In this document: in pieces, positions 1 to 64,000 of the stretch
How positions within the stretch are numbered: the first letter of the stretch is position 1
Layout: every line of letters begins with the position of its first letter
Assembly (NCBI RefSeq): GCF_003182275.1
Contig: NZ_QGTR01000005.1
Location: 186,001-250,000, forward strand
Source: Hoeflea marina
Lineage (GTDB): Bacteria; Pseudomonadota; Alphaproteobacteria; Rhizobiales; Rhizobiaceae
Direction of reading: 5' to 3'
DNA length: 64,000 nt
Made by a program: the position numbers and the translations under genes
Notes under the pieces: generated by a model
The model's database searches: none
What the model saw: the letters and a program-made list of their open reading frames with translations, nothing else
What the model was told of the DNA's origin: nothing

Positions 1-130
1 CGACAGCCGTGCCGCCGGCCCTGAGCGCCTGCAGCGCGCTGGCAGAGGCAAGCGGATGCGAGGTTGCGGCCATTCCGTTTTCCGCGATGACGGGCGAGCG
101 GCCCGGCAGATCAAATCGACGCATGATCAT
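1..130 (-). CDS. ggt: Gamma-glutamyltransferase, N-terminal fragment
   Basis: Only the first 43 codons lie in the window; the gene runs off the left edge on the minus strand. The translation opens with [13 protein letters not shown] and continues through [16 protein letters not shown] and [12 protein letters not shown], which matches the start of the gamma-glutamyltranspeptidase propeptide, where the small-residue-rich GG segment precedes the conserved VDAA stretch. The family hydrolyses or transfers the gamma-glutamyl group of glutathione and related peptides, usually in the periplasm after autocleavage. Two in-frame ATGs (130 and 124) are possible; a CTGGGG element precedes the first. No signal peptide is evident in the visible part, so a cytosolic-type homologue is possible. 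Confidence 0.8.
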
Positions 131-175
131 CCCCAGTTGTGAAAGTACATTCCCCGGCCATCCGGCACCAGCCGA

Positions 176-580
176 TCAGAGGCCGATGGAGACGTCGCGG
201 CCGGCTGACTTGATCGACACCGTGAAGCCGGCGATCACGTCGATGAAGGCGATGACCATCAGGATGAAGAAGACATGCGTGGCCGCGGCCTGCACAAGCA
301 GGAATTCGACGAGGAAGACCACAAACAGGAACATCGACAAGAGGTGATCGAGGACCGACGCGGCGCCGGTGCGGGTGGACTTGACCACCTCGACGAAAAG
401 CAGCAGCAGGGCGATGACGATCAGCACGTCACCCCAGCTCATCGTCCATTGCGCGCCCGACATCATCGACAGGCTGGTGACAGTGTCGTTGAGCGCCCCT
501 ACGCCGGAGCCGACAATGCCGATGATGACCAGGTTGTAGAGCACGAACGGCACGATCATCAGCGGAATGGCAAAGAGCAT
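176..580 (-). CDS. Small four-helix membrane protein, unknown function
   Basis: A 134-residue, strongly hydrophobic protein with about four predicted transmembrane helices (roughly residues 1-25, 45-62, 72-95 and 98-118) and a short polar C-terminus. I do not recognise a named domain. A longer open frame starts upstream at 673, but the first 31 residues there are polar and arginine-rich and overlap the rpmF terminator side, so I use the ATG at 580, which is followed at once by a hydrophobic helix and preceded by a GGGGG element. It lies downstream of rpmF beyond that terminator, so it probably has its own promoter. Function unknown; inner membrane location is inferred. Confidence 0.6.
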   Translation of the reverse strand: MLFAIPLMIVPFVLYNLVIIGIVGSGVGALNDTVTSLSMMSGAQWTMSWGDVLIVIALLLLFVEVVKSTRTGAASVLDHLLSMFLFVVFLVEFLLVQAAATHVFFILMVIAFIDVIAGFTVSIKSAGRDVSIGL

Positions 581-706
581 CGGTGAATCCCCCGGCTTGA
601 GTGTCTCGGCGACGGCCCGGGATTCGGGTGCCGATTGTCGAGCGAGAGTGCAGAATCGCGCGCACGCGCGCAACCCCCCGGCACTCTCGGCCGGATCGGC
701 AAACGC

Positions 707-730
707 AAAAACCGGCCCCGAAGGGCCGGC
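707..730 (-). terminator. Rho-independent terminator of rpmF
   Basis: On the minus strand a 7-bp perfect GC stem (CCGGCCC/GGGCCGG) with a TTCG tetraloop is followed directly by five T residues. It lies 32 bp past the rpmF stop codon and has the full textbook form. Confidence 0.9.
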
Positions 731-761
731 TCTTCAGACTTCGATCCCGTCGGAAAGACGC

Positions 762-947
762 TTACGCGCTTTCTTTCACGGTCATCACCTGGCGGCCGCG
801 ATACATGCCTGTCTTCAGGTCGATGTGATGCGGGCGACGCAGTTCGCCGGAATTCTTGTCTTCCACATAGGCTTCCGCCTTGATGGCATCAGCCGAGCGG
901 CGCATACCGCGCTTGGACGGGGATGTTTTACGCTTCGGAACAGCCAT
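762..947 (-). CDS. rpmF: 50S ribosomal protein L32
   Basis: A 61-residue basic protein beginning [17 protein letters not shown], the invariant opening of bacterial L32, with the [17 protein letters not shown] segment found in alphaproteobacterial homologues. It is a component of the large ribosomal subunit near the peptidyl-transferase domain. The zinc-binding cysteines seen in some L32 proteins are absent, as is usual in this group. The start at 947 is chosen because MAVPKRK is the family start and a GGAG element lies about 9 nt upstream; the longer reading to 1010 adds residues no L32 has. Followed by a strong terminator at 707-730. Confidence 0.97.
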
Positions 948-1033
948 GACACACTCCATTGGGACAAACATGCATGCGGGACGGCCAACCTTAGGCCGAA
1001 ACCGTCGCATGCGGATTTCGGAAATTTGACGGG

Positions 1034-1062
1034 CTTATACATGCCCCACGCGGGTTTGACCA
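1034..1062 (-). promoter_or_regulatory. Candidate sigma-70-type promoter for rpmF
   Basis: On the minus strand TGGTCA (1062-1057) and TATAAG (1039-1034) are separated by exactly 17 bp, about 87 bp upstream of the rpmF start. The -10 element matches the consensus at five of six positions, the -35 at four. Prediction only. Confidence 0.4.
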
Positions 1063-1113
1063 GCATGCAGGCGTATTTTTTCCCGCCGGCCCGCAAGATG
1101 GGCCCTCGGACGC

Positions 1114-1761
1114 TCAGGCCTCGTCCTCCTCGACGATCCACGGCTCGGCACGCCCCGCTTCCTCCCACTCCCGCCAGGCCGGCAGTGCCTGCATCCGCCG
1201 CATGTAGAGAGCACAGACGTCGCTGACTTCGAAGCCATAGACGTCGAGCCGGTTGACCACCGGCGCGAACATCGCGTCGGCGATCGAAAACCCGCCAAGC
1301 AGAAACGGCCCGCCCGTCTGCTCCAGACAGCCGCTCCAGAGCGTTTCGACCCGCGCCACGTCGGCGGCGATGGCTCCGCTCACCTCGATCGCTTTGCGCG
1401 GCCGGCGCATGTTCATCGGACACGCATTGCGGAGCGCATGGAAACCGCTGAGCATTTCGCAGCTCATCGACATCGCCTTGCTTCGTAGCAAATGGTCATC
1501 GGGCCACAGGCCGGATCCCGGCGCCTGCCGCGCCACATGATCGAGGATGGCCAGCGATTCCGAAATCAGCATCTCGCCGTCCCTGAGCACCGGAACCTTG
1601 CCTGATGGCGAAATCGCCTTGATGGCGGGATGTCCATTGGCGAAATCGAATGGAATCAGCACCTCCTCAAAGGTGATGCCGGCCATCCGCATGCCGAGCC
1701 ACGGTCGGAACGACCAGGACGAATAGTTCTTGTTGCCGATATAGAGCGTCAGGCTGGTCAT
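1114..1761 (-). CDS. Glutathione S-transferase family protein
   Basis: A 215-residue protein with the GST two-domain plan. The N-terminal thioredoxin fold covers about residues 1-80: LYIGNKNYSSWSFRPWL carries the S-S-W-S glutathione-contact region, SGKVPVL the cis-proline loop and ISESLAILDH the substrate-binding serine. An all-alpha C-terminal domain follows (about 90-205). Proteins of this type conjugate or reduce with glutathione in the cytosol; the specific substrate is unknown. The start at 1761 gives the conserved strand-1 opening; a CCGGAG element precedes it. It sits between mtgA and rpmF on the same strand, an insertion in what is often an mtgA-rpmF neighbourhood in rhizobia. Confidence 0.85.
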   Translation of the reverse strand: MTSLTLYIGNKNYSSWSFRPWLGMRMAGITFEEVLIPFDFANGHPAIKAISPSGKVPVLRDGEMLISESLAILDHVARQAPGSGLWPDDHLLRSKAMSMSCEMLSGFHALRNACPMNMRRPRKAIEVSGAIAADVARVETLWSGCLEQTGGPFLLGGFSIADAMFAPVVNRLDVYGFEVSDVCALYMRRMQALPAWREWEEAGRAEPWIVEEDEA

Positions 1762-1832
1762 CAGCGGATCTCCGGTGTGTCTGCTGCTTCGTGCCACGAC
1801 ATGCGGTCCGCGGCCAGTCAAATGTCCTCATC

Positions 1833-2552
1833 TCAGTCATAAAGACATTTGATATATGCGCCAGATTGTGCCGCCCGCTTCTCGATGGTGCGCGCCATCC
1901 GGGTCATGCCGCGTGACGGCTTTGCGGCATTGCGCGCATGCGGATTGGGAAGCGTCACCGCCAGAAGCGCCGACTGCCTGCCACTCAGATCCGCCGCAGG
2001 CACGCCGAAATAGGTCTGCGCTGCCGCCTCGATGCCGAACACCCCGGGCGCCCATTCGGCGATGTTGAGATAGATCTCCATCGTTCGCTTCTTCGACCAG
2101 ACCAGGTCGGCCCAAAGGGCCAGGGGAATCTCCAGTCCTTTGCGGATCACCGAGCGCACCGCCGGCAGGAACAGGTTCTTGGCCACCTGCATCGGGATCG
2201 TGCTGGCGCCGCGGGTCGCCTCGCCCTCGAGCGCGTCGTCGATGACCAGATTGAGCGCATTCCAGTCCACCCCGCCATGGGCACAGTACTGCCCGTCCTC
2301 CGACATCATTACCGACTGGACCAGGACGGGGGCTATGTCGTCGAAGGCCACCCAACTGCGCTCATAGGAGCGGCCGACAGCCGCATCCACCAGCATCAGC
2401 GTCGAGACCGGGTGCACGACGGACGAGGCGTAGGCCAGCACCAGCAAGTAGGGCAGCACCAGAACCGCGACGAGTGCGAGAAGGGCGAACCGAAGCGCCC
2501 GCAGGAGCGGGTTTCGCTTTCGTCTCTGCTTCCATCCTTCGGCCAACGCCAT
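1833..2552 (-). CDS. mtgA: Monofunctional peptidoglycan glycosyltransferase
   Basis: A 239-residue GT51 enzyme that polymerises lipid II into glycan strands at the outer face of the inner membrane. One N-terminal anchor spans about residues 21-42. The glycosyltransferase motifs are all present: [17 protein letters not shown] with the likely catalytic Glu85, [27 protein letters not shown] and [13 protein letters not shown]. The length and the absence of a transpeptidase domain fit MtgA rather than a bifunctional PBP. It is divergent from ispA, the gene for the isoprenoid chain starter from which its lipid carrier ultimately derives, separated by about 160 bp that must hold both promoters. Confidence 0.95.
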
Positions 2553-2713
2553 CTCCCTCGCTCAACGCCGTCGCCCGCGCCTGATCGGGGTTCATAGCCG
2601 GGAATGCAAGGCTTTGCCAAGGGTTGCCGTCGGCAAAGGCCCGATGGGCACTCCTGGCGACGGCTCGGGCATTCCCCGTTGCCCAGAGTCCCTCTTAATG
2701 GCAAGACTGCGCC

Positions 2714-3631
2714 ATGACCCGAACCGATTCCTCCGCTTTCGCCGAACGCTTGGCGCGCGCCGCCGACCAGGTTGGCGCCTTGCTCACGCAGTTGCTCTCC
2801 GACGAGCCACGCCAGCATGAGCAGACCCGTCCAACTCGGCTGCTGGCGGCCATGCGCCACGGGGTGCTCGGCGGCGGCAAGCGGCTCAGGCCGTTTCTGG
2901 TCGTCGAGACCGCGGCGCTGTTCGGCGGCAACCCGCAGTCCGCCCTGCATGTGGCAGCGGCTCTCGAATGCGTCCATTGCTACTCGCTGGTCCATGACGA
3001 CCTGCCGGCGATGGACGATGACGACCTGCGCCGCGGCCAGCCGACGGTCCATATCGCCTTTGATGAGGCCTCGGCAGTCCTGGCGGGCGATGCCCTGCTG
3101 ACACTCGCCTTCGACGTCCTTTCCGACGAGGCCTGCATGCTGCCCGCGGAAGTCCGCATTGGGCTGGTGCAGCGGCTGGCGCGAGCGGCGGGGATAGGTG
3201 GCATGGTCGGGGGACAGGCGCTCGATCTGGCGGCAGCCACCGACGCGCCCGACGAGGCGGGCATGATGCTCATGCAGGCCATGAAGACGGGAGCGCTGCT
3301 GCGCTTTGCCTGTGAAGGCGGTGCCCTGGCCGCCGGCGCCGGTGAGAAGGATGTGGCCCGGATGAGCCGGTTTGGCGAGATCATCGGCCTGGCGTTCCAG
3401 CTGGCCGATGATCTGCTCGATGTCACCTCCGACCTGGCGACGCTGGGCAAGGCGGCCGGCAAGGATGCCGGCCGCGGCAAGGCAACCTATGTGTCGTTCA
3501 ACGGCGAGGCCGCGGCGCGACGCCATCTCGACAGCCTGGTGGCAGAGGCCTGCGCCCTGCTTGAGCCTTTCGGCAAGGACGGCCGCATCCTGGCTGATGC
3601 GGCGCGCTACATCGCCGACCGCAGCCATTGA
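2714..3631 (+). CDS. ispA: Farnesyl (polyprenyl) diphosphate synthase
   Basis: A 305-residue trans-isoprenyl diphosphate synthase. The first aspartate-rich motif is HDDLPAMDDDDLRRG (Asp95-Asp96 with the Asp101-104 run) and the second is QLADDLLD (Asp232-Asp233); both bind the magnesium ions holding the allylic diphosphate. GGGKRLRP near residue 54 is the isopentenyl-diphosphate site. It condenses IPP with DMAPP/GPP to FPP, feeding undecaprenyl phosphate, quinone and hopanoid synthesis. The short bacterial-type insertion between the first-motif aspartates supports an FPP rather than long-chain enzyme, but chain length is not proven. The gene stands alone on the plus strand, divergent from mtgA. 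Confidence 0.93.
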   Translation: MTRTDSSAFAERLARAADQVGALLTQLLSDEPRQHEQTRPTRLLAAMRHGVLGGGKRLRPFLVVETAALFGGNPQSALHVAAALECVHCYSLVHDDLPAMDDDDLRRGQPTVHIAFDEASAVLAGDALLTLAFDVLSDEACMLPAEVRIGLVQRLARAAGIGGMVGGQALDLAAATDAPDEAGMMLMQAMKTGALLRFACEGGALAAGAGEKDVARMSRFGEIIGLAFQLADDLLDVTSDLATLGKAAGKDAGRGKATYVSFNGEAAARRHLDSLVAEACALLEPFGKDGRILADAARYIADRSH

Positions 3632-3635
3632 GCCT

Positions 3636-3656
3636 GGGGAACGGGGAACGGGGAAC
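3636..3656 (+). repeat. Three tandem GGGGAAC units
   Basis: Three perfect 7-bp GGGGAAC units lie 5 bp after the ispA stop codon. A short tandem array with no assigned role; possibly slippage-prone. Confidence 0.6.
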
Positions 3657-3719
3657 GGATCAGGCACAACGTCCCGGTTTGGCGCTATGTTGTTATGGTC
3701 ACCGGGTTTTCCTGACTGC

Positions 3720-3737
3720 TTAATCCAATTTTTAACC
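3720..3737 (+). promoter_or_regulatory. CtrA-like half-site pair upstream of the hybrid kinase
   Basis: TTAA (3720-3723) and TTAACC (3732-3737) lie 42 bp upstream of the kinase start. The spacing is 8 bp, one more than the TTAA-N7-TTAA CtrA consensus, so this is a weak candidate. Confidence 0.3.
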
Positions 3738-3778
3738 ATCCTGCTGCACTGTTCCTCAAAAGGATCCGAGCAGCCGCC

Positions 3779-6310
3779 ATGACCGATACAAAGTCCGAGC
3801 AGACGCGCATCACCAGGGCTCGCCGTTCCACGATGGCGTTGCGGGTGGGATACATCGTTTCTCTGGCGGCCATCGCAGTCATCTGCGGCATCTTCTTTTT
3901 GCAGCAGCGCGACCGCAATCTGTCCATCCACGAAATCGGCAGGCTTTCCTCCTATGTGGCGAAAGTCGACCAGTCGATGCGCGATCTTGCCGACCATGCC
4001 GGCAATCTCGCCGAGTCGCTGCAGGATCACGCCAACGACGGCGACGACGTCATGTCCGGGATGAACCTGTCGCAGCGCCGCGCCTACCGCCTGATCCGGC
4101 CGATCGATCCGGAGATCATCTCCATGCTGACCCGGCTTCGATTCCACATGGAAAACGCCCGCAGCAATCTGGGCAATCTGCGTTATCTCTGGCGCCGGAC
4201 ACCGCAGGATCTGACCAGCACCACCATCCGCACCTCGCAGTTCATGACCGGCAAGGATGCCTTTGGTCATCACCAGCAGATGGTTGACCTCAAGGAACTC
4301 GACACCATCCGCACCAAGGCGGATCTCTACTGGCAGGCGCGCGAACTCGTGTCGCTGTTCGAAAGCTATGTCCAGCCATCCGACGTGCACATCGAGCAGC
4401 AGATCCGCGAGTTTCTCGCCTCCCTGTCGGTGTCGCTCGGGGCAATGCTGGAGCGGTTCTTTCTCATCACCCTGGGCGCATTGGTGATCCTCGGCCTTTG
4501 CGTCTTCGTCCCCATCGATTTCCTCATCGTCCGGATGGTGGATCAACTGCACCGGAAGACGCGCGAGACCGATGCGGCCCTGGTGAGCGCCAAGGCGGCC
4601 GACCGGGCCAAGTCGGAATTCCTCGCCACCATGAGCCATGAGATCAGAACCCCGATGAACGGGGTTCTCGGAATGGCCGAACTGCTGACCCGCACCAATC
4701 TCGACACCCGGCAGCGCACCTTCACCGACGTCATCCTCAAATCCGGCAATGCCCTGCTCGAGATCATCAACGACATCCTCGACTATTCCAAGATCGAGGC
4801 AAACCAGATGGCGCTCGACATCCGCTCGTTCAGCCTGGTCGAGACGATCGAAGACGTGGCGACGCTGATGTCGTCGCGGGTGGTGGAAAAGGACATCGAA
4901 CTGGCGGTCAGGATCATGCCGGGTCTGCCCGCACAGCTGTTCGGCGATGCGGGCCGCATGCGGCAGGTGATGATCAATCTCGTCGGAAACGCGGTCAAGT
5001 TCACCGAGCAGGGCCACGTTATGATCGACGTCGGCTGGCGTGAGGTGGGCGGGCAGGGGATCGCTGCCGATGGCCGGGCCAACCAGCGCGTTGCGGTGAC
5101 AATCACCGTCCGCGACACCGGAATCGGCATCCCCGCCGACAAGGCCCAGACCATTTTCGAGAAGTTCAGCCAGGTTGACGGCTCATCCACCCGCAAGCAT
5201 GAAGGCGCGGGCCTCGGACTGGCCATTGCATCCCGCATCGTCGAGCTGATGGGCGGCAGGATCACCGTTGAGAGTACGATCGGCGAGGGCTCGTCCTTCA
5301 GTTTCCAAATCGAGATGGATGTGGACGGCGCCATCGCGACCAGCACTCTGTCGGGCTCCCGTCCCCACTCCGCCAAGGCGCGGGTGCTGATCATTGACGA
5401 CAACGCCATCAACCGCATGATCCTGACCGAACAGGCCCGCAGCTGGGGACTGGATTGCGTGGCCGTGGAAAGCGGCGAAATCGGCCTGAACCTGCTGCGT
5501 CACGCACAGGCCGAGCTCGGTCTCGGCATCGATCTCGTCATCCTCGATTTCCAGATGCCGGGCATGACCGGCGCCGAGGTCACCAATGCCATCCGCTCCG
5601 ATCCGGCGATCGCGGACACTCCGGTCCTGATCCTGTCATCGATCGACCAGGCCGATCAATTCCACTCGCTCAAGGAAATGCGCATCAATGCGCATCTGAC
5701 CAAGCCGGTGCGCTCGGCCGATCTGCATGCGGCAGTGGAGACGATCCTGGGCGGCCGCGACGGCGATCATGCGGCTCCGTTGGGCGAGCCGGCGGATTCG
5801 GCCGCGACGGCCAATGCGGGGCTCTCCTCCCGAGGGCGGCCGGCACCCCCGGGTCTGCCGCTGACAGCGCCGGTCGTGGCCGACCAAATCCCGTCAGTCG
5901 CCCAGGATTCGTCACTGGTCCTGGTCGCCGAGGACAATCCGGTCAACCAGATCGTCTTCTCGCAATCGCTGGAAAGCCTGGGCATCCGCTACGCCATGGC
6001 CACCAATGGCCGCGAGGCCGTCGCCATGTGGCAATCATGCCGGCCGGCCTTGGTGTTGATGGACATCTCGATGCCCGAACTCAACGGTTATGAGGCAACG
6101 GCGGAAATCCGCGCACTGGAGGCCAACGGTAACTTCACCCCGACACCGATCATCGCCGTGACCGCGCACGCGCTCAAGGGAGACGAGGACCGCTGCCTGG
6201 CCGCCGGCATGGACGACTATCTGTCCAAGCCGATCTCGCCGGAGAAACTCGGGGCCAAGATCGAGCAGTGGTTGCCGATCCTCGCCGGCCGAATCCGCAA
6301 CGCCGGCTGA
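3779..6310 (+). CDS. Membrane hybrid sensor histidine kinase with two receiver domains
   Basis: An 843-residue hybrid kinase. Transmembrane helices at about 22-41 and 227-251 enclose a ~185-residue, probably periplasmic sensor region of no recognised fold. The HisKA dimerisation box FLATMSHEIRTPMNG places the phospho-acceptor at His287. The ATPase has the N box around Asn400, DTGIG at 446-450 and GAGLGLAI at 477-484. Receiver 1 carries Asp590 (VILDFQMPG) with TKP; receiver 2 carries Asp762 (LMDISMPELNG) with SKP. No Hpt domain is present, so a separate phosphotransfer protein must complete any relay. No cognate regulator is adjacent; the signal is unknown. The gene is convergent with ispG. 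Confidence 0.92.
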   Translation: MTDTKSEQTRITRARRSTMALRVGYIVSLAAIAVICGIFFLQQRDRNLSIHEIGRLSSYVAKVDQSMRDLADHAGNLAESLQDHANDGDDVMSGMNLSQRRAYRLIRPIDPEIISMLTRLRFHMENARSNLGNLRYLWRRTPQDLTSTTIRTSQFMTGKDAFGHHQQMVDLKELDTIRTKADLYWQARELVSLFESYVQPSDVHIEQQIREFLASLSVSLGAMLERFFLITLGALVILGLCVFVPIDFLIVRMVDQLHRKTRETDAALVSAKAADRAKSEFLATMSHEIRTPMNGVLGMAELLTRTNLDTRQRTFTDVILKSGNALLEIINDILDYSKIEANQMALDIRSFSLVETIEDVATLMSSRVVEKDIELAVRIMPGLPAQLFGDAGRMRQVMINLVGNAVKFTEQGHVMIDVGWREVGGQGIAADGRANQRVAVTITVRDTGIGIPADKAQTIFEKFSQVDGSSTRKHEGAGLGLAIASRIVELMGGRITVESTIGEGSSFSFQIEMDVDGAIATSTLSGSRPHSAKARVLIIDDNAINRMILTEQARSWGLDCVAVESGEIGLNLLRHAQAELGLGIDLVILDFQMPGMTGAEVTNAIRSDPAIADTPVLILSSIDQADQFHSLKEMRINAHLTKPVRSADLHAAVETILGGRDGDHAAPLGEPADSAATANAGLSSRGRPAPPGLPLTAPVVADQIPSVAQDSSLVLVAEDNPVNQIVFSQSLESLGIRYAMATNGREAVAMWQSCRPALVLMDISMPELNGYEATAEIRALEANGNFTPTPIIAVTAHALKGDEDRCLAAGMDDYLSKPISPEKLGAKIEQWLPILAGRIRNAG

Positions 6311-6362
6311 CACGACGCGCCGCCGATCCGGTCCGGGCGGTCATGCAACGGCCGAAGGCGAT

Positions 6363-7604
6363 TCAGCCGCCCTGGCCGAATCGCCTTTCAATGTAGTCTG
6401 CGACCAGGCCCTGGAATTCCTCGGCGATCCGCGGCCCCCGCAGGGTGGTGCTCTTCCGGCCGTCGATGAACACGGGAGCCGCCGGTGTCTCGCCGGTGCC
6501 GGGCAGCGAGATGCCGATGTCGGCATGCTTGGATTCGCCCGGACCATTGACGATGCAGCCCATCACGGCGACCTTCAGTGCCTCAACACCTGGATATTTC
6601 TCTTTCCACACCGGCATGTTGGCGCGCAGGTCGTCCTCGATATTGCGGGCCAGCTGCTGGAAGACGGTGGACGTGGTGCGGCCGCATCCCGGGCAGGCGG
6701 CGACCACCGGCACGAACTGCCGGAACCCCATCACCTGCAACAGCTCCTGCGCCACGATCACTTCGCGGGTGCGGTCGCCCCCCGGCTCCGGCGTCAGCGA
6801 GATTCGGATCGTGTCGCCGATCCCCGCCTGCAGGACGATGGCGAGTGCCGCCGAAGAGGCGACGATGCCCTTCGACCCCATCCCCGCCTCGGTCAGGCCG
6901 AGATGCAGCGCGTGGTCGGAGCGGCGCGCCAGCTCCATGTAGACCGACACGAGGTCCTGCACCTGGCTGACCTTGGCCGAGAGGATGATGCGGTTGCGCT
7001 CGAGCCCGGTTTCCTCGGCCAGGTCCGCCGACAGCAGAGCCGACTGGATGATTGCCTCGCGGGTGACGTCCTGGGCGCTCAGCGGCGAGCCGGCTTTCTG
7101 GTTGTCGTCCATCAGGCGCGTCAGCAACGCCTGGTCGAGCGAACCCCAGTTGACGCCGATGCGCACCGGCTTGGACCAGCGGATCGCCTGCTCGACGATC
7201 TCGATGAACTGCTTGTCCTTCTTGTCCCTGAATCCGACATTGCCGGGATTGATCCGGTATTTCGCCAGCGCCTCGGCGCAGGCAGGGTGCTGCTTGAGCA
7301 GGGTATGGCCGATATAATGGAAGTCACCCACCAGCGGCACGTTCAGCCCGAGCCGCGCCAGGCGGTCACGGATATGCGGCACGGCGGCCGCACTTTCGTC
7401 GCGGTCGACGGTGATGCGGACGATCTCGGAGCCCGCCTTGTGCAGCGCCGCCACCTGCGCCACTGTTGCATCGATGTCGGCGGTGTCGGTGTTGGTCATC
7501 GACTGCACCACCACCGGTGCGCCGCCGCCGACAATCACGCCACCGACATCCACGGCCACCGAGGCGCGGCGGTCAAGCGGAGCGGAGAAGGGATTTGAAG
7601 ACAT
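6363..7604 (-). CDS. ispG: 4-hydroxy-3-methylbut-2-enyl diphosphate synthase
   Basis: A 413-residue IspG (GcpE) enzyme of the MEP pathway, reducing MEcPP to HMBPP with a [4Fe-4S] cluster. The cluster ligands are visible: CPGCGR (Cys304 and Cys307) and CIVNGPGE (Cys350), with the downstream Glu. The N-terminal TIM-barrel half starts [11 protein letters not shown]. It supplies the isoprenoid precursors used by IspA in the same window. I place the start at the ATG at 7604, preceded by GTGAGG with good spacing; a GTG at 7616 is the alternative. A TTGACA on the minus strand at 7665-7660 may be its -35, but no convincing -10 was found. Confidence 0.96.
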
Positions 7605-7793
7605 CGAAAGCCTCACAGGGTTGAACCGTGGCGCGCTGCGTCGCCTTTCGCGGATGGTTTGTCAACGGCTGCCGTGGGTGGGTACCGTTGCGTGGTCGGA
7701 CGCTTGTAGCACAGCTTTGCCTGGCCGGCATCCGCCCGCCATGGCCGCGACGCCGCAGCTGGAATGGCGTTGCCGAGGGCTCCAGCAACAGGC

Positions 7794-9017
7794 TCATGCC
7801 TCGCCGTCGGGCCGGTTGCTGTCGGCATGGGACACCAGTCCTGACAGGGCAAGCACCAGCAGCAGCAGCACCGGAATGGCGGTGAAGATCGCCGCGAAGC
7901 CGGTGTGCTCGGCGATGAAGCCGATGATCGACGGGAAGAACAGGATCCCCGAATAGCCCATGAAGGTCACCAGCGAGATGCCGACGCCGGGCGGCAGGCC
8001 GGGCAGGTTGCCGGCAGCGGAGAACGCGATCGGCACCATGTTGGCAAGCCCCAGCCCGGCGATGCCGTAGCCGGCGATCACCATCTCCGCCGATCCGGCC
8101 ATTCCGCTGATCGCCATGCCGGCCATCGCCAGCAGCACCGAACCCCGCATGGTGGCGACCGCGCCGAAGCGGTCGCGGACGATGTCGCCGACGAACCGCA
8201 CCAGCGCCATGGTCGCCGAGAACGCGCCGAAGCCGAAGCCCGAGAGCGCGGCGCTCGCGCCGAGCTCCTGGCGCAGATAAAGCGCGCCCCAGTCGAGCAC
8301 GGCGCCTTCCGGCAGCATCGACAGCAGGCACATCAATCCGATCAGCCACACCGTGGCGCCCGATCCGAAGATGGCCCTGACCATCGAGGGAGCTGCCGAA
8401 CCGTCCACCGGCACATGCGGCGCCGGCGGGTCGGCCATCACACGCGGCCACGCGATCGCCACCATGACGAGGACGGCTGCAAGCGCCGCAAGGGCATGAA
8501 CGGCGACCCCGGCGCCGGCGATGACCAGCCCGCCCAGACCCGAACCCAGCACCCCGCCGAGGCTCCAGAAGCCATGGCAGGACGACATGATTGCCCGCCC
8601 CTGCCGGCGCTCCACCTCCACCGCATTGGCGTTCATGGCCACGTCCATGCCGCCGATCAGTGCGCCGAAGGCGAACAGCCCCGCCGCCGCCGTCAGGATG
8701 CCCGGTGCGAAGGTGACCATGAGCATGCTCGCCCCCGACATGAGCGCCAGCAGTTTGAGCACGGAGCGCGAGCCGCGCCGGGCAATGGCCGCTCCGACCA
8801 GCGGCATCGCCACCAGCGAGCCGATGCCGAAACAGAAGATCATCATCCCGAGCGCGCTCTTGCTCAGCTCCAGCCGGGCGGCGAACTCGGGAATCTTGGG
8901 CGCCCAGCTTCCGACCAGGAAGCCGTTGGCGAGAAACAGCAGCGAAACGGCCACCCGGGCCGGCGTCACCATCGGCGCGCGGCGCGGCGGGAGAGCAGTG
9001 GTCTCGTGAACGGGCAT
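7794..9017 (-). CDS. Major facilitator superfamily transporter
   Basis: A 407-residue MFS permease with about 12 predicted helices and an inter-domain loop near residues 195-215. The N-terminal half (FLANGFLVGSWAPKIPEF; SCHGFWSLGGVLGSGLGG) resembles the YbjJ/fucose-permease-like branch. The substrate is unknown. It is the third gene of a minus-strand operon after a DeoR-type regulator and a VOC protein; 26 bp separates it from the VOC gene and TTGGAG lies 9 nt before the ATG at 9017. The operon therefore probably links uptake or export of one compound with a small modifying protein and a sugar-phosphate-type regulator. Confidence 0.85.
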   Translation of the reverse strand: MPVHETTALPPRRAPMVTPARVAVSLLFLANGFLVGSWAPKIPEFAARLELSKSALGMMIFCFGIGSLVAMPLVGAAIARRGSRSVLKLLALMSGASMLMVTFAPGILTAAAGLFAFGALIGGMDVAMNANAVEVERRQGRAIMSSCHGFWSLGGVLGSGLGGLVIAGAGVAVHALAALAAVLVMVAIAWPRVMADPPAPHVPVDGSAAPSMVRAIFGSGATVWLIGLMCLLSMLPEGAVLDWGALYLRQELGASAALSGFGFGAFSATMALVRFVGDIVRDRFGAVATMRGSVLLAMAGMAISGMAGSAEMVIAGYGIAGLGLANMVPIAFSAAGNLPGLPPGVGISLVTFMGYSGILFFPSIIGFIAEHTGFAAIFTAIPVLLLLVLALSGLVSHADSNRPDGEA

Positions 9018-9043
9018 GGGAAAATCTCCAAGGCGCAGGCCGG

Positions 9044-9433
9044 TCAGGCGGTGATTTCAATCTGATTGAGGTCGGGGTCGAAGAGGATGGCTTCGTAGAA
9101 GCCATCGCCGGTCCGGCGCGGCACGGCCGCCAGAATGCCGGCCTGGGCGGCTTTCTCCGCCAGTGCGTCGACGGCCGCCACCGATCCCAGCGACAGGGCG
9201 ATGTGGGAGAGGCCGATGCCGGGAGCCTGGCCTGCGGATTTCGGCATGATATCGGACCGCTGCATCAGCTCGATCGTCGGCCCGGATGCGAGCGTGACGA
9301 AGCGCGACCGGAAGCCCGGCTGGTTGCTGCTGACATAGCAGTCTCCGGCAGAGGCGCCGAACCAGTGTGTCCAGAACCCGGCAGTCCGGTCGAGATCGAC
9401 GCACCAGTAGGCAACATGGGCCAACGCGATCAA
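9044..9433 (-). CDS. VOC (glyoxalase/bleomycin-resistance) superfamily protein
   Basis: A 129-residue single VOC unit: ALAHVAYWCVDLDRTAGFW is the first beta-alpha-beta module, GLSHIALSLGS the second metal-ligand strand, and DPDLNQIEI the closing metal-ligand strand with a family-typical Glu. Candidate ligands are His6, His77 and Glu126. Members are lyases, dioxygenases or isomerases; the reaction here is unknown. The start is TTG at 9433, overlapping the TGA of the upstream regulator gene (TTGA). GGGGAG lies about 9 nt upstream, which supports TTG and indicates translational coupling. Confidence 0.8.
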   Translation of the reverse strand: MIALAHVAYWCVDLDRTAGFWTHWFGASAGDCYVSSNQPGFRSRFVTLASGPTIELMQRSDIMPKSAGQAPGIGLSHIALSLGSVAAVDALAEKAAQAGILAAVPRRTGDGFYEAILFDPDLNQIEITA

Positions 9434-10197
9434 CCGGCATCTCCCCGACAGGCGACGATGCGGGCGCCTTGCGCGCGCATCCGCGAAAGTGCCGCTTCCG
9501 GCGCGTCGGCTTCCACGATGAGCGTCGAGTCATCAGTGATGTCCGAGACCGCGAACGGCGCGCGGACCGTGAATTTTTCCGTCGTCACCGGCGCCAGAAT
9601 CGCTCCGCTCCGGGCAGCGATCGCCCGCTTGATGCTGCCCTCCTCGAAGGATTGCGCCATCAGCCCCGCCGCCGGGTCGATGCCGCAGGCACCGATGACA
9701 TAGGCGTCGATGTTCAGCCGGCCGATTTCGGTGAGCGCCTGGGCGTCCACGCAGGCGCCGAGGTCTGCATTCATACGGCCACCCACCATGATCACCTCCG
9801 TGTGCGGCCGATCGATCAACGCCGCGGCAATCACGGGTCCATTGGTGACGACCGTCAACCGCAGGCCGGGAGCAATCGCCCGCGCCACTTCAAGATTGGT
9901 GGAGCCGGCGTCGATGAACACCACCGATCCCTCTTCAAGAAGGCTCGCCGTCATCCTCCCCAGCGTCCGCTTTGCCTCAAGTCGGACATCAAGCCTGAGC
10001 CCGAGCGGCACCGGCGGCGTCCGCAACAGCGCCCCGCCATAGACCCGTTCACACAGGCCGGCCGCCGCCAACTCGCGCAGGTCGCGCCGGATCGTGTCTT
10101 CCGACACCTCAAACTCCACCGACAGTTCGGCGGCCACGACGCGGCCGTGCGCATCAAGTCTCGATCGAATCAGGGTTTGGCGCTCGCGGGTCAGCAT
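9430..10197 (-). CDS. DeoR/GlpR-family transcriptional regulator
   Basis: A 255-residue regulator. The N-terminal winged helix (MLTRERQTLIRSRL; SEDTIRRDLRELAAAG) is the DeoR signature with the IRRDL recognition helix, and the C-terminal domain carries the FIDAGSTNLEVARA phosphosugar-binding loop. Such proteins usually repress the operon they head and respond to a phosphorylated sugar or polyol. The start at 10197 gives the family-standard MLTRER opening; a GTG at 10227 is possible. It heads the regulator-VOC-MFS operon. Upstream, GCAC/GTGC repeats (10224-10245) could be an operator, but this is weak. Confidence 0.88.
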   Translation of the reverse strand: MLTRERQTLIRSRLDAHGRVVAAELSVEFEVSEDTIRRDLRELAAAGLCERVYGGALLRTPPVPLGLRLDVRLEAKRTLGRMTASLLEEGSVVFIDAGSTNLEVARAIAPGLRLTVVTNGPVIAAALIDRPHTEVIMVGGRMNADLGACVDAQALTEIGRLNIDAYVIGACGIDPAAGLMAQSFEEGSIKRAIAARSGAILAPVTTEKFTVRAPFAVSDITDDSTLIVEADAPEAALSRMRAQGARIVACRGDAG

Positions 10198-10349
10198 GAA
10201 GGGTCCAAAGCCGGTATATTCACGCACAATCGTGCAGCACCGTGCATATCAGATTTCCTGCGCGCCGCAAGCGGCGGCGGCAAAGCGATCCGGGCCCGGA
10301 TCCTCTTTCACCTCAGGCGGGACGCGGCAGACGTCGTCCTCATTCCTCC

Positions 10350-13300
10350 TCAGGCCGAATAGACCACCAGCAGATCCTTGGCGTCGATCTGGTCGCCGGT
10401 CTTGACCAGCACTTCGGCCAGCACGCCGTCGCGTTCCGCGTGGATGGCGGTTTCCATCTTCATCGCCTCGATCGACACCAGCACGTCTCCGGCCTTGACC
10501 GTCTGACTGGCGGCCACCGCCACGGTGGAGACCACGCCCGGCATGGGAGCGGCCACCTGGAGGTCGTTGCCGAGCTCGGCCTTCCGGCGGACCGAGGAGC
10601 CAAGGGCGCCGTGCGCGCGGTCAGGCACCTTCACCCGCCGCGGTTGGCCGTTGAGTTCGAAGAACATCGTGACCATGCCCTTCTCGTCGGTTTCGCTCTG
10701 CGCCAGATTCTGGATCACCAGAGTCTTTCCCTGCTCGATCTCGACGAAGAGCTCGTCGCCGACCGGCAGGCCGTAGAAATAGGCGGGAGTCGGCAGCTCG
10801 CTCACCGGACCGTAGGTATCGCTGGCCAGCGCGAAATCGGTGAACACCTTGGGATACATCAGGTAGGAGGCGAACTCGTACTCGCTGACCTTGCGCTCGA
10901 GCTTGTCCTCGATGGCCTTGCGCTCGGCGTCGAGATCGGCGGCGGGCAGCAGCGAGCCGGGGCGCACCGTATAGGCGTCCTCGCCCTTGAGCACCTTGTC
11001 CTGCAGCGGTTTCGGCCATCCGGCCGGCGGCTGGCCGAGGTCGCCCCGCATCATCGAGACCACCGATTCGGGGAACGACACGTCGCGCGCCGGGTTCTCG
11101 ACGTCGGCCACTGTCAGGTCCTGGCTGACCATCATCAGCGCCATGTCGCCCACGACCTTCGATGACGGCGTCACCTTGACGATGTCGCCGAACATGCGGT
11201 TGGCGTCCGCATAGGCCTGCGCCACCTCATGCCAGCGGGTCTCGAGCCCGAGCGAGCGCGCCTGTTCCTTGAGATTGGTGAACTGGCCGCCGGGCATCTC
11301 GTGCAGATAGACTTCCGATGCCGGGCCTTTGAGATCGCTCTCGAAGGCGGCGTACTGGTTGCGGGCCGCCTCCCAGTAGAAGGAGATGCGCCGGATCCAT
11401 TCGGGGTCCAGGCCCGGGTCGCGCTCATGGCCCCGCAGCGCCTCGACGATCGAGCCCAGGCAGGGCTGCGAGGTGTTGCCCGACAGCGAGTCCATCGCCG
11501 CGTCGATGGCGTCGACCCCAGTCTCCACCGCCGCCAGCACCGTGGCGGCGGAAATGCCTGAGGTGTCGTGGGTGTGGAAATGGATCGGCAAGTCGGTCGC
11601 CTCGCGCAGCGCCTTGAACAGGATCCGCGCCGCCGCCGGCTTGAGAAGTCCGGCCATGTCCTTGAGCGCGATGATGTGCGCGCCGGCCTTCTCCAGTTCG
11701 ACGGCGAGCCCGGTGTAGTATTTGAGATCGTATTTCGGCCGAGCCGAATTCAGAATGTCGCCGGTGTAGCAGATGGCGGCTTCGCAAAGCTTGTTCTCCT
11801 CGCCCACCGCATCCATCGACACCCGCATGTTCTCGACCCAGTTGAGGCAGTCGAACACCCGGAACAGGTCGATGCCGCCGCTGGCTGCCTGCCGGACGAA
11901 GTGCTTGACGACATTGTCCGGATAGTTCTTGTAGCCGACCCCGTTGGCGCCGCGCAGCAGCATCTGCAAGAGGATATTGGGCGCATCCTTGCGGATCTTT
12001 TCGAGCCGCTCCCACGGATCCTCGGTCAGGAACCGCATCGACACGTCGAAGGTGGCGCCGCCCCAGCACTCAAGCGAGAACAGGTTCGGCAGGACCTTGG
12101 CATAGGTTCCGGCGATGCGGGCGATGTCGTGGGTGCGCATGCGGGTGGCGAGCAGCGACTGGTGGCCGTCGCGCATCGTCGTGTCGGTGATCAGCACCCG
12201 CTTCTCGCTGCGCATCCATGTGGCAAAGCCGGTCGGGCCGAGTGCGTCGAGCGTCTGCTTGGTGCCGTCGGCAATGGGCGCGTCCTTGTAGGGAATCCGC
12301 GGCGGCGCGGCATCCTCCACCGGCGCCGGCCGGCCGCGGGTTTCCGGGTGGCCGTTGACGGTGACATCCGCGAGGTAGGTCAGAAGCTTGGTCGCGCGAT
12401 CCTGGCGCTTGACCTGCTCGAACAATTCCGGCGTCGTGTCGATGAATCGCGTCGTGTAGGTGTTGTTGCGGAATTTCTCGTGCCCGATGATGGCCTCGAG
12501 AAAAGTCAGGTTGGTGGCAACGCCGCGAATGCGGAACTCGCGCAGCGCCCGATCCATGCGGCGGATGGTTTCCTCCGCCGTGGGCGACCAGGCGGTGACC
12601 TTTTCCAGCAGGGGATCGTAGAAACGGGTGATCACCGCGCCGGAATAGGCGGTGCCGCCATCGAGCCTTATGCCGAAGCCGGTGGCGCCACGATAGGCGG
12701 TGATGCGGCCGTAATCGGGAATGAAATTGTGTTCCGGATCCTCGGTGGTGATGCGGCACTGCAGGGCGTGGCCGTTGAGGCGGATGTCCTTCTGCTCGGG
12801 CACGCCCGATTCCGGCGTGCCGATGGCGAAGCCGTCAAGGATGTGGATCTGCGCCTTGACGATGTCGATGCCGGTGACCTCCTCGGTCACCGTGTGCTCG
12901 ACCTGGATGCGCGGATTGACCTCGATGAAGTAGAATTCGCCCGAATCCATGTCCATCAGATATTCGACCGTGCCGGCGCCGACATAACCGGTGGCATTGG
13001 CGATCTTCAGCGAGTAGGCCGCCAGCTCCTGGCGTTGCGCTTCGTTCAGATAGGGCGCCGGCGCGCGCTCGACCACCTTCTGATTGCGGCGCTGCACCGA
13101 GCAGTCGCGCTCGAACAGATGCACCGCATTGCCGTGGGTGTCGCCAAGGATCTGGCTCTCGACGTGGCGGGCCCGTTCCACCAGTTTCTCCAGATAGACC
13201 TCGTCCTTGCCGAAGGCCGCCATCGCCTCGCGCTTGGCCTCGATCACCTCGCGCGACAGATCTTTGGGGTCGCGGATGGCGCGCATGCCGCGCCCGCCGC

Positions 13301-13811
13301 CGCCCCAGGAGGCCTTGAGCATGATCGGGTATCCGATCGTCTCAGCCATGCGCGCCACTTCCGCCATGTCGTCGGGCAGCGGCTCGGTGGCCGGAACCAC
13401 CGGCACGCCGATCTCGATGGCAAGATTGCGCGCCGCCACCTTGTTGCCGAGCCGGCGCATGGTGTCGGCTTTCGGGCCGATGAAGATGATGCCGGCCGCG
13501 TCGCAGGCATCGACGAACTCTGGGCTTTCCGACAAGAGCCCGTAGCCGGGATGGATCGCGTCGGCGCCCGACAGCCTGGCGACGCGGATCACCTCCTCGA
13601 TCGACAGGTAGCTCTCGATCGGCCCGAGATCGCGCGCCAGATGCGGCCCGCGGCCGACCTGGTAGGATTCGTCGGCCTTGAAGCGGTGCAGGGAGAGCTT
13701 GTCCTCTTCCGCCCATATGGCGACGGTCTTGATTCCAAGTTCGTTGGCGGCACGAAAGACCCGGATGGCGATTTCGGAACGGTTGGCGACAAGGATTTTG
13801 GAGATCGGCAA
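10350..13811 (-). CDS. pyc: Pyruvate carboxylase
   Basis: A full-length 1153-residue single-chain pyruvate carboxylase, carboxylating pyruvate to oxaloacetate to refill the TCA cycle. Order: biotin carboxylase (about 1-455, with the ATP-grasp SWGGGGRGMR loop), carboxyltransferase TIM barrel (about 530-800, with TMRDGHQSLLATRMRT and HFHTHDTSG), allosteric linker, and C-terminal biotin carrier with EAMKMET, biotin on about Lys1118. The start appears to be TTG at 13811: ISKILVANRSEIAIRVFRAA must begin here, no in-frame ATG lies upstream, and GGGAG lies about 8 nt before. Divergence from nothing; the LuxR gene upstream runs the same way. Confidence 0.97.
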   Translation of the reverse strand: MPISKILVANRSEIAIRVFRAANELGIKTVAIWAEEDKLSLHRFKADESYQVGRGPHLARDLGPIESYLSIEEVIRVARLSGADAIHPGYGLLSESPEFVDACDAAGIIFIGPKADTMRRLGNKVAARNLAIEIGVPVVPATEPLPDDMAEVARMAETIGYPIMLKASWGGGGRGMRAIRDPKDLSREVIEAKREAMAAFGKDEVYLEKLVERARHVESQILGDTHGNAVHLFERDCSVQRRNQKVVERAPAPYLNEAQRQELAAYSLKIANATGYVGAGTVEYLMDMDSGEFYFIEVNPRIQVEHTVTEEVTGIDIVKAQIHILDGFAIGTPESGVPEQKDIRLNGHALQCRITTEDPEHNFIPDYGRITAYRGATGFGIRLDGGTAYSGAVITRFYDPLLEKVTAWSPTAEETIRRMDRALREFRIRGVATNLTFLEAIIGHEKFRNNTYTTRFIDTTPELFEQVKRQDRATKLLTYLADVTVNGHPETRGRPAPVEDAAPPRIPYKDAPIADGTKQTLDALGPTGFATWMRSEKRVLITDTTMRDGHQSLLATRMRTHDIARIAGTYAKVLPNLFSLECWGGATFDVSMRFLTEDPWERLEKIRKDAPNILLQMLLRGANGVGYKNYPDNVVKHFVRQAASGGIDLFRVFDCLNWVENMRVSMDAVGEENKLCEAAICYTGDILNSARPKYDLKYYTGLAVELEKAGAHIIALKDMAGLLKPAAARILFKALREATDLPIHFHTHDTSGISAATVLAAVETGVDAIDAAMDSLSGNTSQPCLGSIVEALRGHERDPGLDPEWIRRISFYWEAARNQYAAFESDLKGPASEVYLHEMPGGQFTNLKEQARSLGLETRWHEVAQAYADANRMFGDIVKVTPSSKVVGDMALMMVSQDLTVADVENPARDVSFPESVVSMMRGDLGQPPAGWPKPLQDKVLKGEDAYTVRPGSLLPAADLDAERKAIEDKLERKVSEYEFASYLMYPKVFTDFALASDTYGPVSELPTPAYFYGLPVGDELFVEIEQGKTLVIQNLAQSETDEKGMVTMFFELNGQPRRVKVPDRAHGALGSSVRRKAELGNDLQVAAPMPGVVSTVAVAASQTVKAGDVLVSIEAMKMETAIHAERDGVLAEVLVKTGDQIDAKDLLVVYSA

Positions 13812-13867
13812 GGACAGGCTCCCAGGTTCGGGCGAAAGAAGCCGGGCTGGAGCGCCCGTTCAGGAAA

Positions 13868-13896
13868 TTCATAGCTGCTGTTTTATTGCAGTGCAA
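13868..13896 (-). promoter_or_regulatory. Candidate sigma-70-type promoter of pyc
   Basis: TTGCAC (13896-13891) and TATGAA (13873-13868) on the minus strand have an exact 17-bp spacer and lie 57 bp upstream of the pyc start. The pair sits in the only AT-rich part of the luxR-pyc gap. Confidence 0.55.
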
Positions 13897-13972
13897 CTAA
13901 ATGCCGGGGATGGGGCGGCAGGCGACAGATTGTGTCGCTGCGCGCAAGGCTGGCCGGAGCACCGCGGTCTGT

Positions 13973-14713
13973 TCAGTTGATCAGGCCGAGGCGGAAAGCG
14001 ATGGCGACGGCGTGATGGCGATTTCGCGCTTTCAGCTTGTCCTGGATCGAATTCATGTACCAGTCGACGGTATGGGTCGAAAGACCGAGCGTCGACCCCA
14101 CCTGATGGGATGTCAGCCCCTTGGCCAGATAGCCAAGCGTTTCCATCTCGCGCCGGGTCATTTCGACGTCGACGGGCGCGGCCAGTTCGCCGCAGGTGAC
14201 TGGATCGCGCCGCTCGAGCACCAGCCAGAAGGCCTTCTTGGCCACCGTGTCGAACAGCGCCATCTGCCCCGCGGTCAGATCCACCTTGTTCCCGCCGAGC
14301 GTCAGCACGCCAATGAGGCCGCGTCGGCCATGCACGGGGAACACGTAGCCGTCCGCAAGCCCGAACTTGCGGGCATCGACCATGACCCTCTCCATGCGCT
14401 TGCGCTGCGGATGGTTGCGGAATGCGGACAATGCCTCGCTCCACCGATATCCCCGCTGGCAATGACCGAGATAGCGCACCAGCGGATCGACGGCGGCATA
14501 TTTGCGCTGCACATAGATTTCGGGCCACCCCTGGGGCCAGCAGCCGGCGAGCATGAGGGTGTCGATGTCGTCGGCGCTGCACACCTGGCGGGTCAGCGTG
14601 AAATAGGTGAAGCCGAACTGTTCGACCAACTGCTCAAGGGCAGCGATCATCTCGTCGAGTCCAAGTTGACTGTGATCTGTATCGAGGAAACGGCAAAGCG
14701 TGCTCGTGCTCAT
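13973..14713 (-). CDS. LuxR-type quorum-sensing regulator (solo)
   Basis: A 246-residue LuxR protein. The N-terminal autoinducer-binding domain keeps the residues that contact acyl-homoserine lactones in TraR: Trp63, Tyr67, Asp76, Pro77 and Trp91 in exact spacing, with Gly118 shifted by one. The C-terminal HTH is GLTSHQVGSTLGLSTHTVDWYMNSI. Ligand binding is therefore likely retained. No luxI-type synthase lies in the window, so it is a solo or is paired elsewhere. GGGGAG precedes the ATG at 14713. Its 3' end is 161 bp before pyc on the same strand, a neighbourhood that may let cell density affect anaplerosis, though that is inference. Confidence 0.9.
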   Translation of the reverse strand: MSTSTLCRFLDTDHSQLGLDEMIAALEQLVEQFGFTYFTLTRQVCSADDIDTLMLAGCWPQGWPEIYVQRKYAAVDPLVRYLGHCQRGYRWSEALSAFRNHPQRKRMERVMVDARKFGLADGYVFPVHGRRGLIGVLTLGGNKVDLTAGQMALFDTVAKKAFWLVLERRDPVTCGELAAPVDVEMTRREMETLGYLAKGLTSHQVGSTLGLSTHTVDWYMNSIQDKLKARNRHHAVAIAFRLGLIN

Positions 14714-14795
14714 CGGTCACTCCCCTCTGTCTGTCGCTGGCTCCCTGTGCTGCAGGGATGCAGCCAGCAAACCGCGAATCACCATCATGCCGTGT

Positions 14796-14811
14796 CAAAC
14801 GTGATAGTTTG
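14796..14811 (-). promoter_or_regulatory. Inverted repeat upstream of luxR
   Basis: CAAAC and GTTTG flank a 6-bp centre, 83 bp upstream of the luxR start. On the minus strand one arm overlaps a TTGACA. It could be a LuxR self-regulation box, but it does not match the classical lux or tra box. Confidence 0.35.
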
Positions 14812-14913
14812 CAATCTGAACAACCTTTCACTGCGGGCCGTCTGGGTCAAGTGATACAGCGATCTTCGTCGCGGATCGGGCGCGGCCTGCCCGCCATTCC
14901 GCATCGGGGGCAC

Positions 14914-14940
14914 GCCATCCCGCAGAGGGTGCGGGATGGC
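14914..14940 (-). terminator. Strong hairpin after the alcohol dehydrogenase gene
   Basis: A perfect 11-bp stem (GCCATCCCGCA and its complement) with a 5-nt loop lies 12 bp past the stop codon. No T-run follows on the minus strand, so termination may be partial or factor-dependent, or the hairpin may protect the 3' end. Confidence 0.55.
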
Positions 14941-14951
14941 ACGGGGATCGT

Positions 14952-16097
14952 TCAGATGCAGGCTTCGAAGAGCGCTGTCGTGTTCTGCGTCGTCAGCGCC
15001 ACGGGATTGCCGCCGGCGCTTGGGTCTTCCAACGCCATTTCCGTCATTTCGGCGATCCGCTCCCTGCCGACGCCGAGCTCGCCCAGCTTGTCGGGAACGC
15101 CAAGATCGGCACGCAGCTTGAGCACGAAGTCGTAGAACCCGTCGAAGCCGCCGGCAATTCCCATATACGCGGCCGCACGGGCGATCCGCTCCTCGATCAC
15201 CGGCCGGTTGAGCAGCAGCACCGGCGGCATCACCACCGCGTTGGTCATTCCGTGATGGGTGTTGTAGACCGCGCCCACCGGATGCGACAGCGCGTGGATG
15301 GCGCCGAGCCCCTTCTGGAACGCGACCGCGCCCATGGCCGCGGCGCTCATCATTTCGGCCCGGGCCGCGATGTTGGAGCCGTCTGCGACAACCAGCGGCA
15401 GGTTCTCCTTGACCAGCCGCATGCCCTCAAGCGCAATGCCCTGCGACATCGGATGGTAGAACGGCGAGGAATAGGCTTCGAGGCAATGGGCGAAGGCGTC
15501 CATGCCCGTGCCCACGGTGATCATCCTGGGCATGCCCACGGTGAGTTCCGGGTCACACAAGGTCACCGTCGGCAGCAACTTGGGATGGAAGATGATCTTC
15601 TTGACGTGAGTGACCGAATTGGTGAGTACGCCGGCACGACCGACTTCCGAGCCCGTGCCGGCCGTGGTCGGCACCGCGACGATCGGGGCGATCGCCGACG
15701 CGTCGGCCCGGGTCCACCAGTCGCCGATGTCCTCGAAATCCCACACTGGTCGGCTCTGGCCTGCCATGAAGGCGATGAGCTTGCCGAGATCCAACCCGGA
15801 GCCGCCGCCGAAGGCCACAACGCCATCATGATTGCCGGCCCTGAAGGCCTTGACCCCGGCGTCGAGATTGTTTTCGTTCGGGTTTGGATCCACATCGGCA
15901 AACAGCGCCCGCCCGAGGCCGGCGGCGTCAAGCAGGTCGAGCGCATGCGCGGTTATCGGCAACGCCGCAAGGCCGCGGTCGGTGACCAGCAGCGGGCGTT
16001 TCATGCCGGCGGCGTGGCAGGCGTCGGCGAGTTCGGAAATGCGTCCCGCCCCGAAACGGATGGCGGTGGGATAGGACCAGTTGGCGCGCGGGCTCAT
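14952..16097 (-). CDS. Iron-containing (group III) alcohol dehydrogenase
   Basis: A 381-residue Fe-ADH. The N-terminal nucleotide-binding half has FGGGSGLDLGK (about 96-106) and TTAGTGSE (144-151); the C-terminal half has the metal ligands Asp200, His204 (GTGMDAFAHCLEAY), His268 and His282 (GAIHALSH and NTHHGMTNAV). These enzymes interconvert primary alcohols and aldehydes or reduce semialdehydes with NAD(P)H. The ATG at 16097 overlaps the aldehyde dehydrogenase stop as ATGA, so the two are translationally coupled and probably act in series on an alcohol-aldehyde-acid route. Substrate unknown. Confidence 0.9.
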   Translation of the reverse strand: MSPRANWSYPTAIRFGAGRISELADACHAAGMKRPLLVTDRGLAALPITAHALDLLDAAGLGRALFADVDPNPNENNLDAGVKAFRAGNHDGVVAFGGGSGLDLGKLIAFMAGQSRPVWDFEDIGDWWTRADASAIAPIVAVPTTAGTGSEVGRAGVLTNSVTHVKKIIFHPKLLPTVTLCDPELTVGMPRMITVGTGMDAFAHCLEAYSSPFYHPMSQGIALEGMRLVKENLPLVVADGSNIAARAEMMSAAAMGAVAFQKGLGAIHALSHPVGAVYNTHHGMTNAVVMPPVLLLNRPVIEERIARAAAYMGIAGGFDGFYDFVLKLRADLGVPDKLGELGVGRERIAEMTEMALEDPSAGGNPVALTTQNTTALFEACI

Positions 16098-17482
16098 GCT
16101 TGCTTCTTTCTCAGGTGGTAGGACTTGGGACGGGTCAGGTTGTGATAGCCGATCTCGGAGAGCGAGCCGCCGCGGCCGGTGGCCTTGCAGCCGGTCCAGC
16201 ACAGCGCCGGGTCGAGATAGTCGGCCCGGTTCATCATGATGGTGCCGGTTTCGATCTCGTCGCCGATGCGCATGGCCCGCTCCGGATCGTTGGTCCACAG
16301 CGAGGCGGTCAGGCCGAAGGCGCAATCGTTCATCAGTTCGAGCGCCTCGGCGTCGGAGTCCACCGGCATGATTCCGACGACGGGACCGAAGCTCTCGTCG
16401 CGCATCACCCGCATCGTGTGGTCCACGTCGACCAGCACCTGCGGCATCAGATAGGCGCCACCATCGTCCTGCGGGAACAGCGACGGATCAATCAGCGGTC
16501 TGGCGCCGTCGGCGATGGCTTCGGCGGTCTGGGCACGCACCTCGGCGGCGAAGCGGACATTGGCCATCGGCCCGATGGTGGTTTCGGGATCAAGCGGATT
16601 GCCGAGCTTCAGGTTCGAGGCCCAGGCCTTCGCCTTGTCGATGAACTCGGCATAGAGCGGGCGGGCGACATAGATGCGCTCGATGCCGCAGCAGCACTGG
16701 CCGGCGTTGTAGAGCGCGCCGTCCATCAGCGTGTCGACGGCCCAGTCGAGATCGGCGTCTTCCATGACATAGCCGGGATCCTTGCCACCGAGCTCGAGTC
16801 CGAGGCCTGTGAAGGTACCGGCCGCCGCGCGCTCGATGGCCTGGCCGCCGCCGACCGATCCGGTGAAGTTGATGAAGTCGAAGGATCCCGCCGAGATCAG
16901 CTGCTCCGAGCCCTTGTGGTCGAGGAACAGGTTGATGAACACGTCTTCGGGCATGCCGGCCTCGGTGAAGGCGCGGACGATCCGCTCGCCCACCAGCAGG
17001 GTCTGGGTCGCGTGCTTGATCACCACCGCATTGCCGGCGATCAGCGCCGGCACGATGGTGTTGATGGCGGTGAGATAGGGATAGTTCCACGGCGCGACGA
17101 TGAACACCACGCCCTGCGGCACGCGGCGGATGTAGCGGCTGAACTGGGCCGACTCCTCGATCGAGATCGGCGCCAGCGCCCGTTCGGCGATTTCGGCCAT
17201 GTAGGCGGTGCGGTCGTTGACGCCGCCGAATTCGCCGCCATAGCGCACCGGCCGGCCCATCATGTGGGCGAGCTCGAGCACGACGTCGTCCTTCATGGCG
17301 TTGAGCCGGGCAACGCCCTTCTGCACCAGCGCGACGCGCTCGGCGAGCGGCCGCCTGGCCCAGGATTTCTGTGCCGTGCGCACGCGGGCCACGGCGGCGG
17401 CGGCACTGTCCACCGTCATCACAGGCCGTTCGGCGTAAACCGAACCGTCGATGGGCGAGATGCATTTGAGTGTCATGGTCAT
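16094..17482 (-). CDS. NAD(P)-dependent aldehyde dehydrogenase
   Basis: A 462-residue ALDH superfamily protein. FIVAPWNYPYLT (about 127-138) and FINFTGSVGGG are the cofactor motifs, Glu230 in LELGGK is the general base and the nucleophile is in NAGQCCCGIERI, most likely Cys264. The triple cysteine at the active site is unusual. It oxidises an aldehyde to the acid in the cytosol; substrate unknown. It is coupled to the downstream Fe-ADH by a 4-bp overlap. Its start lies 11 bp after the vapC stop, so transcription from the toxin-antitoxin promoter should continue into it. A GGAAG element within the gap is the ribosome site. Confidence 0.9.
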   Translation of the reverse strand: MTMTLKCISPIDGSVYAERPVMTVDSAAAAVARVRTAQKSWARRPLAERVALVQKGVARLNAMKDDVVLELAHMMGRPVRYGGEFGGVNDRTAYMAEIAERALAPISIEESAQFSRYIRRVPQGVVFIVAPWNYPYLTAINTIVPALIAGNAVVIKHATQTLLVGERIVRAFTEAGMPEDVFINLFLDHKGSEQLISAGSFDFINFTGSVGGGQAIERAAAGTFTGLGLELGGKDPGYVMEDADLDWAVDTLMDGALYNAGQCCCGIERIYVARPLYAEFIDKAKAWASNLKLGNPLDPETTIGPMANVRFAAEVRAQTAEAIADGARPLIDPSLFPQDDGGAYLMPQVLVDVDHTMRVMRDESFGPVVGIMPVDSDAEALELMNDCAFGLTASLWTNDPERAMRIGDEIETGTIMMNRADYLDPALCWTGCKATGRGGSLSEIGYHNLTRPKSYHLRKKQA

Positions 17483-17493
17483 TGGTCTTCCAA

Positions 17494-17910
17494 TCAGCAG
17501 GGGAGTGTCTTGACGTGCCCGAGCGCGCCATAAGCCAAAATTGCCCGGTCTCGGGTGACTATGGTCAAGTCCTGTTCCCGGGCGGTTGCGATCAGTATTC
17601 GGTCAACGGGATCGTTGTGGATGGGTCGAGGCAAGAACGAAGAGCCAATCAGCACATGCGGCGAGACTTCAGCAAGATTGGCGTTGAACTGCACAACTGC
17701 ATCCTCAAACCATCGCAGCGGATCGCGCGTCGATGCCAGTCGGTTTTTCGAAGCGAGCATTCCTACTTCCCAAGCAGTCATTGCAGATATCGAAACTGCG
17801 TCGTCCGCCGATTGTGCTTGCGCCAACCGCTCAAGGGCCATGTCGTCCATGTCAGCTCCATCCATGAGCCAGATGACAGCACAGGTATCGAGCAGGTATC
17901 GATCAATCAA
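17494..17910 (-). CDS. vapC: VapC-like PIN-domain toxin
   Basis: A 138-residue PIN-domain ribonuclease-type protein. The acidic metal-binding set is intact: Asp8 (LLDTCAVIW), Glu48 (TAWEVGML), Asp100/Asp103 (NDPVDRILIATA) and Asp121 (IVTRD). VapC toxins cleave RNA, often initiator tRNA or 23S rRNA, until bound by the antitoxin. The GTG-free ATG start at 17910 lies inside the upstream antitoxin gene, an 8-bp overlap typical of toxin-antitoxin pairs. The pair sits between the glutamine-synthetase-like gene and the aldehyde dehydrogenase and appears to be an insertion into a metabolic gene string. Confidence 0.9.
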   Translation of the reverse strand: MIDRYLLDTCAVIWLMDGADMDDMALERLAQAQSADDAVSISAMTAWEVGMLASKNRLASTRDPLRWFEDAVVQFNANLAEVSPHVLIGSSFLPRPIHNDPVDRILIATAREQDLTIVTRDRAILAYGALGHVKTLPC

Positions 17911-18322
17911 CGTCGTATACCTTTCCCCATTCCGGATCGGCGGGTTCTGTCAGATCAAGCGAGGGATCGATCTTGAGCGTTCCCTTCATTGCGCCGAAGT
18001 AGGACGGCCGTTTGGCCTGGGCATTGCTCGCCGCCAAGGGGCCGCCGTTACGCGACGGCTTCTGCGCTGCTTTGGACTTGGCTTCAATTCGTCTGAAGGT
18101 GAGTTTCTCGCCCACCACATCGACCTGTTCAGATTGGTAACCCGCCGCAAGCCATTCCTTGGTCATCACATTGTTCATCGTATTGTTGCTCCACCAAGCA
18201 GGGAACTTCTTGGATGCAGGCAACGGCTCTCCCAACACCGCCTCAATTTCCGCAAACGACATCTGGATTTGGTCCTTGTTCTGCAAGGCAAGAAACCTCC
18301 TTAAAGGTTCGTACTTTCCCAT
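17903..18322 (-). CDS. Putative antitoxin with DUF7662-like N-terminal domain
   Basis: A 139-residue protein. Residues about 2-80 (KYEPLRRFL; SFAEIEAVLGEPLP; AWWSNN; EWLAAGYQSEQVD; KLTFRR) resemble the widespread small domain I know as DUF7662. A lysine-rich linker (81-105) leads to a C-terminal tail with MKGTLKIDPSLDLTEPADPE, the kind of extended acidic peptide that antitoxins wrap around PIN toxins. The start at 18322 has an excellent AAGGAG 8 nt upstream. It overlaps vapC by 8 bp and precedes it, the usual antitoxin position. Neutralising activity and DNA binding are inferred; the domain's role is, to my knowledge, not established. Confidence 0.75.
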   Translation of the reverse strand: MGKYEPLRRFLALQNKDQIQMSFAEIEAVLGEPLPASKKFPAWWSNNTMNNVMTKEWLAAGYQSEQVDVVGEKLTFRRIEAKSKAAQKPSRNGGPLAASNAQAKRPSYFGAMKGTLKIDPSLDLTEPADPEWGKVYDVD

Positions 18323-18386
18323 TTCCGATCTCCTTAAGCCAGATGAGCGCCCGCCGCAGGAGGAGTTTAATCTTCCCAAAGATTTC

Positions 18387-18407
18387 AGTAAACTCATGTA
18401 GTTTACT
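18387..18407 (-). promoter_or_regulatory. Palindromic operator candidate of the antitoxin-vapC operon
   Basis: Perfect 8-bp arms (AGTAAACT and AGTTTACT) flank a 5-bp centre, 65 bp upstream of the antitoxin start, in a distinctly AT-rich patch. Position and symmetry fit autoregulation of a toxin-antitoxin operon. Confidence 0.6.
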
Positions 18408-18486
18408 AAAGCTGCCGGATGAAGAACTGTCAGCGACCCACCGACGGCCTGCACTGCCAGTCTCTCCCCGGCACACTCGGTCTCGC

Positions 18487-19851
18487 TTAGGCCCGCTCGA
18501 ACCCGCGGGCGATCTCCCAGTCGGTGACCGCCTTGTCGAACTCGTCCTGTTCCCATTCGGCGCAGCGCACATAGTGATCGACCACGTCGTCGCCCATGGC
18601 CTCCCGCAGCATGGTCGAGCCGCGTAGCGTGTCCGTGGCGGCGCGAAGCGTCGAGGGAATGTGCCTGGCCGCCTCGTTCTGGTAGATGTCGCCGCCGGTC
18701 GGCGGCGCCAGCTCGAGCTTGTCCTCGATGCCCTTGATGCCGGCGGCGATCAGCGCCGCCTGGGCCAGATAGGGGTTCATGTCGGAGCCGCCGATGCGGC
18801 ACTCGACCCGCACGCCCTTGGAGTTTTCGCCGCAGAGCCGGAAGCCGGCGGTGCGGTTGTCCACCGACCAGACGATGCGGGTGGGCGCGAACGTGCCCTT
18901 CATGAAGCGCTTGTAGCTGTTGACATAGGGCGCCAGGAAGCAGGTGTAGTCGGCGGCGTATTCGATCAGCCCGGCCATGAACTGCCGCATCAGCTCGGAC
19001 ATGCCGTGGTCGCCGTCGGGATCCTGGAAGGCCGCGGTCTTGCCCTGCCACAGCGACATGTGCACATGCGAGGAGGAGCCGACCTTGTTGGCGTTCCATT
19101 TCGGCAGGAAGGTCACCGAGCGGCCGTGGGCCCAGGCGATTTCCTTGACTGCATGCTTGGCGATGGTGTGGTGATCGGCGCAGTCGAGCGCCTCGGCATA
19201 ACGGATGTTGAGCTCTTCCTGGCCGGTCTCGGCCTCGCCCTTGGAATTCTCGATCGGAATGCCGGCGGCGAACAGGTGATTGCGCACCGGCCGCATGATC
19301 GACTCTTCCTTGGTTGTCTGCAGGATGTGGTAGTCCTCGTTGTAGGCGCTGATCGGGGTAAGCTCGCGGTAGCCCGATTTCGCCAGGTCGCGAAAACTCT
19401 GCTCGAACAGGAAGAACTCCAGTTCGGTCGCCATCATCGCCTCATAGCCCAGCGCCTTCAGGCGCTCCCTCTGCACCTTGAGGATTTGGCGCGGCGATTG
19501 CGGCACCGGCTCATGGGTCTTGTGGTTGAGGAGGTCGCACAGCACCATGCAGGTTCCCTCCAGCCAGGGCACGCGGCGGATGGTCGAGAGATCCGGCTTC
19601 ATCACATAGTCGCCATAGCCGGCCTGCCAGCTGGTGGTTGCGTAGCCGTCAGGCGTCGCCATTTCGAGGTCGGTCGCCAGCATGTAGTTGCAGCAATGGG
19701 TTTCCTCATGGCTGGAGTCGATGAAATTCTGGACATGGAAACGCTTGCCCATCAGCCGCCCCTGCATGTCGACGCAACAGACCAGCACGGTGTCGATGTC
19801 GCCGGACTTGGCGGCGGCCTTTACGTCTTCAAAGCTGAGGTTTCCAGACAT
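18487..19851 (-). CDS. Glutamine-synthetase-like gamma-glutamyl-amine ligase
   Basis: A 454-residue member of the glutamine synthetase superfamily, class I-like but of the branch that includes PuuA and other gamma-glutamyl ligases. Recognisable elements are ATELEFFLFEQ (metal-binding glutamates), SSSHVHMSLW (ATP/metal site His), NRTAGFRLCG and VECRIGGSDMNPYLAQAA with the catalytic-loop arginine. True GlnA signatures around the adenylylation tyrosine are missing. It probably couples glutamate to a primary amine using ATP, the entry step of gamma-glutamylated amine catabolism. It lies upstream of the TA pair, ALDH and Fe-ADH on the same strand. Substrate unknown. Confidence 0.82.
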   Translation of the reverse strand: MSGNLSFEDVKAAAKSGDIDTVLVCCVDMQGRLMGKRFHVQNFIDSSHEETHCCNYMLATDLEMATPDGYATTSWQAGYGDYVMKPDLSTIRRVPWLEGTCMVLCDLLNHKTHEPVPQSPRQILKVQRERLKALGYEAMMATELEFFLFEQSFRDLAKSGYRELTPISAYNEDYHILQTTKEESIMRPVRNHLFAAGIPIENSKGEAETGQEELNIRYAEALDCADHHTIAKHAVKEIAWAHGRSVTFLPKWNANKVGSSSHVHMSLWQGKTAAFQDPDGDHGMSELMRQFMAGLIEYAADYTCFLAPYVNSYKRFMKGTFAPTRIVWSVDNRTAGFRLCGENSKGVRVECRIGGSDMNPYLAQAALIAAGIKGIEDKLELAPPTGGDIYQNEAARHIPSTLRAATDTLRGSTMLREAMGDDVVDHYVRCAEWEQDEFDKAVTDWEIARGFERA

Positions 19852-19980
19852 GTCGATCAGATCCTGATGGTTCGCCCGGCGCTGGCGCCTGTGACCGCAC
19901 GCGGCTCAAGCAGGGACAGCGCCTGTTCGGATGGTGCAGCGACCGCGCCCCTCAAGGGCAGATGGCGCTGTAGTGGCAAG

Positions 19981-20008
19981 CCGCCTCCCGACGCAAGCCG
20001 GGAGGCGG
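19981..20008 (-). terminator. Hairpin between the TRAP binding-protein gene and the ligase gene
   Basis: A perfect 10-bp GC-rich stem with an 8-nt loop lies 21 bp after the TRAP binding-protein stop. There is no T-run, so it may attenuate rather than end transcription into the downstream ligase gene. Confidence 0.5.
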
Positions 20009-20028
20009 GCATTGTGGCAGATATGCGA

Positions 20029-21078
20029 TCAGCTTTCGCCGTAGGGGAAGCCCGCGGCGTTGATGACCTTGTTGTAGTCCTTGAAGATCGCGATGACCTT
20101 TGCCTTGGTTTCGCTTTCCGCGGCGACTTCATCCCAGAACTTGACGGCCGCGTCCTCGACCTGCTTCCACTCCTTGGCCGGAACCGACCGGAGCTGCAGC
20201 TTGTCGCCGGTGGCGCGCAGCTTGGCTTCGCCACCCCAGTACCACTGGTTGCGGAAGGTGTGGCTGGCTTCCATGCACGAAATATAGAGCGCCTTGAGAT
20301 GCTCGGGCAGCGCGTTCCATTTCTCTTCGTTGGCAAACCACGACCCGATCCAGGCGCCGGAGATGTTGTTGGTCAGGAAGTAGTCGGTCACATTCGCCCA
20401 GCCGACGGTGTAGTCCTCGGTGATCCCCGACCAGGACATGCCGTCGAGTTCGCCGGTCTGCACCGCGACCTCGGCGTCTTCGTAGGGAATCGACACCGGA
20501 ACCACGCCGAACTGGGTGAGGAAGCGGCCGGCCGTCGGGAAGGTGTAGAGCTTGAGGCCGTCGAGATCGGCGACGCTCTTGATCTCCTTCTTCGTGTTGA
20601 AGTTGCAGGGATCCTGGCCCGCGGCCGACAGCCAGACCACACCGGTGCCGGCATAGGCGTCGCGCCAGATGTCGCTGAGGCCGTATTGCTGGAACAGCAC
20701 CGGCACGTCGAGGATCGAGCGGGTGGCGAAGGGGAAGTATCCGCCGAACAGTCCCACTTCCACCGGCGAGGCCATCGAATCATCATCCGAATGCACGGCA
20801 TCGATGGTTCCGGCCTGCATGGCGCGGAACAGTTCGCCGGTCGGCACGATCTGGTCGGCGAAGAACAGCTCGATGACCATTTCGCCGTTGGCCGCCTTGT
20901 TGAAGGCATCGACGAAGGGCTGGGTCACGAACTGGCCGAGGGTTGCACCGGCATAGGTCTGCATGCGCCAGCGGATCGGCTCCTGGGCGATGGCCGGCGG
21001 GGCAGCAAGCACGGTTCCGGCGGCTGCGCCGGCGCCGGCGATGCCGGCCTGGGTGAGAAATTGACGCCTCTTGATCAT
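20029..21078 (-). CDS. TRAP transporter solute-binding protein (DctP type)
   Basis: A 349-residue periplasmic binding protein of a tripartite ATP-independent transporter. It has a twin-arginine signal: KRRQFLTQAG followed by a hydrophobic stretch and APPAIAQ, with likely cleavage near residue 32. The DctP fold is seen in FVDAFNKAANGEM, FFADQIVPTGELFRAMQAG, the hinge region DLDGLKLYTF and VAVQTGELDGMSWSG. It captures an organic anion and delivers it to the DctQM permease encoded just upstream. The ligand cannot be read from sequence; neighbouring enzymes suggest a glutamyl- or formyl-glutamate-like compound. AAAGGAG precedes the ATG. Confidence 0.9.
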   Translation of the reverse strand: MIKRRQFLTQAGIAGAGAAAGTVLAAPPAIAQEPIRWRMQTYAGATLGQFVTQPFVDAFNKAANGEMVIELFFADQIVPTGELFRAMQAGTIDAVHSDDDSMASPVEVGLFGGYFPFATRSILDVPVLFQQYGLSDIWRDAYAGTGVVWLSAAGQDPCNFNTKKEIKSVADLDGLKLYTFPTAGRFLTQFGVVPVSIPYEDAEVAVQTGELDGMSWSGITEDYTVGWANVTDYFLTNNISGAWIGSWFANEEKWNALPEHLKALYISCMEASHTFRNQWYWGGEAKLRATGDKLQLRSVPAKEWKQVEDAAVKFWDEVAAESETKAKVIAIFKDYNKVINAAGFPYGES

Positions 21079-21120
21079 GCTGTTCTCCTTTTGGTTTCGT
21101 CTTCTCTGGATCTGCTCATT

Positions 21121-22455
21121 TCAGCCTTGAAGCTTGCCCTGGAACTGCTGCGGAAGCCACAATGCCAGCTCCGGGAACATCATCACGATCATCAATGTGA
21201 GCAGCATGACCGCGACGAAGGGAATGACCGACAGATAGATGTGCCGAATCGTGATTTCCGGTGGCGCCATGGCGCGCATCAGGAAGAGATTGTAGCCGAA
21301 CGGCGGCGTCATGTAAGCAATCTGGCATGTGATCGTGTAGAGCACACCGTACCAGACCAGGTCGAAGCCGAGCAGCTTGACCAGCGGCACATAGAGCGGG
21401 GCCACAATGACGAGCATGGCCGTGTCGTCGAGAAAGGTCCCCATCAAGAGGAAGCTCAACTGCATCAGGATGAGCACGTGCCAGGGCTCAAGGCCCAGCC
21501 GGCCGAGGAAGAAGCCCTCGATGGCCCGCACCGCGCCCAGCCCGTCGAACACCGCTCCGAAGCAGAGCGCCGCCAGGATAATCCACATGAACATGCAGGA
21601 GATGCCGAGCGTCTTGCGCATGACGTTCTCCATCACTTGCCGCGAAAGCCGGCCCTTGATCAGCGCCGCGCCCATCGAGGCCAGCGCGCCCACGGCCGAG
21701 CTTTCCACCAGGCTGGTGTAGCCCAGCAGGAACAGGCCGTTCATCAGGAAAAAGATCATGAACGGCAGGATGCCGGCCCTGAGCAGGCTGATCCGCTCGC
21801 TCCAGGTGATGGCGTCGCGTTCCTCCTTGGGCAGCGGCGGCCCCAGATGGGGCTGCAGCTGGCAGCGGATGGCGATGTAGACGATGAACAGGGCGGCCAT
21901 CAGCAGGCCCGGGAACACGCCCGCCAGCCACAACTGGCTCACCGGCTGCCGCGCGATCATGCCGTAGAGCACCAGCACCACCGATGGCGGGATCAGGATC
22001 CCAAGACTGGAGCCGCCCTGGATCACTCCCGTAATCATCACCTTGTCGTAGTTGCGCCTGAGCAGTTCGGGCAGCGCGATCGTGGCCCCGATCGCCATCC
22101 CGGCCACCGACAGCCCGTTCATGGCCGAAATCACCACCATCAGGAAGATGGTCCCGATGGCCAGGCCACCGGGAACCGGGCCGAACCAGACGTGGAACAT
22201 GCGGTAGAGATCGTCGGCGATGCGGCTTTCCGACAGCATGTAGCCCATGAAGATGAACATCGGCAGCGTCAGCAGCGGATACCATTTCATCAGCTTGATC
22301 GACTGCGCGAAGGCGATTTCGACACCGCCCGTTCCCCACAGCGGCAGCGCGGCGAGCACCGCGACCGCGCCGATGACGCCGAAGACCCTCTGTCCGGTGA
22401 GGAGCAGCGCCATCATTGAGGCGAACATGAAGATGGCGATCAGTTCGTAGCTCAA
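21121..22455 (-). CDS. TRAP transporter large permease subunit (DctM type)
   Basis: A 444-residue membrane protein with about 12 helices, typical of DctM. Conserved parts include MFIFMGYMLSESRIADDLY, SAMNGLSVAGMAIGATIALP, GSSLGILIPPSVVLVLYG with the helix-breaking Pro-Pro, and FLDDTAMLVIVAPLYVPL. It drives solute uptake with a sodium or proton gradient. The best start is TTG at 22455, overlapping the dctQ TGA (TTGA) and preceded by GAGG about 9 nt upstream; no ATG lies at the family start. The downstream binding-protein gene follows after 42 bp. Confidence 0.9.
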   Translation of the reverse strand: MSYELIAIFMFASMMALLLTGQRVFGVIGAVAVLAALPLWGTGGVEIAFAQSIKLMKWYPLLTLPMFIFMGYMLSESRIADDLYRMFHVWFGPVPGGLAIGTIFLMVVISAMNGLSVAGMAIGATIALPELLRRNYDKVMITGVIQGGSSLGILIPPSVVLVLYGMIARQPVSQLWLAGVFPGLLMAALFIVYIAIRCQLQPHLGPPLPKEERDAITWSERISLLRAGILPFMIFFLMNGLFLLGYTSLVESSAVGALASMGAALIKGRLSRQVMENVMRKTLGISCMFMWIILAALCFGAVFDGLGAVRAIEGFFLGRLGLEPWHVLILMQLSFLLMGTFLDDTAMLVIVAPLYVPLVKLLGFDLVWYGVLYTITCQIAYMTPPFGYNLFLMRAMAPPEITIRHIYLSVIPFVAVMLLTLMIVMMFPELALWLPQQFQGKLQG

Positions 22456-22982
22456 AGGCCCGCCTCGCTCTGGTGATTGACGCTGACGCCACGAAGGAAA
22501 AGGATGTCGCGGAGCAATTCCGCCACGGCCTGCAAGAGCATCAGAAAAATGCCGAAGGCAGCCACCAGTTTGACCGGCCACATATAGGGTCGCCACACCG
22601 AATGGGCGCGTTCGCCGTATTCGATGGCATAGGTGGTGCTCGATATGCCGCCATAGAGCAGGACACAGAGATAGAAGATAAGGAACAGCACCGTGACCGC
22701 ATCGATCGCCGCCTTGCGCCGCGGCGACCAGTTCGCATAGACCAGATCCATCCGCACGTGATCTCCGAGCTGCATCGAGTAGGCGCCGCCGAGCAGGTAG
22801 TAGGCCACCATGATGAACTGGGCTAATTCCAGCGTCCACAGTGCCGGGGAACCGGCATATTTTGAGATCGAAGACCAGAACAGCACGCCCATCAGAGCGA
22901 AGATCAGGTACATGGCGAACCGTCCGACCCGATAGTTGACCCGGTCGACGGCCCGCACATAGGCGACGAGGAAAGCCAGCAT
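22452..22982 (-). CDS. TRAP transporter small permease subunit (DctQ type)
   Basis: A 176-residue protein with four predicted helices and the DctQ pattern of a long first helix pair (FAMYLIFALMGVLFWSS, QFIMVAYYLLGGAYSMQ), the GDHVRMDLVYANWSPR motif and two C-terminal helices. It forms the membrane complex with DctM. The ATG at 22982 starts 4 bp after the stop of the upstream amidohydrolase gene; a longer reading to 23018 would overlap that gene. The tight spacing makes amidohydrolase-dctQ-dctM-dctP one transcription unit. Confidence 0.87.
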   Translation of the reverse strand: MLAFLVAYVRAVDRVNYRVGRFAMYLIFALMGVLFWSSISKYAGSPALWTLELAQFIMVAYYLLGGAYSMQLGDHVRMDLVYANWSPRRKAAIDAVTVLFLIFYLCVLLYGGISSTTYAIEYGERAHSVWRPYMWPVKLVAAFGIFLMLLQAVAELLRDILFLRGVSVNHQSEAGL

Positions 22983-22986
22983 GGCG

Positions 22987-23790
22987 TCAGGATCCTCTCT
23001 CGGCGTGGCTGGCGACATCGGCCAGGGCTGAAAGTGCTGCGGCGATGTGCCGGGCCAGATAGCCTGCCATGGCCGCCTGGTCGGCTTCGGTCGAAACCAG
23101 ATCGTTGCGGATCTCGATCATCACGTTCAGGAGTCCGGCAGGCAGGGCGTGCTCCAGCAATGTGTGGGTGACGCCGTCGGCCGGACCATAGGGCTGATTG
23201 CGTTCGATGCGAAAGCCGCCCGCATCGCCGGCCATGCTGTCGAGCATGGCATCGGCGAATCGCCGGTCGCTGTCGTGCAGGATGCCGATCTCGACCTCGC
23301 GCGGCTTGCCGAAGTAGACCGGGGTGAACGTGTGGATCGTCACCAGCACCGGTGGCCCGTCGGCCGCCGCTCGGCGGCCAAGGACTTCGGCAAGGGCGGA
23401 CCGAAAGGGGTGATAGATCGCATCCGCGCGTTCGGCCCTCTCGTCCGCGCCCAGCCGCAGATTGCCCGGAATGTCATAGATCTCGCTCTTTGCCGGCACG
23501 GAGAACGGAGAGTCGGGCGGCCGGTTGCAGTCATAGGCTAGCCGCGAGAAGGCCTGAGCCACCAGCGTCGCGTCGAGCTGGTCCGACAGCAGGTCGGCGA
23601 CGGCGAGCGCGCCCGGATCCCACGCAATGTGGCTCGACAGCGCCTCTGCATCGAGGCCCAGATCGCCCAGCGCCTTCGGCATCCGCGGTGACGCGTGCTC
23701 GCAGACCAGCACCACGGCGGCCGACGCATCGGGCCGCCGGATCATCACCGGCGATCCTTCCGAAGGATCTATCAGCCCCCTGCCTGCCAC
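22987..23790 (-). CDS. N-formylglutamate amidohydrolase family protein
   Basis: A 267-residue member of the N-formylglutamate deformylase family (HutG/FGase type). VVLVCEHASPRMP is the family N-terminal strand with the metal-binding Glu-His, AYDCNRP the conserved Asn-Arg segment, LVTIHTFTPVYFGKPR the His-Thr-Phe motif and VMIEIRNDLV the catalytic Glu-Arg strand. It probably cleaves an N-acyl group from glutamate or an analogue. I favour GTG at 23790, which has GGAGG six bases upstream and restores the family-length N-terminus; ATG 23745 is the alternative. No other histidine-degradation genes are nearby, so its role here is probably tied to the TRAP-imported compound. Confidence 0.85.
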   Translation of the reverse strand: MAGRGLIDPSEGSPVMIRRPDASAAVVLVCEHASPRMPKALGDLGLDAEALSSHIAWDPGALAVADLLSDQLDATLVAQAFSRLAYDCNRPPDSPFSVPAKSEIYDIPGNLRLGADERAERADAIYHPFRSALAEVLGRRAAADGPPVLVTIHTFTPVYFGKPREVEIGILHDSDRRFADAMLDSMAGDAGGFRIERNQPYGPADGVTHTLLEHALPAGLLNVMIEIRNDLVSTEADQAAMAGYLARHIAAALSALADVASHAERGS

Positions 23791-23882
23791 GCCTGCCTCC
23801 GCATTGCACCGTTTGCCGTCCCCGAAGCGGGGTCTTCGCCTGTATGTAACATTGATTAGGATTGCCGTGTCGTTGTCAATGC

Positions 23883-23898
23883 TGTAATTTCTATTACA
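23883..23898. promoter_or_regulatory. RpiR-family operator candidate
   Basis: TGTAAT and ATTACA flank a 4-bp centre, a perfect palindrome 31 bp upstream of the RpiR gene and 93 bp upstream of the divergent transport operon. It resembles the TGTAAT-ATTACA core known for the HexR branch of this regulator family. Confidence 0.65.
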
Positions 23899-23928
23899 CA
23901 AATGGTGACGGCGGGGGAAGGAGAAGGC

Positions 23929-24774
23929 ATGGCGATACGCGAACAGGTGCACGCAGCGCTCGGCAGCCTGCCGGGTGCGGAGAAGAAGGTGGCGCACGCC
24001 TTTTTGGCCAATTATCCCAGCATCGGCCTGTCGACCATTGCCGCACTGGCGGGGCTGGCGGGCACCAGTTCGCCCACCGTGCTTCGCTTCGTCGCCCGGC
24101 TCGGCTACCTGTCCTATCCGGATTTTCAGCGCGAATTGCGTGCCGACGTCCAGACCCAGCTGATGTCGCCGCTCGAACGCGGCCGCCAGACCGAATCCGC
24201 GCGCACCGACAATCCGGCGCTCAAGGCGAGCTTCGCCAGCGTCGCCGAGAATCTCGACGCTACGCTCAAGGCGATCTCGGAAAGCGAGTATGACGCCGCC
24301 TGCGAGATGCTCGGCGACACCCGCGCCGGGTGCTTTCTGCTTGGTGGTCGCTTCACCGATGCCATCGCCGGCTACATGGCCGCTCATCTGCGGATCATCC
24401 GCCCCAACGTCCATCATTTCAGCGACCAGACTTCGACCTGGCAGGACCAGCTTCTCGACATCCGCCCCGGCGATGTCGTGGTGATCTTCGACATCCGTCG
24501 CTACCAGTCCGACCTGATCCGGCTGGGCGAGTTGCTGGTCGAGCGCAAGGCCCGTATCCTGCTGATCACCGATCCCTGGCTCTCGCCGATCGCGCGTTCC
24601 GCCCGCGTTGTGCTGCCCTGCGTCGTCGATGCCGGCCGCACATGGGATTCGAGCGTCACCCTGCTGGCGCTCGCCGAAGCGCTGATCGACCGGGTCTCAA
24701 GCGACCAGTGGCAGAGCGCCCGTGCCCGCATGCAGACGCTTGAGGACATTCACTGGAACCAGACCCGGCGCTGA
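23929..24774 (+). CDS. MurR/RpiR-family transcriptional regulator
   Basis: A 281-residue regulator with an N-terminal RpiR-type HTH (IGLSTIAALAGLAGTSSPTVLRFVARLGY) and a C-terminal SIS domain (about 120-260: CFLLGGRFTDAIAGYMAAHL; GDVVVIFDIRRYQSDLIRLG). SIS domains bind phosphosugars, but many RpiR proteins beside transport operons respond to other metabolites. AAGGAG lies 5 nt before the ATG at 23929, which decides this start over 23902. It is divergent from the amidohydrolase-TRAP operon, with a palindromic operator between, so it most likely controls that operon and itself. Confidence 0.9.
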   Translation: MAIREQVHAALGSLPGAEKKVAHAFLANYPSIGLSTIAALAGLAGTSSPTVLRFVARLGYLSYPDFQRELRADVQTQLMSPLERGRQTESARTDNPALKASFASVAENLDATLKAISESEYDAACEMLGDTRAGCFLLGGRFTDAIAGYMAAHLRIIRPNVHHFSDQTSTWQDQLLDIRPGDVVVIFDIRRYQSDLIRLGELLVERKARILLITDPWLSPIARSARVVLPCVVDAGRTWDSSVTLLALAEALIDRVSSDQWQSARARMQTLEDIHWNQTRR

Positions 24775-24971
24775 ATTTTCCCACCGCCGGAACCTTGTCG
24801 GATTTGGCGCATTGAGCTTGCAACGGACGCACATGAACCCTCCCCCGGTTCCCTGCGGTCCGACATACAGAGTGGCCGACGGCCTCCTGTATCCCGAAGG
24901 CCGGTGTTTTCCCCTGGACGCCGGCTTTCGGCGTTTCTGGCCACGGCTTGCGTCGTCGCCGGCTTTGAAAT

Positions 24972-24988
24972 ATCCATCCAACATGGAT
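24972..24988 (+). promoter_or_regulatory. Inverted repeat across the ArsR-type gene start
   Basis: ATCCAT and ATGGAT flank 5 bp and include the start codon at 24983, with imperfect extension to TGAA/TTCA outside. ArsR-type repressors often bind such sites to block their own expression. Confidence 0.4.
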
Positions 24989-25315
24989 TCAAGCACCGCT
25001 CTCGATGCCTTTTCGGCCCTTGGCCAGGACACCCGGCTTGAGGTTTTCCGGCTGCTGGTCAAGGCCGGCCCGGAGGGCCTGCCTTCCGGCGAGATCGGCG
25101 AGGCGCTCGGCGTGCGCCAGAACACCATGTCCACCAATCTCGGAATCCTGCTCAAGGCAGGCCTCGTCCGCAAGCAGCGCGACGGCCGCAGTGTGCGCTA
25201 CCTGGCTGATCTCGACGGCATTCGCGGCCTGCTGGCATTTCTCCTGGAGGATTGCTGCGGCGGCAAGCCGGAGCTCTGCCAGCCGCTGATCGATCGCATT
25301 TCCTGCGGACGATGA
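24983..25315 (+). CDS. ArsR-family winged-helix regulator
   Basis: A 110-residue ArsR/SmtB-type repressor: ALDAFSALGQDTRLEVFRLL opens the domain, and GEIGEALGVRQNTMSTNLGILLKAGLV is the HTH. The C-terminal DCCGGKPELCQP segment offers three cysteines that could sense arsenite or another thiophilic metal. No resistance genes follow, so it acts at a distance or is a remnant of a lost ars operon. The start at 24983 gives the family-typical N-terminus; no clear Shine-Dalgarno is visible, and an inverted repeat spans the start. It is convergent with the cupin gene. Confidence 0.85.
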   Translation: MDSSTALDAFSALGQDTRLEVFRLLVKAGPEGLPSGEIGEALGVRQNTMSTNLGILLKAGLVRKQRDGRSVRYLADLDGIRGLLAFLLEDCCGGKPELCQPLIDRISCGR

Positions 25316-25386
25316 CGCCCGGCACTTGTGGACCTCGTCGTCATCCGTGCCCGGCCGGTGGCGCCAGCGCGGTGCGCGAAGAGACG

Positions 25387-25746
25387 TCAGGCCTGGCGGG
25401 TCAGCACATAGGTCTTGCGCACGGTCTCGTGGATCGTCCATTCGCCCTTCCAGCCGAGCGGCAGCACCAGCACGTCACCCGCCCTGAGGTGCCGCGCATC
25501 ACCACCCTGCTTGCCCTCGACCGTCGCGGATCCGCTCAGGATGTGACAGATCTCCAAGGATTGCGTCCGGTCGGCGCCGAAGCGTCCCGGCGTACATTCC
25601 CAGACACCGATGCGCGTCATGCCGCCGGCAGAAGCCCACAGTTCGACCGCCGCCTCCCTCTGGCCATCGCTGAAGCTGGTGGGTTTGGGCTTGAACTCGC
25701 CCAGGTCCATGGCGGCGAGATCGCCAAAGCTATTGAGATCGATCAT
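25387..25746 (-). CDS. Cupin-domain protein
   Basis: A 119-residue single cupin of the ureidoglycine-aminohydrolase-like (DUF861) type: GVWECTPGRFG starts the barrel, SLEICHILSGSATVEG holds the first motif with Glu and His, and LRAGDVLVLPLGWKGEWTIHETVRKTYV the second. Proteins of this kind are often found beside amine and betaine catabolic genes, but the function is not established. It lies downstream of the block B ABC operon, beyond a repeat copy at 25797-25893, and may have its own promoter there. Confidence 0.8.
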   Translation of the reverse strand: MIDLNSFGDLAAMDLGEFKPKPTSFSDGQREAAVELWASAGGMTRIGVWECTPGRFGADRTQSLEICHILSGSATVEGKQGGDARHLRAGDVLVLPLGWKGEWTIHETVRKTYVLTRQA

Positions 25747-25796
25747 GTCAGTCCTTTTGGGTTGATCACGCGGACGCTAGCACGCCGGCACGCCGG

Positions 25797-25893
25797 GCGC
25801 ATTTCCAGATGACGTGCCTTTCACTTCGTCACGGGACATTGCGGCAAGTCGGGAACCTGGAGCGCCTTTGCGAATCGGTGAAGCGCAGAAGCG
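25797..25893 (+). repeat. Intergenic repeat, copy 1
   Basis: About 95 bp sharing ordered blocks with 35693-35784: GCGCATTTC, TCACTTCG, GGACA then TGCG, GGAAC then TGG and GCGC, TTTGCG, and GCAGAAGCG. Same orientation in both copies. It lies between the cupin start and the last ABC permease stop. Confidence 0.75.
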
Positions 25894-25900
25894 TCCCATG

Positions 25901-26764
25901 TCAGTCGGAGGGCCGATCGCGCTGCACCACCACGCTGAGCAGCGCCAGCAGTCCGGAGCCCACCATGAGGAAGAAGGAGACGGCGTTGAGCACCGGGGTC
26001 GAGCCGACCTTGACCATGCGGTCATACATGGTGATCGTCAGCGGCGCATCCGAGCCGACCAGCATCAGGGTTGTGTTGAAATTCTCGAACGACACCAGGA
26101 AGGCCACGACGAAGGCCGAGAACAGCGCCGGCATCAGGTAGGGCATGGTGACCGTCGCCAGAACCTTCAGCCGTGAAGCGCCGAGATTGAGCGCCGCCTC
26201 CTCGAGCGACACGTCGAATTTCTTCAGCCGTGCCTGGATCACCAGCGACGTGATGGTGGTCAGGAAGGAGAACTGGCCGAGCACCACCAGGAACGTGCCC
26301 GGCCGCAATGCGCTCAGATCCAGTCCGAAGGCGCGGTCGGCATTGTTGGCGACCATCGATGCGAAGACCAGGATGGAGATGCCGAGAATGACGCCCGGGA
26401 TGACCAGTGGGATGATCATCAGGATGTAGAGCGCGTTCTTGAACGGAAACTGCCGGCGCTCGAACAGGAAGGCGTTGCAGGTGCCTGCCGCCACCGACAG
26501 CGCAGAGACGATGACCCCGATGTACAGCGAGTTCGTCAGGCCGCGCAGCAGGCGGCGGTCGTGGAACATGCCGATCACCGGATCAGTGTCGCCGAAGAAC
26601 CATCCCAGCGTGAAGCCGCGCCAGGGCAGCGAGGGAACGGTGGAATCGTTGAAGGCGAACATGCCCGCTGCCACCAGCGGGGCGGCCAGATAGGCGAAAA
26701 AGCAGACGACATAGAGAACATAGACGGTTCTCAGAAGCGCGGATTGGGGTGCGGCAACGTTCAT
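25901..26764 (-). CDS. ABC transporter permease, PotC type (block B)
   Basis: A 287-residue inner-membrane permease with six predicted helices and the cytoplasmic EAA loop (SLEEAALNLGASRLKVLATVTMPYL) that docks to the ATPase. It belongs to the spermidine/putrescine-type type I importers, PotC/PotI side. It pairs with the permease encoded 4 bp upstream. The operon order binding protein, ATPase, PotB-like, PotC-like is complete. Its 3' end abuts a repeat copy at 25797-25893. Confidence 0.9.
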   Translation of the reverse strand: MNVAAPQSALLRTVYVLYVVCFFAYLAAPLVAAGMFAFNDSTVPSLPWRGFTLGWFFGDTDPVIGMFHDRRLLRGLTNSLYIGVIVSALSVAAGTCNAFLFERRQFPFKNALYILMIIPLVIPGVILGISILVFASMVANNADRAFGLDLSALRPGTFLVVLGQFSFLTTITSLVIQARLKKFDVSLEEAALNLGASRLKVLATVTMPYLMPALFSAFVVAFLVSFENFNTTLMLVGSDAPLTITMYDRMVKVGSTPVLNAVSFFLMVGSGLLALLSVVVQRDRPSD

Positions 26765-26768
26765 CGCA

Positions 26769-27638
26769 TCAATCCTTCGCCACGGTCGAGGCCAGATTCT
26801 GCCCCGTCAGCTTCAGTCCGAGCCAGATCACCATCGAGGTGAAGCCGAGCAGCAGCACACCGAAGGTGGCGCCCGCCTCCCAGTTGTAGCGGGTGATGAA
26901 CTGGTCGTAGATCTGCTCGGTGAACCACATCGAGTTCTTGCCGCCGAGCAGGATCGGCGTCAGGTAGCTGCCCGCCGTCAGCATGAAGACGATGATGCAG
27001 CCGGAGACGATGCCGGGCATGGCGTAGGGCACGATGATCCGGCGGAACACGGTGAGCCTGCTGCCGCCGAGATTGTAGCCGGCTTCCAGCATCGAGTTGT
27101 CCATGCCGTCGAGCGTCGAGACCAGCGGCACGATCATGAACAGCACGACCGTATAGACCAGCCCGATGACCACGGTGACGTCGTTGTAGAGCATCTCCAC
27201 CGGCCCGTTGACCAGCCCGACATATTGCAGCGCTCCGGAAATGAGGCCGGTCTCGCGCAACAGCACGATCCAGCCGAAGGCGCGCACCAGGTCGCTGACC
27301 CACAGCGGGATCAGGCAGAGCAGGAACAGGCCGGCGCGCGACCGGCGCTGGGCGATCTTGGCGATGTAGAAGGCGATCGGAAAGCCGACCAGCAGCGACA
27401 TCACCGTAACCAGGATCGACATCCAGGCGGTGCGCAGCAGCGTGTTCCAGTAGATCGGCTCCTGGATGAAGGCGATGTAGTTGCCGAACCCGAACTCGTA
27501 TTGCCGCGGCCCGATCTTCTCGCGCAGCGACACGAAGGTGATGCCGAGCTGCGGCAGCAGGATCAGCAGCACGATCCAGAGCACGAAGGGCGTCATCAAA
27601 AGGATAAGCGAGAGCTTGCCGGTGTCGCTGCGAAGCAT
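26769..27638 (-). CDS. ABC transporter permease, PotB type (block B)
   Basis: A 289-residue permease with six predicted helices, PotB/PotH side of the polyamine-type family. The EAA motif is in NSMLEAGYNLGGSRLTVFRRIIVPYAMPG. It forms the membrane channel with the PotC-like partner. It begins 3 bp after the ATPase stop and ends 4 bp before the next permease start, so translation is tightly coupled along the operon. The imported compound is unknown; neighbouring oxidase and aldehyde dehydrogenase genes suggest an amine. Confidence 0.9.
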   Translation of the reverse strand: MLRSDTGKLSLILLMTPFVLWIVLLILLPQLGITFVSLREKIGPRQYEFGFGNYIAFIQEPIYWNTLLRTAWMSILVTVMSLLVGFPIAFYIAKIAQRRSRAGLFLLCLIPLWVSDLVRAFGWIVLLRETGLISGALQYVGLVNGPVEMLYNDVTVVIGLVYTVVLFMIVPLVSTLDGMDNSMLEAGYNLGGSRLTVFRRIIVPYAMPGIVSGCIIVFMLTAGSYLTPILLGGKNSMWFTEQIYDQFITRYNWEAGATFGVLLLGFTSMVIWLGLKLTGQNLASTVAKD

Positions 27639-27641
27639 CGC

Positions 27642-28736
27642 TCAGCCCCCCACGCGAAAGCACAGGCCGGCGCCGTGCGCCCAGCCGACCGTCACGGCGT
27701 CGCCGGGATTGACCCTGACCTGGCCTGCGTCCATCCGGTGCACGACCTCGATGAGCAATCCCGCCTGCGTCCGCACCAGCACGCGGCTGGCCGCGCCGTT
27801 GAACAGCAGGCTGTCGACGACGCCGTCGAGCGTGTTCATGGCCGCCATAGCGGTCGCCGCGCCCTTCGCCAGCAGTTGCATCGCTTCGGGCCGGACGAAG
27901 ACCTCCACCTCGCCGCCGGTCTGCGGCCGCGCGCCGCCGATCGACGCCACCATCTCAAGCCCGTTGCCGACGGTGACCTTCGCCAGGTCCCCGGCGATCG
28001 AGGACACGGTGCCGGACCAGCGGTTGGAATCCCCGACAAAGCCGGCGACGAAGGCGGTCTTCGGCGCGTGATAGAGCGTCTCCGGCGCACCGATCTGCTC
28101 GAACCGGCCGCCATTCATCACCGCGACATTGTCGGACATGACAAGCGCTTCGGACTGATCGTGGGTGATGTAGAGGAATGTGGTGTCGAACTGGCTCTGC
28201 AACTGCTTGAGCTCGATCTTCATGTGCTCGCGCAGCTTGAGATCTAGCGCGCCCAGCGGCTCGTCGAGCAGCAGCACGTCGGGATTGAGCACCATGCAGC
28301 GGGCGATGGCGATGCGCTGCTTCTGCCCGCCCGACAGTTGCGAAATCTGCTTCTCCTGCACGCCGGGCATCGAGATGCGCTCCAGCACGGAAGCGACCTT
28401 CGCGGTGATGTCGGCCTTGTTCTCGCCGCGGCAGCGCAGGCCATAGGCAATGTTCTCGCCGACATTCATCATGGGAAACAGCGCCAGGTGCTGGAACACC
28501 ATCTTGACGTTGCGCTTGTTGGGCGGCGTGGTGACGACGGATTTGCCCTTCAGCCGGATGTCGCCGCTGTTGGGATTCTCGAATCCCGCGATCATCCGCA
28601 TCAGGGTCGTCTTGCCGCAGCCGGAGGGGCCGAGGATCGAGAAGAACGAGCCGCTGGGGATTTCCAGCGACACGCCGTCGACCGCCGTGAACGGGCCGAA
28701 GCGCTTGACGAGATTTTCGCATTCGAGGTCAAACAT
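27642..28736 (-). CDS. ABC transporter ATP-binding protein, PotA type (block B)
   Basis: A 364-residue ATPase. Walker A is GPSGCGKT at 36-43, the signature is LSGGQKQRIAIAR, Walker B is VLLLDEPLGALD, followed by the switch His in YITHDQSEAL. A C-terminal TOBE/OB extension (about 245-360) is typical of PotA and sugar-type importers. The ATG at 28736 is preceded by AGGGCG; a longer frame to 28799 is less likely because it would enclose the hairpin at 28784-28810. That hairpin separates it from the binding-protein gene. Confidence 0.92.
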   Translation of the reverse strand: MFDLECENLVKRFGPFTAVDGVSLEIPSGSFFSILGPSGCGKTTLMRMIAGFENPNSGDIRLKGKSVVTTPPNKRNVKMVFQHLALFPMMNVGENIAYGLRCRGENKADITAKVASVLERISMPGVQEKQISQLSGGQKQRIAIARCMVLNPDVLLLDEPLGALDLKLREHMKIELKQLQSQFDTTFLYITHDQSEALVMSDNVAVMNGGRFEQIGAPETLYHAPKTAFVAGFVGDSNRWSGTVSSIAGDLAKVTVGNGLEMVASIGGARPQTGGEVEVFVRPEAMQLLAKGAATAMAAMNTLDGVVDSLLFNGAASRVLVRTQAGLLIEVVHRMDAGQVRVNPGDAVTVGWAHGAGLCFRVGG

Positions 28737-28783
28737 TGGCTTCGCCCTGTCTCTGGATTGGGAGGCCGCAGATTGGCCGGTTT

Positions 28784-28810
28784 GCCGGGAGGGGGTCATT
28801 CCCTCCCGGC
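28784..28810 (-). terminator. Intercistronic hairpin after the block B binding-protein gene
   Basis: A perfect 10-bp stem (GCCGGGAGGG and its complement) with a 7-nt loop lies between the binding-protein stop and the ATPase start. No T-run. Such hairpins commonly raise the level of the binding-protein message relative to the membrane genes. Confidence 0.6.
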
Positions 28811-28826
28811 GGGACTGGTGCCGGTG

Positions 28827-29903
28827 CTACTCGGTGGCAGCCTTGATCTTCTCGAGTGTCTTGCCTTCCATGTCTTCCACGCCGGGAGGAATGTTGGCAA
28901 AGAACTTGAGGTTGTCGATGTCCTTGTCGGTGAACGCCGCGGTGACGGCCGCGCGCTTGTCTTCGGGCAGCAGATCCTTGGCGCCCTTGACCGACGCCTG
29001 GGATCCGGTCGAGGCCGACATCAGCTTGACGATCTCGGGCTGCAGCACGAAGTTGATCCACTTGTAGGCAGCATCGTCGGCCTCTCCCTTGGCCGGAATG
29101 GTGAAGGTGTCGATCCAGGCCAGTGCGCCGGTTGTCGGCGGGATGAAGTGGATGTTGGGGTTCTGCGCATACAGCTTGTAGGCAGTCGAATCCCAGGTTT
29201 CGGAAGCCACCACTTCGCCCGACAGCATCAGGTTGGACAGGTCGTCGCCGCCGGTCCAGTAGGTCTTGAGGTTGTCCTTGCAGGCAATGAGCTTTTCGGC
29301 GACCTTGTCGAGAATCGTCTGGTACTTGTCGAGGTCGCTGTAGGCGGCGAACGGATCCTCGCCCATGGCGAAGGCGGTGCCGAGCAGGATGGTGCGCTTG
29401 AGGCGCATCGAGGTCTTGCCCTTGTACTGCGGATCGCAGAGGTCCGACCAGCTCTTCAGGTCCGGCACCTTGGAGACGTCGGCCATCAGGCCGGACGTGC
29501 CCCACTGATGCGGCACGGCGTAGACTTGGCCGTCGATCGTCGTGTTCGCCTTCACCCCCTCGAGCAGCTTGGGCTCCATCACCGAAGTGTCGATCTTGGT
29601 GAGATCCAGCGGCTTGTAGATGCCGTATTCCTGCTGCACCGCGTAGATGCGGTCGTGGCTCGGCTGCGCCAGGTCGAATCCGGCGCCGCCGGTGGCGCGC
29701 AGCTTGGCGACCATTTCCTCGTTGTTGGAAAATGTCACCTCGACCTGGATGTCTGGGTATTTCTCTTCGAACAGCTTGATGATCTCGTCCGGCGCATAGC
29801 TGCCCCATGTCAGCAGGCGCAAGGTTTCGGCACTCGACGCGCCAGTGGAGACGGCGATGATCACGGCCGCCGTGGCCAACAATTTGCTTCCCAGGAATTT
29901 CAT
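28827..29903 (-). CDS. Polyamine-type ABC solute-binding protein (block B)
   Basis: A 358-residue periplasmic protein with a Sec signal peptide (about 1-25, cleavage after ASSA). The PotD/PotF-like fold shows in LRLLTWGSYAPDEIIKLFEEKY, NNEEMVAKLRATGGAGFDLAQPS, VPHQWGTSGLM and GEVVASETWDSTAYKLY. It delivers the ligand to the three downstream ABC components. AGAGGAG lies 8 nt before the ATG. Its promoter must be in the 207 bp upstream, which contains ATTGG/CCAAT elements like those beside the MocR gene. Ligand unknown. Confidence 0.9.
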   Translation of the reverse strand: MKFLGSKLLATAAVIIAVSTGASSAETLRLLTWGSYAPDEIIKLFEEKYPDIQVEVTFSNNEEMVAKLRATGGAGFDLAQPSHDRIYAVQQEYGIYKPLDLTKIDTSVMEPKLLEGVKANTTIDGQVYAVPHQWGTSGLMADVSKVPDLKSWSDLCDPQYKGKTSMRLKRTILLGTAFAMGEDPFAAYSDLDKYQTILDKVAEKLIACKDNLKTYWTGGDDLSNLMLSGEVVASETWDSTAYKLYAQNPNIHFIPPTTGALAWIDTFTIPAKGEADDAAYKWINFVLQPEIVKLMSASTGSQASVKGAKDLLPEDKRAAVTAAFTDKDIDNLKFFANIPPGVEDMEGKTLEKIKAATE

Positions 29904-30110
29904 GTCGCTCTCCTCTTGTGGCGCTGATGCGCCGTTCCGTTGTTGCTGCCCGGTCTCCGGTCTTCAGGCCGGAGTTTCGTGCGACAGTCTTCTGATGCCT
30001 TTGGACGCACGCTTCATGCGGATCGGCAGGCTTGCATCAAAAGGTCGTATTGGCTCTGTTGAAAGGTCCATTCTCTATTATGAACAAGACCAATTTGACT
30101 GCCGTCCCGC

Positions 30111-31409
30111 TCACAGATTGATACGGTCGCGAATTCGGTACCAGTTGATCGCCGGCGCCAGAAACCATGGGTTTCCCGTGTAGTAGCGGCGCGCCGGAAA
30201 ACCGGTGGCGCCATATCCGGTCTCCCCCTCCGGCAGGCCGAGCACCCGCTGGCCCGTGCGCATGCCGAGATAGCTCGCCATGCCGACGCCGGACCCGCAG
30301 TAGCCCATGGCATAATGGACCCCGTCCTGCTGCCCGGTATGGGCCAGCTCATCGAAGGTGTAGCCGACGAAACCCATCCAGGAGTGCGACACCCTGGTTT
30401 GGTGCAGTTGCGGGAACAGCCGCACCAGTTCGCGGCGCAGCAGCCTGCCGCTCCGGCGCGGGTCGGTCTCGGACATGCTCACCCGTCCGCCGAACAGGAT
30501 CCGCCGCCGGTCGGGGGAAGCTCGGAAGTAATAGAGCACGCGGCGCGTGTCGGAAATCACCCGGTTGCGCGGGATAAGCTCGTCCATCAGCGCTTCCGGA
30601 ATCTCTTCCGTGGCGATCACGTAGCTGCCGATCGGGATGATCCGGCGCTGGTGCCAACGCGACAGCGGGCCGCTGTAGGCATTGGTGGCGATGACGACGT
30701 TCCGAGTCCGGATCCGGCCGCTGGCGGTCGCCACATCGAAGCCGGTTCCGTCCCGCACAATCGCGTTGACCTTGCAGAACGGCACGATCGTCGCGCCCGC
30801 CGCACGCACCCGCTCCATGAGGCCTGCGTGATAGCGGCCGGGATCGAGCGATGCGTGATTGGGAAACACCACCCCGCCACAATAGGCGTCGGTGCCCAGT
30901 TCCGTGCGCTGCTCCGCACGCGAGATCACATGTGCCGGAACTTCGAACCCGGCGGGCTGGTTGCGCGTCGACTGCGTGAGCTTGCGCAGCGCAGCCTCAT
31001 TGTGGGCGACATGGAAACGGCCGACGACGCCGAAGTCGCAGTCGATGGATTCCGACTCGACGAAGTCCTCGATCCAGCGCAGCGAGTCCCTGCCATCCTG
31101 CATCACCCGGCGCGCCACATCATCGCCATGACGGCGCGCCAGCGTCTCGAAACCCGGCTTGACGCTGGTGCTGATCTGTCCGCCATTGCGCGTCGAGCAG
31201 CCCCAACCGGCCGCCTCCGCGTCGCAGACCACCACATTGCGGCCGCCGCGGGCCATCTGCAGCGCCGCGTTCAGACCAGTATAACCCGATCCGACCACCA
31301 CCACGTCGGCCGTCGCCGGCAGAACAGTCCTGGCCGTCGCCTCGCGCGGCGAGGTCTCCCACCAATAGGGCGTCATTTTCACATCGGCGGTGAAATCCTC
31401 GTCTTGCAT
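30111..31409 (-). CDS. FAD-dependent amine/amino-acid oxidoreductase (DadA/PuuB type)
   Basis: A 432-residue flavoprotein of the glycine-oxidase/DadA superfamily. The FAD fingerprint is VVVVGSGYTGLNAAL (Gly40, Gly42, Gly45) and the GWGCSTRNGGQIS segment is characteristic of the PuuB-like group. RTRNVVIATNAYSG is the second nucleotide strand and GYCGSGVGMASYLG the C-terminal FAD motif. It probably oxidises a secondary or primary amine to an imine/aldehyde. The ATG at 31409 comes 4 bp after the aldehyde dehydrogenase stop, whose last codons supply the GAGG ribosome site, so the pair is one operon. Confidence 0.87.
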   Translation of the reverse strand: MQDEDFTADVKMTPYWWETSPREATARTVLPATADVVVVGSGYTGLNAALQMARGGRNVVVCDAEAAGWGCSTRNGGQISTSVKPGFETLARRHGDDVARRVMQDGRDSLRWIEDFVESESIDCDFGVVGRFHVAHNEAALRKLTQSTRNQPAGFEVPAHVISRAEQRTELGTDAYCGGVVFPNHASLDPGRYHAGLMERVRAAGATIVPFCKVNAIVRDGTGFDVATASGRIRTRNVVIATNAYSGPLSRWHQRRIIPIGSYVIATEEIPEALMDELIPRNRVISDTRRVLYYFRASPDRRRILFGGRVSMSETDPRRSGRLLRRELVRLFPQLHQTRVSHSWMGFVGYTFDELAHTGQQDGVHYAMGYCGSGVGMASYLGMRTGQRVLGLPEGETGYGATGFPARRYYTGNPWFLAPAINWYRIRDRINL

Positions 31410-31413
31410 GCGG

Positions 31414-32910
31414 TTATCCCTCGATCCGTGCGGCAACGCTCTTCACTCTGGAGTAGACCTCGAGCGCCGCCAAACCCTTTTCGCGTCCGAAGCCCGACAT
31501 CTTGGTGCCGCCGAAAGGCACCTCGATGCCGCCGGCGAAATATTCGTTGATGAAGACCTGTCCCGCCTCGATGTCGCGCGCCAGCCGGTGTGCGGTGCCG
31601 AAATCGCGGGTGTAGATGCCTGCGACCAGGCCGAACGGCGTGTCGTTGGCGACTTCGAGCGCCTCCTCCTCGCCGTCCACCACCTGGACGGTGAGCACCG
31701 GGCCGAAAATCTCCTCCTGCACCACCGCATCCTGCCGCGCGACATTGTCGAGAATGGTCGGCTCGAAGAACCAGCCTGCGCCGCTCGCCGGATCGACTGT
31801 CCGGCTGCCGCCCGTGGCGATCTCGACGCCGCGGTCTCGCGCTGCATCGACATAAGAGGCGACCTTGTCGAGATGCCCGGCGGAATTCAGCGGTCCGAAT
31901 TGTGGCCGGCGGAGGCCATGGCCGATCGTCAGCTGGCGGGCTCGGTCGACCAGTCGGCCGACCATTTCGGCGTGGATGCGGCGGTCGATCACGAGCCGCG
32001 AGCCGGCCGAACAGATCTGTCCCGCATTCTCGAAGATCGCACCCAGCACGCCTTCGACCGCGGCGTCGAGATCGGCGTCGGCGAGCACCACCACCGGCGA
32101 CTTGCCGCCAAGCTCCAGCAACACGCTGCTGACGGCGGGCGCGGCCGCCTGCATGACGCTCACGCCCGTCATCACCGAACCGGTGAACGAGACATGCCGT
32201 ACATCCCGGTGCGCCACCAGCGGCGCGCCGGCATCAACGCCGGTGCCGGTGACGACGTTGAGAACGCCAGCCGGCAGTCCCGCCTGGTGCAGGATCTCCG
32301 CCAGCATCAGCGCCGTCAGCGGCGTCTGCTCGGCCGGCTTGGCCACCACGGTGCAGCCCGCCGCCAGTGCCGGGGCGATTCCGCGGGCTGCCGTCGACAG
32401 CGGATAGTTCCAGGGAATGATATGCGCCGTCACGCCGACGGGCTCATGATGCGAATAGCCGAGATGGTTCGGACCCAGCGGAAATGTAGCGCCCTGCAGC
32501 TTGTCGGCAGCGCCCGCATAGTAGTCGAAACAGCGCGCAGCGCCGCTCACATCGCCTTCCGCCTCCTGCAGCGGCTTGCCGCAATCGAGGCATTCCGCCA
32601 CCGCCAGACGCCCGGCATGAGCCCGGATCAGCTCGGCGGCGCGCGCCAGAATGCGGCCGCGCTCCGACGCCCTGGTCCGGCCCCAGCTTTTCTGGGCGCG
32701 CCGCGCCGCATCCACCGCCCGGTCGACATCGCCGACGGATCCGGCCGCGAAGTCGTGGAACGCCCGCGCCGACCCGGCATCGAAGCTCTGCATCCGCCCG
32801 CCATCGGACGAGGCGACCCATTCTCCGTCGATGAAATGCCGATCCGGCAGGCCGGCGAGTGTGCCGGTGCGGAAATAGTCCTCGACCATCTGCCTGGTGT
32901 CATCGCTCAT
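31414..32910 (-). CDS. NAD(P)-dependent aldehyde dehydrogenase (block B)
   Basis: A 498-residue ALDH. HIIPWNYPLSTAARGIAPALAAG (substrate tunnel and cofactor strand) leads to VSFTGSVMTG; the base is Glu266 in LELGGK and the nucleophile Cys300 in NAGQICSAGSR. The C-terminal VPFGGTKMSGFGREKG is typical of betaine-, gamma-aminobutyraldehyde- and PuuC-like dehydrogenases. It would oxidise the aldehyde made by the flavoprotein encoded next. It starts 1 bp after the stop of the enolase-superfamily gene. Substrate not determined. Confidence 0.92.
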   Translation of the reverse strand: MSDDTRQMVEDYFRTGTLAGLPDRHFIDGEWVASSDGGRMQSFDAGSARAFHDFAAGSVGDVDRAVDAARRAQKSWGRTRASERGRILARAAELIRAHAGRLAVAECLDCGKPLQEAEGDVSGAARCFDYYAGAADKLQGATFPLGPNHLGYSHHEPVGVTAHIIPWNYPLSTAARGIAPALAAGCTVVAKPAEQTPLTALMLAEILHQAGLPAGVLNVVTGTGVDAGAPLVAHRDVRHVSFTGSVMTGVSVMQAAAPAVSSVLLELGGKSPVVVLADADLDAAVEGVLGAIFENAGQICSAGSRLVIDRRIHAEMVGRLVDRARQLTIGHGLRRPQFGPLNSAGHLDKVASYVDAARDRGVEIATGGSRTVDPASGAGWFFEPTILDNVARQDAVVQEEIFGPVLTVQVVDGEEEALEVANDTPFGLVAGIYTRDFGTAHRLARDIEAGQVFINEYFAGGIEVPFGGTKMSGFGREKGLAALEVYSRVKSVAARIEG

Positions 32911-32911
32911 C

Positions 32912-34015
32912 TCAGTCGGCTCCGCTGATCTGATAGGCGGACCGGGCCAGCCATTCCGGCTCGATCTCGACGCCCCAACCGGGCTCGTCGGTCACTGTCG
33001 CCTGGCCATCGACGATGGCGTAGGGATCGTTGCGGAACAGGCCCTGCTGCCAGGGATAGTAATCGAGGCCCTCGATCGAGAATTCGAGATACTTGCCGGC
33101 ATTGGGGATTGCGCGCAAAAGGTGCATGGTGAACAGCGTCACCATCGAGAGATTGGCGCAATGCGGTGTCACGGGCAGTCCGGCGGCCTCGGCCATCCGC
33201 GCCACCCGGAGCGTTCGGCTGATTCCGCCGAGATAGCAGATGTCCGGCTGCACGATGTCGACGGCCCGCATCTCGATCATCCGCCGCCAATGCGTGAGGT
33301 CCCAGTCCTGCTCGCCGCCCGAGACGTCGATCGACAGCGTGTCGCACACCTCTTTGGTCTGCTCCATTTCCCAGTAGGGGCAGGGTTCCTCGTAGTGGCT
33401 GTAGCCGCTGTCCTCCAGCATGCGGCCCACCTCGATGGCGCGCGCCGGCGAATAGCAGGAATTGGCGTCGATCAGCAGGGCGACCGCGTCGCCCAGCTCG
33501 CGCCGCATCAAAGGGATGATCTCTTCCGTGCGGCCGGGCCATTCATCCTGGTTGCGGCCGACCTCGGCGCCGGCGCGCACCTTGAAGGCGTCGAACCCGT
33601 CGCGATCGCGCAGCCGCTTGAGCCGCTCCGCCTCGTCCTTCGGCGTGATGTCGCGTTTCATCGAGGAGGCATAGGCGCGCAGCGGTCCGGCGCTGCCACC
33701 GAGAAGCGCCGCCACCGGCTTGCCCGCCTGCTTGCCGCGCAGATCCCACACCGCAGTGTCGAGCCCCCCCATGGCGCGGCACAGATAGGAGCCGGGAAAC
33801 TTGTGCTCGCGCTCCATGATCCGGTCGAGATGGTCGTCGAGATCGGCGATATCGACGCCGATGCTCCAAGGCGCTACCTGACGGTGCAGCACCTGCGCGG
33901 TAATGTCGGAATGGTAGGTCGAAATTTGCCCCCAGCCCGTGTCGCCGGCTTCGTCGGTGACCCTGACGAAGCCGGCGAACGGCGTGGAGAAGGTTTCGAT
34001 GGCCTTGATCTTCAT
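32912..34015 (-). CDS. Mandelate racemase/enolase-superfamily enzyme
   Basis: A 367-residue enzyme with the capping domain (1-125) and TIM barrel. Catalytic features are clear: Lys145-x-Arg147 (FKVRAG), metal ligands Asp183 (LIDANS), Glu209 or Glu210 (YEEP) and Glu235 (GEQD), and the Asp258/His285 dyad region (VQPDICYLGG; VTPHCANLS). The superfamily abstracts a proton alpha to a carboxylate, giving racemisation, epimerisation or dehydration. Substrate unknown. It is the first gene of the block B catabolic operon, divergent from the MocR regulator. Its association with an amine oxidase and polyamine-type importer suggests an amino-acid or betaine epimerase rather than a sugar-acid dehydratase; this is inference. 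Confidence 0.88.
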   Translation of the reverse strand: MKIKAIETFSTPFAGFVRVTDEAGDTGWGQISTYHSDITAQVLHRQVAPWSIGVDIADLDDHLDRIMEREHKFPGSYLCRAMGGLDTAVWDLRGKQAGKPVAALLGGSAGPLRAYASSMKRDITPKDEAERLKRLRDRDGFDAFKVRAGAEVGRNQDEWPGRTEEIIPLMRRELGDAVALLIDANSCYSPARAIEVGRMLEDSGYSHYEEPCPYWEMEQTKEVCDTLSIDVSGGEQDWDLTHWRRMIEMRAVDIVQPDICYLGGISRTLRVARMAEAAGLPVTPHCANLSMVTLFTMHLLRAIPNAGKYLEFSIEGLDYYPWQQGLFRNDPYAIVDGQATVTDEPGWGVEIEPEWLARSAYQISGAD

Positions 34016-34106
34016 CTGCGCTGCCCTTGCATGGTGTCACCCGCCGCCGCAGTCTCGCGGATCCAGCCGATGTGGTCTGTGCGCGGAACTTCGGCCATGA
34101 TTGGCC

Positions 34107-34145
34107 TTCCAAACAGATCCATTTTGGAATATTGGTCATGCCAAT
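34107..34145. promoter_or_regulatory. Compound operator between MocR and the catabolic operon
   Basis: Two nested inverted repeats: TTCCAAA (34107-34113) with TTTGGAA (34123-34129), and ATTGG (34131-34135) with CCAAT (34141-34145); a further ATTGG is at 34100-34104. The array lies in the 166-bp divergent gap and ends 36 bp before the MocR start. Confidence 0.6.
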
Positions 34146-34181
34146 CGCGACGGCATCAAACCAGGGGAAACTCCGAGCACG

Positions 34182-35693
34182 ATGGTCAAATATGCCGGCG
34201 GCGCCCTTATCCCCACCATCGAACTCGACCGCAGGAGTCCCGGATCGCTCAGCACCCAGCTGGTCGGCGGATTGCGCCGGCTGATCCTGTCGGGCCATCT
34301 GGCCGCCGGGCAGCGGCTGCCCTCAAGCCGCACCCTGGCGCAGGATCAGGGCGTCTCGCGGATGACCGTGGTGACCGCCTATGAGCAATTGACCTCTGAA
34401 GGGCTGATCGCCTCCCGCGTCGGTGCCGGCGCCTATGTCAGCGCGGCGCTCGACATCGACCGCCCCCTGCCTGCGCCCCGGACGCTCGGCGGACTGTCAG
34501 GCTCGGCAGCGCCCCGGCTGGCGCGGCTGAGCGTGGACGCCTCCGAGCAGTATTTCCCGAGGCTCAGCCATCCCGAAGCGCCCTGCGCCTTTGTCACCGG
34601 AACGCCCGCCAACGACCAGTTTCCGATGGCGCTCTGGGCGCGGCTCAGCGCTCAATACTGGCGCCAGCCGCGCAACCTCGTGCTTGGCTATCCCGATGCG
34701 GAGGGGCTTTATTCGCTGCGCCGCGCCATAACCATGCATCTGCAGGCCAATCGCGGCATCACCTGCTCGCCCGAGGATGTCTTCATCTTCAACGGCGCCC
34801 AGGACGCCTTCAACCGCATCGGACAGACGTTGCTCAATCCGGGCGACAAGGTGTGGATCGAGAATCCGGGCGCGATCGGCGCCCGCAACAGCCTGATTTC
34901 ATCGGGCGCCGACCTGGTCCCGGTTCCGGTGGACAACGAAGGCATCGACGTCGCCGAGGGCCTGCGCCTGTGTCCGGACTTCCGCCTCGCCTTCGTCACG
35001 CCGGCGCGCCAGCACCCGCTGGGTGTGACCATGTCGCCGGGCCGGAGATTCGAGCTGCTCGGCGCCGCCGAGCGCTGCGGTGCCTGGGTCATCGAGGACG
35101 ATTACGACGGCGAGTTCCATTATTCGGGCCATCCCGCGGCCACGCTGAAGAGCGTCGACACCTCGGGCCGGGTGATCTATGTCGGAACCTTCTCCAAGGT
35201 GATGTTCGCCGCCCTCAGGCTCGGCTATGTCGTGGCGCCGCCGGCGTTGGCCACGGTGTTTCGGCGCGTCGCCGGCGCAACCATGCAGGGCGCGCCGGCC
35301 AGCCTGCAGGCGATCATGGCGAGCTTCATCGAACAGGGCCATTTCACCACCCATATCCGCCGCATGCGACGCGTCTATGGCGACCGCCAGAAGGCGCTGC
35401 AGGACGCGGCCGGGCGTCATCTCAGGGGATTGCTCGAGGTGGAGCCCACCAGCACCGGCTTCCAGACCGTCGGTCGGCTGGCGCCGGATTTCGACGATCT
35501 CGAGGTGATCGCCCGGGCCGCCGAACGCGGCATCGTGCTCTCCTCGCTCAGCCGCTTCGCCATAACCCCCGTGGCCCCGGGCCTGATCCTCGGCTTCAGC
35601 GCCGTCCCGCCCGCCGCGATCGAGGCGGCGGTGGAAGAGCTGGGCCGGCTGTTGCGCGGCATGCGCGCCGGCGCCGCGAAGGCACCCGGCTAG
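34182..35693 (+). CDS. MocR-family (GntR-aminotransferase) regulator
   Basis: A 503-residue fusion of an N-terminal GntR winged helix (about 20-90; GQRLPSSRTLAQDQGVSRMTV, then TAYEQLTSEGLI) and a fold-type I aminotransferase-like domain. The PLP-binding lysine is Lys339 in VGTFSKVMFAALRLGY; the SVHD-type region is replaced by FIFNGAQDAFNRI. MocR proteins sense an amine or amino acid through PLP chemistry and usually control divergent catabolic genes, as E. coli YdcR does beside ydcSTUVW. It is divergent from the enolase-superfamily operon. ATG 34182 with GGGGAAA upstream is chosen; 34101 is possible but lies within the operator array. A repeat copy begins at its stop codon. Confidence 0.9.
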   Translation: MVKYAGGALIPTIELDRRSPGSLSTQLVGGLRRLILSGHLAAGQRLPSSRTLAQDQGVSRMTVVTAYEQLTSEGLIASRVGAGAYVSAALDIDRPLPAPRTLGGLSGSAAPRLARLSVDASEQYFPRLSHPEAPCAFVTGTPANDQFPMALWARLSAQYWRQPRNLVLGYPDAEGLYSLRRAITMHLQANRGITCSPEDVFIFNGAQDAFNRIGQTLLNPGDKVWIENPGAIGARNSLISSGADLVPVPVDNEGIDVAEGLRLCPDFRLAFVTPARQHPLGVTMSPGRRFELLGAAERCGAWVIEDDYDGEFHYSGHPAATLKSVDTSGRVIYVGTFSKVMFAALRLGYVVAPPALATVFRRVAGATMQGAPASLQAIMASFIEQGHFTTHIRRMRRVYGDRQKALQDAAGRHLRGLLEVEPTSTGFQTVGRLAPDFDDLEVIARAAERGIVLSSLSRFAITPVAPGLILGFSAVPPAAIEAAVEELGRLLRGMRAGAAKAPG

Positions 35694-35784
35694 CGCATTT
35701 CAAGACGAAGCGAATGTCACTTCGGCCCAGGACAATGCGACAAAACAGGAACTTGGGGCGCGTTTGCGGGCAATAGCAGAAGCG
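35693..35784 (+). repeat. Intergenic repeat, copy 2
   Basis: Second, direct-orientation copy of the element at 25797-25893, with the same ordered blocks. It starts at the last base of the MocR stop codon and ends 25 bp before the convergent GMC gene stop. Confidence 0.75.
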
Positions 35785-35808
35785 CTCCGGCGCGGACGGA
35801 TAGGCGGC

Positions 35809-37434
35809 TCAGACTCCGGCCATGTCCGCCAGGATCATCTCCGCCGCCTTTTCGCCCACCATCATGCTCGGCGCGTTCAGGTTGCCCGAGGGAATCACTG
35901 GAAAGATTGCCGCGTCCGCCACCCTGAGTCCCTCGATTCCGTGCACTCTCAGCCGCGCATCGACCACTGACGTGACCGGATCGGCGCCCATCCCGCAAGT
36001 GCCGCATGGGTGAAACACGGTGCTGGTTCGCGCCCTGATATCGGCCGCCAGCTCGCCGTCGGACTGAACGGCCGGGCCAGGCTTGAGTTCGCTCGCGATG
36101 ATCTCCCGCATCGGCGCCGTTGCCGCGATGCGCCTGAGCAACCGTGCGCCTTCCAGCATCTCGGCCATGTCGGCCTCGGTGCTGAGATAGTTGGGAACGA
36201 TTTTCGGCGCCGCAAAGGGATCGGCCGTCTTGAGTCCGATCTCGCCGCGGCTCGTCGGATGGCAGTTGGAAATTCCCATCTGGAAGCCGGCGAACGCGTC
36301 CGGGCTCATCAGCGCGCGTCGCCCCGGCAAGGCGCGAGTGTAGCTCAGCGGCGAGAAATAGAGCTGCAGATTCGGTCGCGTCCGCCCGGGCGCGCTGCGC
36401 ACGAAGCCGCCGCCCTGATTGAGGCTCATCGACAGCGGACCGTCGCGATTTAGGAGATAGCGGAGGCCGACAGCCAGCCGGCCCCACCATGGCCTGAGCA
36501 CATCGTTGAGCGACGGCTTGCTGCTGCGGTAAACATGGTCGAAGCCGACATGGTCCTGCAGGTTCCGTCCGACCATCGGCGCATCGCGGACCACATCGAT
36601 GCCGAGCGGCTTGAGCGATCGCGCCGGCCCCACGCCCGACAGCATCAGGAGCTGCGGCGAGTTCACCGCGCCGGCTGACAGGATCACCTCCCGGCCAGCC
36701 ATCGCCCGGTGCAGTTTTCCGCCGCGGCGGTACTCGACCCCCACCGCCCGGCCGCCTTCGAACAGGATCCGGGTGGCATGGGCATGCGACCGAATCTCCA
36801 GATTGGCGCGCCGCCGTGCCGGGTTGAGATAGGCCGTGGCCGCCGAGCAGCGAAAGCCGGCGCGCGTGGTGATCTGGTAGAGGCCCACCCCCTCCTGGGT
36901 GCCGCCGTTGAAATCGCCGTTCCGCGGCAGGCCGACCTCCGCAGCACCCGCCAGATAGTTGGCGCAGAGCGGATGGGCCACATCCTCGATGCTGGTGATG
37001 GTCAGCGGGCCGCCGCCGCCGCGCCATTGATCGACGCCGGCCAGATTGTCCTCCATGCGCCTGTAGGCCGGCAGCACGTCGGCAAAGCCCCAGCCCGGGT
37101 TGCCGAGTGCCGCCCAGTTGTCGAAATCCGCCGCCTGGCCGCGGATATACACCATGGCGTTGATCGAACTGGACCCGCCGATCACCTTGCCGCGCGGCCA
37201 GTAGCAGGCTTCGCCTGTCGTGCCGGCATCCGGCTCGGTCATGTATTTCCAGTTGAGGCCCGGGTGATGAAATGCCTTGCCGTAACCGATCGGCATGCGG
37301 ACCCAGAAATTCCGGTCGCTGCCGCCCGCCTCCAGCACCAGCACCTTCAGGCCGGTCCGCTCGCTCAGGCGGCTGGCGATCACGCATCCCGCCGACCCCG
37401 CGCCGATCACGATGAAATCGAATGTGTCCGTCAT
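35809..37434 (-). CDS. GMC-family flavin oxidoreductase (choline-dehydrogenase-like)
   Basis: A 541-residue FAD enzyme of the glucose-methanol-choline family. VIGAGSAGCVIASRLSE is the ADP-binding fold, PRGKVIGGSSSINAMVYIRG the GMC signature 1, and GAVNSPQLLMLSGVGP signature 2; NLQDHVGFD and the catalytic His475 in FHPCGTCGMG follow, then Asn in SGNLNAPSMM. It oxidises an alcohol to an aldehyde. The choline dehydrogenase resemblance is general and the substrate may differ. It follows the patD-like gene by 172 bp on the same strand and may be co-transcribed or separately promoted. Confidence 0.9.
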   Translation of the reverse strand: MTDTFDFIVIGAGSAGCVIASRLSERTGLKVLVLEAGGSDRNFWVRMPIGYGKAFHHPGLNWKYMTEPDAGTTGEACYWPRGKVIGGSSSINAMVYIRGQAADFDNWAALGNPGWGFADVLPAYRRMEDNLAGVDQWRGGGGPLTITSIEDVAHPLCANYLAGAAEVGLPRNGDFNGGTQEGVGLYQITTRAGFRCSAATAYLNPARRRANLEIRSHAHATRILFEGGRAVGVEYRRGGKLHRAMAGREVILSAGAVNSPQLLMLSGVGPARSLKPLGIDVVRDAPMVGRNLQDHVGFDHVYRSSKPSLNDVLRPWWGRLAVGLRYLLNRDGPLSMSLNQGGGFVRSAPGRTRPNLQLYFSPLSYTRALPGRRALMSPDAFAGFQMGISNCHPTSRGEIGLKTADPFAAPKIVPNYLSTEADMAEMLEGARLLRRIAATAPMREIIASELKPGPAVQSDGELAADIRARTSTVFHPCGTCGMGADPVTSVVDARLRVHGIEGLRVADAAIFPVIPSGNLNAPSMMVGEKAAEMILADMAGV

Positions 37435-37606
37435 GCACCATCACCCGGAGTTGCCGTTTGCTGATGCGGCAGAGGCCCGCAGCAGGCGGCAAGCATAAGC
37501 CGGCGAATGGCCCATTGTCGGGGTCCATTTCGAACTTTCGATCAGACCACTTTCCGGCGCTGCCCGACATCCCGCTGCTCGTCAGCAGTCCTCGGACGTT
37601 GCCGGC

Positions 37607-39034
37607 CTATCCGTGAGCGATCATCACGTGGCGCACCGCGGTGTAATCCTCCAGGGCATAGAGCGACATGTCCTTGCCGTAGCCGGACTGCTTCAATCCG
37701 CCATGCGGCATCTCGTTGCACAGCATGAAGTGGGTGTTGATCCAGGTGCAGCCATATTGCAGGCGCGAGGCCGTCTCCATGGCGCGAGATACATCCTTCG
37801 TCCAGATCGAGGACGCCAGTCCGTATTCGGAATCGTTGGCCCAGGTCACCGCCTCGTCGGCGTCGGAGAAGCGCGTCACCGACACCACCGGGCCGAACAC
37901 CTCGCGCCGCACGATCTCGTCGCTCTGCAGCGCGCCGGCGATCACCGTCGGCTCATAGAAGAAGCCGCCCTGCCCGGACGGCTTGCCGCCGGTGGTGATC
38001 TCCATGTGGCTCTTTTCCGAGGCGCGCTCGACGAAACTCGCCACCCGGTCGCGCTGCCGCTTGGAGATCAGCGGCCCGATCTCGTTCTGGGTGTCGTCGG
38101 CATCGTTGAAGCGGATGGTCGCCACCGCGGAGGACAGGTCGGCCACCAGCTTTTCGTAGATCTTCGGCCCGGCATAGATGCGGCAGGCCGCGGTGCAGTC
38201 CTGGCCGGCATTGTAGAAACCGAAGGCACGCAGGCCGCCGACCACCGCGTCGATGTCGGCGTCGTCGAAGACGATGACCGGCGCCTTGCCGCCGAGCTCC
38301 AGATGCGTCCGCTTGACCGAGCGGGCGGCCGCCTGCAGCACCTTCTTGCCGGTGGCGACATCGCCGGTGATGGATATCATGTCGGCGCGCGGATGGTTGA
38401 TGAGCGCGTTGCCGACCGATTCGCCCCGCCCCAGCACCACGCTGACCACGCCCTCGGGCAGGATGTCGGCCATGACCCGGGCCAATTTCAAAGCCGTCAG
38501 CGGCGTCTGCTCCGATGGCTTGAACACCACCGTGTTGCCGCCGGCAATCGCCGGCGCCAGCTTCCAGGCCATCATCATCAGCGGATAGTTCCACGGTGCG
38601 ATCGAGGCAACGACGCCGATCGGGTCGCGCCGGATCATCGAGGTGAAGCCGGGCAGGTATTCGCCCGCGGCGTTGCCCGGCATGCAGCGCACTGCGCCGG
38701 CGAAAAAGCGCCAGCAGTCGACGATCGCCGGAATCTCGTCATTGAGCACGGCGTTGATCGGCTTGCCGCAATTGAGCGCCTCCAGCGTCGCGAAGTCCCG
38801 GGCCTCTGCCTCGATGCGCGCCGCGATCGCCAGCAGGTAAGTGGAGCGCTGGGCCGGCGTCGTCCGCGACCAGGTCCTGAATGCCTTGTCGGCCGCCTGC
38901 ATCGCCGCGTCGATCTGCGCCGCCGACGCCTCCGGCAGGTGCAGGATGGTCTCGCCGGTCTTCGGATTGAGCACGTTCTCCGGGGTTTCGGTACCGGCCT
39001 CGAATCGGTTGCCGATCAGCATCTCTGTGTGCAT
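37607..39034 (-). CDS. patD: Gamma-aminobutyraldehyde-type dehydrogenase
   Basis: A 475-residue ALDH very close in length and motif content to E. coli PatD (YdcW). It has [33 protein letters not shown], base Glu246 in LELGGK and nucleophile Cys280 in [11 protein letters not shown]. The expected reaction is oxidation of 4-aminobutanal (1-pyrroline) to GABA, the second step of putrescine transamination catabolism; related omega-amino aldehydes are possible. It directly follows the importer genes, reproducing the ydcSTUV-W order, which strengthens the call. The permease stop is 19 bp upstream. Confidence 0.8.
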
Positions 39035-39053
39035 TGCATCTCTCCCGTTGGTG

Positions 39054-39869
39054 TCATTTGCCCGAGCCGGTGATCTGGTCGCCGTCGCGGGTCAGGTAAT
39101 AGGCAAGAAGGATCGGCAGGAAGGTGACCAGCACGACCACCATCGCCACCACATTGGTCACCGGGCGCTGCCTCGGCCGCACCAGTTCCTCCAGCATCCA
39201 GATCGGCAGCGTCTGCTGCTGTCCGGCGGTGAACGTGGTCACGATCACCTCGTCGAAGGACAGCGCGAAGGCAAGCATGCCGCCGGCGAGCAGAGCGGTG
39301 GAGATGTTTGGCAGGATCACGTGGCGGAAGGTCTGGAATCCGTCGGCGCCAAGATCCATCGAAGCCTCGATCAGCGACCCCGACAGCCGGCGGAATCGGG
39401 CCACCGCGTTGTTGTAGACGACCACGACGCAGAAGGTTGCGTGGCCGAGCACGATGGTCCAGAAGGAAAACGGGATCTCGGCGAGGTTGAAGGCGGACCT
39501 GAGCGAGATCCCGGTGATGATGCCGGGCAGCGCGATGGGCAGGATGACCATGAGCGAGATCGTCTCGCGACCGAAGAAGCGGGTCTGCGACACGGCGGCC
39601 GCGCACAAGGTGCCGAGCAGCAGCGCCACTCCGGTCGAGATCGAGGCGACGCGAACCGACAGGCCGAGCGCCTCCCAGACGTCGGGGCGGTTCCAGGTCA
39701 CGGCGAACCACTTCAGCGTCAGCCCCGGCGGCGGGAACTGGTAGCTCTTGTCCTCGGTGGTGAAGGCATAGAGGAAGATGAGCAGCAGCGGCAGGTGCAG
39801 GAACAGGAGCCCGGCGGCGGCGGCGATCTTCAGTCCGGGCGGCGTCCGGTGCTGGCGGTCAGAGCGCAT
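39054..39869 (-). CDS. ABC transporter permease, PotC/YdcV type (block C)
   Basis: A 271-residue permease with six predicted helices and the EAA loop [26 protein letters not shown]. It is the fourth importer component in a binding protein, ATPase, permease, permease order. Its start overlaps the end of the previous permease gene by 11 bp, indicating coupled translation. It resembles YdcV/PotC. It is followed by the patD-like gene, so it likely imports a polyamine or polyamine-derived compound; ligand unproven. Confidence 0.9.
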
Positions 39870-40815
39870 TGAAGGCCCCCGCCCGCCTGGCCAGCCACAG
39901 ATAGATTCCCATGATGACCACCGGTACCACGGTGAAGGCGGCGGCCAGCGGGATGTTGCCAGCCGTTCCCTGGTGCGCGTAGACCGCCATGCCGATGAAC
40001 AGGTGCGAGGTGCCGATGATCTGAGGGACGATGTAGTCGCCCAGCGTCAGCGAGAAGGTGAAGATCGATCCGGCAATCACGCCGGGCAGCGCCAGCGGCA
40101 GCAGCACATGGGCGAAGGTCTGTCGCGGCGAGGCCCCGAGATCGGCGGAGGCTTCCAGCAGGTTTCCCGGAACCCGCTCGAGGGCGGCCTGCACCGGCAA
40201 GATCATGAACGGCAGCCAGACATAGACGAAGACGAGGAACGTGCCGGTCGGGCTCACCGACAGCGAGTTGCCGCCGACCACCGGCAGCGCCAGCCAGCCG
40301 TCGATGAGGAATGTCAGATGCAGCCGCTCGAACACCCAGGTGAGGATGCCCTCCTTGGCGAGGATCAGTTTCCAGGCATAGACCTTGACGAGGTAGCTCG
40401 ACCACAGGGGCAGCATCACGCCGAGATAGAACACCGCCTTCCAGCGACCTCGGGCATGGCGGGCGGCGAAATAGGCGATCGGAAAGGCGATGATCGCTGA
40501 GGCGATCGTCACCAGGCCGGCCATGACGACGGTGCGGAGGATGATGTCGAGGTTGGAGGGACGCAGGAGTTCGCCATAGGTCTTCAGCGTGAACTCGCGC
40601 ACGACCATGCCGGAGAACTCGTCGACAGCGAAGAAGCTCTGCATCAGCAGCGCGAACAGGCTTCCGAGATAGACCACGCCGAGCCAGATCAGCGGCGGCG
40701 TCAGCATCAGGAACAGCAGCAATCCGGGATGGCGCCAGAACGCATCCGACAGGCTGCCGGCGGCCCCGCCCCGGCCCGGCAGGATCGCGCCGGCGGTAAC
40801 GGTGGCAGCCGTCAT
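39859..40815 (-). CDS. ABC transporter permease, PotB/YdcU type (block C)
   Basis: A 318-residue permease with six helices after a short N-terminal tail. The EAA loop is [28 protein letters not shown]. The ATG at 40815 overlaps the ATPase stop as ATGA, giving translational coupling on both sides of this gene. The longer frame upstream of 40815 is just the overlap with the ATPase gene. It forms the transport channel with the downstream permease. Confidence 0.9.
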
Positions 40816-41801
40816 GCGACCGGTCCCATCAGGTGAAGCGCCGACGGCTCCCAGGAGAACCGGACGCCGGCGCCCGGCTCGGGCACCGAGGAACCGGCGG
40901 GCAGCAGCACGGTGAGCTTCCCGCCCGCCGCATTCAGCGTCACTCGCGTCGCACTGCCGAGGAAACTCGCCCCGGTGACACGCGCCTCGTGACCGCCGCC
41001 GGAGCCGAGGCGGATGTCCTCGGGCCGCAGGCTCGCCCATTCGGCCGGCCCGCCGAGCCGCTGCGTGGTCTCGGGGGAGAGCACGTTCGAGGAGCCGACG
41101 AAGTCCGCCACGAAACGCGACTTGGGCCGGCGGTAGATCTCCTCTGGCGTGCCGGTCTGCATGATCCGGCCCTCGTTGAACACCGCGATCCGGTCGGCCA
41201 TCGACAGCGCCTCGCCCTGGTCATGGGTGACGAAGACGAAGGTGATGCCGAGCGATCTCTGCAGCGCCTTGAGTTCCTCCTGCATCTGTTCGCGCAGTTT
41301 GAGATCGAGCGCGCCCAGCGGCTCGTCGAGCAGGAGCACCTTCGGCTTGTTGATCAGCGCCCGGGCCAGCGCCACCCGCTGTCTCTGGCCCCCGGACAAC
41401 TGCCCCGGCTTGCGCGCGCCGTAGCCGGGCAGCTTGACCATCTCGAGCGCGGCTTCGGCATCGCGCGCCCGCTCGGCGCGGCCGATCCCCCGGATCATCT
41501 GCCCGTAGCCCACATTGTCGAGCACGTTGAGATGCGGGAACAGCGCGTAGTCCTGGAACACCGTGTTGACGTTGCGCCGGTAAGGCGGCACGCCGTCGGC
41601 GGTCTCGCCGAAAATCTCGATATGGCCTGCCGTCGGCTGCTCGAAGCCGGCGATCAGCCGCAGGCATGTCGTCTTCCCGGATCCCGAGGGTCCGAGCATG
41701 GCGAAGAATTCGCCCGGCGCGATGTCGAGGTCGAGTGCGTCGACGGCGCGAACGCTGCCGAAATGCCGGGAAACCTGGCTGAAAGTCACCGCTGGGGTCA
41801 T
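40812..41801 (-). CDS. ABC transporter ATP-binding protein, PotA/YdcT type (block C)
   Basis: A 329-residue ATPase with Walker A GPSGSGKT at 37-44, signature LSGGQRQRVALAR, Walker B VLLLDEPLGALD and switch histidine in VTHDQGEALSM, then a TOBE domain from about 240. It powers the block C importer. The start at ATG 41801 is chosen by homology; ATG 41825 and TTG 41834 are alternatives, and none has a strong ribosome site. A hairpin at 41885-41906 separates it from the binding-protein gene, as in block B. Confidence 0.9.
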   Translation of the reverse strand: MTPAVTFSQVSRHFGSVRAVDALDLDIAPGEFFAMLGPSGSGKTTCLRLIAGFEQPTAGHIEIFGETADGVPPYRRNVNTVFQDYALFPHLNVLDNVGYGQMIRGIGRAERARDAEAALEMVKLPGYGARKPGQLSGGQRQRVALARALINKPKVLLLDEPLGALDLKLREQMQEELKALQRSLGITFVFVTHDQGEALSMADRIAVFNEGRIMQTGTPEEIYRRPKSRFVADFVGSSNVLSPETTQRLGGPAEWASLRPEDIRLGSGGGHEARVTGASFLGSATRVTLNAAGGKLTVLLPAGSSVPEPGAGVRFSWEPSALHLMGPVA

Positions 41802-41884
41802 CGGATGTCTCGCATCTCTTTTCATTTCGCTCAAAGAGACCGTGGCTACCGCAATGGCGCGTCGGCCCGCCGGAACCGTGGCTC

Positions 41885-41906
41885 GAGGGGCGCCTGACCG
41901 CCCCTC
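41885..41906 (-). terminator. Intercistronic hairpin after the block C binding-protein gene
   Basis: A perfect 8-bp stem (GAGGGGCG and its complement) with a 6-nt loop lies between the binding-protein stop and the ATPase start. No T-run. It occupies the same position as the block B hairpin at 28784-28810. Confidence 0.6.
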
Positions 41907-41969
41907 ATCCGCAGATCCGACTCTGATCGGCCGCCTGGCTGCCCTGCGGTCGCCTCACCGGGACGGAAA

Positions 41970-43133
41970 CTAGCGCCCGCCTATGACGCCGATATAGTCC
42001 GAGACCCAGCGGTAATAGGGCACGCACTCGCCCTGGCTCGCGCACTTCGTCACCGGGGTGGTCCAGAAGCTGATCTTCTCGAAATCGTCCAGGCCGTTGG
42101 CCGTGCAGCCCTCGGCGGTCTGCATGCCGCGGCCGTCGGTGCAGGCGGCCGGAACCGACGGGTTGGCGCCGAACCACACGGAGAGATCCGATTGCAGGTT
42201 GGAGGCCAGCGAATGCTCCATCCACAGATAGGCACAGTTCGGATTGGCGGCCTCCGCATGCATCATCGTGGTGTCCGCCCATCCGGTGGCGCCCTCCTGC
42301 GGGATGACCGAGGCGACAGGCACCTTGTCGGCCTTGAGCAGGTTGACCTGGAACGGCCAGGAGCCCGACGCGACCACGCCCTCGTTCTTGAAGTCATCGA
42401 TCTGGATGAAGGCGTCATGCCAGTAGCGGCCGACCAGCGTGCGCTGCACCCGAAGCAGGTCGAGCGCTTCCTTGTACTGCGCCTCGTTGAGCTCGTAGGG
42501 GCTCTTGATGCCCAGCTCCGGCTTGTGGAACATGAGATACTGCGCGGCGTCCGCGATGTGGATCGGGCCGTCATAGGCCTGCACGCGGCCCTTGTTGGTC
42601 TTTCCGTCCGGCAGCTCCATTTCCTCGAACACGACGTTCCAGGACGTCGGCGCTTCCTTGAAGACTTCCGTGTTGTACATCAGCACGTTCGGCCCCCACA
42701 TATAGGGCGTGCCGTAGTGGGTGCCGTCGACCGTGTGCCAGGGGGCGTCCTTGAGGCGATCATCGACGGCCGACCAGGACGGAATGAGATCGATGTTGAT
42801 CGGCTGCACGCGCTTGCCCGCAATCAGCCGGAGCGAGGCGTCGCCCGAGGCGGTGACCAGGTCGAAGCCACCTTCATTCATCAGCGCGACCATCTCGTCG
42901 GACGTGTTGGCGGTCTTGACATTGACCTTGCAGCCCGATGCCTCCTCGAACTTGGTGACCCAGTCGAAAGCCTTGTCGGTTTCGCCGCGCTCGATGTAGC
43001 CAGCCCAGGCGACGATGTTGACCTGGCCCTCGCCGGGTCCGACTTCCGTCATCATGTCGGCGGAGGCAAATCCGGGCGCCACAACCGAAAAGGCCAGCGC
43101 CATGGCCGTGCAACTGCAGAGTGACTTCTTCAT
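41970..43133 (-). CDS. Polyamine-type ABC solute-binding protein, YdcS-like (block C)
   Basis: A 387-residue periplasmic binding protein with a Sec signal peptide (about 1-25, ending GFASA). VNIVAWAGYIERGETDKAF, FEEASGCKVNVKTANTSDEM and YGTPYMWGPNVLMYN are typical of the PotF/YdcS group, and the length is near that of YdcS. Six or more cysteines occur near the C-terminus (such as TKCASQGEC), suggesting periplasmic disulfides. It heads the importer operon; a T-N11-A LysR-type box lies 105 bp upstream. Ligand not determined. Confidence 0.88.
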   Translation of the reverse strand: MKKSLCSCTAMALAFSVVAPGFASADMMTEVGPGEGQVNIVAWAGYIERGETDKAFDWVTKFEEASGCKVNVKTANTSDEMVALMNEGGFDLVTASGDASLRLIAGKRVQPINIDLIPSWSAVDDRLKDAPWHTVDGTHYGTPYMWGPNVLMYNTEVFKEAPTSWNVVFEEMELPDGKTNKGRVQAYDGPIHIADAAQYLMFHKPELGIKSPYELNEAQYKEALDLLRVQRTLVGRYWHDAFIQIDDFKNEGVVASGSWPFQVNLLKADKVPVASVIPQEGATGWADTTMMHAEAANPNCAYLWMEHSLASNLQSDLSVWFGANPSVPAACTDGRGMQTAEGCTANGLDDFEKISFWTTPVTKCASQGECVPYYRWVSDYIGVIGGR

Positions 43134-43237
43134 CGATGAATCTCCCGCAAACCGCGATGGCCGTGCATCGGCATCGCCTCGGCATCAAGAGTGCGGTCAA
43201 GCCTGCAGATCGGCAAATTCTTTTATCAGATCGTCGT

Positions 43238-43254
43238 TATCGAAAATTCCGATA
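43238..43254 (-). promoter_or_regulatory. LysR-type T-N11-A box before the block C operon
   Basis: TATCG and CGATA flank a 7-bp AT-rich centre, giving ATC-N9-GAT and a perfect T-N11-A motif. It sits 2 bp past the LysR stop codon and 105 bp upstream of the binding-protein start, where a LysR activator would be expected to bind. Confidence 0.6.
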
Positions 43255-43256
43255 TC

Positions 43257-44165
43257 TCACCGTTGGCGCATGCCCCGCTGCGCCTGCGAGAGGCCGATGA
43301 AATCCCGCGCCGCCTGCGACAGCTGCGATCCGCGACGCCAGGCGACCCCCACCTGCACCATCGGCAGGCTGCCCGACACATCCCGAGATTCGATGCGGTC
43401 GCCCTCCAGCGACCAGGGCCGGTAGACAAGGTCCGGCAGCAGCGCCACCCCGGCGCCGGTCGCCACAAGGCTCCGCACCGCTTCCACGGAGCGGGTGCGG
43501 AAGGCGATGCGCGGCTTGCCGCCGATGGCGCTGAGCAGCTTGGCCGTGCTTTCTTCGATCTCGTCGATGGTCAGCATGATCACGGGTTCGTTGGCGAGGT
43601 CGGCGATCTCGATGCTCTCTGCGGAGGCCAGCCGGTGGCCGAGCGGCAACCAGAGCCGGTAGGGCGACACCTCGAGAATCTCGGTCTGCAGCGCCATGCG
43701 GTCGCGCAGATTGGAAACCACGATGACGGCAACATCGAGTTCGCCCCCCACCAACAGATGCTCGAGATAGTCGCCATTGTCCTCGATGGCCGACACTTCA
43801 ATTCCCGGAAAGGCGCGCCGGTATCGAGCCAGCAGGTCGGAGAGCACGTAGCCCGCCACCAGTGAGGTGACGCCGAGTTGCAGCGTGCCGCCGGAGATTT
43901 CGCGCTCGGCCGAGAAGCTGCGCCGCGCGTCCGACACGTCGGACAGGATCTTGGTGGCATGGCGGAGAAACTGGTGCCCCTTGTGGGTGATCAGGAGGCC
44001 GCGCGAATGGCGCTCGAACAGTTCCACGCCTAGATCGGTCTCTAGCCCCTTGATCGCCTCGGTCACCGCCGATTGCGAAATCGACAGATTTTGCGCGGCG
44101 CCCGACACCGTGCCCTCGGCGGCCACGGCGACAAAATACTGCAACTGGCGAAGGGAAAAGGCCAT
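43257..44165 (-). CDS. LysR-family transcriptional regulator
   Basis: A 302-residue LTTR: FSLRQLQYFVAVAAEGTVSGAAQNLSISQSAV is the winged helix, with residues 90-300 forming the periplasmic-binding-protein-like effector domain (GGTLQLGVTSLVAGYVLSDLL). It lies directly upstream of the block C importer operon in the same direction, and a LysR-type box follows its stop, so it most likely activates that operon. ATG 44165 is preferred over TTG 44183; the ribosome site is weak for both. Confidence 0.88.
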   Translation of the reverse strand: MAFSLRQLQYFVAVAAEGTVSGAAQNLSISQSAVTEAIKGLETDLGVELFERHSRGLLITHKGHQFLRHATKILSDVSDARRSFSAEREISGGTLQLGVTSLVAGYVLSDLLARYRRAFPGIEVSAIEDNGDYLEHLLVGGELDVAVIVVSNLRDRMALQTEILEVSPYRLWLPLGHRLASAESIEIADLANEPVIMLTIDEIEESTAKLLSAIGGKPRIAFRTRSVEAVRSLVATGAGVALLPDLVYRPWSLEGDRIESRDVSGSLPMVQVGVAWRRGSQLSQAARDFIGLSQAQRGMRQR

Positions 44166-44257
44166 GCTGCATCGGATCAGCAAAATTGCTGGCTGACAAC
44201 CGGTTCCTGCGTCGGCCGGGACTCAGCGGTTAGCTGGTCCGCGACCGCGACCACCGT

Positions 44258-44443
44258 TCACGACGGGTCGCTCTCCCGGATCGCGGCGCCATGATACCAG
44301 CAGTCATCCACGACGCTTTCGCTGATTTGCCTCAGGCGCTCGGCCTCCTTCAGCTTCGCCTTCTGCGCTTCGGCAAAGCCGGCGCGCCCGCCGACGGGGA
44401 ACTGGTAGACCTTTGCGGTTCCTTGCAATGCTGCCTGCGCCAT
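44258..44443 (-). CDS. gstI: Glutamine synthetase translation inhibitor GstI (DUF2735)
   Basis: A 61-residue basic protein (KVYQFPVGGRAGF; AEAQKAKLKEAERLRQIS; SVVDDCWYHGAAI) of the DUF2735 family, which in Rhizobium leguminosarum is GstI, a small protein that blocks glnII expression after transcription when nitrogen is plentiful. Length, sequence and position fit: it is divergent from glnII across a 441-bp regulatory gap. AAGGAG lies 8 nt before the ATG at 44443. In the model species NtrC represses gstI and activates glnII; the same circuit is inferred here. Confidence 0.88.
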   Translation of the reverse strand: MAQAALQGTAKVYQFPVGGRAGFAEAQKAKLKEAERLRQISESVVDDCWYHGAAIRESDPS

Positions 44444-44548
44444 GACTGGTCTCCTTGCAGATACACGTGGTCCAACGAATCCTGGACCTGATTGGTTTCC
44501 GGTTCATACCAGTTTCGCGGCAACAATTCATCAGCTAAATCACAAAAA

Positions 44549-44575
44549 ATAGGCAATTGCCTATATTATAGGCAA
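44549..44575. repeat. Interlocked AT-rich palindromes in the gstI promoter region
   Basis: Two perfect overlapping palindromes: 44549-44564 (ATAGGCAA with its complement) and 44557-44575 (TTGCCTATA with TATAGGCAA around one base). They form three alternating copies of one half-site. On the minus strand the region could hold gstI core promoter elements. Confidence 0.75.
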
Positions 44576-44625
44576 CACACCGTGATGCAGCGCTGCAGGC
44601 CGGCTTTTGCCGTTGCGGGACGGAA

Positions 44626-44642
44626 TGCGCCAAAATGTCGCC
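44626..44642. promoter_or_regulatory. NtrC-like enhancer candidate for glnII
   Basis: TGCGCC-AAAA-TGTCGCC matches the TGCACY-N4-TGGTGCA NtrC consensus at 9 of 13 defined positions, about 150 bp upstream of the sigma-54 element, a normal enhancer distance. Confidence 0.4.
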
Positions 44643-44772
44643 TCGATGATAGGCATCGAGCTCAGACGCCCGTCAAAACGGCAGCATTCTGCGTCGATTC
44701 AACGATTTTTCATGGAAAACTGCCCGCGGCCGCGCACCGCAAGCCTGCGGTGTCCGCCCCGATTCCCCCGGT

Positions 44773-44787
44773 TGGCACGTTTCATGC
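44773..44787 (+). promoter_or_regulatory. Sigma-54 promoter of glnII
   Basis: TGGCACG-TTTC-ATGC matches the TGGCACG-N4-TTGC consensus at all but one base, with the invariant GG and GC in correct spacing. It lies about 100 bp upstream of the glnII start, as expected for an NtrC-activated gene. Confidence 0.85.
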
Positions 44788-44884
44788 GTGTTGGAACTCA
44801 GCCGAGGTGGTGGCTTTGGCCGCCATCGCCATACGCATGAGAAAATTGGTTGCATCAGACCGCTTCGATCAGGAGAGACTAGCA

Positions 44885-45928
44885 ATGACGAAATACAGAC
44901 TCGAATACATCTGGCTGGACGGATACACACCGGTTCCGAATCTGCGCGGCAAGACGCAGATCAAGGAATTCGCGGATTTCCCGACGCTGGATGACCTGCC
45001 GCTGTGGGGCTTTGACGGGTCTTCGACGATGCAGGCAGAAGGCCGCAGCTCCGATTGCGTTCTCAAGCCGGTCGCCGTCTACCCGGATGCCGCCCGCACC
45101 AACGGCGTGCTGGTGCTGTGCGAAGTGATGATGCCTGATGGCGTCACCCCGCACCCCTCCAACAAGCGCGCCACCATTCTGGACGACGAGGGCGCCTGGT
45201 TCGGCTTCGAGCAGGAGTATTTCTTCTACCAGAACGGCCGTCCGCTCGGCTTCCCCGAAACCGGTTTCCCGGCCCCCCAGGGCCCGTACTACACCGGCGT
45301 CGGCTATTCCAATGTCGGCCCCATCGCCCGCCAGATCGTTGAGGAGCATCTCGACCTCTGCCTCGCCGCTGGCATCAACCACGAAGGCATCAATGCCGAA
45401 GTGGCCAAGGGCCAGTGGGAATTCCAGATCTTCGGCAAGGGCTCCAAGAAGGCCGCCGACGAAATGTGGATCGCCCGCTATCTGCTGCAGCGACTGACCG
45501 AAGCCTACGAGATCGACATCGAGTATCACTGCAAGCCGCTCGGCGACACGGACTGGAACGGCTCGGGCATGCATGCCAACTTCTCCACCACCTTCATGCG
45601 CGAGACCGGCGGCAAGGACTATTTCCTCGCCCTGATGGCCGCTTTCGAGAAGAACTGCGCCGATCACATCGAGGTCTACGGTCCCGACAACCACATGCGC
45701 CTGACGGGCAAGCACGAGACCCAGTCGATCGACCAGTTCAGCTGGGGCGTGGCCGACCGCGGCGCCTCGATCCGCGTTCCGCACAGCTTCGTCAAGAACG
45801 ACGCCTATCGCGGCTACCTGGAAGACCGCCGTCCGAACTCGCAGGGCGATCCCTACCAGATCGCCTCGCAGATCCTCAAGACCATTGCCGAGGTTCCGAC
45901 CGCCGGCAAGGCGTCCGCCGCCGCCTGA
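44885..45928 (+). CDS. glnII: Glutamine synthetase II
   Basis: A 347-residue eukaryotic-type glutamine synthetase, the second GS of rhizobia, forming glutamine from glutamate and ammonium with ATP. Typical motifs are IWLDGYTPVPNLRGKT, LPLWGFDGSSTMQAEG, AWFGFEQEYFFYQ (metal-binding glutamates) and DWNGSGMHANFSTTFMRE. It lacks the adenylylation loop of GSI and is controlled by transcription and GstI instead. The true start is the ATG at 44885, with AGGAGA upstream; the open frame extends further 5' but is non-coding promoter. A sigma-54 promoter precedes it and a terminator follows at 45950. Confidence 0.97.
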   Translation: MTKYRLEYIWLDGYTPVPNLRGKTQIKEFADFPTLDDLPLWGFDGSSTMQAEGRSSDCVLKPVAVYPDAARTNGVLVLCEVMMPDGVTPHPSNKRATILDDEGAWFGFEQEYFFYQNGRPLGFPETGFPAPQGPYYTGVGYSNVGPIARQIVEEHLDLCLAAGINHEGINAEVAKGQWEFQIFGKGSKKAADEMWIARYLLQRLTEAYEIDIEYHCKPLGDTDWNGSGMHANFSTTFMRETGGKDYFLALMAAFEKNCADHIEVYGPDNHMRLTGKHETQSIDQFSWGVADRGASIRVPHSFVKNDAYRGYLEDRRPNSQGDPYQIASQILKTIAEVPTAGKASAAA

Positions 45929-45949
45929 GGCGGAGCGGGCAAGCAGATC

Positions 45950-45979
45950 GGCCGGGGCGCTCGCGCGTCCCGGCCTTTT
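45950..45979 (+). terminator. Rho-independent terminator of glnII
   Basis: GGCCGGG (45950-45956) pairs with CCCGGCC (45969-45975), followed by TTTT; a GCG/CGC pairing in the loop can extend the structure. It lies 21 bp after the stop codon. Confidence 0.8.
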
Positions 45980-46117
45980 CATGTCGCCCCGCCACAGCCA
46001 GAGCGGCGGCCCCAGCCCAACGGGCCACAATCGCGCTGACAAGCCGCCATTCACGCGATAGAAGCGATCGGCAACCTCGGCGCCGTCGCCGGGATCCACG
46101 CATAGGAGGACAGCCTG

Positions 46118-46354
46118 ATGGCAAACCGCCCCCGCCGACCGGTCAGCGCCCTGGAGACCGCCGAGGCAGTGTTCAAGCCGGCCAAGCCGGCCGCAGCCCC
46201 GGCGCCCGCCAGGGCCGCGGCCCCGCCCGGTGCCCGCGAACTGGTCTCGATTCGCATCGATCAGGATGTTCTGGAGCATTTCCAGGCGGGCGGCCCAGGC
46301 TGGCAGGACCGCATCAACGAAGCGCTTCGGGCCGCGGTAGCCGCAACGATCTGA
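46118..46354 (+). CDS. BrnA-family antitoxin-like protein (orphan)
   Basis: A 78-residue protein. An Ala/Pro-rich N-terminal arm (1-40) leads to LVSIRIDQDVLEHFQAGGPG and WQDRINEALRAAV, the ribbon-helix-helix type BrnA antitoxin domain (about 41-75). AGGAGG lies 8 nt before the ATG. BrnA normally follows and neutralises the BrnT ribonuclease, but no BrnT-like frame lies on either side, so it is an orphan that may act only as a DNA-binding regulator. It sits between glnII and glnK. Confidence 0.78.
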   Translation: MANRPRRPVSALETAEAVFKPAKPAAAPAPARAAAPPGARELVSIRIDQDVLEHFQAGGPGWQDRINEALRAAVAATI

Positions 46355-46865
46355 CCTGCATCGTGCCGGCGGGCCGCGGTGATCACGGCAGGCCCGATCC
46401 GGAGGCTTTGGCGTCACCCGGCCTCGGCGGGTGTGTGGCTCGACACGCCCGCCGACTGGCATTGCCCACCTGTCGCAGCCATCGGTGCCGCTGCCGCAAA
46501 ACCATTCACAGGTAAACAGGATCTTTCCCCGCCGCCGGTCGGTGCCGGTGAACCTGCTCCACGTCCCGCCATTCCGCGCCGCCGGACGCGGCTGCGGCGC
46601 TTCCGCTGACAGGCAGGCTGCCAATCCGCATTCCCCGGCACCGACCGCGGCGGGGTTGGAACCGGCGGATTGCGGCCGCTTCCCCCACCGCGCCCGAGGG
46701 CAGGCGACACTGATTCTTGGCGCTGGAGGGTAGTCCTCGCCCGCCGTGGTGCGAAAAGCGGCACTGCCTGTTTTTGCGCCACGAACATTCGTCGGACTGA
46801 TCAATTCTTGGGCATATCAGGCACAAATGCGGCTGAATTCCGTTGTTTTGCGGCGGAATCGAGTC
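46355..46865. other. Gene-free stretch before the glnK promoter
   Basis: About 510 bp with no frame that looks like a real protein: the open frames are short and of shifting, arginine/proline-rich composition. It contains an imperfect inverted repeat GGTGCGAAAA (46748-46757) with TTTTTGCGCC (46771-46780), about 100 bp upstream of the sigma-54 element, a possible enhancer-binding region. Otherwise I see nothing definite. Confidence 0.5.
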
Positions 46866-46880
46866 TGGCACGGCATTTGA
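46866..46880 (+). promoter_or_regulatory. Sigma-54-type promoter of glnK-amtB
   Basis: TGGCACG-GCAT-TTGA fits the sigma-54 consensus except that the -12 GC is GA. It is 87 bp upstream of the glnK start. glnK-amtB operons are normally NtrC/sigma-54 dependent. Confidence 0.65.
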
Positions 46881-46948
46881 TTAGAGAAGGACGAGCGTGG
46901 GCGTTTGTAACGCGTTCCCGGTCGACAAAGGCGGCATGGCCGCAGTGA

Positions 46949-47305
<357 letters not shown>

Positions 47306-47331
47306 CCGTCGCGATTTACAGGAGTCTTTCC

Positions 47332-48702
47332 ATGCCAAAACTTACGACCAACCGGATCGGCGCCGGCATTGCGGCATTTGCCGCCTCCGCGCTGACGCCT
47401 CTCGTGGCTTTCGCCCAGGATACGACCACGGCTGCCGCACCCGCGGTTGAAGCCGTGGCTGCGACCATCAACAAGGGCGACACAGCCTGGATGATGACAT
47501 CCTCGCTGCTCGTCCTCTTCATGCTCGTTCCCGGCCTGGCCTTGTTCTATGGCGGTCTTGTCCGCACCAAGAACATGCTCTCGCTTCTGATGCAGTGCAC
47601 CCTGATCGCCGCCACCGTCATGGTGATCTGGGTGTTCTGGGGCTACTCCTTCGCCTTCGGCGGCGGCACCTCGCCCTACTGGGGCGGCATGGGCAAGCTC
47701 TTCCTCTCGGGGGTGACGCTTGACTCGACCGCGGCCACCTTCACCGATGGCGTGGTCCTGCCGGAATATGTCTTCATCGCCTTCCAGATGACCTTCGCCT
47801 GCATCACCCCGGCGCTCTTCGTCGGCGCATTCGCCGAGCGGATGAAGTTCTCCTCGGTGCTGCTCTTCACCGTGCTCTGGGTCACCGTCGTCTACTTCCC
47901 GATCGCCCACATGGTCTGGGACGGCGCCGGCCTGATCTTCAACATGGGCGCCATCGACTTTGCCGGCGGCACCGTGGTGCACATCAATGCCGGTATTGCC
48001 GCTCTGGTGGCGTCGATCGTCATCGGCCCGCGCATCGGCCTGGGCAAGGACATGATGGCCCCGCATTCGATGACGCTGACCATGGTCGGCGCCGCGATGC
48101 TCTGGGTCGGCTGGTTCGGCTTCAATGCCGGCTCAAACCTGGAAGCGACCGCCGGCGCAACGCTGGCAATGATGAACACCTTCGTCTGCACCGCCGGCGC
48201 CATCATCAGCTGGTGTGCGGTTGAGGCCATCTTCCGCGGCAAGGCCTCCGGCCTCGGCGCGGCCTCCGGCATGGTCGCCGGTCTCGTCGCCATCACGCCG
48301 GCCTGCGGCACGACGGGTCCCGTCGGCGCCATCGTCCTCGGGCTGGCTGTCTCGCCGATCTGCTACCTCTTCGTCTCCAAGGTGAAGGCGAAGTTCGGCT
48401 ACGACGACAGCCTCGACGTCTTCGGCGTCCACGGCATCGGCGGCATTGTCGGCGCCATCGGCACCGGCATTCTCTGCGCCCCGTCGCTGGGTGGCACTGG
48501 CTACGTGGTCGAGGCCGGCACCATGGGCGCTCAGCTTTACGCCCAGATCTCGGCCGTTGTCATCACCATCGTCTGGTCGGGCATCGGCTCGCTGGTCCTG
48601 CTCTACATCGTCAAGGCCATCCTCGGCCTGCGGGTCAGTCCGGAAGACGAACGCCAGGGTCTCGACCTCTCGTCGCACGGCGAGGCCGCCTACCACAGCT
48701 GA
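47332..48702 (+). CDS. amtB: Ammonium transporter AmtB
   Basis: A 456-residue ammonium channel with a cleavable signal (about 1-29, ending FAQ) and 11 predicted transmembrane helices. Family motifs include GLALFYGGLVRTKNM, DFAGGTVVHINAG with a pore histidine, MLWVGWFGFNAGS, and DVFGVHGIGGIVGAIGTG with the second pore histidine. It conducts ammonium across the inner membrane and is gated by GlnK. GGAG lies 7 nt before the ATG at 47332. A strong terminator follows. Confidence 0.97.
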   Translation: MPKLTTNRIGAGIAAFAASALTPLVAFAQDTTTAAAPAVEAVAATINKGDTAWMMTSSLLVLFMLVPGLALFYGGLVRTKNMLSLLMQCTLIAATVMVIWVFWGYSFAFGGGTSPYWGGMGKLFLSGVTLDSTAATFTDGVVLPEYVFIAFQMTFACITPALFVGAFAERMKFSSVLLFTVLWVTVVYFPIAHMVWDGAGLIFNMGAIDFAGGTVVHINAGIAALVASIVIGPRIGLGKDMMAPHSMTLTMVGAAMLWVGWFGFNAGSNLEATAGATLAMMNTFVCTAGAIISWCAVEAIFRGKASGLGAASGMVAGLVAITPACGTTGPVGAIVLGLAVSPICYLFVSKVKAKFGYDDSLDVFGVHGIGGIVGAIGTGILCAPSLGGTGYVVEAGTMGAQLYAQISAVVITIVWSGIGSLVLLYIVKAILGLRVSPEDERQGLDLSSHGEAAYHS

Positions 48703-48726
48703 CCGCTGCGGATTGGAGCCATTGAG

Positions 48727-48756
48727 CGCGGCCCGGATCATTCCGGGCCGCGTTTT
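48727..48756 (+). terminator. Rho-independent terminator of glnK-amtB
   Basis: A perfect 11-bp stem (CGCGGCCCGGA and its complement) with a TCAT loop is followed by TTTT, 25 bp after the amtB stop codon. Confidence 0.92.
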
Positions 48757-48774
48757 CGTGTCCGACGCGGATGG

Positions 48775-48790
48775 TTAATGTGGCATTAAC
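48775..48790. promoter_or_regulatory. CtrA box upstream of ftsK
   Basis: TTAA-N7-TTAAC, an exact match to the alphaproteobacterial CtrA consensus, lies 71 bp before the ftsK start. The wider GGTTAAT/ATTAACC palindrome (48773-48791) makes it match on both strands. Confidence 0.65.
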
Positions 48791-48861
48791 CGCCCTCCGG
48801 TTAGGGTTGCGCAAGGCGGGCCTCTCGACGGCCCGGACAACCGATTCGGACAGTTGTGACC

Positions 48862-51534
48862 ATGCGAACAAGTACCCCCAATGTCATGCCCGGCACTCCG
48901 CGCGGTAACACCGCCATGGCCAGCCTCGTGCACCGGCAGCTGCAGCTCTTGGCAGCGGTGGCGATCTTCGTGGGCCTCGGTCTCGCGGCGGCGGCGCTGG
49001 GCACATGGAATGTCGATGATCCGAGCTTCTCCAATGCCAGCGGCACGGTGCCGACCAATGTGCTGGGATATACGGGCGCCGCCTTCGCCGACCTGGTGAT
49101 GCAGTTCTTCGGCATTGCCGGCGTCGTGGCTCTTCTGCCTGCGCTGTTCTGGGGTCTGGCGATGCTGCGGGACACCGGCATCGATCGCAAGCCGCAACGC
49201 TCGGCCGCCTGGTTCGGCAGCGCCTGGCTGTCGGCCGCGCTCTTCGGGCTGTTTCCCGCCTCGGCCGCATGGCCGCTGCCCAATGGCCTGGGAGGCGTCC
49301 TCGGCGACATGGCTCTCAAGATCCCGGCCCTGTTTCTGGGCGCATTTCCGTCCGGTGCGGTGGCGCTGATCATCGGCGTGGCGCTGCTTGCGCCCGCCGG
49401 CTGGCTGTTCCTGTTCGGTGCCGGCCTTCTTCGCCGCAAGCCTGCCGCGGTCAAGGAAATTCCCCTTGAGGACGAGGACAGTGACGGTGACGAGGAAGCC
49501 GATGGCGACGGCGGCTGGCTGGCGCTCGGCGCCATCACCCATGCCTATTACACCTGGCGCGGCCGCCTGCGCCGCCTGACGGGGCGCTCGTCCGCCAACC
49601 GGATCCGCAAGCTCGGACCGGACGATGAACCCATGGATCTGCATGCAACGGCCGATGACTCATCCATCGATGGCCGCGACAGCTGGAGCGTGCGCGCCGA
49701 ACCCGCCTTCGAGCCGGTCCGCCAGCCGGCATCCGGTGGCCGCCGCGCCGACCCGGAAATGAGCGCCCCCCGCCGCCGGATCGACGACGAGCCGCCCTTC
49801 GACATGGACGACGACCTGCCGGTCCCCGACGGCATCCTGGTTGACGACGACGAGGATCCCGCGGCCGACTGGCAGCCGCGCGCCCAGCCGCCGCGTGCGC
49901 CGCCGCCGCAGGCGAGCACCGTGCGGATCGCGCCGCAGGCCGAAAGGCCGAAGCCCGGCAGCCGTGTTCACAAGGACGCCCAGACCTCCATGCTCGAGGA
50001 GCGCGGCTTCGCGCTGCCGTCGCTGCATCTCCTCGCCGAGGCCAAGAGCATCACCAAGGACTCCTCGCTTTCGCCGGAGGCCCTGGAGCAGAATGCCCGC
50101 ATGCTCGAGGGCGTGCTCGAGGATTTCGGCGTCAAGGGAGAGATCATCCACGTCCGCCCGGGCCCGGTCGTCACCATGTACGAGCTCGAGCCCGCGCCCG
50201 GCATCAAGTCGTCCCGGGTCATCGGCCTTGCCGACGACATCGCCCGCTCGATGAGCGCCATTGCCGCCCGCGTCGCAGTCGTCCCCGGCCGCAACGCCAT
50301 CGGCATCGAGCTGCCCAATCTCAAGCGCGAGACCGTCTATCTGCGCGAGCTCATCGCCAGCCGCGATTTCGAGAACTCCAAGGCCAAGCTCGGCCTGGCG
50401 CTGGGCAAGACCATCGGCGGCGAGGCGGTGATCGCCGATCTGGCCAAGATGCCGCATCTTCTTGTGGCCGGAACCACCGGTTCGGGCAAGTCGGTCGCCA
50501 TCAACACCATGATCCTGTCGATCCTCTACCGCATGGATCCCTCCATGTGCCGGCTGATCATGATCGACCCGAAAATGCTCGAACTTTCCGTCTATGACGG
50601 CATTCCGCACCTGCTCACCCCGGTGGTCACCGACCCGAAAAAGGCTGTGGTGGCGCTGAAATGGACCGTGCGCGAGATGGAGCAGCGCTACAAGAAGATG
50701 TCCAAGCTCGGCGTGCGCAACATCGACGGCTTCAACGCCCGGGTCGAGCAGGCGGCCGGCAAGGGCGAGCCGATCACCCGCACGGTGCAGACCGGCTTTG
50801 ACCGCCACACCGGCGAAGCGGTCTACGAGACCGAGGAGTTCGACCTCGAGGCGATGCCCTACATCGTCGTCATCATCGACGAGATGGCCGACCTGATGAT
50901 GGTCGCGGGCAAGGACATCGAAGGCGCCGTGCAGCGGCTGGCGCAGATGGCGCGCGCCGCCGGCATCCACGTCGTCATGGCCACGCAGCGTCCCTCGGTG
51001 GACGTCATCACCGGCACCATCAAGGCCAACTTCCCCACCCGCATCTCCTTCCAGGTGACGTCGAAGATCGATTCGCGCACCATCCTGGGCGAACAGGGCG
51101 GCGAGCAGCTCCTCGGCATGGGCGACATGCTCTACATGGCCGGCGGCGGCCGCATCCAGCGCGTCCACGGTCCCTTCGTCTCCGACTCGGAGGTCGAGGA
51201 TGTGGTGGCCTATCTCAAGACCCAGGGCGTGCCGGATTATCTCGATGCCATCACCGAGGATGACGAAGAAGAGGACGGCGGTGGCGGCGGCGGCGGTCCT
51301 GCCGGAACCTCCAACCTGGCCGACTCCGAGGATCCCTATGACCAGGCGGTGGCCATCGTGCTGCGCGACGAGAAGGCCTCGACCTCCTACATCCAGCGTC
51401 GCCTCGGCATCGGCTACAACCGCGCCGCCTCGCTGATCGAGCGGATGGAGAAGGAGGGCATCATCGGACCCGCCAACCACGCCGGCAAGCGCGAGATCCT
51501 GGTGCCGACCGAGGGCGACATCGATCCGCGGTGA
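48862..51534 (+). CDS. ftsK: DNA translocase FtsK
   Basis: An 890-residue cell-division DNA pump. The N-terminal domain has four to five transmembrane helices (about 25-190) that target the septum. An acidic/proline-rich linker (200-370) is followed by the RecA-like motor with Walker A GTTGSGKS at 537-544 and Walker [12 protein letters not shown]. The C-terminal gamma winged helix ([18 protein letters not shown]) reads KOPS-type polarity sequences. It aligns dif sites and activates XerCD resolution. ATG 48862 is preferred over GTG 48856. A CtrA box lies upstream; lolA and xthA follow as in related genomes. Confidence 0.96.
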
Positions 51535-51603
51535 ACCCGGCGCAAATGTCATACTGGTGCCGCAGTTGAGCGCCAAACAGCGCCAATGAACAAGGAGAAT
51601 CCC

Positions 51604-52278
51604 ATGCCCACAGCGATCCAGACGGCAGCAGGCGGTCGATTCGATTCGGGCCGCCGCGCGTGGCTCCGCGCGACTTTCGGCATCGCAATGGCCTTGACTG
51701 TCCCGGCGGCCGGGCTGACGGCCGGCCCGGCCCAGGCGCAGGGATCCGCCGCCGCGCAGAAGATCGCCGACCACTTCGCCTCGGTCAAATCGATGACCGG
51801 CGAATTCGTCCAGTTCGGCCCCAGCGGCGAGCAGACGGGCGGCAAGTTCTTCCTCGACCGCCCCGGCAAGCTGCGCTTCAACTACGAGGACCCCTCGCCC
51901 ATCCGCGTCATTGCCGACGGCAAGGGCGTGGTGATCGGCAATCGCAAGCTGCGCACCTGGGATCTCTATCCGCTGTCGGCGACGCCGCTGAAACTGCTGC
52001 TGTCGGAGCGGATCGATCTGTCCGAGCAGATGGTGCGCTCAGTCAAGGAAGACCCCGATCTGACCACCATCGTGCTCGGTGACAAGTCGGTCTTCGGCGA
52101 CTCGACCATCTCCATGATGTTCGACCCCAAGACCTATGACCTCCGGCAGTGGACGATCCGCGACGCCCAGGGCAAGGACACCTCGGTGATGATCTTCAAC
52201 GTCCAGACCGGCGTCAAGTTTGCCGATGATGTCTTCCGCATCCCCTATGAGGACGTGCGCAAGAAGAAGAACCGCTGA
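51604..52278 (+). CDS. lolA: Outer-membrane lipoprotein carrier LolA-like protein
   Basis: A 224-residue periplasmic carrier. The signal has a twin-arginine-like start (RRAWLR) and a hydrophobic stretch ending AQAQ near residue 45. The mature part has the LolA beta-sheet hallmarks KSMTGEFVQFGPSGEQTGGKF, RPGKLRFNYEDPSP and the VIGNRKLRTWDLYPL strand. It shuttles lipoproteins from LolCDE to the outer membrane. AAGGAG six bases before the second ATG (51604) decides the start; the ATG at 51586 overlaps that site. It follows ftsK by 69 bp. Confidence 0.88.
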   Translation: MPTAIQTAAGGRFDSGRRAWLRATFGIAMALTVPAAGLTAGPAQAQGSAAAQKIADHFASVKSMTGEFVQFGPSGEQTGGKFFLDRPGKLRFNYEDPSPIRVIADGKGVVIGNRKLRTWDLYPLSATPLKLLLSERIDLSEQMVRSVKEDPDLTTIVLGDKSVFGDSTISMMFDPKTYDLRQWTIRDAQGKDTSVMIFNVQTGVKFADDVFRIPYEDVRKKKNR

Positions 52279-52388
52279 GCCGACTTGGCTGTGGATGAGG
52301 CCGGATATGTGCCATTTGGCGCATGTGCGGGCGCCTGCGGTGCGCCATAGTCGCACCCGCATCCGATTCCCCGAGCAAGGCCTTTCCC

Positions 52389-53201
52389 GTGGCATTTTCG
52401 ATTACGACCTGGAACATCAATTCCGTCCGCCTGCGCATGCCGCTGGTGGAATCCTTTCTTGCCAGCGCCATGCCCGACGTGCTCTGCCTGCAGGAGACCA
52501 AATGTCCGAACGATGCCTTCCCGATGGCGCCGTTCCGCAAGCTCGGCTACGAATATTCCGCCATCCACGGCCAGAAGGGCTACCATGGCGTGGCCATCCT
52601 CTCGAAGCTGCCGATTGAGGATGACCAGCGCCGCGATTTCTGCAACATCGGCGACACGCGCCACATCTCGGCCATTGTCGATGCCCCGGGAGGCCGCCGC
52701 ATCCGCGTCCACAATTTCTACGTTCCCGCCGGCGGCGACGAGCCCGACCGCAGCATCAACCCAAAATTCGGCCACAAGCTGGATTTCATCGAGGAGATGG
52801 CCTGCATCCGCGCCGAGACCGAGCGCGAGGCCGGAGTCTCGGCGATCCTGGTGGGCGATCTCAACATCGCTCCGCTGGAGACCGACGTCTGGTCGCACAA
52901 GCAGCTGCTCAAGATCGTCAGCCACACGCCGGTCGAGACCGAAGGCCTGATCCGGCTGCAGCAGTCGGGCCAGTGGGTCGACCTGATGCGCCAGCACGTG
53001 CCGCCGGAGGAGAAGCTCTTCACCTGGTGGAGCTACCGCTCCAAGGAATGGGACGAATCCGACCGCGGCCGCCGTCTCGACCACATCTGGTCGTCCGCCG
53101 ACCTGGCGCCGGATCTGCTGTCGGTGGATGTGCTGCGCGCGGCCCGCGGCTGGGAACGGCCGTCCGACCACGTGCCGGTCACTGCGCGTTTCGGGTTCTG
53201 A
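52389..53201 (+). CDS. xthA: Exodeoxyribonuclease III (AP endonuclease)
   Basis: A 270-residue exonuclease III family enzyme for base-excision repair. Metal and catalytic residues are in FSITTWNINSVRLR, LQETKCP (Glu36), VGDLNIAP (Asp and Asn) and RPSDHVPV (Asp-His); RRLDHIWSS is the C-terminal family signature. The start is GTG at 52389, where the FSITTWNINS strand begins, with AAGG nine bases upstream; no suitable ATG is in frame. Third gene of the ftsK-lolA-xthA series. Confidence 0.94.
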   Translation: MAFSITTWNINSVRLRMPLVESFLASAMPDVLCLQETKCPNDAFPMAPFRKLGYEYSAIHGQKGYHGVAILSKLPIEDDQRRDFCNIGDTRHISAIVDAPGGRRIRVHNFYVPAGGDEPDRSINPKFGHKLDFIEEMACIRAETEREAGVSAILVGDLNIAPLETDVWSHKQLLKIVSHTPVETEGLIRLQQSGQWVDLMRQHVPPEEKLFTWWSYRSKEWDESDRGRRLDHIWSSADLAPDLLSVDVLRAARGWERPSDHVPVTARFGF

Positions 53202-53224
53202 GCGGCCTGCGCCCCGCCGGCCGG

Positions 53225-53683
53225 TCAGTCCTGGAAGCGGTCCGCCAGCTTGCCGATGTCGCGGCTGAGTTGCTCCAGGCTTCCGGCCAGCCGCCGGCGG
53301 ATGATCTCGGCGATCTCGGGATATTCCTCGAGCATCCTGCGGAACAGCGGCCGGTTGATCCGCATGATCTCCGAGGATTCCAGCGCAATCGCCGACATCG
53401 AGCGGGTGACCGGCGAGATCATGGCGATTTCGCCCAGCAACGTGCCGGGACCGGCCGTTCCGATCACCGCGCCGGTTCCGTCCCGTCCGGCCTGGGTCAA
53501 TTCGAACTTGCCGTCCGCCACCACGAAAGCGCAATCGGCGGGAGCATCCTGGCGGAACAGCACCTGGCCCGGCTGCAGCCGCCGCCGCTCGGCGCCGAAT
53601 GCGATCAGCCTGAGCTTGTCCTCGCCGAGCTCGCGGAACAGATCCACTCTGTTGAGCAGTGCGATGTCTTCAATCAGCGCCAT
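53225..53683 (-). CDS. Cyclic-nucleotide-binding-domain protein
   Basis: A 152-residue protein that is essentially one cNMP-binding fold: LLNRVDLFRELGEDKLRLIA, the phosphate-binding cassette region GTLLGEIAMISPVTRSMSAIALE, and a C-terminal helix. The strict RxAA arginine is present as PVTRSMSA. There is no HTH, so it is not a CRP-type activator; it may sense a nucleotide and act by protein contact. It lies 35 bp downstream of the OmpR-type regulator gene on the same strand and is convergent with xthA. Confidence 0.82.
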   Translation of the reverse strand: MALIEDIALLNRVDLFRELGEDKLRLIAFGAERRRLQPGQVLFRQDAPADCAFVVADGKFELTQAGRDGTGAVIGTAGPGTLLGEIAMISPVTRSMSAIALESSEIMRINRPLFRRMLEEYPEIAEIIRRRLAGSLEQLSRDIGKLADRFQD

Positions 53684-53718
53684 GTCGGGCCCTTCGTTTC
53701 AAGCGGCTCGATCACCGG

Positions 53719-54402
53719 TTAGGGGATGATCTTGTAGCCGCCGCTTTCGGTGACCAGAATTTCCGCATTGGCGGGATCGGGCTCGATCTTCTGCCGCAGG
53801 CGGTAGACATGGGTCTCGAGCGTGTGCGTGGTCACGCCCGAATTGTAGCCCCAGACCTCTTCCAGCAGCACGTCGCGGGTGACCACCTTCTGGTCGGCGC
53901 GGTAGAGATAGCGGATGATCGCCGATTCCTTCTCCGTCAGCCGGATCTTGCCGCCCTTGTCGTCGAGCAGCAGCTTCTGGCTCGGCTTGAAGGTGTAAGG
54001 ACCAACGGTGAAGGTGGCGTCCTCGCTCTGCTCGTGCTGGCGCAGCTGCGCGCGGATGCGGGCCAGCAACACCGCGAAGCGGAACGGCTTGGTGACATAG
54101 TCGTTGGCGCCGGCTTCGAGCCCGAGGATCGTGTCGGAGTCAGTGTCATGGCCGGTGAGCATGATGACCGGCGGCTTGAAGCCGCCCTTGCGCAACAGCT
54201 TGATGGCTTCCCGCCCGTCCATGTCCGGCAGGCCCACATCCATGATCAGCAGGTCGATGTGGGTGCCGCGCGCGGTCTGGATGCCTTTGGCTGCGGTGGA
54301 TTCCTGCAGGATGGCGAACTCTTCGTAGAGCGAGAGCTGCTCGACCAGTGTTTCGCGCAGATCGTTGTCATCGTCGACCAGAAGAATCGTGCGTGCCGTC
54401 AT
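53719..54402 (-). CDS. OmpR-family response regulator (CenR-like)
   Basis: A 227-residue regulator with an N-terminal receiver (phospho-acceptor Asp55 in LLIMDVGLPD, switch Thr83, Lys105 in YVTKPFRF) and a C-terminal winged helix (TRDVLLEEVWGYNSGVTTHTLETHV). The sequence strongly resembles the conserved alphaproteobacterial envelope regulator CenR, though I cannot confirm that by alignment. No kinase is adjacent. GGGAG lies 7 nt before the ATG at 54402. It is divergent from the L,D-transpeptidase gene, an envelope enzyme, which would suit an envelope-stress role. Confidence 0.9.
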   Translation of the reverse strand: MTARTILLVDDDNDLRETLVEQLSLYEEFAILQESTAAKGIQTARGTHIDLLIMDVGLPDMDGREAIKLLRKGGFKPPVIMLTGHDTDSDTILGLEAGANDYVTKPFRFAVLLARIRAQLRQHEQSEDATFTVGPYTFKPSQKLLLDDKGGKIRLTEKESAIIRYLYRADQKVVTRDVLLEEVWGYNSGVTTHTLETHVYRLRQKIEPDPANAEILVTESGGYKIIP

Positions 54403-54547
54403 GGGAACTCCCTGAGCCATTTAACCGTGCATGTCATATATCATCAATCTGTGCCAGCAACGACAGGATGCCGATCTGTTTAGGCACTTTCAGGGCAGCC
54501 GCAAAGTGCTATTTATGCGCAATCCTTCACGCTCGGAGCACATCATC

Positions 54548-55105
54548 GTGAGTCTGCCGACCCGCCCCAGGCTGCCAGCAGCCGCAGCATCCCCGTCGCT
54601 CGTGGTGCGAACCATGCCGGGCCGGCCGACCCGCGCGCTTGTCAGCTTCGGCGGACTTGTGTTTGCCGCCGCCATCGGCCGCGGCGGCAAGACCGCGTTC
54701 AAGCGCGAGGGCGATGGCGCAACGCCGCGCGGCGACCTCAAGGTCCTGGGCGGCTATCGCAGCGGCTCGCTACGCGCCCCCGTGATCTCGGCCACCAAAC
54801 TCGGACGTGCCGGAGCGAGGGATGGCTGGTGCGATGCGCCCGACCACGCCGCCTACAACCGCTACGTCAGGCTGCCCTTCGGCGCCAGCCACGAAACGCT
54901 GGCGCGGCCTGACGCGCTCTACGATGTGGTGCTGGTGCTCGACTGGAACGTGCGCTGCCGCCGCCGCGGCGCGGGCAGCGCCATTTTCCTGCACCTGGCC
55001 CGGCCGGGCTACGAGCCGACCGAGGGCTGCGTCGCACTCAAGCGCCGCGACCTGATGCGAATCCTGCCGCATATCCGCCGCGGCGGCTGCGTCCGCGTCG
55101 TCTGA
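54548..55105 (+). CDS. L,D-transpeptidase family protein
   Basis: A 185-residue protein of the YkuD-related L,D-transpeptidase family, which crosslinks or anchors peptidoglycan through 3-3 bonds. The active site is FLHLARPGYEPTEGCVAL, with the His, Gly and nucleophilic Cys of the HxxxxxGYxPTxGC pattern; KREGDGATPRGD is the conserved N-terminal motif. No signal peptide is obvious, as in many rhizobial members. I choose GTG 54548, with GGAG nine bases upstream and homologue-like N-terminus; ATG 54515 lacks a ribosome site. Confidence 0.82.
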   Translation: MSLPTRPRLPAAAASPSLVVRTMPGRPTRALVSFGGLVFAAAIGRGGKTAFKREGDGATPRGDLKVLGGYRSGSLRAPVISATKLGRAGARDGWCDAPDHAAYNRYVRLPFGASHETLARPDALYDVVLVLDWNVRCRRRGAGSAIFLHLARPGYEPTEGCVALKRRDLMRILPHIRRGGCVRVV

Positions 55106-55132
55106 CCCGGAGCCTCCTCCTGTCGGCGGGTG

Positions 55133-55546
55133 TCAGGCCCCGAACAGGCCGACAACGCCGCCGATGGCCAGCATCACCAGCAGCCAGTGAAGCGAGTCGA
55201 TGAGAGTCAGGTCCCAGCCGAACCCCTGATAGCGCTGGTTGATGGAGATCGTCGGCACGATGAATCCGAGCCACAGAAAGAAGCCGGAGATCACGCCGTT
55301 GACCGCCGTCACCTGGCCGGGGCCAAGATGGCCGATGACGCCGGCGGTCATGGTGGCAAGCACCAGTTCCATGACCAGGCTGTTGATCAGCAGTACCGGC
55401 GACGGCATCATCTTCTCGCCTGTCCCGGTGATTTTCGCCGCCTTCATCCAGTGCTTGGCCATGGCGCCATAGTAGACGGCGCCGATGATGAAGGCGCAGA
55501 TTGCCGCCACCGGGATGGCGAGCCAGTTCAGTCCTGCAAATTGCAT
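55133..55546 (-). CDS. DUF1761-like membrane protein
   Basis: A 137-residue integral membrane protein with four predicted helices (about 8-30, 52-72, 80-105, 112-134). The GAVYYGAMAKHWMKAAKIT segment after the first helix and the LVMELVLATMTAG helix fit the DUF1761 family of unknown function. It stands alone between the transpeptidase gene and the methyltransferase operon. Inner-membrane location is inferred; no role is known. Confidence 0.75.
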   Translation of the reverse strand: MQFAGLNWLAIPVAAICAFIIGAVYYGAMAKHWMKAAKITGTGEKMMPSPVLLINSLVMELVLATMTAGVIGHLGPGQVTAVNGVISGFFLWLGFIVPTISINQRYQGFGWDLTLIDSLHWLLVMLAIGGVVGLFGA

Positions 55547-55615
55547 GGGTTCCTCCAGTGCCGGTTGCGCGGGATCAGGATCTCTCCGCCGCGGCTGGCC
55601 GTCAAGGTGCGGGCA

Positions 55616-56263
55616 TTAGCCGCCGAACTGCCACACGGACGTGCGCTTGACCTCTCTGTCCTCGAGCACCCTTGTCACCGGCACCATGTAGGTACCGAGC
55701 AGCGTCATCTCCGCGCTGGGGCAATAGGCGCGACCGGGATCACCGACGATCACGGCGGCGCCGCGTTCCACCAGCCGTGAGAACCAGGGCGCCAGTCGTT
55801 CGGCCATGGCGCGGTCGTAGAAGACGTCGCCCGCCAGCACCACGTCCCAGCCCGCATCAGTTCCCACGACATCGGCCAGCAGCACCTCGACGGCGGCATC
55901 GTTCTCCCGCGCGTTGAGGCCGGCTGCGACCACTGCCCAGCCGTCGATGTCTGCCGCCTCGACGCGCGCCGCGCCCGCTCTGGCGGCGGCGATCGCCACC
56001 AGGCCGGAACCGGTGGCGAAGTCGAGCACCCTGAGGCCCGCGACCAGTGCCGGATTGTCCAGAATGTGCCTTGCCAACCCCTGGCCGCCGGCCCAGGCGA
56101 AGGCCCAGAAGGGTGGCGGCAGGCCGAGCGAATCGAGCTCCTCCTCGGTCTTGTGCCAGAGCTCATGAGCCTCGTCGGCCAGATGCAACCGGATTTCGGG
56201 CACGTGCGGCGGAGCGCCGAGCGCCGTGTTGGCGCGGATGAAATCGAGCGGGGGTGTCTTCAT
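55616..56263 (-). CDS. ETF beta-subunit lysine methyltransferase-like protein
   Basis: A 215-residue class I SAM methyltransferase. VLDFATGSGLVAIAAARAGA is motif I, VEAADIDGWAVVAAGLNA motif II, and DVVLAGDVFYDRAMA the post-II motif with the D-V-F-Y variant of the seven-beta-strand lysine methyltransferases. An N-terminal segment (FIRANTALGAPPHVPEI; PFWAFAWAGGQGLARHI) is shared with METTL20-type enzymes that methylate the electron-transfer flavoprotein beta subunit. ATG 56263 follows the EVE gene by 13 bp; GTG 56290 is an alternative overlapping it. Last gene of the tsaD string. Confidence 0.78.
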   Translation of the reverse strand: MKTPPLDFIRANTALGAPPHVPEIRLHLADEAHELWHKTEEELDSLGLPPPFWAFAWAGGQGLARHILDNPALVAGLRVLDFATGSGLVAIAAARAGAARVEAADIDGWAVVAAGLNARENDAAVEVLLADVVGTDAGWDVVLAGDVFYDRAMAERLAPWFSRLVERGAAVIVGDPGRAYCPSAEMTLLGTYMVPVTRVLEDREVKRTSVWQFGG

Positions 56264-56276
56264 CCGCGCCGGGCGC

Positions 56277-56714
56277 TCAATCGTCGGCACGTGGCGGATC
56301 GGTGAGCCCGCCCATGCGGCAGACTTCCAGATACTCGTCGAGCGTCACCGGCTGCACCGAAAGCCGCATCGAGGTCACCAGCGCCATGTTCGACAGCGCC
56401 GGATTGGCCTTCACGTCCTTCAGCGTCACCGGCCGCGGCATGTCGCACACCGCGCGGATGTCGACGCATTCCCAGCGCGGGTCGTCGGTGGTCGGGTCGG
56501 GATGGATCAGATTGCAGACTTCGACGATGCCGACCACCTCCAGCCCCTCATTGGAGTGGTAGAAGAAGCCCTTGTCGCCCAGTTTCATCGCCCGCATGTT
56601 GTTGCGCGCCAGATAATTGCGGATGCCGTCCCAATGCTCGCCCTCGGCGCCCTTGGCCTTCTGCATGTCCCAGGACCATTTGAACGGCTCGGACTTGAAC
56701 AGCCAGTAAGCCAC
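56277..56714 (-). CDS. EVE-domain protein
   Basis: A 145-residue single EVE domain, PUA-like fold: YWLFKSEPFKWSWDMQKAKG start, GIRNYLARNNMRAMKLGDKGFFYHS core and RLSVQPVTLDEYLEVCRMGG end. EVE proteins bind modified bases in DNA or RNA; the target here is unknown. The start is GTG at 56714, 1 bp after the yciI stop, so it is translationally coupled. Its presence downstream of tsaD, a tRNA-modification gene, may be functional or just conserved synteny. Confidence 0.9.
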   Translation of the reverse strand: MAYWLFKSEPFKWSWDMQKAKGAEGEHWDGIRNYLARNNMRAMKLGDKGFFYHSNEGLEVVGIVEVCNLIHPDPTTDDPRWECVDIRAVCDMPRPVTLKDVKANPALSNMALVTSMRLSVQPVTLDEYLEVCRMGGLTDPPRADD

Positions 56715-56715
56715 G

Positions 56716-57009
56716 TCAGGACGCCGGGGCGTTGAAGGTCCAGTTGAAACCGCGGACTTCCACGGTCTCGAACAGGCCGGCCTTGGCGTAGGGGTCGCCT
56801 TCCGACAGTGCCCGGGCGCCGGCCTTGTCGTCGGCCTCGACGATCAGCAGGCTGCCGCAGGGCTTGCCGTCATCGTCGAGCAGCGGTCCGGCCATCTTCA
56901 GCTTGCCGGCCTCGTTGAGACCCGTGAGGTATTCCACGTGCGGCGGTCGGGTCTGCATCCTGAGCTCCAGCGAGCCGGGCTTGTCCTTGCAAAGCAGTGC
57001 GAAAAGCAT
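56716..57009 (-). CDS. YciI family protein
   Basis: A 97-residue YciI-like protein (ferredoxin-like dimeric fold): MLFALLCKDKPGSLELR, then RPPHVEYLTGLNEAGKLKMAGPL with the His-Asp pair region, and PYAKAGLFETVEVRGFNWTF. The biochemical role of the family is unclear. GGAG lies 8 nt before the ATG. It sits 49 bp downstream of gpsA and 1 bp upstream of the EVE gene in the same operon. Confidence 0.9.
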   Translation of the reverse strand: MLFALLCKDKPGSLELRMQTRPPHVEYLTGLNEAGKLKMAGPLLDDDGKPCGSLLIVEADDKAGARALSEGDPYAKAGLFETVEVRGFNWTFNAPAS

Positions 57010-57058
57010 GGGAAATCTCCATCATTGGGGGACGTTGATCCGATCTATGCCCTGTCGA

Positions 57059-58078
57059 TCAGGCAGATTCAATGCGCAACGGCCGTGAAAGCAGCTGATC
57101 CACCGCCGATTTGACGTCGATGCGGCCGCCGACGATGCTGGCAACGGCTTCCGTCACCGGCATGGTCACGCCGCGGGCCTTGGCCGCGCGGTCGGAAATT
57201 TGCGCGGCCGCCGCGCCTTCGACCAGCGGCCGCCCCGGGGCAAGCAGCGACTCCGGGCTCTCGCCGCGGCCCAGCGCCAGGCCGAAGCGGTAGTTGCGCG
57301 ACTGCTCGCTGGTGGCCGTCAGCACCAGGTCCCCGAGGCCCGCGAGCCCCGAGGCGGTTTCGGGCAAACCGCCCGATGCGACGACGAAGCGGGTCAGCTC
57401 GGCCAGTCCGCGGGCGATCAGCGCAGCGCGGGCGCTTTCGCCCAGGCCCGCCCCGATGACGATTCCGGCGGCGATGGCCAGCACATTCTTGAGCGCGCCG
57501 GATATCTGCACCCCGACCGGGTCCTGGCTGGCATAGAGCCGGAAGGCCCGGCGCGACAACTGCGCCGCCATGGCCTCCGCCTCCGCCATGCTGCCCGACG
57601 CCAGTGTCATCGCCGTCGGCAGGCCGCGGGCGATGTCGGCGGCAAAGCCGGGGCCGCTGAGCACATGCAGCGAGTGCCTCGGCGCCTCTGCCGCGAGCTT
57701 GACGGTGATCGGCTCGCCCGTTTCCCGGTCGAGTCCCTTGGCGCACATCACCAGCGCGGCGGCCGGTCCGAGATGCGGCAGGATCAGGGCTGCGGTCTCT
57801 GCCTGGGCAGATGAGGGCACCACCGTGAGAATGATGGTGCAGTCGCCGAGCCGGCCGGCATCGGCCGTCGGCATCACCCGGTCCGGCAGGAGGACGCCCG
57901 GAAGCCTGGGGTTTTCCCGGCTCGCCGCCATGGCCGCCATCCGCTCCGCACTTCGCCCCAGGAGCAATATCTCGCTTTCAGGAGCGGCCAGCACCGTGGC
58001 CAGCGCGGTGCCGAATGCCCCGGCGCCGACCACGGCGATCTTCGCCGCCGTGCCGGCATCGGCGGATGTCGCGCTCAT
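57059..58078 (-). CDS. gpsA: Glycerol-3-phosphate dehydrogenase [NAD(P)+]
   Basis: A 339-residue enzyme reducing dihydroxyacetone phosphate to sn-glycerol 3-phosphate for phospholipid synthesis. The Rossmann motif is [14 protein letters not shown] (about 14-27); the substrate-binding lysine lies in [12 protein letters not shown], with [14 protein letters not shown] and SRNYRFG as further family blocks. The ATG at 58078 overlaps the tsaD stop as ATGA, so the longer open frame upstream is tsaD in another frame. It is the second gene of the operon. Confidence 0.96.
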
Positions 58079-59172
58079 GCCTTGGCGCCCCGGCGGCCGA
58101 AGCCGATCACCGCCTTGGCGTCGGCGTCGAGCGGCCAGCGCGCCCGCGGCGCCACATCCAGCGCGTCGGCGGGAAATCCGGCCGCCATCCGCTCGGCGCC
58201 GGCCCAGGCGATCATCGCCGCATTGTCGGTGCACAGCGCCAGCGGCGGCGCGATGAACCGGAAGCCGTGGGTCCCGGCGAGCTCGAGCAGCGTGGCGCGG
58301 ATCGCCTGATTGGCGGCCACGCCGCCGGCCACCACCAGCGCCGGATGCGCACCGGTGCCGAAGCGGTAGGCAAAGGCCCTGAGCGCGATCTGCACCCGGT
58401 CGGCCAGGCTTTTCGTCACGGCGAGCTGGAAGCCCGCGCACAGGTCGGCGATCGTCGCCTCCGACAGCGGCGCCTCCCTTTCGGCGGCCTGCCGCAAGGC
58501 GGTCTTCAGCCCGGAGAAGGAAAAATCCGGCGTCGGCGTGCCCCTGAGCGGGATCGGCAGCCGGAAGCGCTGCGGGTCGCCCGCCTTCGCGGCTGCCTCC
58601 ACCGCCGGCCCGCCCGGATAGGGCAGGCCGAGCAGCTTGGCGGTCTTGTCGAACGCCTCGCCCAGCGCGTCGTCGATCGTGGTGCCCCAGCGCTCGTAGT
58701 CGCCGACGCCCTTGACCAGGATCAGCTGGGTGTGGCCGCCGGACACCAGCAGCAGCAGATAGGGGAAGGCGACGGCGTCGGTCAGCCGCGCCGTCAGCGC
58801 ATGACCCTCGAGATGGTTGATCGCCAGCATCGGCTTGGACGTCGCCATTGCCAGCGCCTTGGCCGTCATCAGGCCGACCATCAACCCGCCGATCAGCCCC
58901 GGCCCCGAGGTCACGGCGATGCCGTCGATGTCGGCCAGCCTGACCTGGCTGCGGGCCAGCGCCTCGGCGATCAGCTGGTCGATGACGGTCAAGTGCGAGC
59001 GGGCGGCGATTTCCGGAACCACGCCGCCGAAGGCGGCATGCAGGTCGAGCTGGCTGAACACCACATCGGCGAGAATCCGGCCGCGGCCGTCGGAATCGCG
59101 CGCCACGACGGCCGCGGCGGTCTCGTCGCAACTGGTCTCTATGCCCAGGATGAGCAGCGTGTCAGCGGACAT
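58075..59172 (-). CDS. tsaD: tRNA N6-threonylcarbamoyltransferase TsaD
   Basis: A 365-residue ASKHA-fold enzyme that transfers threonylcarbamoyl to A37 of ANN-decoding tRNAs together with TsaB/Tsa[17 protein letters not shown] is the phosphate-1 motif, [12 protein letters not shown] holds the two metal-binding histidines, [15 protein letters not shown] and [13 protein letters not shown] are ATP-site motifs, and [12 protein letters not shown] the C-terminal signature. It is divergent from hemC across 76 bp and coupled to gpsA by a 4-bp overlap. Confidence 0.97.
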
Positions 59173-59248
59173 GATGTGCCTTGTTGTTGCGCTTGCGGGC
59201 CCGGCCCGTTACGTGTCTGTCGGTAACAATGGATGGGATCACTTGCAA

Positions 59249-60172
59249 ATGAAACCTTACCGGATCGGTACTCGGGGCAGTCCGCTGGCGCTCGCCCAGG
59301 CCCATGAAACCCGAGACCGGCTGATCGAGGCGCATGGGCTGGCCGAGGACGCCTTCGAGATCGTCGTGCTGTCGACCAAAGGCGACCGGGTCACCGACCG
59401 GTCGCTGTCGGAGATCGGCGGCAAGGGGCTGTTCACGCTGGAGATCGAGGAGCAGCTGTCGGACGGAAGGCTGGATTTCGCGGTCCATTCCTCCAAGGAC
59501 ATGGCCACCTCCCTGCCGGATGGCCTCGGCATCATCGCCTATCTCGAGCGTGAGGATCCGCGCGACGCGCTCATCGGCAGATCCGCCCCGCGCCTGCTCG
59601 ACCTGCCGGCAAACGCCATCGTCGGCACCTCTTCGCTTCGACGCCAGGCGCTGGTCCGGCGGCTGCGGCCCGACATCACCGTTATCGGCTTCCGCGGCCA
59701 GGTCGAGACGCGGCTGCGCAAGCTCGCCGACGGCCAGGCCGACGCGACATTGCTGGCCCACGCCGGCCTGCTGCGCCTCGGCAACACCGCCGTCATCACC
59801 GAACTGCTCGACCCGGAGTCCTTCCCACCCGCCCCCGGGCAGGGCGCCATCTGCATCGAGGCGCGGCTTGGCGATTCGCGCATTGCCGACCTGCTGGCGC
59901 CGATCAACCACGCGCCGACCTTCGCCGCGCTGACCTGCGAACGCGCCTTCCTTGCCACGCTCGACGGCTCCTGCCGCACCCCGATCGCCGGACTTGCCCG
60001 CATCGACGGCGACCGGATGATGTTTCACGGCACGGTTCTCACGCCCGACGGCAGCGTGTCCCACGAGGTGCGGCGCCAGGGGCACGCAGCCTCGGCGGCG
60101 GAACTCGGAACGTCGGCGGGGACGGAAATCCGGGATGCGGCCGGGACGGCCTTCTTTGATTCCTGGATCTGA
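59249..60172 (+). CDS. hemC: Porphobilinogen deaminase (hydroxymethylbilane synthase)
   Basis: A 307-residue enzyme joining four porphobilinogens into hydroxymethylbilane. [13 protein letters not shown] opens domain 1, [11 protein letters not shown] and [17 protein letters not shown] are the substrate-binding blocks, and Cys242 in [11 protein letters not shown] carries the dipyrromethane cofactor. The ATG at 59249 gives the family start; the frame is open further upstream but belongs to tsaD's antisense. First gene of the hemC-hemD-mitofilin-hemY series. Confidence 0.97.
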
Positions 60173-60175
60173 GCC

Positions 60176-60916
60176 GTGCGCGTTCTGGTCACGCGACCCG
60201 AACCCGGATGCAGCCGCACCGCCGCCCTGCTGCGCGCCATGGGACACGATCCCGTCGAACTGCCGCTGTTCCGCACGGTCTTTCACCGCCAGGCGCCCGG
60301 ACGGATCACCTCGCCGTCGGCCTTCATCGTCACCAGCGCCAATGCTCTCCGCGCGCTCGAGAGTGCGCCGCTGCCCGATCCGGCCCAGCTCCGGGTTCCG
60401 GTCTTCGCCGTGGGCGCCGCCACCGCCGCCGCCGCGCGCAGCCGGGGATTCACCGATGTCGTCACCGGCCCCGGCACCGCGGCTGGTCTGGCCGACCTGC
60501 TGCTGGAAACGATAGCGTCGGGCACGCTCGCGCCGTCCCCCGACCGGCCGCTGATCTACCTCGCCGGCCTTCCACGGAGCCCCGATCTCGAGCAGCGGCT
60601 GAGCGCCGCCCCGGTCCCGGTGACACCGATCGTCCTCTACGAAATGCAGGAAATCAGTTATTCAACTGACTTTCTAAATGAGGCGATCTTGTCGCCGCCG
60701 CCTGACGTCCTGCTGCTCTATTCGGCCAACGCCGCCCGACGGGCCTTGGCCATCCTCTGCCCGCAAACGCCGACTGACCAGCGCTTTGACTTCCGTGTCC
60801 TCTGCCTCTCGGCGGAAATCCAAGCAGCGCTGCCGGACCCATGGCGCGCGCGCGCGCTCGTGGCCGCGGCGCCCGACGAGCCAAGCCTGCTTGCATCCCT
60901 TGCTGCATTGCGGTGA
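60176..60916 (+). CDS. hemD: Uroporphyrinogen-III synthase
   Basis: A 246-residue HemD: RVLVTRPEPGCSRTAALLRAMGHD start, FIVTSANALRAL, a mid-protein PLIYLAGLPRSPDLEQRL strand and a C-terminal LLLYSANAARRAL segment. The enzyme inverts ring D and closes hydroxymethylbilane to uroporphyrinogen III. Sequence conservation in this family is always low, so the operon position after hemC adds weight. The start is GTG at 60176, 3 bp after the hemC stop, so the two are coupled. Confidence 0.92.
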   Translation: MRVLVTRPEPGCSRTAALLRAMGHDPVELPLFRTVFHRQAPGRITSPSAFIVTSANALRALESAPLPDPAQLRVPVFAVGAATAAAARSRGFTDVVTGPGTAAGLADLLLETIASGTLAPSPDRPLIYLAGLPRSPDLEQRLSAAPVPVTPIVLYEMQEISYSTDFLNEAILSPPPDVLLLYSANAARRALAILCPQTPTDQRFDFRVLCLSAEIQAALPDPWRARALVAAAPDEPSLLASLAALR

Positions 60917-60979
60917 GTTGGCCGCTGGAATTGTCGCCGCAGCGCCTCCCGCCGGATGCGACCAGTCTGAGGAAAAGCC

Positions 60980-62449
60980 ATGAGCAAAGGCCCCACCCCG
61001 CGCCACTCGAAGTCCCCCGATCCCGTGACCATCGATCTTGACGCCACCGACGTCACCCCGCGTGGCGAGACACCGGCCGCGCCGGAGACGCCGAGGCCGT
61101 CCTCCGGCAACGCTGCCGCCAATGCGCCGGCGTCGGCTCCGGGCATGCAGAAGCCCGACGCCCAGACGGCGGCGGGGAACGACCGGCCCGCAGATCCGCA
61201 GGCCGGAGCGGCCACGTCGTCCGGCACCTCCGTCCCCGGCAGCGGCAGCGGCGGCGGAGCGGCCGGCAAGCCCTCCCCGGCAGCCGGTGCGTCTTCCGGA
61301 CCGAAGCCATCCGGCACCACACCGACGTCGCCCCGCAAGGACTCGCCCGGCGCGGGCTTCGGGCGCAACGATCCGAGCCCTGCACGACCGGCATCGGCCA
61401 TGTCCGGCGGGCTGGCCGCCGGACTGGTTGGCGGGCTGATCGCCGCCGGCGCCATCTATGGACTGCAATGGGGCGGCGTGCTTCCGCTCCCCGCCGGATC
61501 GCAGGCGGGGTCTGTGACGACAGCGGACCTCGACGCAAGGCTTTCGAGCCTGTCGGCCAGGGTCGACGGGCTTCCCACTGGCAGCGACAGCGCCGCGGCC
61601 GTGGCAACCCTGTCACAGCGGGTCGAGGCGATCGAACAGGCCTCGGACGAATCCGCGGACGCTGACGCACCCGCCCTGACAGCCCGTATGGATGAGCTGG
61701 CCCGGCGGATCGAGACGATCACCGAGGCCGGCACGGGCACTGAAGCCGGTTCGGCCCTCGCCGCCGGCTTTGATGAGGTGAAGGACCAGGGCGCGGCCAA
61801 TGCGTCCGCTCTTCAGGCGATCGATTCGCGGCTCTCCGGGATCGAATCCTCGCTTGCCGCGCTTGAGAGCGAGCAGGCCGCCATCAGCGGTCGCGTGGCC
61901 CAGGCGGAGGCGGACCTGGCGAGGCCCGACGCCAATCTTGACGTCGCCCGCGCGATCGCCTCGGTCGGGCTGAAGGCGGCGATCGACCGCGGCGGTCCGT
62001 TCACGGCCGAACTGGATGCCTTTGCCAGCGTCGCGGCCGACGACGCCTCCGTTGCCGGCCTGCGCGACTTTGCCGCCAACGGGGTGCCGACGCGCAGCCA
62101 GCTGCTTGCGGCCTTTCCTGCCGCCGCCGACAGCATGATTGCCGCCATGCGGCCCGATGAGCCCGATGCCGGCGTGTTCGACCGGCTGCTCTCCAGCGCC
62201 ATGACCATGGTCAAGGTGCGCAGGGTCGGCGATGTCGAGGGCGACAGCGTCGAGGCGATCGTGGCCCGCATGGAGACACGGCTGACCGATGGCGATCTCA
62301 AGGGCGCGCTGGCACAATGGCAGCAGCTGCCCGATCCGGCCAAGGCAGCAGCGAGCGCCTTTGGCGACAAGCTGGCCGCCCGAGCCAGGGTCGATGAGCT
62401 TCTCGCCACCGCCGTGCTGCCCTCCGTTCCCGCCGTCCCGGCCAAGTAG
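60980..62449 (+). CDS. Alphaproteobacterial mitofilin/Mic60-like membrane protein
   Basis: A 489-residue inner-membrane protein. A long Pro/Ala/Ser/Thr-rich N-terminal region (1-138) precedes one transmembrane helix (about 142-162, GGLAAGLVGGLIAAGAIYG). A coiled-coil-like segment (about 175-320) follows, then the C-terminal mitofilin domain (AIASVGLKAAIDRGGPFTAELDAF; ARMETRLTDGDLKGALAQW). Bacterial Mic60 homologues are known beside hem genes in alphaproteobacteria and can deform membranes. It lies between hemD and hemY. Confidence 0.88.
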   Translation: MSKGPTPRHSKSPDPVTIDLDATDVTPRGETPAAPETPRPSSGNAAANAPASAPGMQKPDAQTAAGNDRPADPQAGAATSSGTSVPGSGSGGGAAGKPSPAAGASSGPKPSGTTPTSPRKDSPGAGFGRNDPSPARPASAMSGGLAAGLVGGLIAAGAIYGLQWGGVLPLPAGSQAGSVTTADLDARLSSLSARVDGLPTGSDSAAAVATLSQRVEAIEQASDESADADAPALTARMDELARRIETITEAGTGTEAGSALAAGFDEVKDQGAANASALQAIDSRLSGIESSLAALESEQAAISGRVAQAEADLARPDANLDVARAIASVGLKAAIDRGGPFTAELDAFASVAADDASVAGLRDFAANGVPTRSQLLAAFPAAADSMIAAMRPDEPDAGVFDRLLSSAMTMVKVRRVGDVEGDSVEAIVARMETRLTDGDLKGALAQWQQLPDPAKAAASAFGDKLAARARVDELLATAVLPSVPAVPAK

Positions 62450-62458
62450 GAGAAGACC

Positions 62459-64000
62459 ATGATCCGGCTTCTGTTTTTTGTTGCGCTCATCTTGGCCATG
62501 GGCTTCGGCTTCGCCTGGCTTGCCGACCGTCCCGGCGATCTGACCATCGCCTGGCAGGGGCAGCGCATCGAGATGTCGCTGATGGTTGCCGTCACCGCTG
62601 TGGTGTCGCTGATCGTCGTCATCATGGTCGGCTGGTGGCTGATCCGCGCCATCATCGTCTCGCCGCGCACGGTGTCGCGCTATTTCCGCGCCAGCAAGCG
62701 CGACCGGGGCTATCAGGCGCTGTCGACCGGACTGATCGCTGCCGGCGCCGGCGACGCGGCCCTCGCACGCAAGATGAACAAGCGCACGAAGAGCCTGCTG
62801 AGCGCCGATCAGGAGCCGCTGATCCATCTGCTGGACGTCCAGGCCGCCCTCATCGAGGGCCGCCACGAGGAGGCCCGCGCCCTGTTCGAGGCGATGGCCG
62901 AGGACCCGGAGACCCGCGAACTCGGCCTGCGCGGCCTGTATCTCGAAGCCAGGCGGCTGGGCGCCGAGGAAGCCGCCAACCATTATGCCGAGACCGCCGC
63001 CGAAAAGGCGCCGCATCTGCCCTGGGCCGGGCAGGCGACGCTGGCCAACCGCACCCGGGAGCGCAAGTGGGACGAGGCGTTGAGCCTTCTCGACCGCCAG
63101 AAGCAGGCCGGCATGCTGAATCGGGCCGAGACTGACCGCAAGCGCGCCGTGCTGCTGACCGCGCGCGCGATGGATCACCTTGACGCTGATCCGGCCGGCG
63201 CCCGTGACGATGGTCTCGCGGCCGTCAGACTCGCCCCCGGCCTGGTTCCCGCGGCCATGATCGCCGCCCGGGCGCTGTTCCGGGAGGACAATCTGCGCAA
63301 GGGATCGAAAATCCTGGAAACGCTGTGGAAGACCACACCGCACCCCGACGTGGCGGAGCTGTATGTCCGGGCGCGACTGGGTGATTCCGTCTCCGACCGG
63401 CTCAAGCGCGCCCAGCGGCTCGAATCGCTTAGGCCGCACAATCCCGAATCGCTGTTCGCCGTCGCTCGCGCAGCGCTTGACGCCAAACGCTATGATCTCG
63501 CCCGCGCGAAGGCCGAGGCTGCGGCGCGGCTGCAGCCTCGCGAGGGTGTCTTTCTGCTGCTCGCCGACATCGAGGAAGCCGAGACCGGCGACCAGGGCCG
63601 CATCCGCCACTGGCTCTCGCAGGCGCTGCGCGCCCCGCGCGATCCGGCATGGACGGCCGACGGCTACGTCTCCGACACCTGGGAGCCGGTGTCCCCCGTT
63701 TCGGGCACTCTGGACGCCTTCGAATGGAAGGTGCCGCTCGAGCAGCTGTCCGGCCCGCTGCTCGACCACGAGACCGCGACCGCCTCGGTCGACCGGGCCA
63801 TTTCCACCCTGCCGCCGCTGTTGGCGCGGGCGACGGAGGCCGAGGCGGACGGCGTCCGCGCGCCCCGCCCCGCTGCTGTCTCCGCCGCCGTTGCGCAGGC
63901 TGACACTGCTGCGGCGACGAACGAGAGCCCCGCCGGCGCGGTGATCGAGGTCGCGGCCACCCCGATCGAGCATGCCGACGATGCTGACGCCACCTCGCGG
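62459..64000 (+). CDS. hemY: HemY-type heme-biosynthesis-associated membrane protein, partial at 3' end
   Basis: The frame starts at 62459 and is still open at the right edge (514 codons visible). Two N-terminal helices (about 1-20 and 41-64) flank the RPGDLTIAWQGQRIEMS segment typical of HemY, and TPR-like helical repeats follow (DVQAALIEGRHEEARALFEAM; AALDAKRYDLARAKAEAAARLQPREG). The C-terminal part turns Ala-rich. HemY proteins sit in the inner membrane with hem enzymes; their exact role is not settled. The ribosome site TAGGAG overlaps the stop of the previous gene, so the two are coupled. Confidence 0.93.
   Translation, partial: MIRLLFFVALILAMGFGFAWLADRPGDLTIAWQGQRIEMSLMVAVTAVVSLIVVIMVGWWLIRAIIVSPRTVSRYFRASKRDRGYQALSTGLIAAGAGDAALARKMNKRTKSLLSADQEPLIHLLDVQAALIEGRHEEARALFEAMAEDPETRELGLRGLYLEARRLGAEEAANHYAETAAEKAPHLPWAGQATLANRTRERKWDEALSLLDRQKQAGMLNRAETDRKRAVLLTARAMDHLDADPAGARDDGLAAVRLAPGLVPAAMIAARALFREDNLRKGSKILETLWKTTPHPDVAELYVRARLGDSVSDRLKRAQRLESLRPHNPESLFAVARAALDAKRYDLARAKAEAAARLQPREGVFLLLADIEEAETGDQGRIRHWLSQALRAPRDPAWTADGYVSDTWEPVSPVSGTLDAFEWKVPLEQLSGPLLDHETATASVDRAISTLPPLLARATEAEADGVRAPRPAAVSAAVAQADTAAATNESPAGAVIEVAATPIEHADDADATSR

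What the first reader, a model, noticed from the sequence alone, without database searches (positions are those of the whole stretch)
17494..18407. DUF7662-VapC toxin-antitoxin pair wedged into a metabolic gene string
The sequence shows an intact PIN toxin (all acidic residues present) overlapping by 8 bp a 139-residue upstream gene whose N-terminal domain looks like DUF7662 and whose C-terminal tail looks like a toxin-wrapping peptide. Canonical VapB antitoxins have AbrB, RHH or Phd folds, so this architecture would be a different antitoxin class. An AT-rich 21-bp palindrome upstream fits autoregulation. The pair interrupts the ligase-ALDH-ADH direction of transcription, suggesting horizontal insertion.
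Basis: partly seen in the sequence, partly recalled or inferred. Interest (0 to 1): 0.72.

Follow-up and report, generated by a model that had tools for sequence, protein, structure and literature searches.

The report
VapBC-type pair with DUF7662 antitoxin
A two-gene bacterial toxin-antitoxin unit, whose antitoxin joins a domain of unknown function to a borrowed toxin-binding tail, sits in one gap of a metabolic operon where related species hold nothing or a different version of the unit.

Summary
Window 17494-17910(-) is an intact PIN/VapC-type gene; 17903-18322(-) encodes 139 aa with an N-terminal DUF7662 domain (Pfam, over cut-off) and a tail; they overlap by 8 bp; a perfect 21-bp palindrome lies upstream. 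The pair is a conserved unit: all 80 relatives kept from named genomes have the PIN gene directly after it. The tail is homologous to the tails of Phd/YefM antitoxins that accompany sister PIN toxins, and DUF7662-paired toxins form one clade (99/98). So this is a VapBC-like pair whose antitoxin kept a Phd-type tail but carries another N-terminal domain. DUF7662 probably binds the operator: at the same chromosomal slot in another genus, an 89% identical toxin and an 80% identical tail carry a Cro/C1 helix-turn-helix instead, and the upstream DNA differs with it. The slot, between glutamine-synthetase-like and aldehyde dehydrogenase genes, is vacant in 14 of 18 and 20 of 30 genomes read in two genera. 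Toxicity, neutralisation and DNA binding are untested; co-folding did not dock the tail.

The parts
17494..17910 (-). PIN-domain (VapC-type) toxin gene, 138 aa, TTG start
   Evidence: PF01850 48.6 bits; acidic residues invariant in 54 toxins; PIN part of the relative L056 matches VapC structures
17903..18322 (-). antitoxin gene, 139 aa, overlapping the toxin gene by 8 bp (17903-17910)
   Evidence: 80 of 80 kept relatives are followed by the PIN gene
18089..18313 (-). DUF7662 domain (residues 4-78), proposed operator-binding domain
   Evidence: PF24698 53.6 bits; confident model; exchanged for Cro/C1 HTH in relatives
17927..18010 (-). C-terminal tail (residues 105-132), proposed toxin-binding tail of Phd/YefM type
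   Evidence: tail profile finds Phd tails, 14 of 27 over the best of 1350 shuffles
18387..18407 (.). 21-bp palindrome, proposed operator
   Evidence: enrichment of palindromes in related upstream regions
18487..19851 (-). glutamine-synthetase-like ligase gene: upstream border of the slot
   Evidence: PF00120 329.8 bits; no NCBIfam family over its cut-off
16094..17482 (-). aldehyde dehydrogenase gene: downstream border of the slot, starts 11 bp after the toxin stop
14952..16097 (-). iron-type alcohol dehydrogenase gene of the same string (start read by eye)

Best explanation
A chromosomal type II (VapBC-like) toxin-antitoxin pair. The downstream gene makes a PIN-domain RNase toxin. The upstream gene makes an antitoxin whose Phd-derived C-terminal tail wraps and blocks the toxin and whose N-terminal DUF7662 domain, probably winged-helix-like, binds the palindrome and represses the pair. 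The overlap couples synthesis of the two. The pair occupies a recurrent slot in a catabolic operon, where different versions have come and gone. Shown by sequence: the pair, its domains, the tail homology, the slot and the natural exchange of the N-terminal domain. Inferred: RNase activity, neutralisation, operator binding, coupling.
For: Domains and overlap. 80 of 80 kept relatives have the PIN gene directly downstream. The tail profile finds Phd antitoxin tails, best E 3e-11, 14 of 27 above the best of 1350 shuffled controls. DUF7662-paired toxins are one side of one branch, 99/98, next to toxins with Phd partners. L230 (HTH) and L235 (DUF7662) share 89% of the toxin and 80% of 65 tail residues; their DNA aligns on both sides of, but not within, the 326/384-bp block that holds upstream region and N-terminal domain, whereas the two HTH copies L230 and L238 align right through. 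L209 is a third HTH copy (PF01381 28.8 bits, cut-off 23). Upstream palindromes: score 8 or more in 12 of 80 regions, 1.2 expected. DUF7662 model confident over residues 1-80. PIN part matches VapC structures.
Against: No toxicity, neutralisation or DNA-binding data. In the fused model the tail stays at low confidence (block means 48-70), lower than in the antitoxin alone (62-81), so no interface is predicted. Mutual information was inconclusive. Structural matches of DUF7662 are weak (best Z 5.5). 13 of 27 Phd tails do not beat the best shuffle. No sigma-70-type promoter match near the palindrome. Most regions (68 of 80) do not reach palindrome score 8, and related regions are not independent.
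Confidence: 0.75

Rival explanations
1. The pair is a toxin-antitoxin unit, but DUF7662 is not its repressor: it binds RNA or another ligand and helps to target or block the toxin, and the operon is regulated otherwise.
For: DUF7662 is also found in proteins with a Swt1-like HEPN domain (L010, L018) and, below cut-off, with GIY-YIG (L137), where a repressor role is not obvious. Structural matches to DNA-binding folds are weak.
Against: In the same slot and on the same toxin and tail type it is exchanged for a Cro/C1 HTH together with the upstream DNA, and sister toxins have Phd/YefM domains there.
Confidence: 0.17
2. The two genes are a regulator of the metabolic operon and a domesticated PIN protein, not an addiction or stress unit.
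For: In 23 of 80 loci the pair sits exactly between the same two metabolic genes, with ALDH starting 7-43 bp after the toxin stop.
Against: 56 of 80 loci do not show the GS-like gene upstream (a few have little 5' DNA), and other clades have other neighbours. 14 of 18 genus genomes have the operon without the pair. The catalytic residues are invariant.
Confidence: 0.08
3. Inert passenger: a decaying relic of a mobile pair.
For: A same-genus genome, G015, holds only a remnant.
Against: Both window genes are open and well conserved, with invariant acidic residues; no relative was found in phages, viral contigs or, with a PIN annotated beside it, plasmids.
Confidence: 0.05

Closest known systems
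Phd/YefM-VapC (PIN) toxin-antitoxin pairs
   Same: sister PIN toxins, the same type of C-terminal tail, antitoxin gene first
   Different: the N-terminal domain is DUF7662, not Phd/YefM; the unit often sits in a fixed operon slot
Xre (Cro/C1 HTH)-PIN pairs
   Same: L209, L230 and L238 are such pairs with this tail, toxin type and slot; Xre-PIN pairs are tabulated by Makarova et al. 2009 (PMC2701414, passages)
   Different: other DNA-binding domain and other upstream DNA
DUF433 (COG2442)-PIN and other PIN antitoxin families of Makarova et al. 2009 (PMC2701414, passages)
   Same: a domain of formerly unknown function as PIN antitoxin
   Different: DUF7662 is not named in the passages shown; the label may be younger than the paper
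Combinatorial toxin-antitoxin networks (NetFlax, PMC10440598, passages)
   Same: one toxin fold paired with many antitoxin domains
   Different: here the exchange is seen at one chromosomal slot, with upstream DNA and N-terminal domain changed together

Membership tests
VapBC-like type II toxin-antitoxin | two small adjacent or overlapping genes, antitoxin first | tested here: met
   8-bp overlap in the window; same order in 80 of 80 kept loci
VapBC-like type II toxin-antitoxin | PIN-domain toxin with its acidic residues | tested here: met
   PF01850 48.6 bits; D8, E48, D100, D103, D121 invariant in 54 toxins
VapBC-like type II toxin-antitoxin | antitoxin tail that binds the toxin | tested here: inconclusive
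   tail homologous to Phd antitoxin tails, but no predicted interface
VapBC-like type II toxin-antitoxin | autoregulation at an operator | tested here: inconclusive
   palindrome present and unique; binding not testable here
VapBC-like type II toxin-antitoxin | toxicity and neutralisation | not testable with these tools
   needs expression assays
DUF7662 (PF24698) | score over Pfam's cut-off | tested here: met
   53.6 bits against 26
Phd/YefM antitoxins (PF02604) | N-terminal Phd/YefM domain | tested here: not met
   only DUF7662 found at E up to 1; tail alone is shared
Winged-helix DNA-binding domains | clear structural match | tested here: inconclusive
   element order fits; best Z 5.5 RepE and 5.3 CtsR, under the level that counts as clear

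The most novel reading that the evidence does not exclude
The gap between the GS-like and ALDH genes is a docking slot in which related toxin-antitoxin cassettes replace each other, probably by recombination in the conserved flanks, and in which the repressor half (operator plus N-terminal domain) is exchanged as one block while toxin and tail stay. Because ALDH starts 7-43 bp after the toxin stop, the cassette also lays its own autoregulated promoter before ALDH and ADH, so that swapping the repressor half rewires a metabolic operon.
Probability: 0.3. Interest if true: 0.8.

Novelty: new variant of a known kind. Interest (0 to 1): 0.63.

Why it matters
It gives DUF7662, for which the held library returned no paper, a probable role: a swappable repressor domain, here on a PIN antitoxin. 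It offers a natural experiment, at one chromosomal slot, for how antitoxins change their DNA-binding half without losing their toxin. The antitoxin matched no NCBIfam or PADLOC family and its tail no Pfam family, so pairs of this kind are easily missed in annotation.

Tried and rejected
Chance neighbours: rejected by 80 of 80 conserved pairs. Phage or plasmid cargo: no relative in phages; in viral contigs 33 stretches matched a pattern and none was a relative; 9 plasmid records match, one over at least 80% of the query (30% identity), and that gene has no PIN annotated beside it (the gene table is incomplete) and a GIY-YIG match below cut-off. All slot occupants as one clade: rejected, p 0.000175; the pairs of the window's genus as one clade: not rejected, p 0.148. 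Pair inherited strictly with the GS gene: Mantel correlation 0.30 over 26 loci (3 of 999 permutations as high), yet GS genes 93-98% identical can flank pairs only 43-53% identical; others with such GS genes are 64-94% identical. Interface by co-folding: not obtained. Mutual information over 112 pairs: of the top 60 column pairs 17 lie in the tail (33 columns), 16 in DUF7662 (80), 27 in the linker (17): inconclusive. Alignment A3 was misaligned and dropped for the smaller A5. Sequence searches of solved structures: P0001 one match at E 0.8, P0002 and A4 none. A viral scan with the DUF7662-RHH protein L047 found nothing. In the Phd comparison L146, L147, L160 and L169 were dropped because the script found no clean frame, and 8 of 96 tail rows failed the pattern used to cut tails. 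Of the 27 Phd antitoxins five were checked in Pfam: five matched PF02604, two over the cut-off. L045:2161-2610 was wrongly taken for the downstream gene; L045:2084-2581 is the match.

Full report
What is there. On the minus strand of the window lie, in order of transcription, a glutamine-synthetase-like gene (18487-19851), a 139-aa gene (17903-18322), a PIN gene (17494-17910), an aldehyde dehydrogenase gene (16094-17482) and an iron-type alcohol dehydrogenase gene (14952-16097, start read by eye). The two small genes overlap by 8 bp. The 139-aa protein has DUF7662 at residues 4-78 (53.6 bits, cut-off 26); the other is a PIN protein (48.6 bits, cut-off 23.6). Neither matched PADLOC; in NCBIfam the antitoxin matched nothing and the PIN protein two VapC families far below their cut-offs. 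A perfect 21-bp palindrome (18387-18407) lies upstream and is the only copy in the genome with up to two mismatches. The genes are co-oriented, so the remark on an interrupted direction of transcription does not hold. The genus is probably Hoeflea: contig G013:C43 of the same genus and the Hoeflea sp. M_23 contig of L094 have the same length, 161,679 bp; this is inference.

A conserved unit. A scan of genome contigs with a profile of 32 paired antitoxins found 180 relatives, of which the tool kept the best 80. In 80 of 80 a PIN gene of the same type follows directly; in L119 its frame is split and in L080 it is cut by the contig end. By the script's choice of start codon the overlap is 4 bp in 32 and 8 bp in 18 of 80. 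The query came from paired antitoxins, so this shows that the unit is conserved, not that DUF7662 always goes with PIN. In a class-wide draw of 385 genomes there were 18 DUF7662 places, of which 6, the window included, have this PIN beside them. Over 50 scored DUF7662 frames, 35 of 35 with this PIN have the tail (31 bits or more) and 15 of 15 without it do not (4.3 or less); the tail profile was trained partly on the same rows, so the first figure is partly circular. Two of the 15 (L045, L047), and L214 found later, show another architecture: DUF7662, a long linker, a weak FitA-like RHH match (L045 only, 20.3 bits, cut-off 27), then a different downstream gene (PF01850 in L047 and L214; that of L045 is 52% identical to that of L047).

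Where the tail comes from. Close PIN relatives without DUF7662 have Phd/YefM-type antitoxins: the 7 plasmid records opened out of 54 and 20 loci of the class search, read by eye. A profile of the DUF7662-protein tails finds the tails of these 27: 14 score above the best of 1350 shuffled controls, best E 3e-11; 13 do not. The two best, L145 and L148, lie in the Phd group next to the DUF7662 clade in the toxin tree. In that tree (54 DUF7662-paired and 27 Phd-paired toxins, 138 columns) the DUF7662-paired toxins are one side of a single branch, 99/98. There is no outgroup, so the direction, a Phd N-terminus replaced by DUF7662, is the simplest reading and not shown.

What DUF7662 probably does. 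The AlphaFold2 model of the antitoxin is confident over residues 1-80 (block means 90-97); its order of helices and strands fits a winged helix (recalled). Structural matches are weak, best Z 5.5 to RepE and 5.3 to CtsR; RepE entries fill much of the list, and unrelated rows such as MAGE and proteasome subunits follow closely. Natural domain exchange is the stronger evidence. In a genus whose GS genes are 82-100% identical to that of Mesorhizobium sp. ES1-4 (taken as Mesorhizobium, inference), 31 genomes were searched and 30 loci of the slot read: 20 vacant (41-361 bp), 8 with DUF7662 types, 2 with a Cro/C1-HTH type. A third HTH copy is L209 (PF01381 28.8 bits, cut-off 23; tail profile 53.5 bits; GS and ALDH on either side). 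L230 (HTH) and L235 (DUF7662) share 89% of the toxin and 80% of 65 tail residues; their DNA aligns over the GS end (86% of 167 bp) and again from mid-antitoxin into ALDH (85% of 713 bp), but not in the 326/384 bp between, which hold the upstream region and the N-terminal domain. As a control, the two HTH copies L230 and L238 align over the whole stretch (70% of 1280 bp). Upstream elements go with the type: AGCTTTA or AAAGCTG elements in the three DUF-A loci and the DUF-C locus, none in the three HTH loci or in 19 of 20 vacant sites; the four DUF-B loci lack them too but share a GATAGTA-TACTAT inverted repeat, read by eye. In 80 upstream regions the palindrome score reaches 8 in 12 (1.2 expected) and TAAAGCT/AGCTTTA occurs in 30 (shuffle mean 1.75, maximum 5). 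These regions are related, so the figures overstate independence. The window's own palindrome has a near match in L003 of the same genus, by eye.

The slot. In 18 genomes of the window's genus the GS-ALDH gap is 55-166 bp in 14, 919-1004 bp with a pair in 3, and 294 bp with a decayed remnant in 1. Among the 80 loci, 24 have the GS-like gene 49-93 bp upstream and 24 have ALDH 7-43 bp downstream, 23 both, in Phyllobacteriaceae, Rhizobiaceae, Paracoccaceae, Stappiaceae, Kaistiaceae, Aestuariivirgaceae and Bosea; ALDH starts are extrapolated from the alignment. The other 56 do not show this GS gene upstream, a few for want of DNA. Recurrent neighbours there are an amidase gene and GatB, TauD and GcpE genes (Bradyrhizobium), and a response regulator and an exonuclease-type gene (Caulobacteraceae), named from one or two representatives of each cluster. 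Four further pairs fetched later (L208-L211) all lie in the GS-ALDH slot. On a tree of joined antitoxin and toxin (110 rows, some the same genome from two collections; 35 in the slot) the slot label needs 7 changes, shuffled mean 29.7, and one clade is rejected (p 0.000175). GS genes that are 93-98% identical can flank pairs only 43-53% identical. So versions have replaced each other, or entered repeatedly, at one place.

Mechanism and limits. The best reading is a VapBC-like type II unit with a modular antitoxin: DUF7662 as repressor domain, Phd-type tail as toxin blocker. The PIN part of the fused model of the relative L056 matches VapC and VapBC structures (Foldseek probability 1.00). The same model did not place the tail on the toxin: block means 48-70, lower than the 62-81 of the antitoxin alone. 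Mutual information did not help. Toxicity, neutralisation and DNA binding were not tested. The operon looks like amine catabolism by gamma-glutamylation (GS-like, ALDH, ADH, and an N-formylglutamate amidohydrolase-like gene at 22990-23850); the pathway name is a recalled lead and the papers were seen only as a listing.

Comparison with print. DUF7662 returned no paper, nor did the term sets; the searches returned papers. This covers only the held open-access library, and the family may be described there under another name. Passages were read of PMC2701414, PMC10440598, PMC8522696 and PMC7354431; the rest were seen as listings. Makarova et al. 2009 (PMC2701414) describe other PIN antitoxin families and tabulate PIN with PHD and Xre partners. 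The finding is a new variant of a known kind.

Noticed in passing
L181 (G015), gap between GS and ALDH: A decayed remnant of the pair: the antitoxin tail region and the end of the PIN gene remain in a 294-bp gap.
   Followed up: partly
L045, L047, L214: A second DUF7662-PIN architecture: DUF7662, long linker, in one copy a weak FitA-like RHH match, followed by a different PIN gene.
   Followed up: partly
L010:1459-2526(-) and L018:709-1737(+): DUF7662 fused behind a Swt1-like HEPN domain, both over Pfam's cut-off.
   Followed up: no
L203-L207, L212, L213: DUF7662 proteins in frames of about 260-340 aa with a shared-looking C-terminal part; the two checked (L203, L204) match only DUF7662 in Pfam; no PIN of this type was found in these seven loci.
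   Followed up: partly
L083:2969-4816(+) and L083:5806-7410(+): Here the pair lies between an amidase gene and a GatB gene (Glu-tRNA amidotransferase subunit), another recurrent site.
   Followed up: partly
L061 (record titled Frankia sp. RB7): The pair groups inside Bradyrhizobium pairs and its contig length equals that of an order-mate genome (G737:C67), so the record's name looks wrong.
   Followed up: no
window 13976-14713(-): A LuxR/SdiA-like regulator, below NCBIfam cut-offs, near the ADH end of the operon.
   Followed up: no
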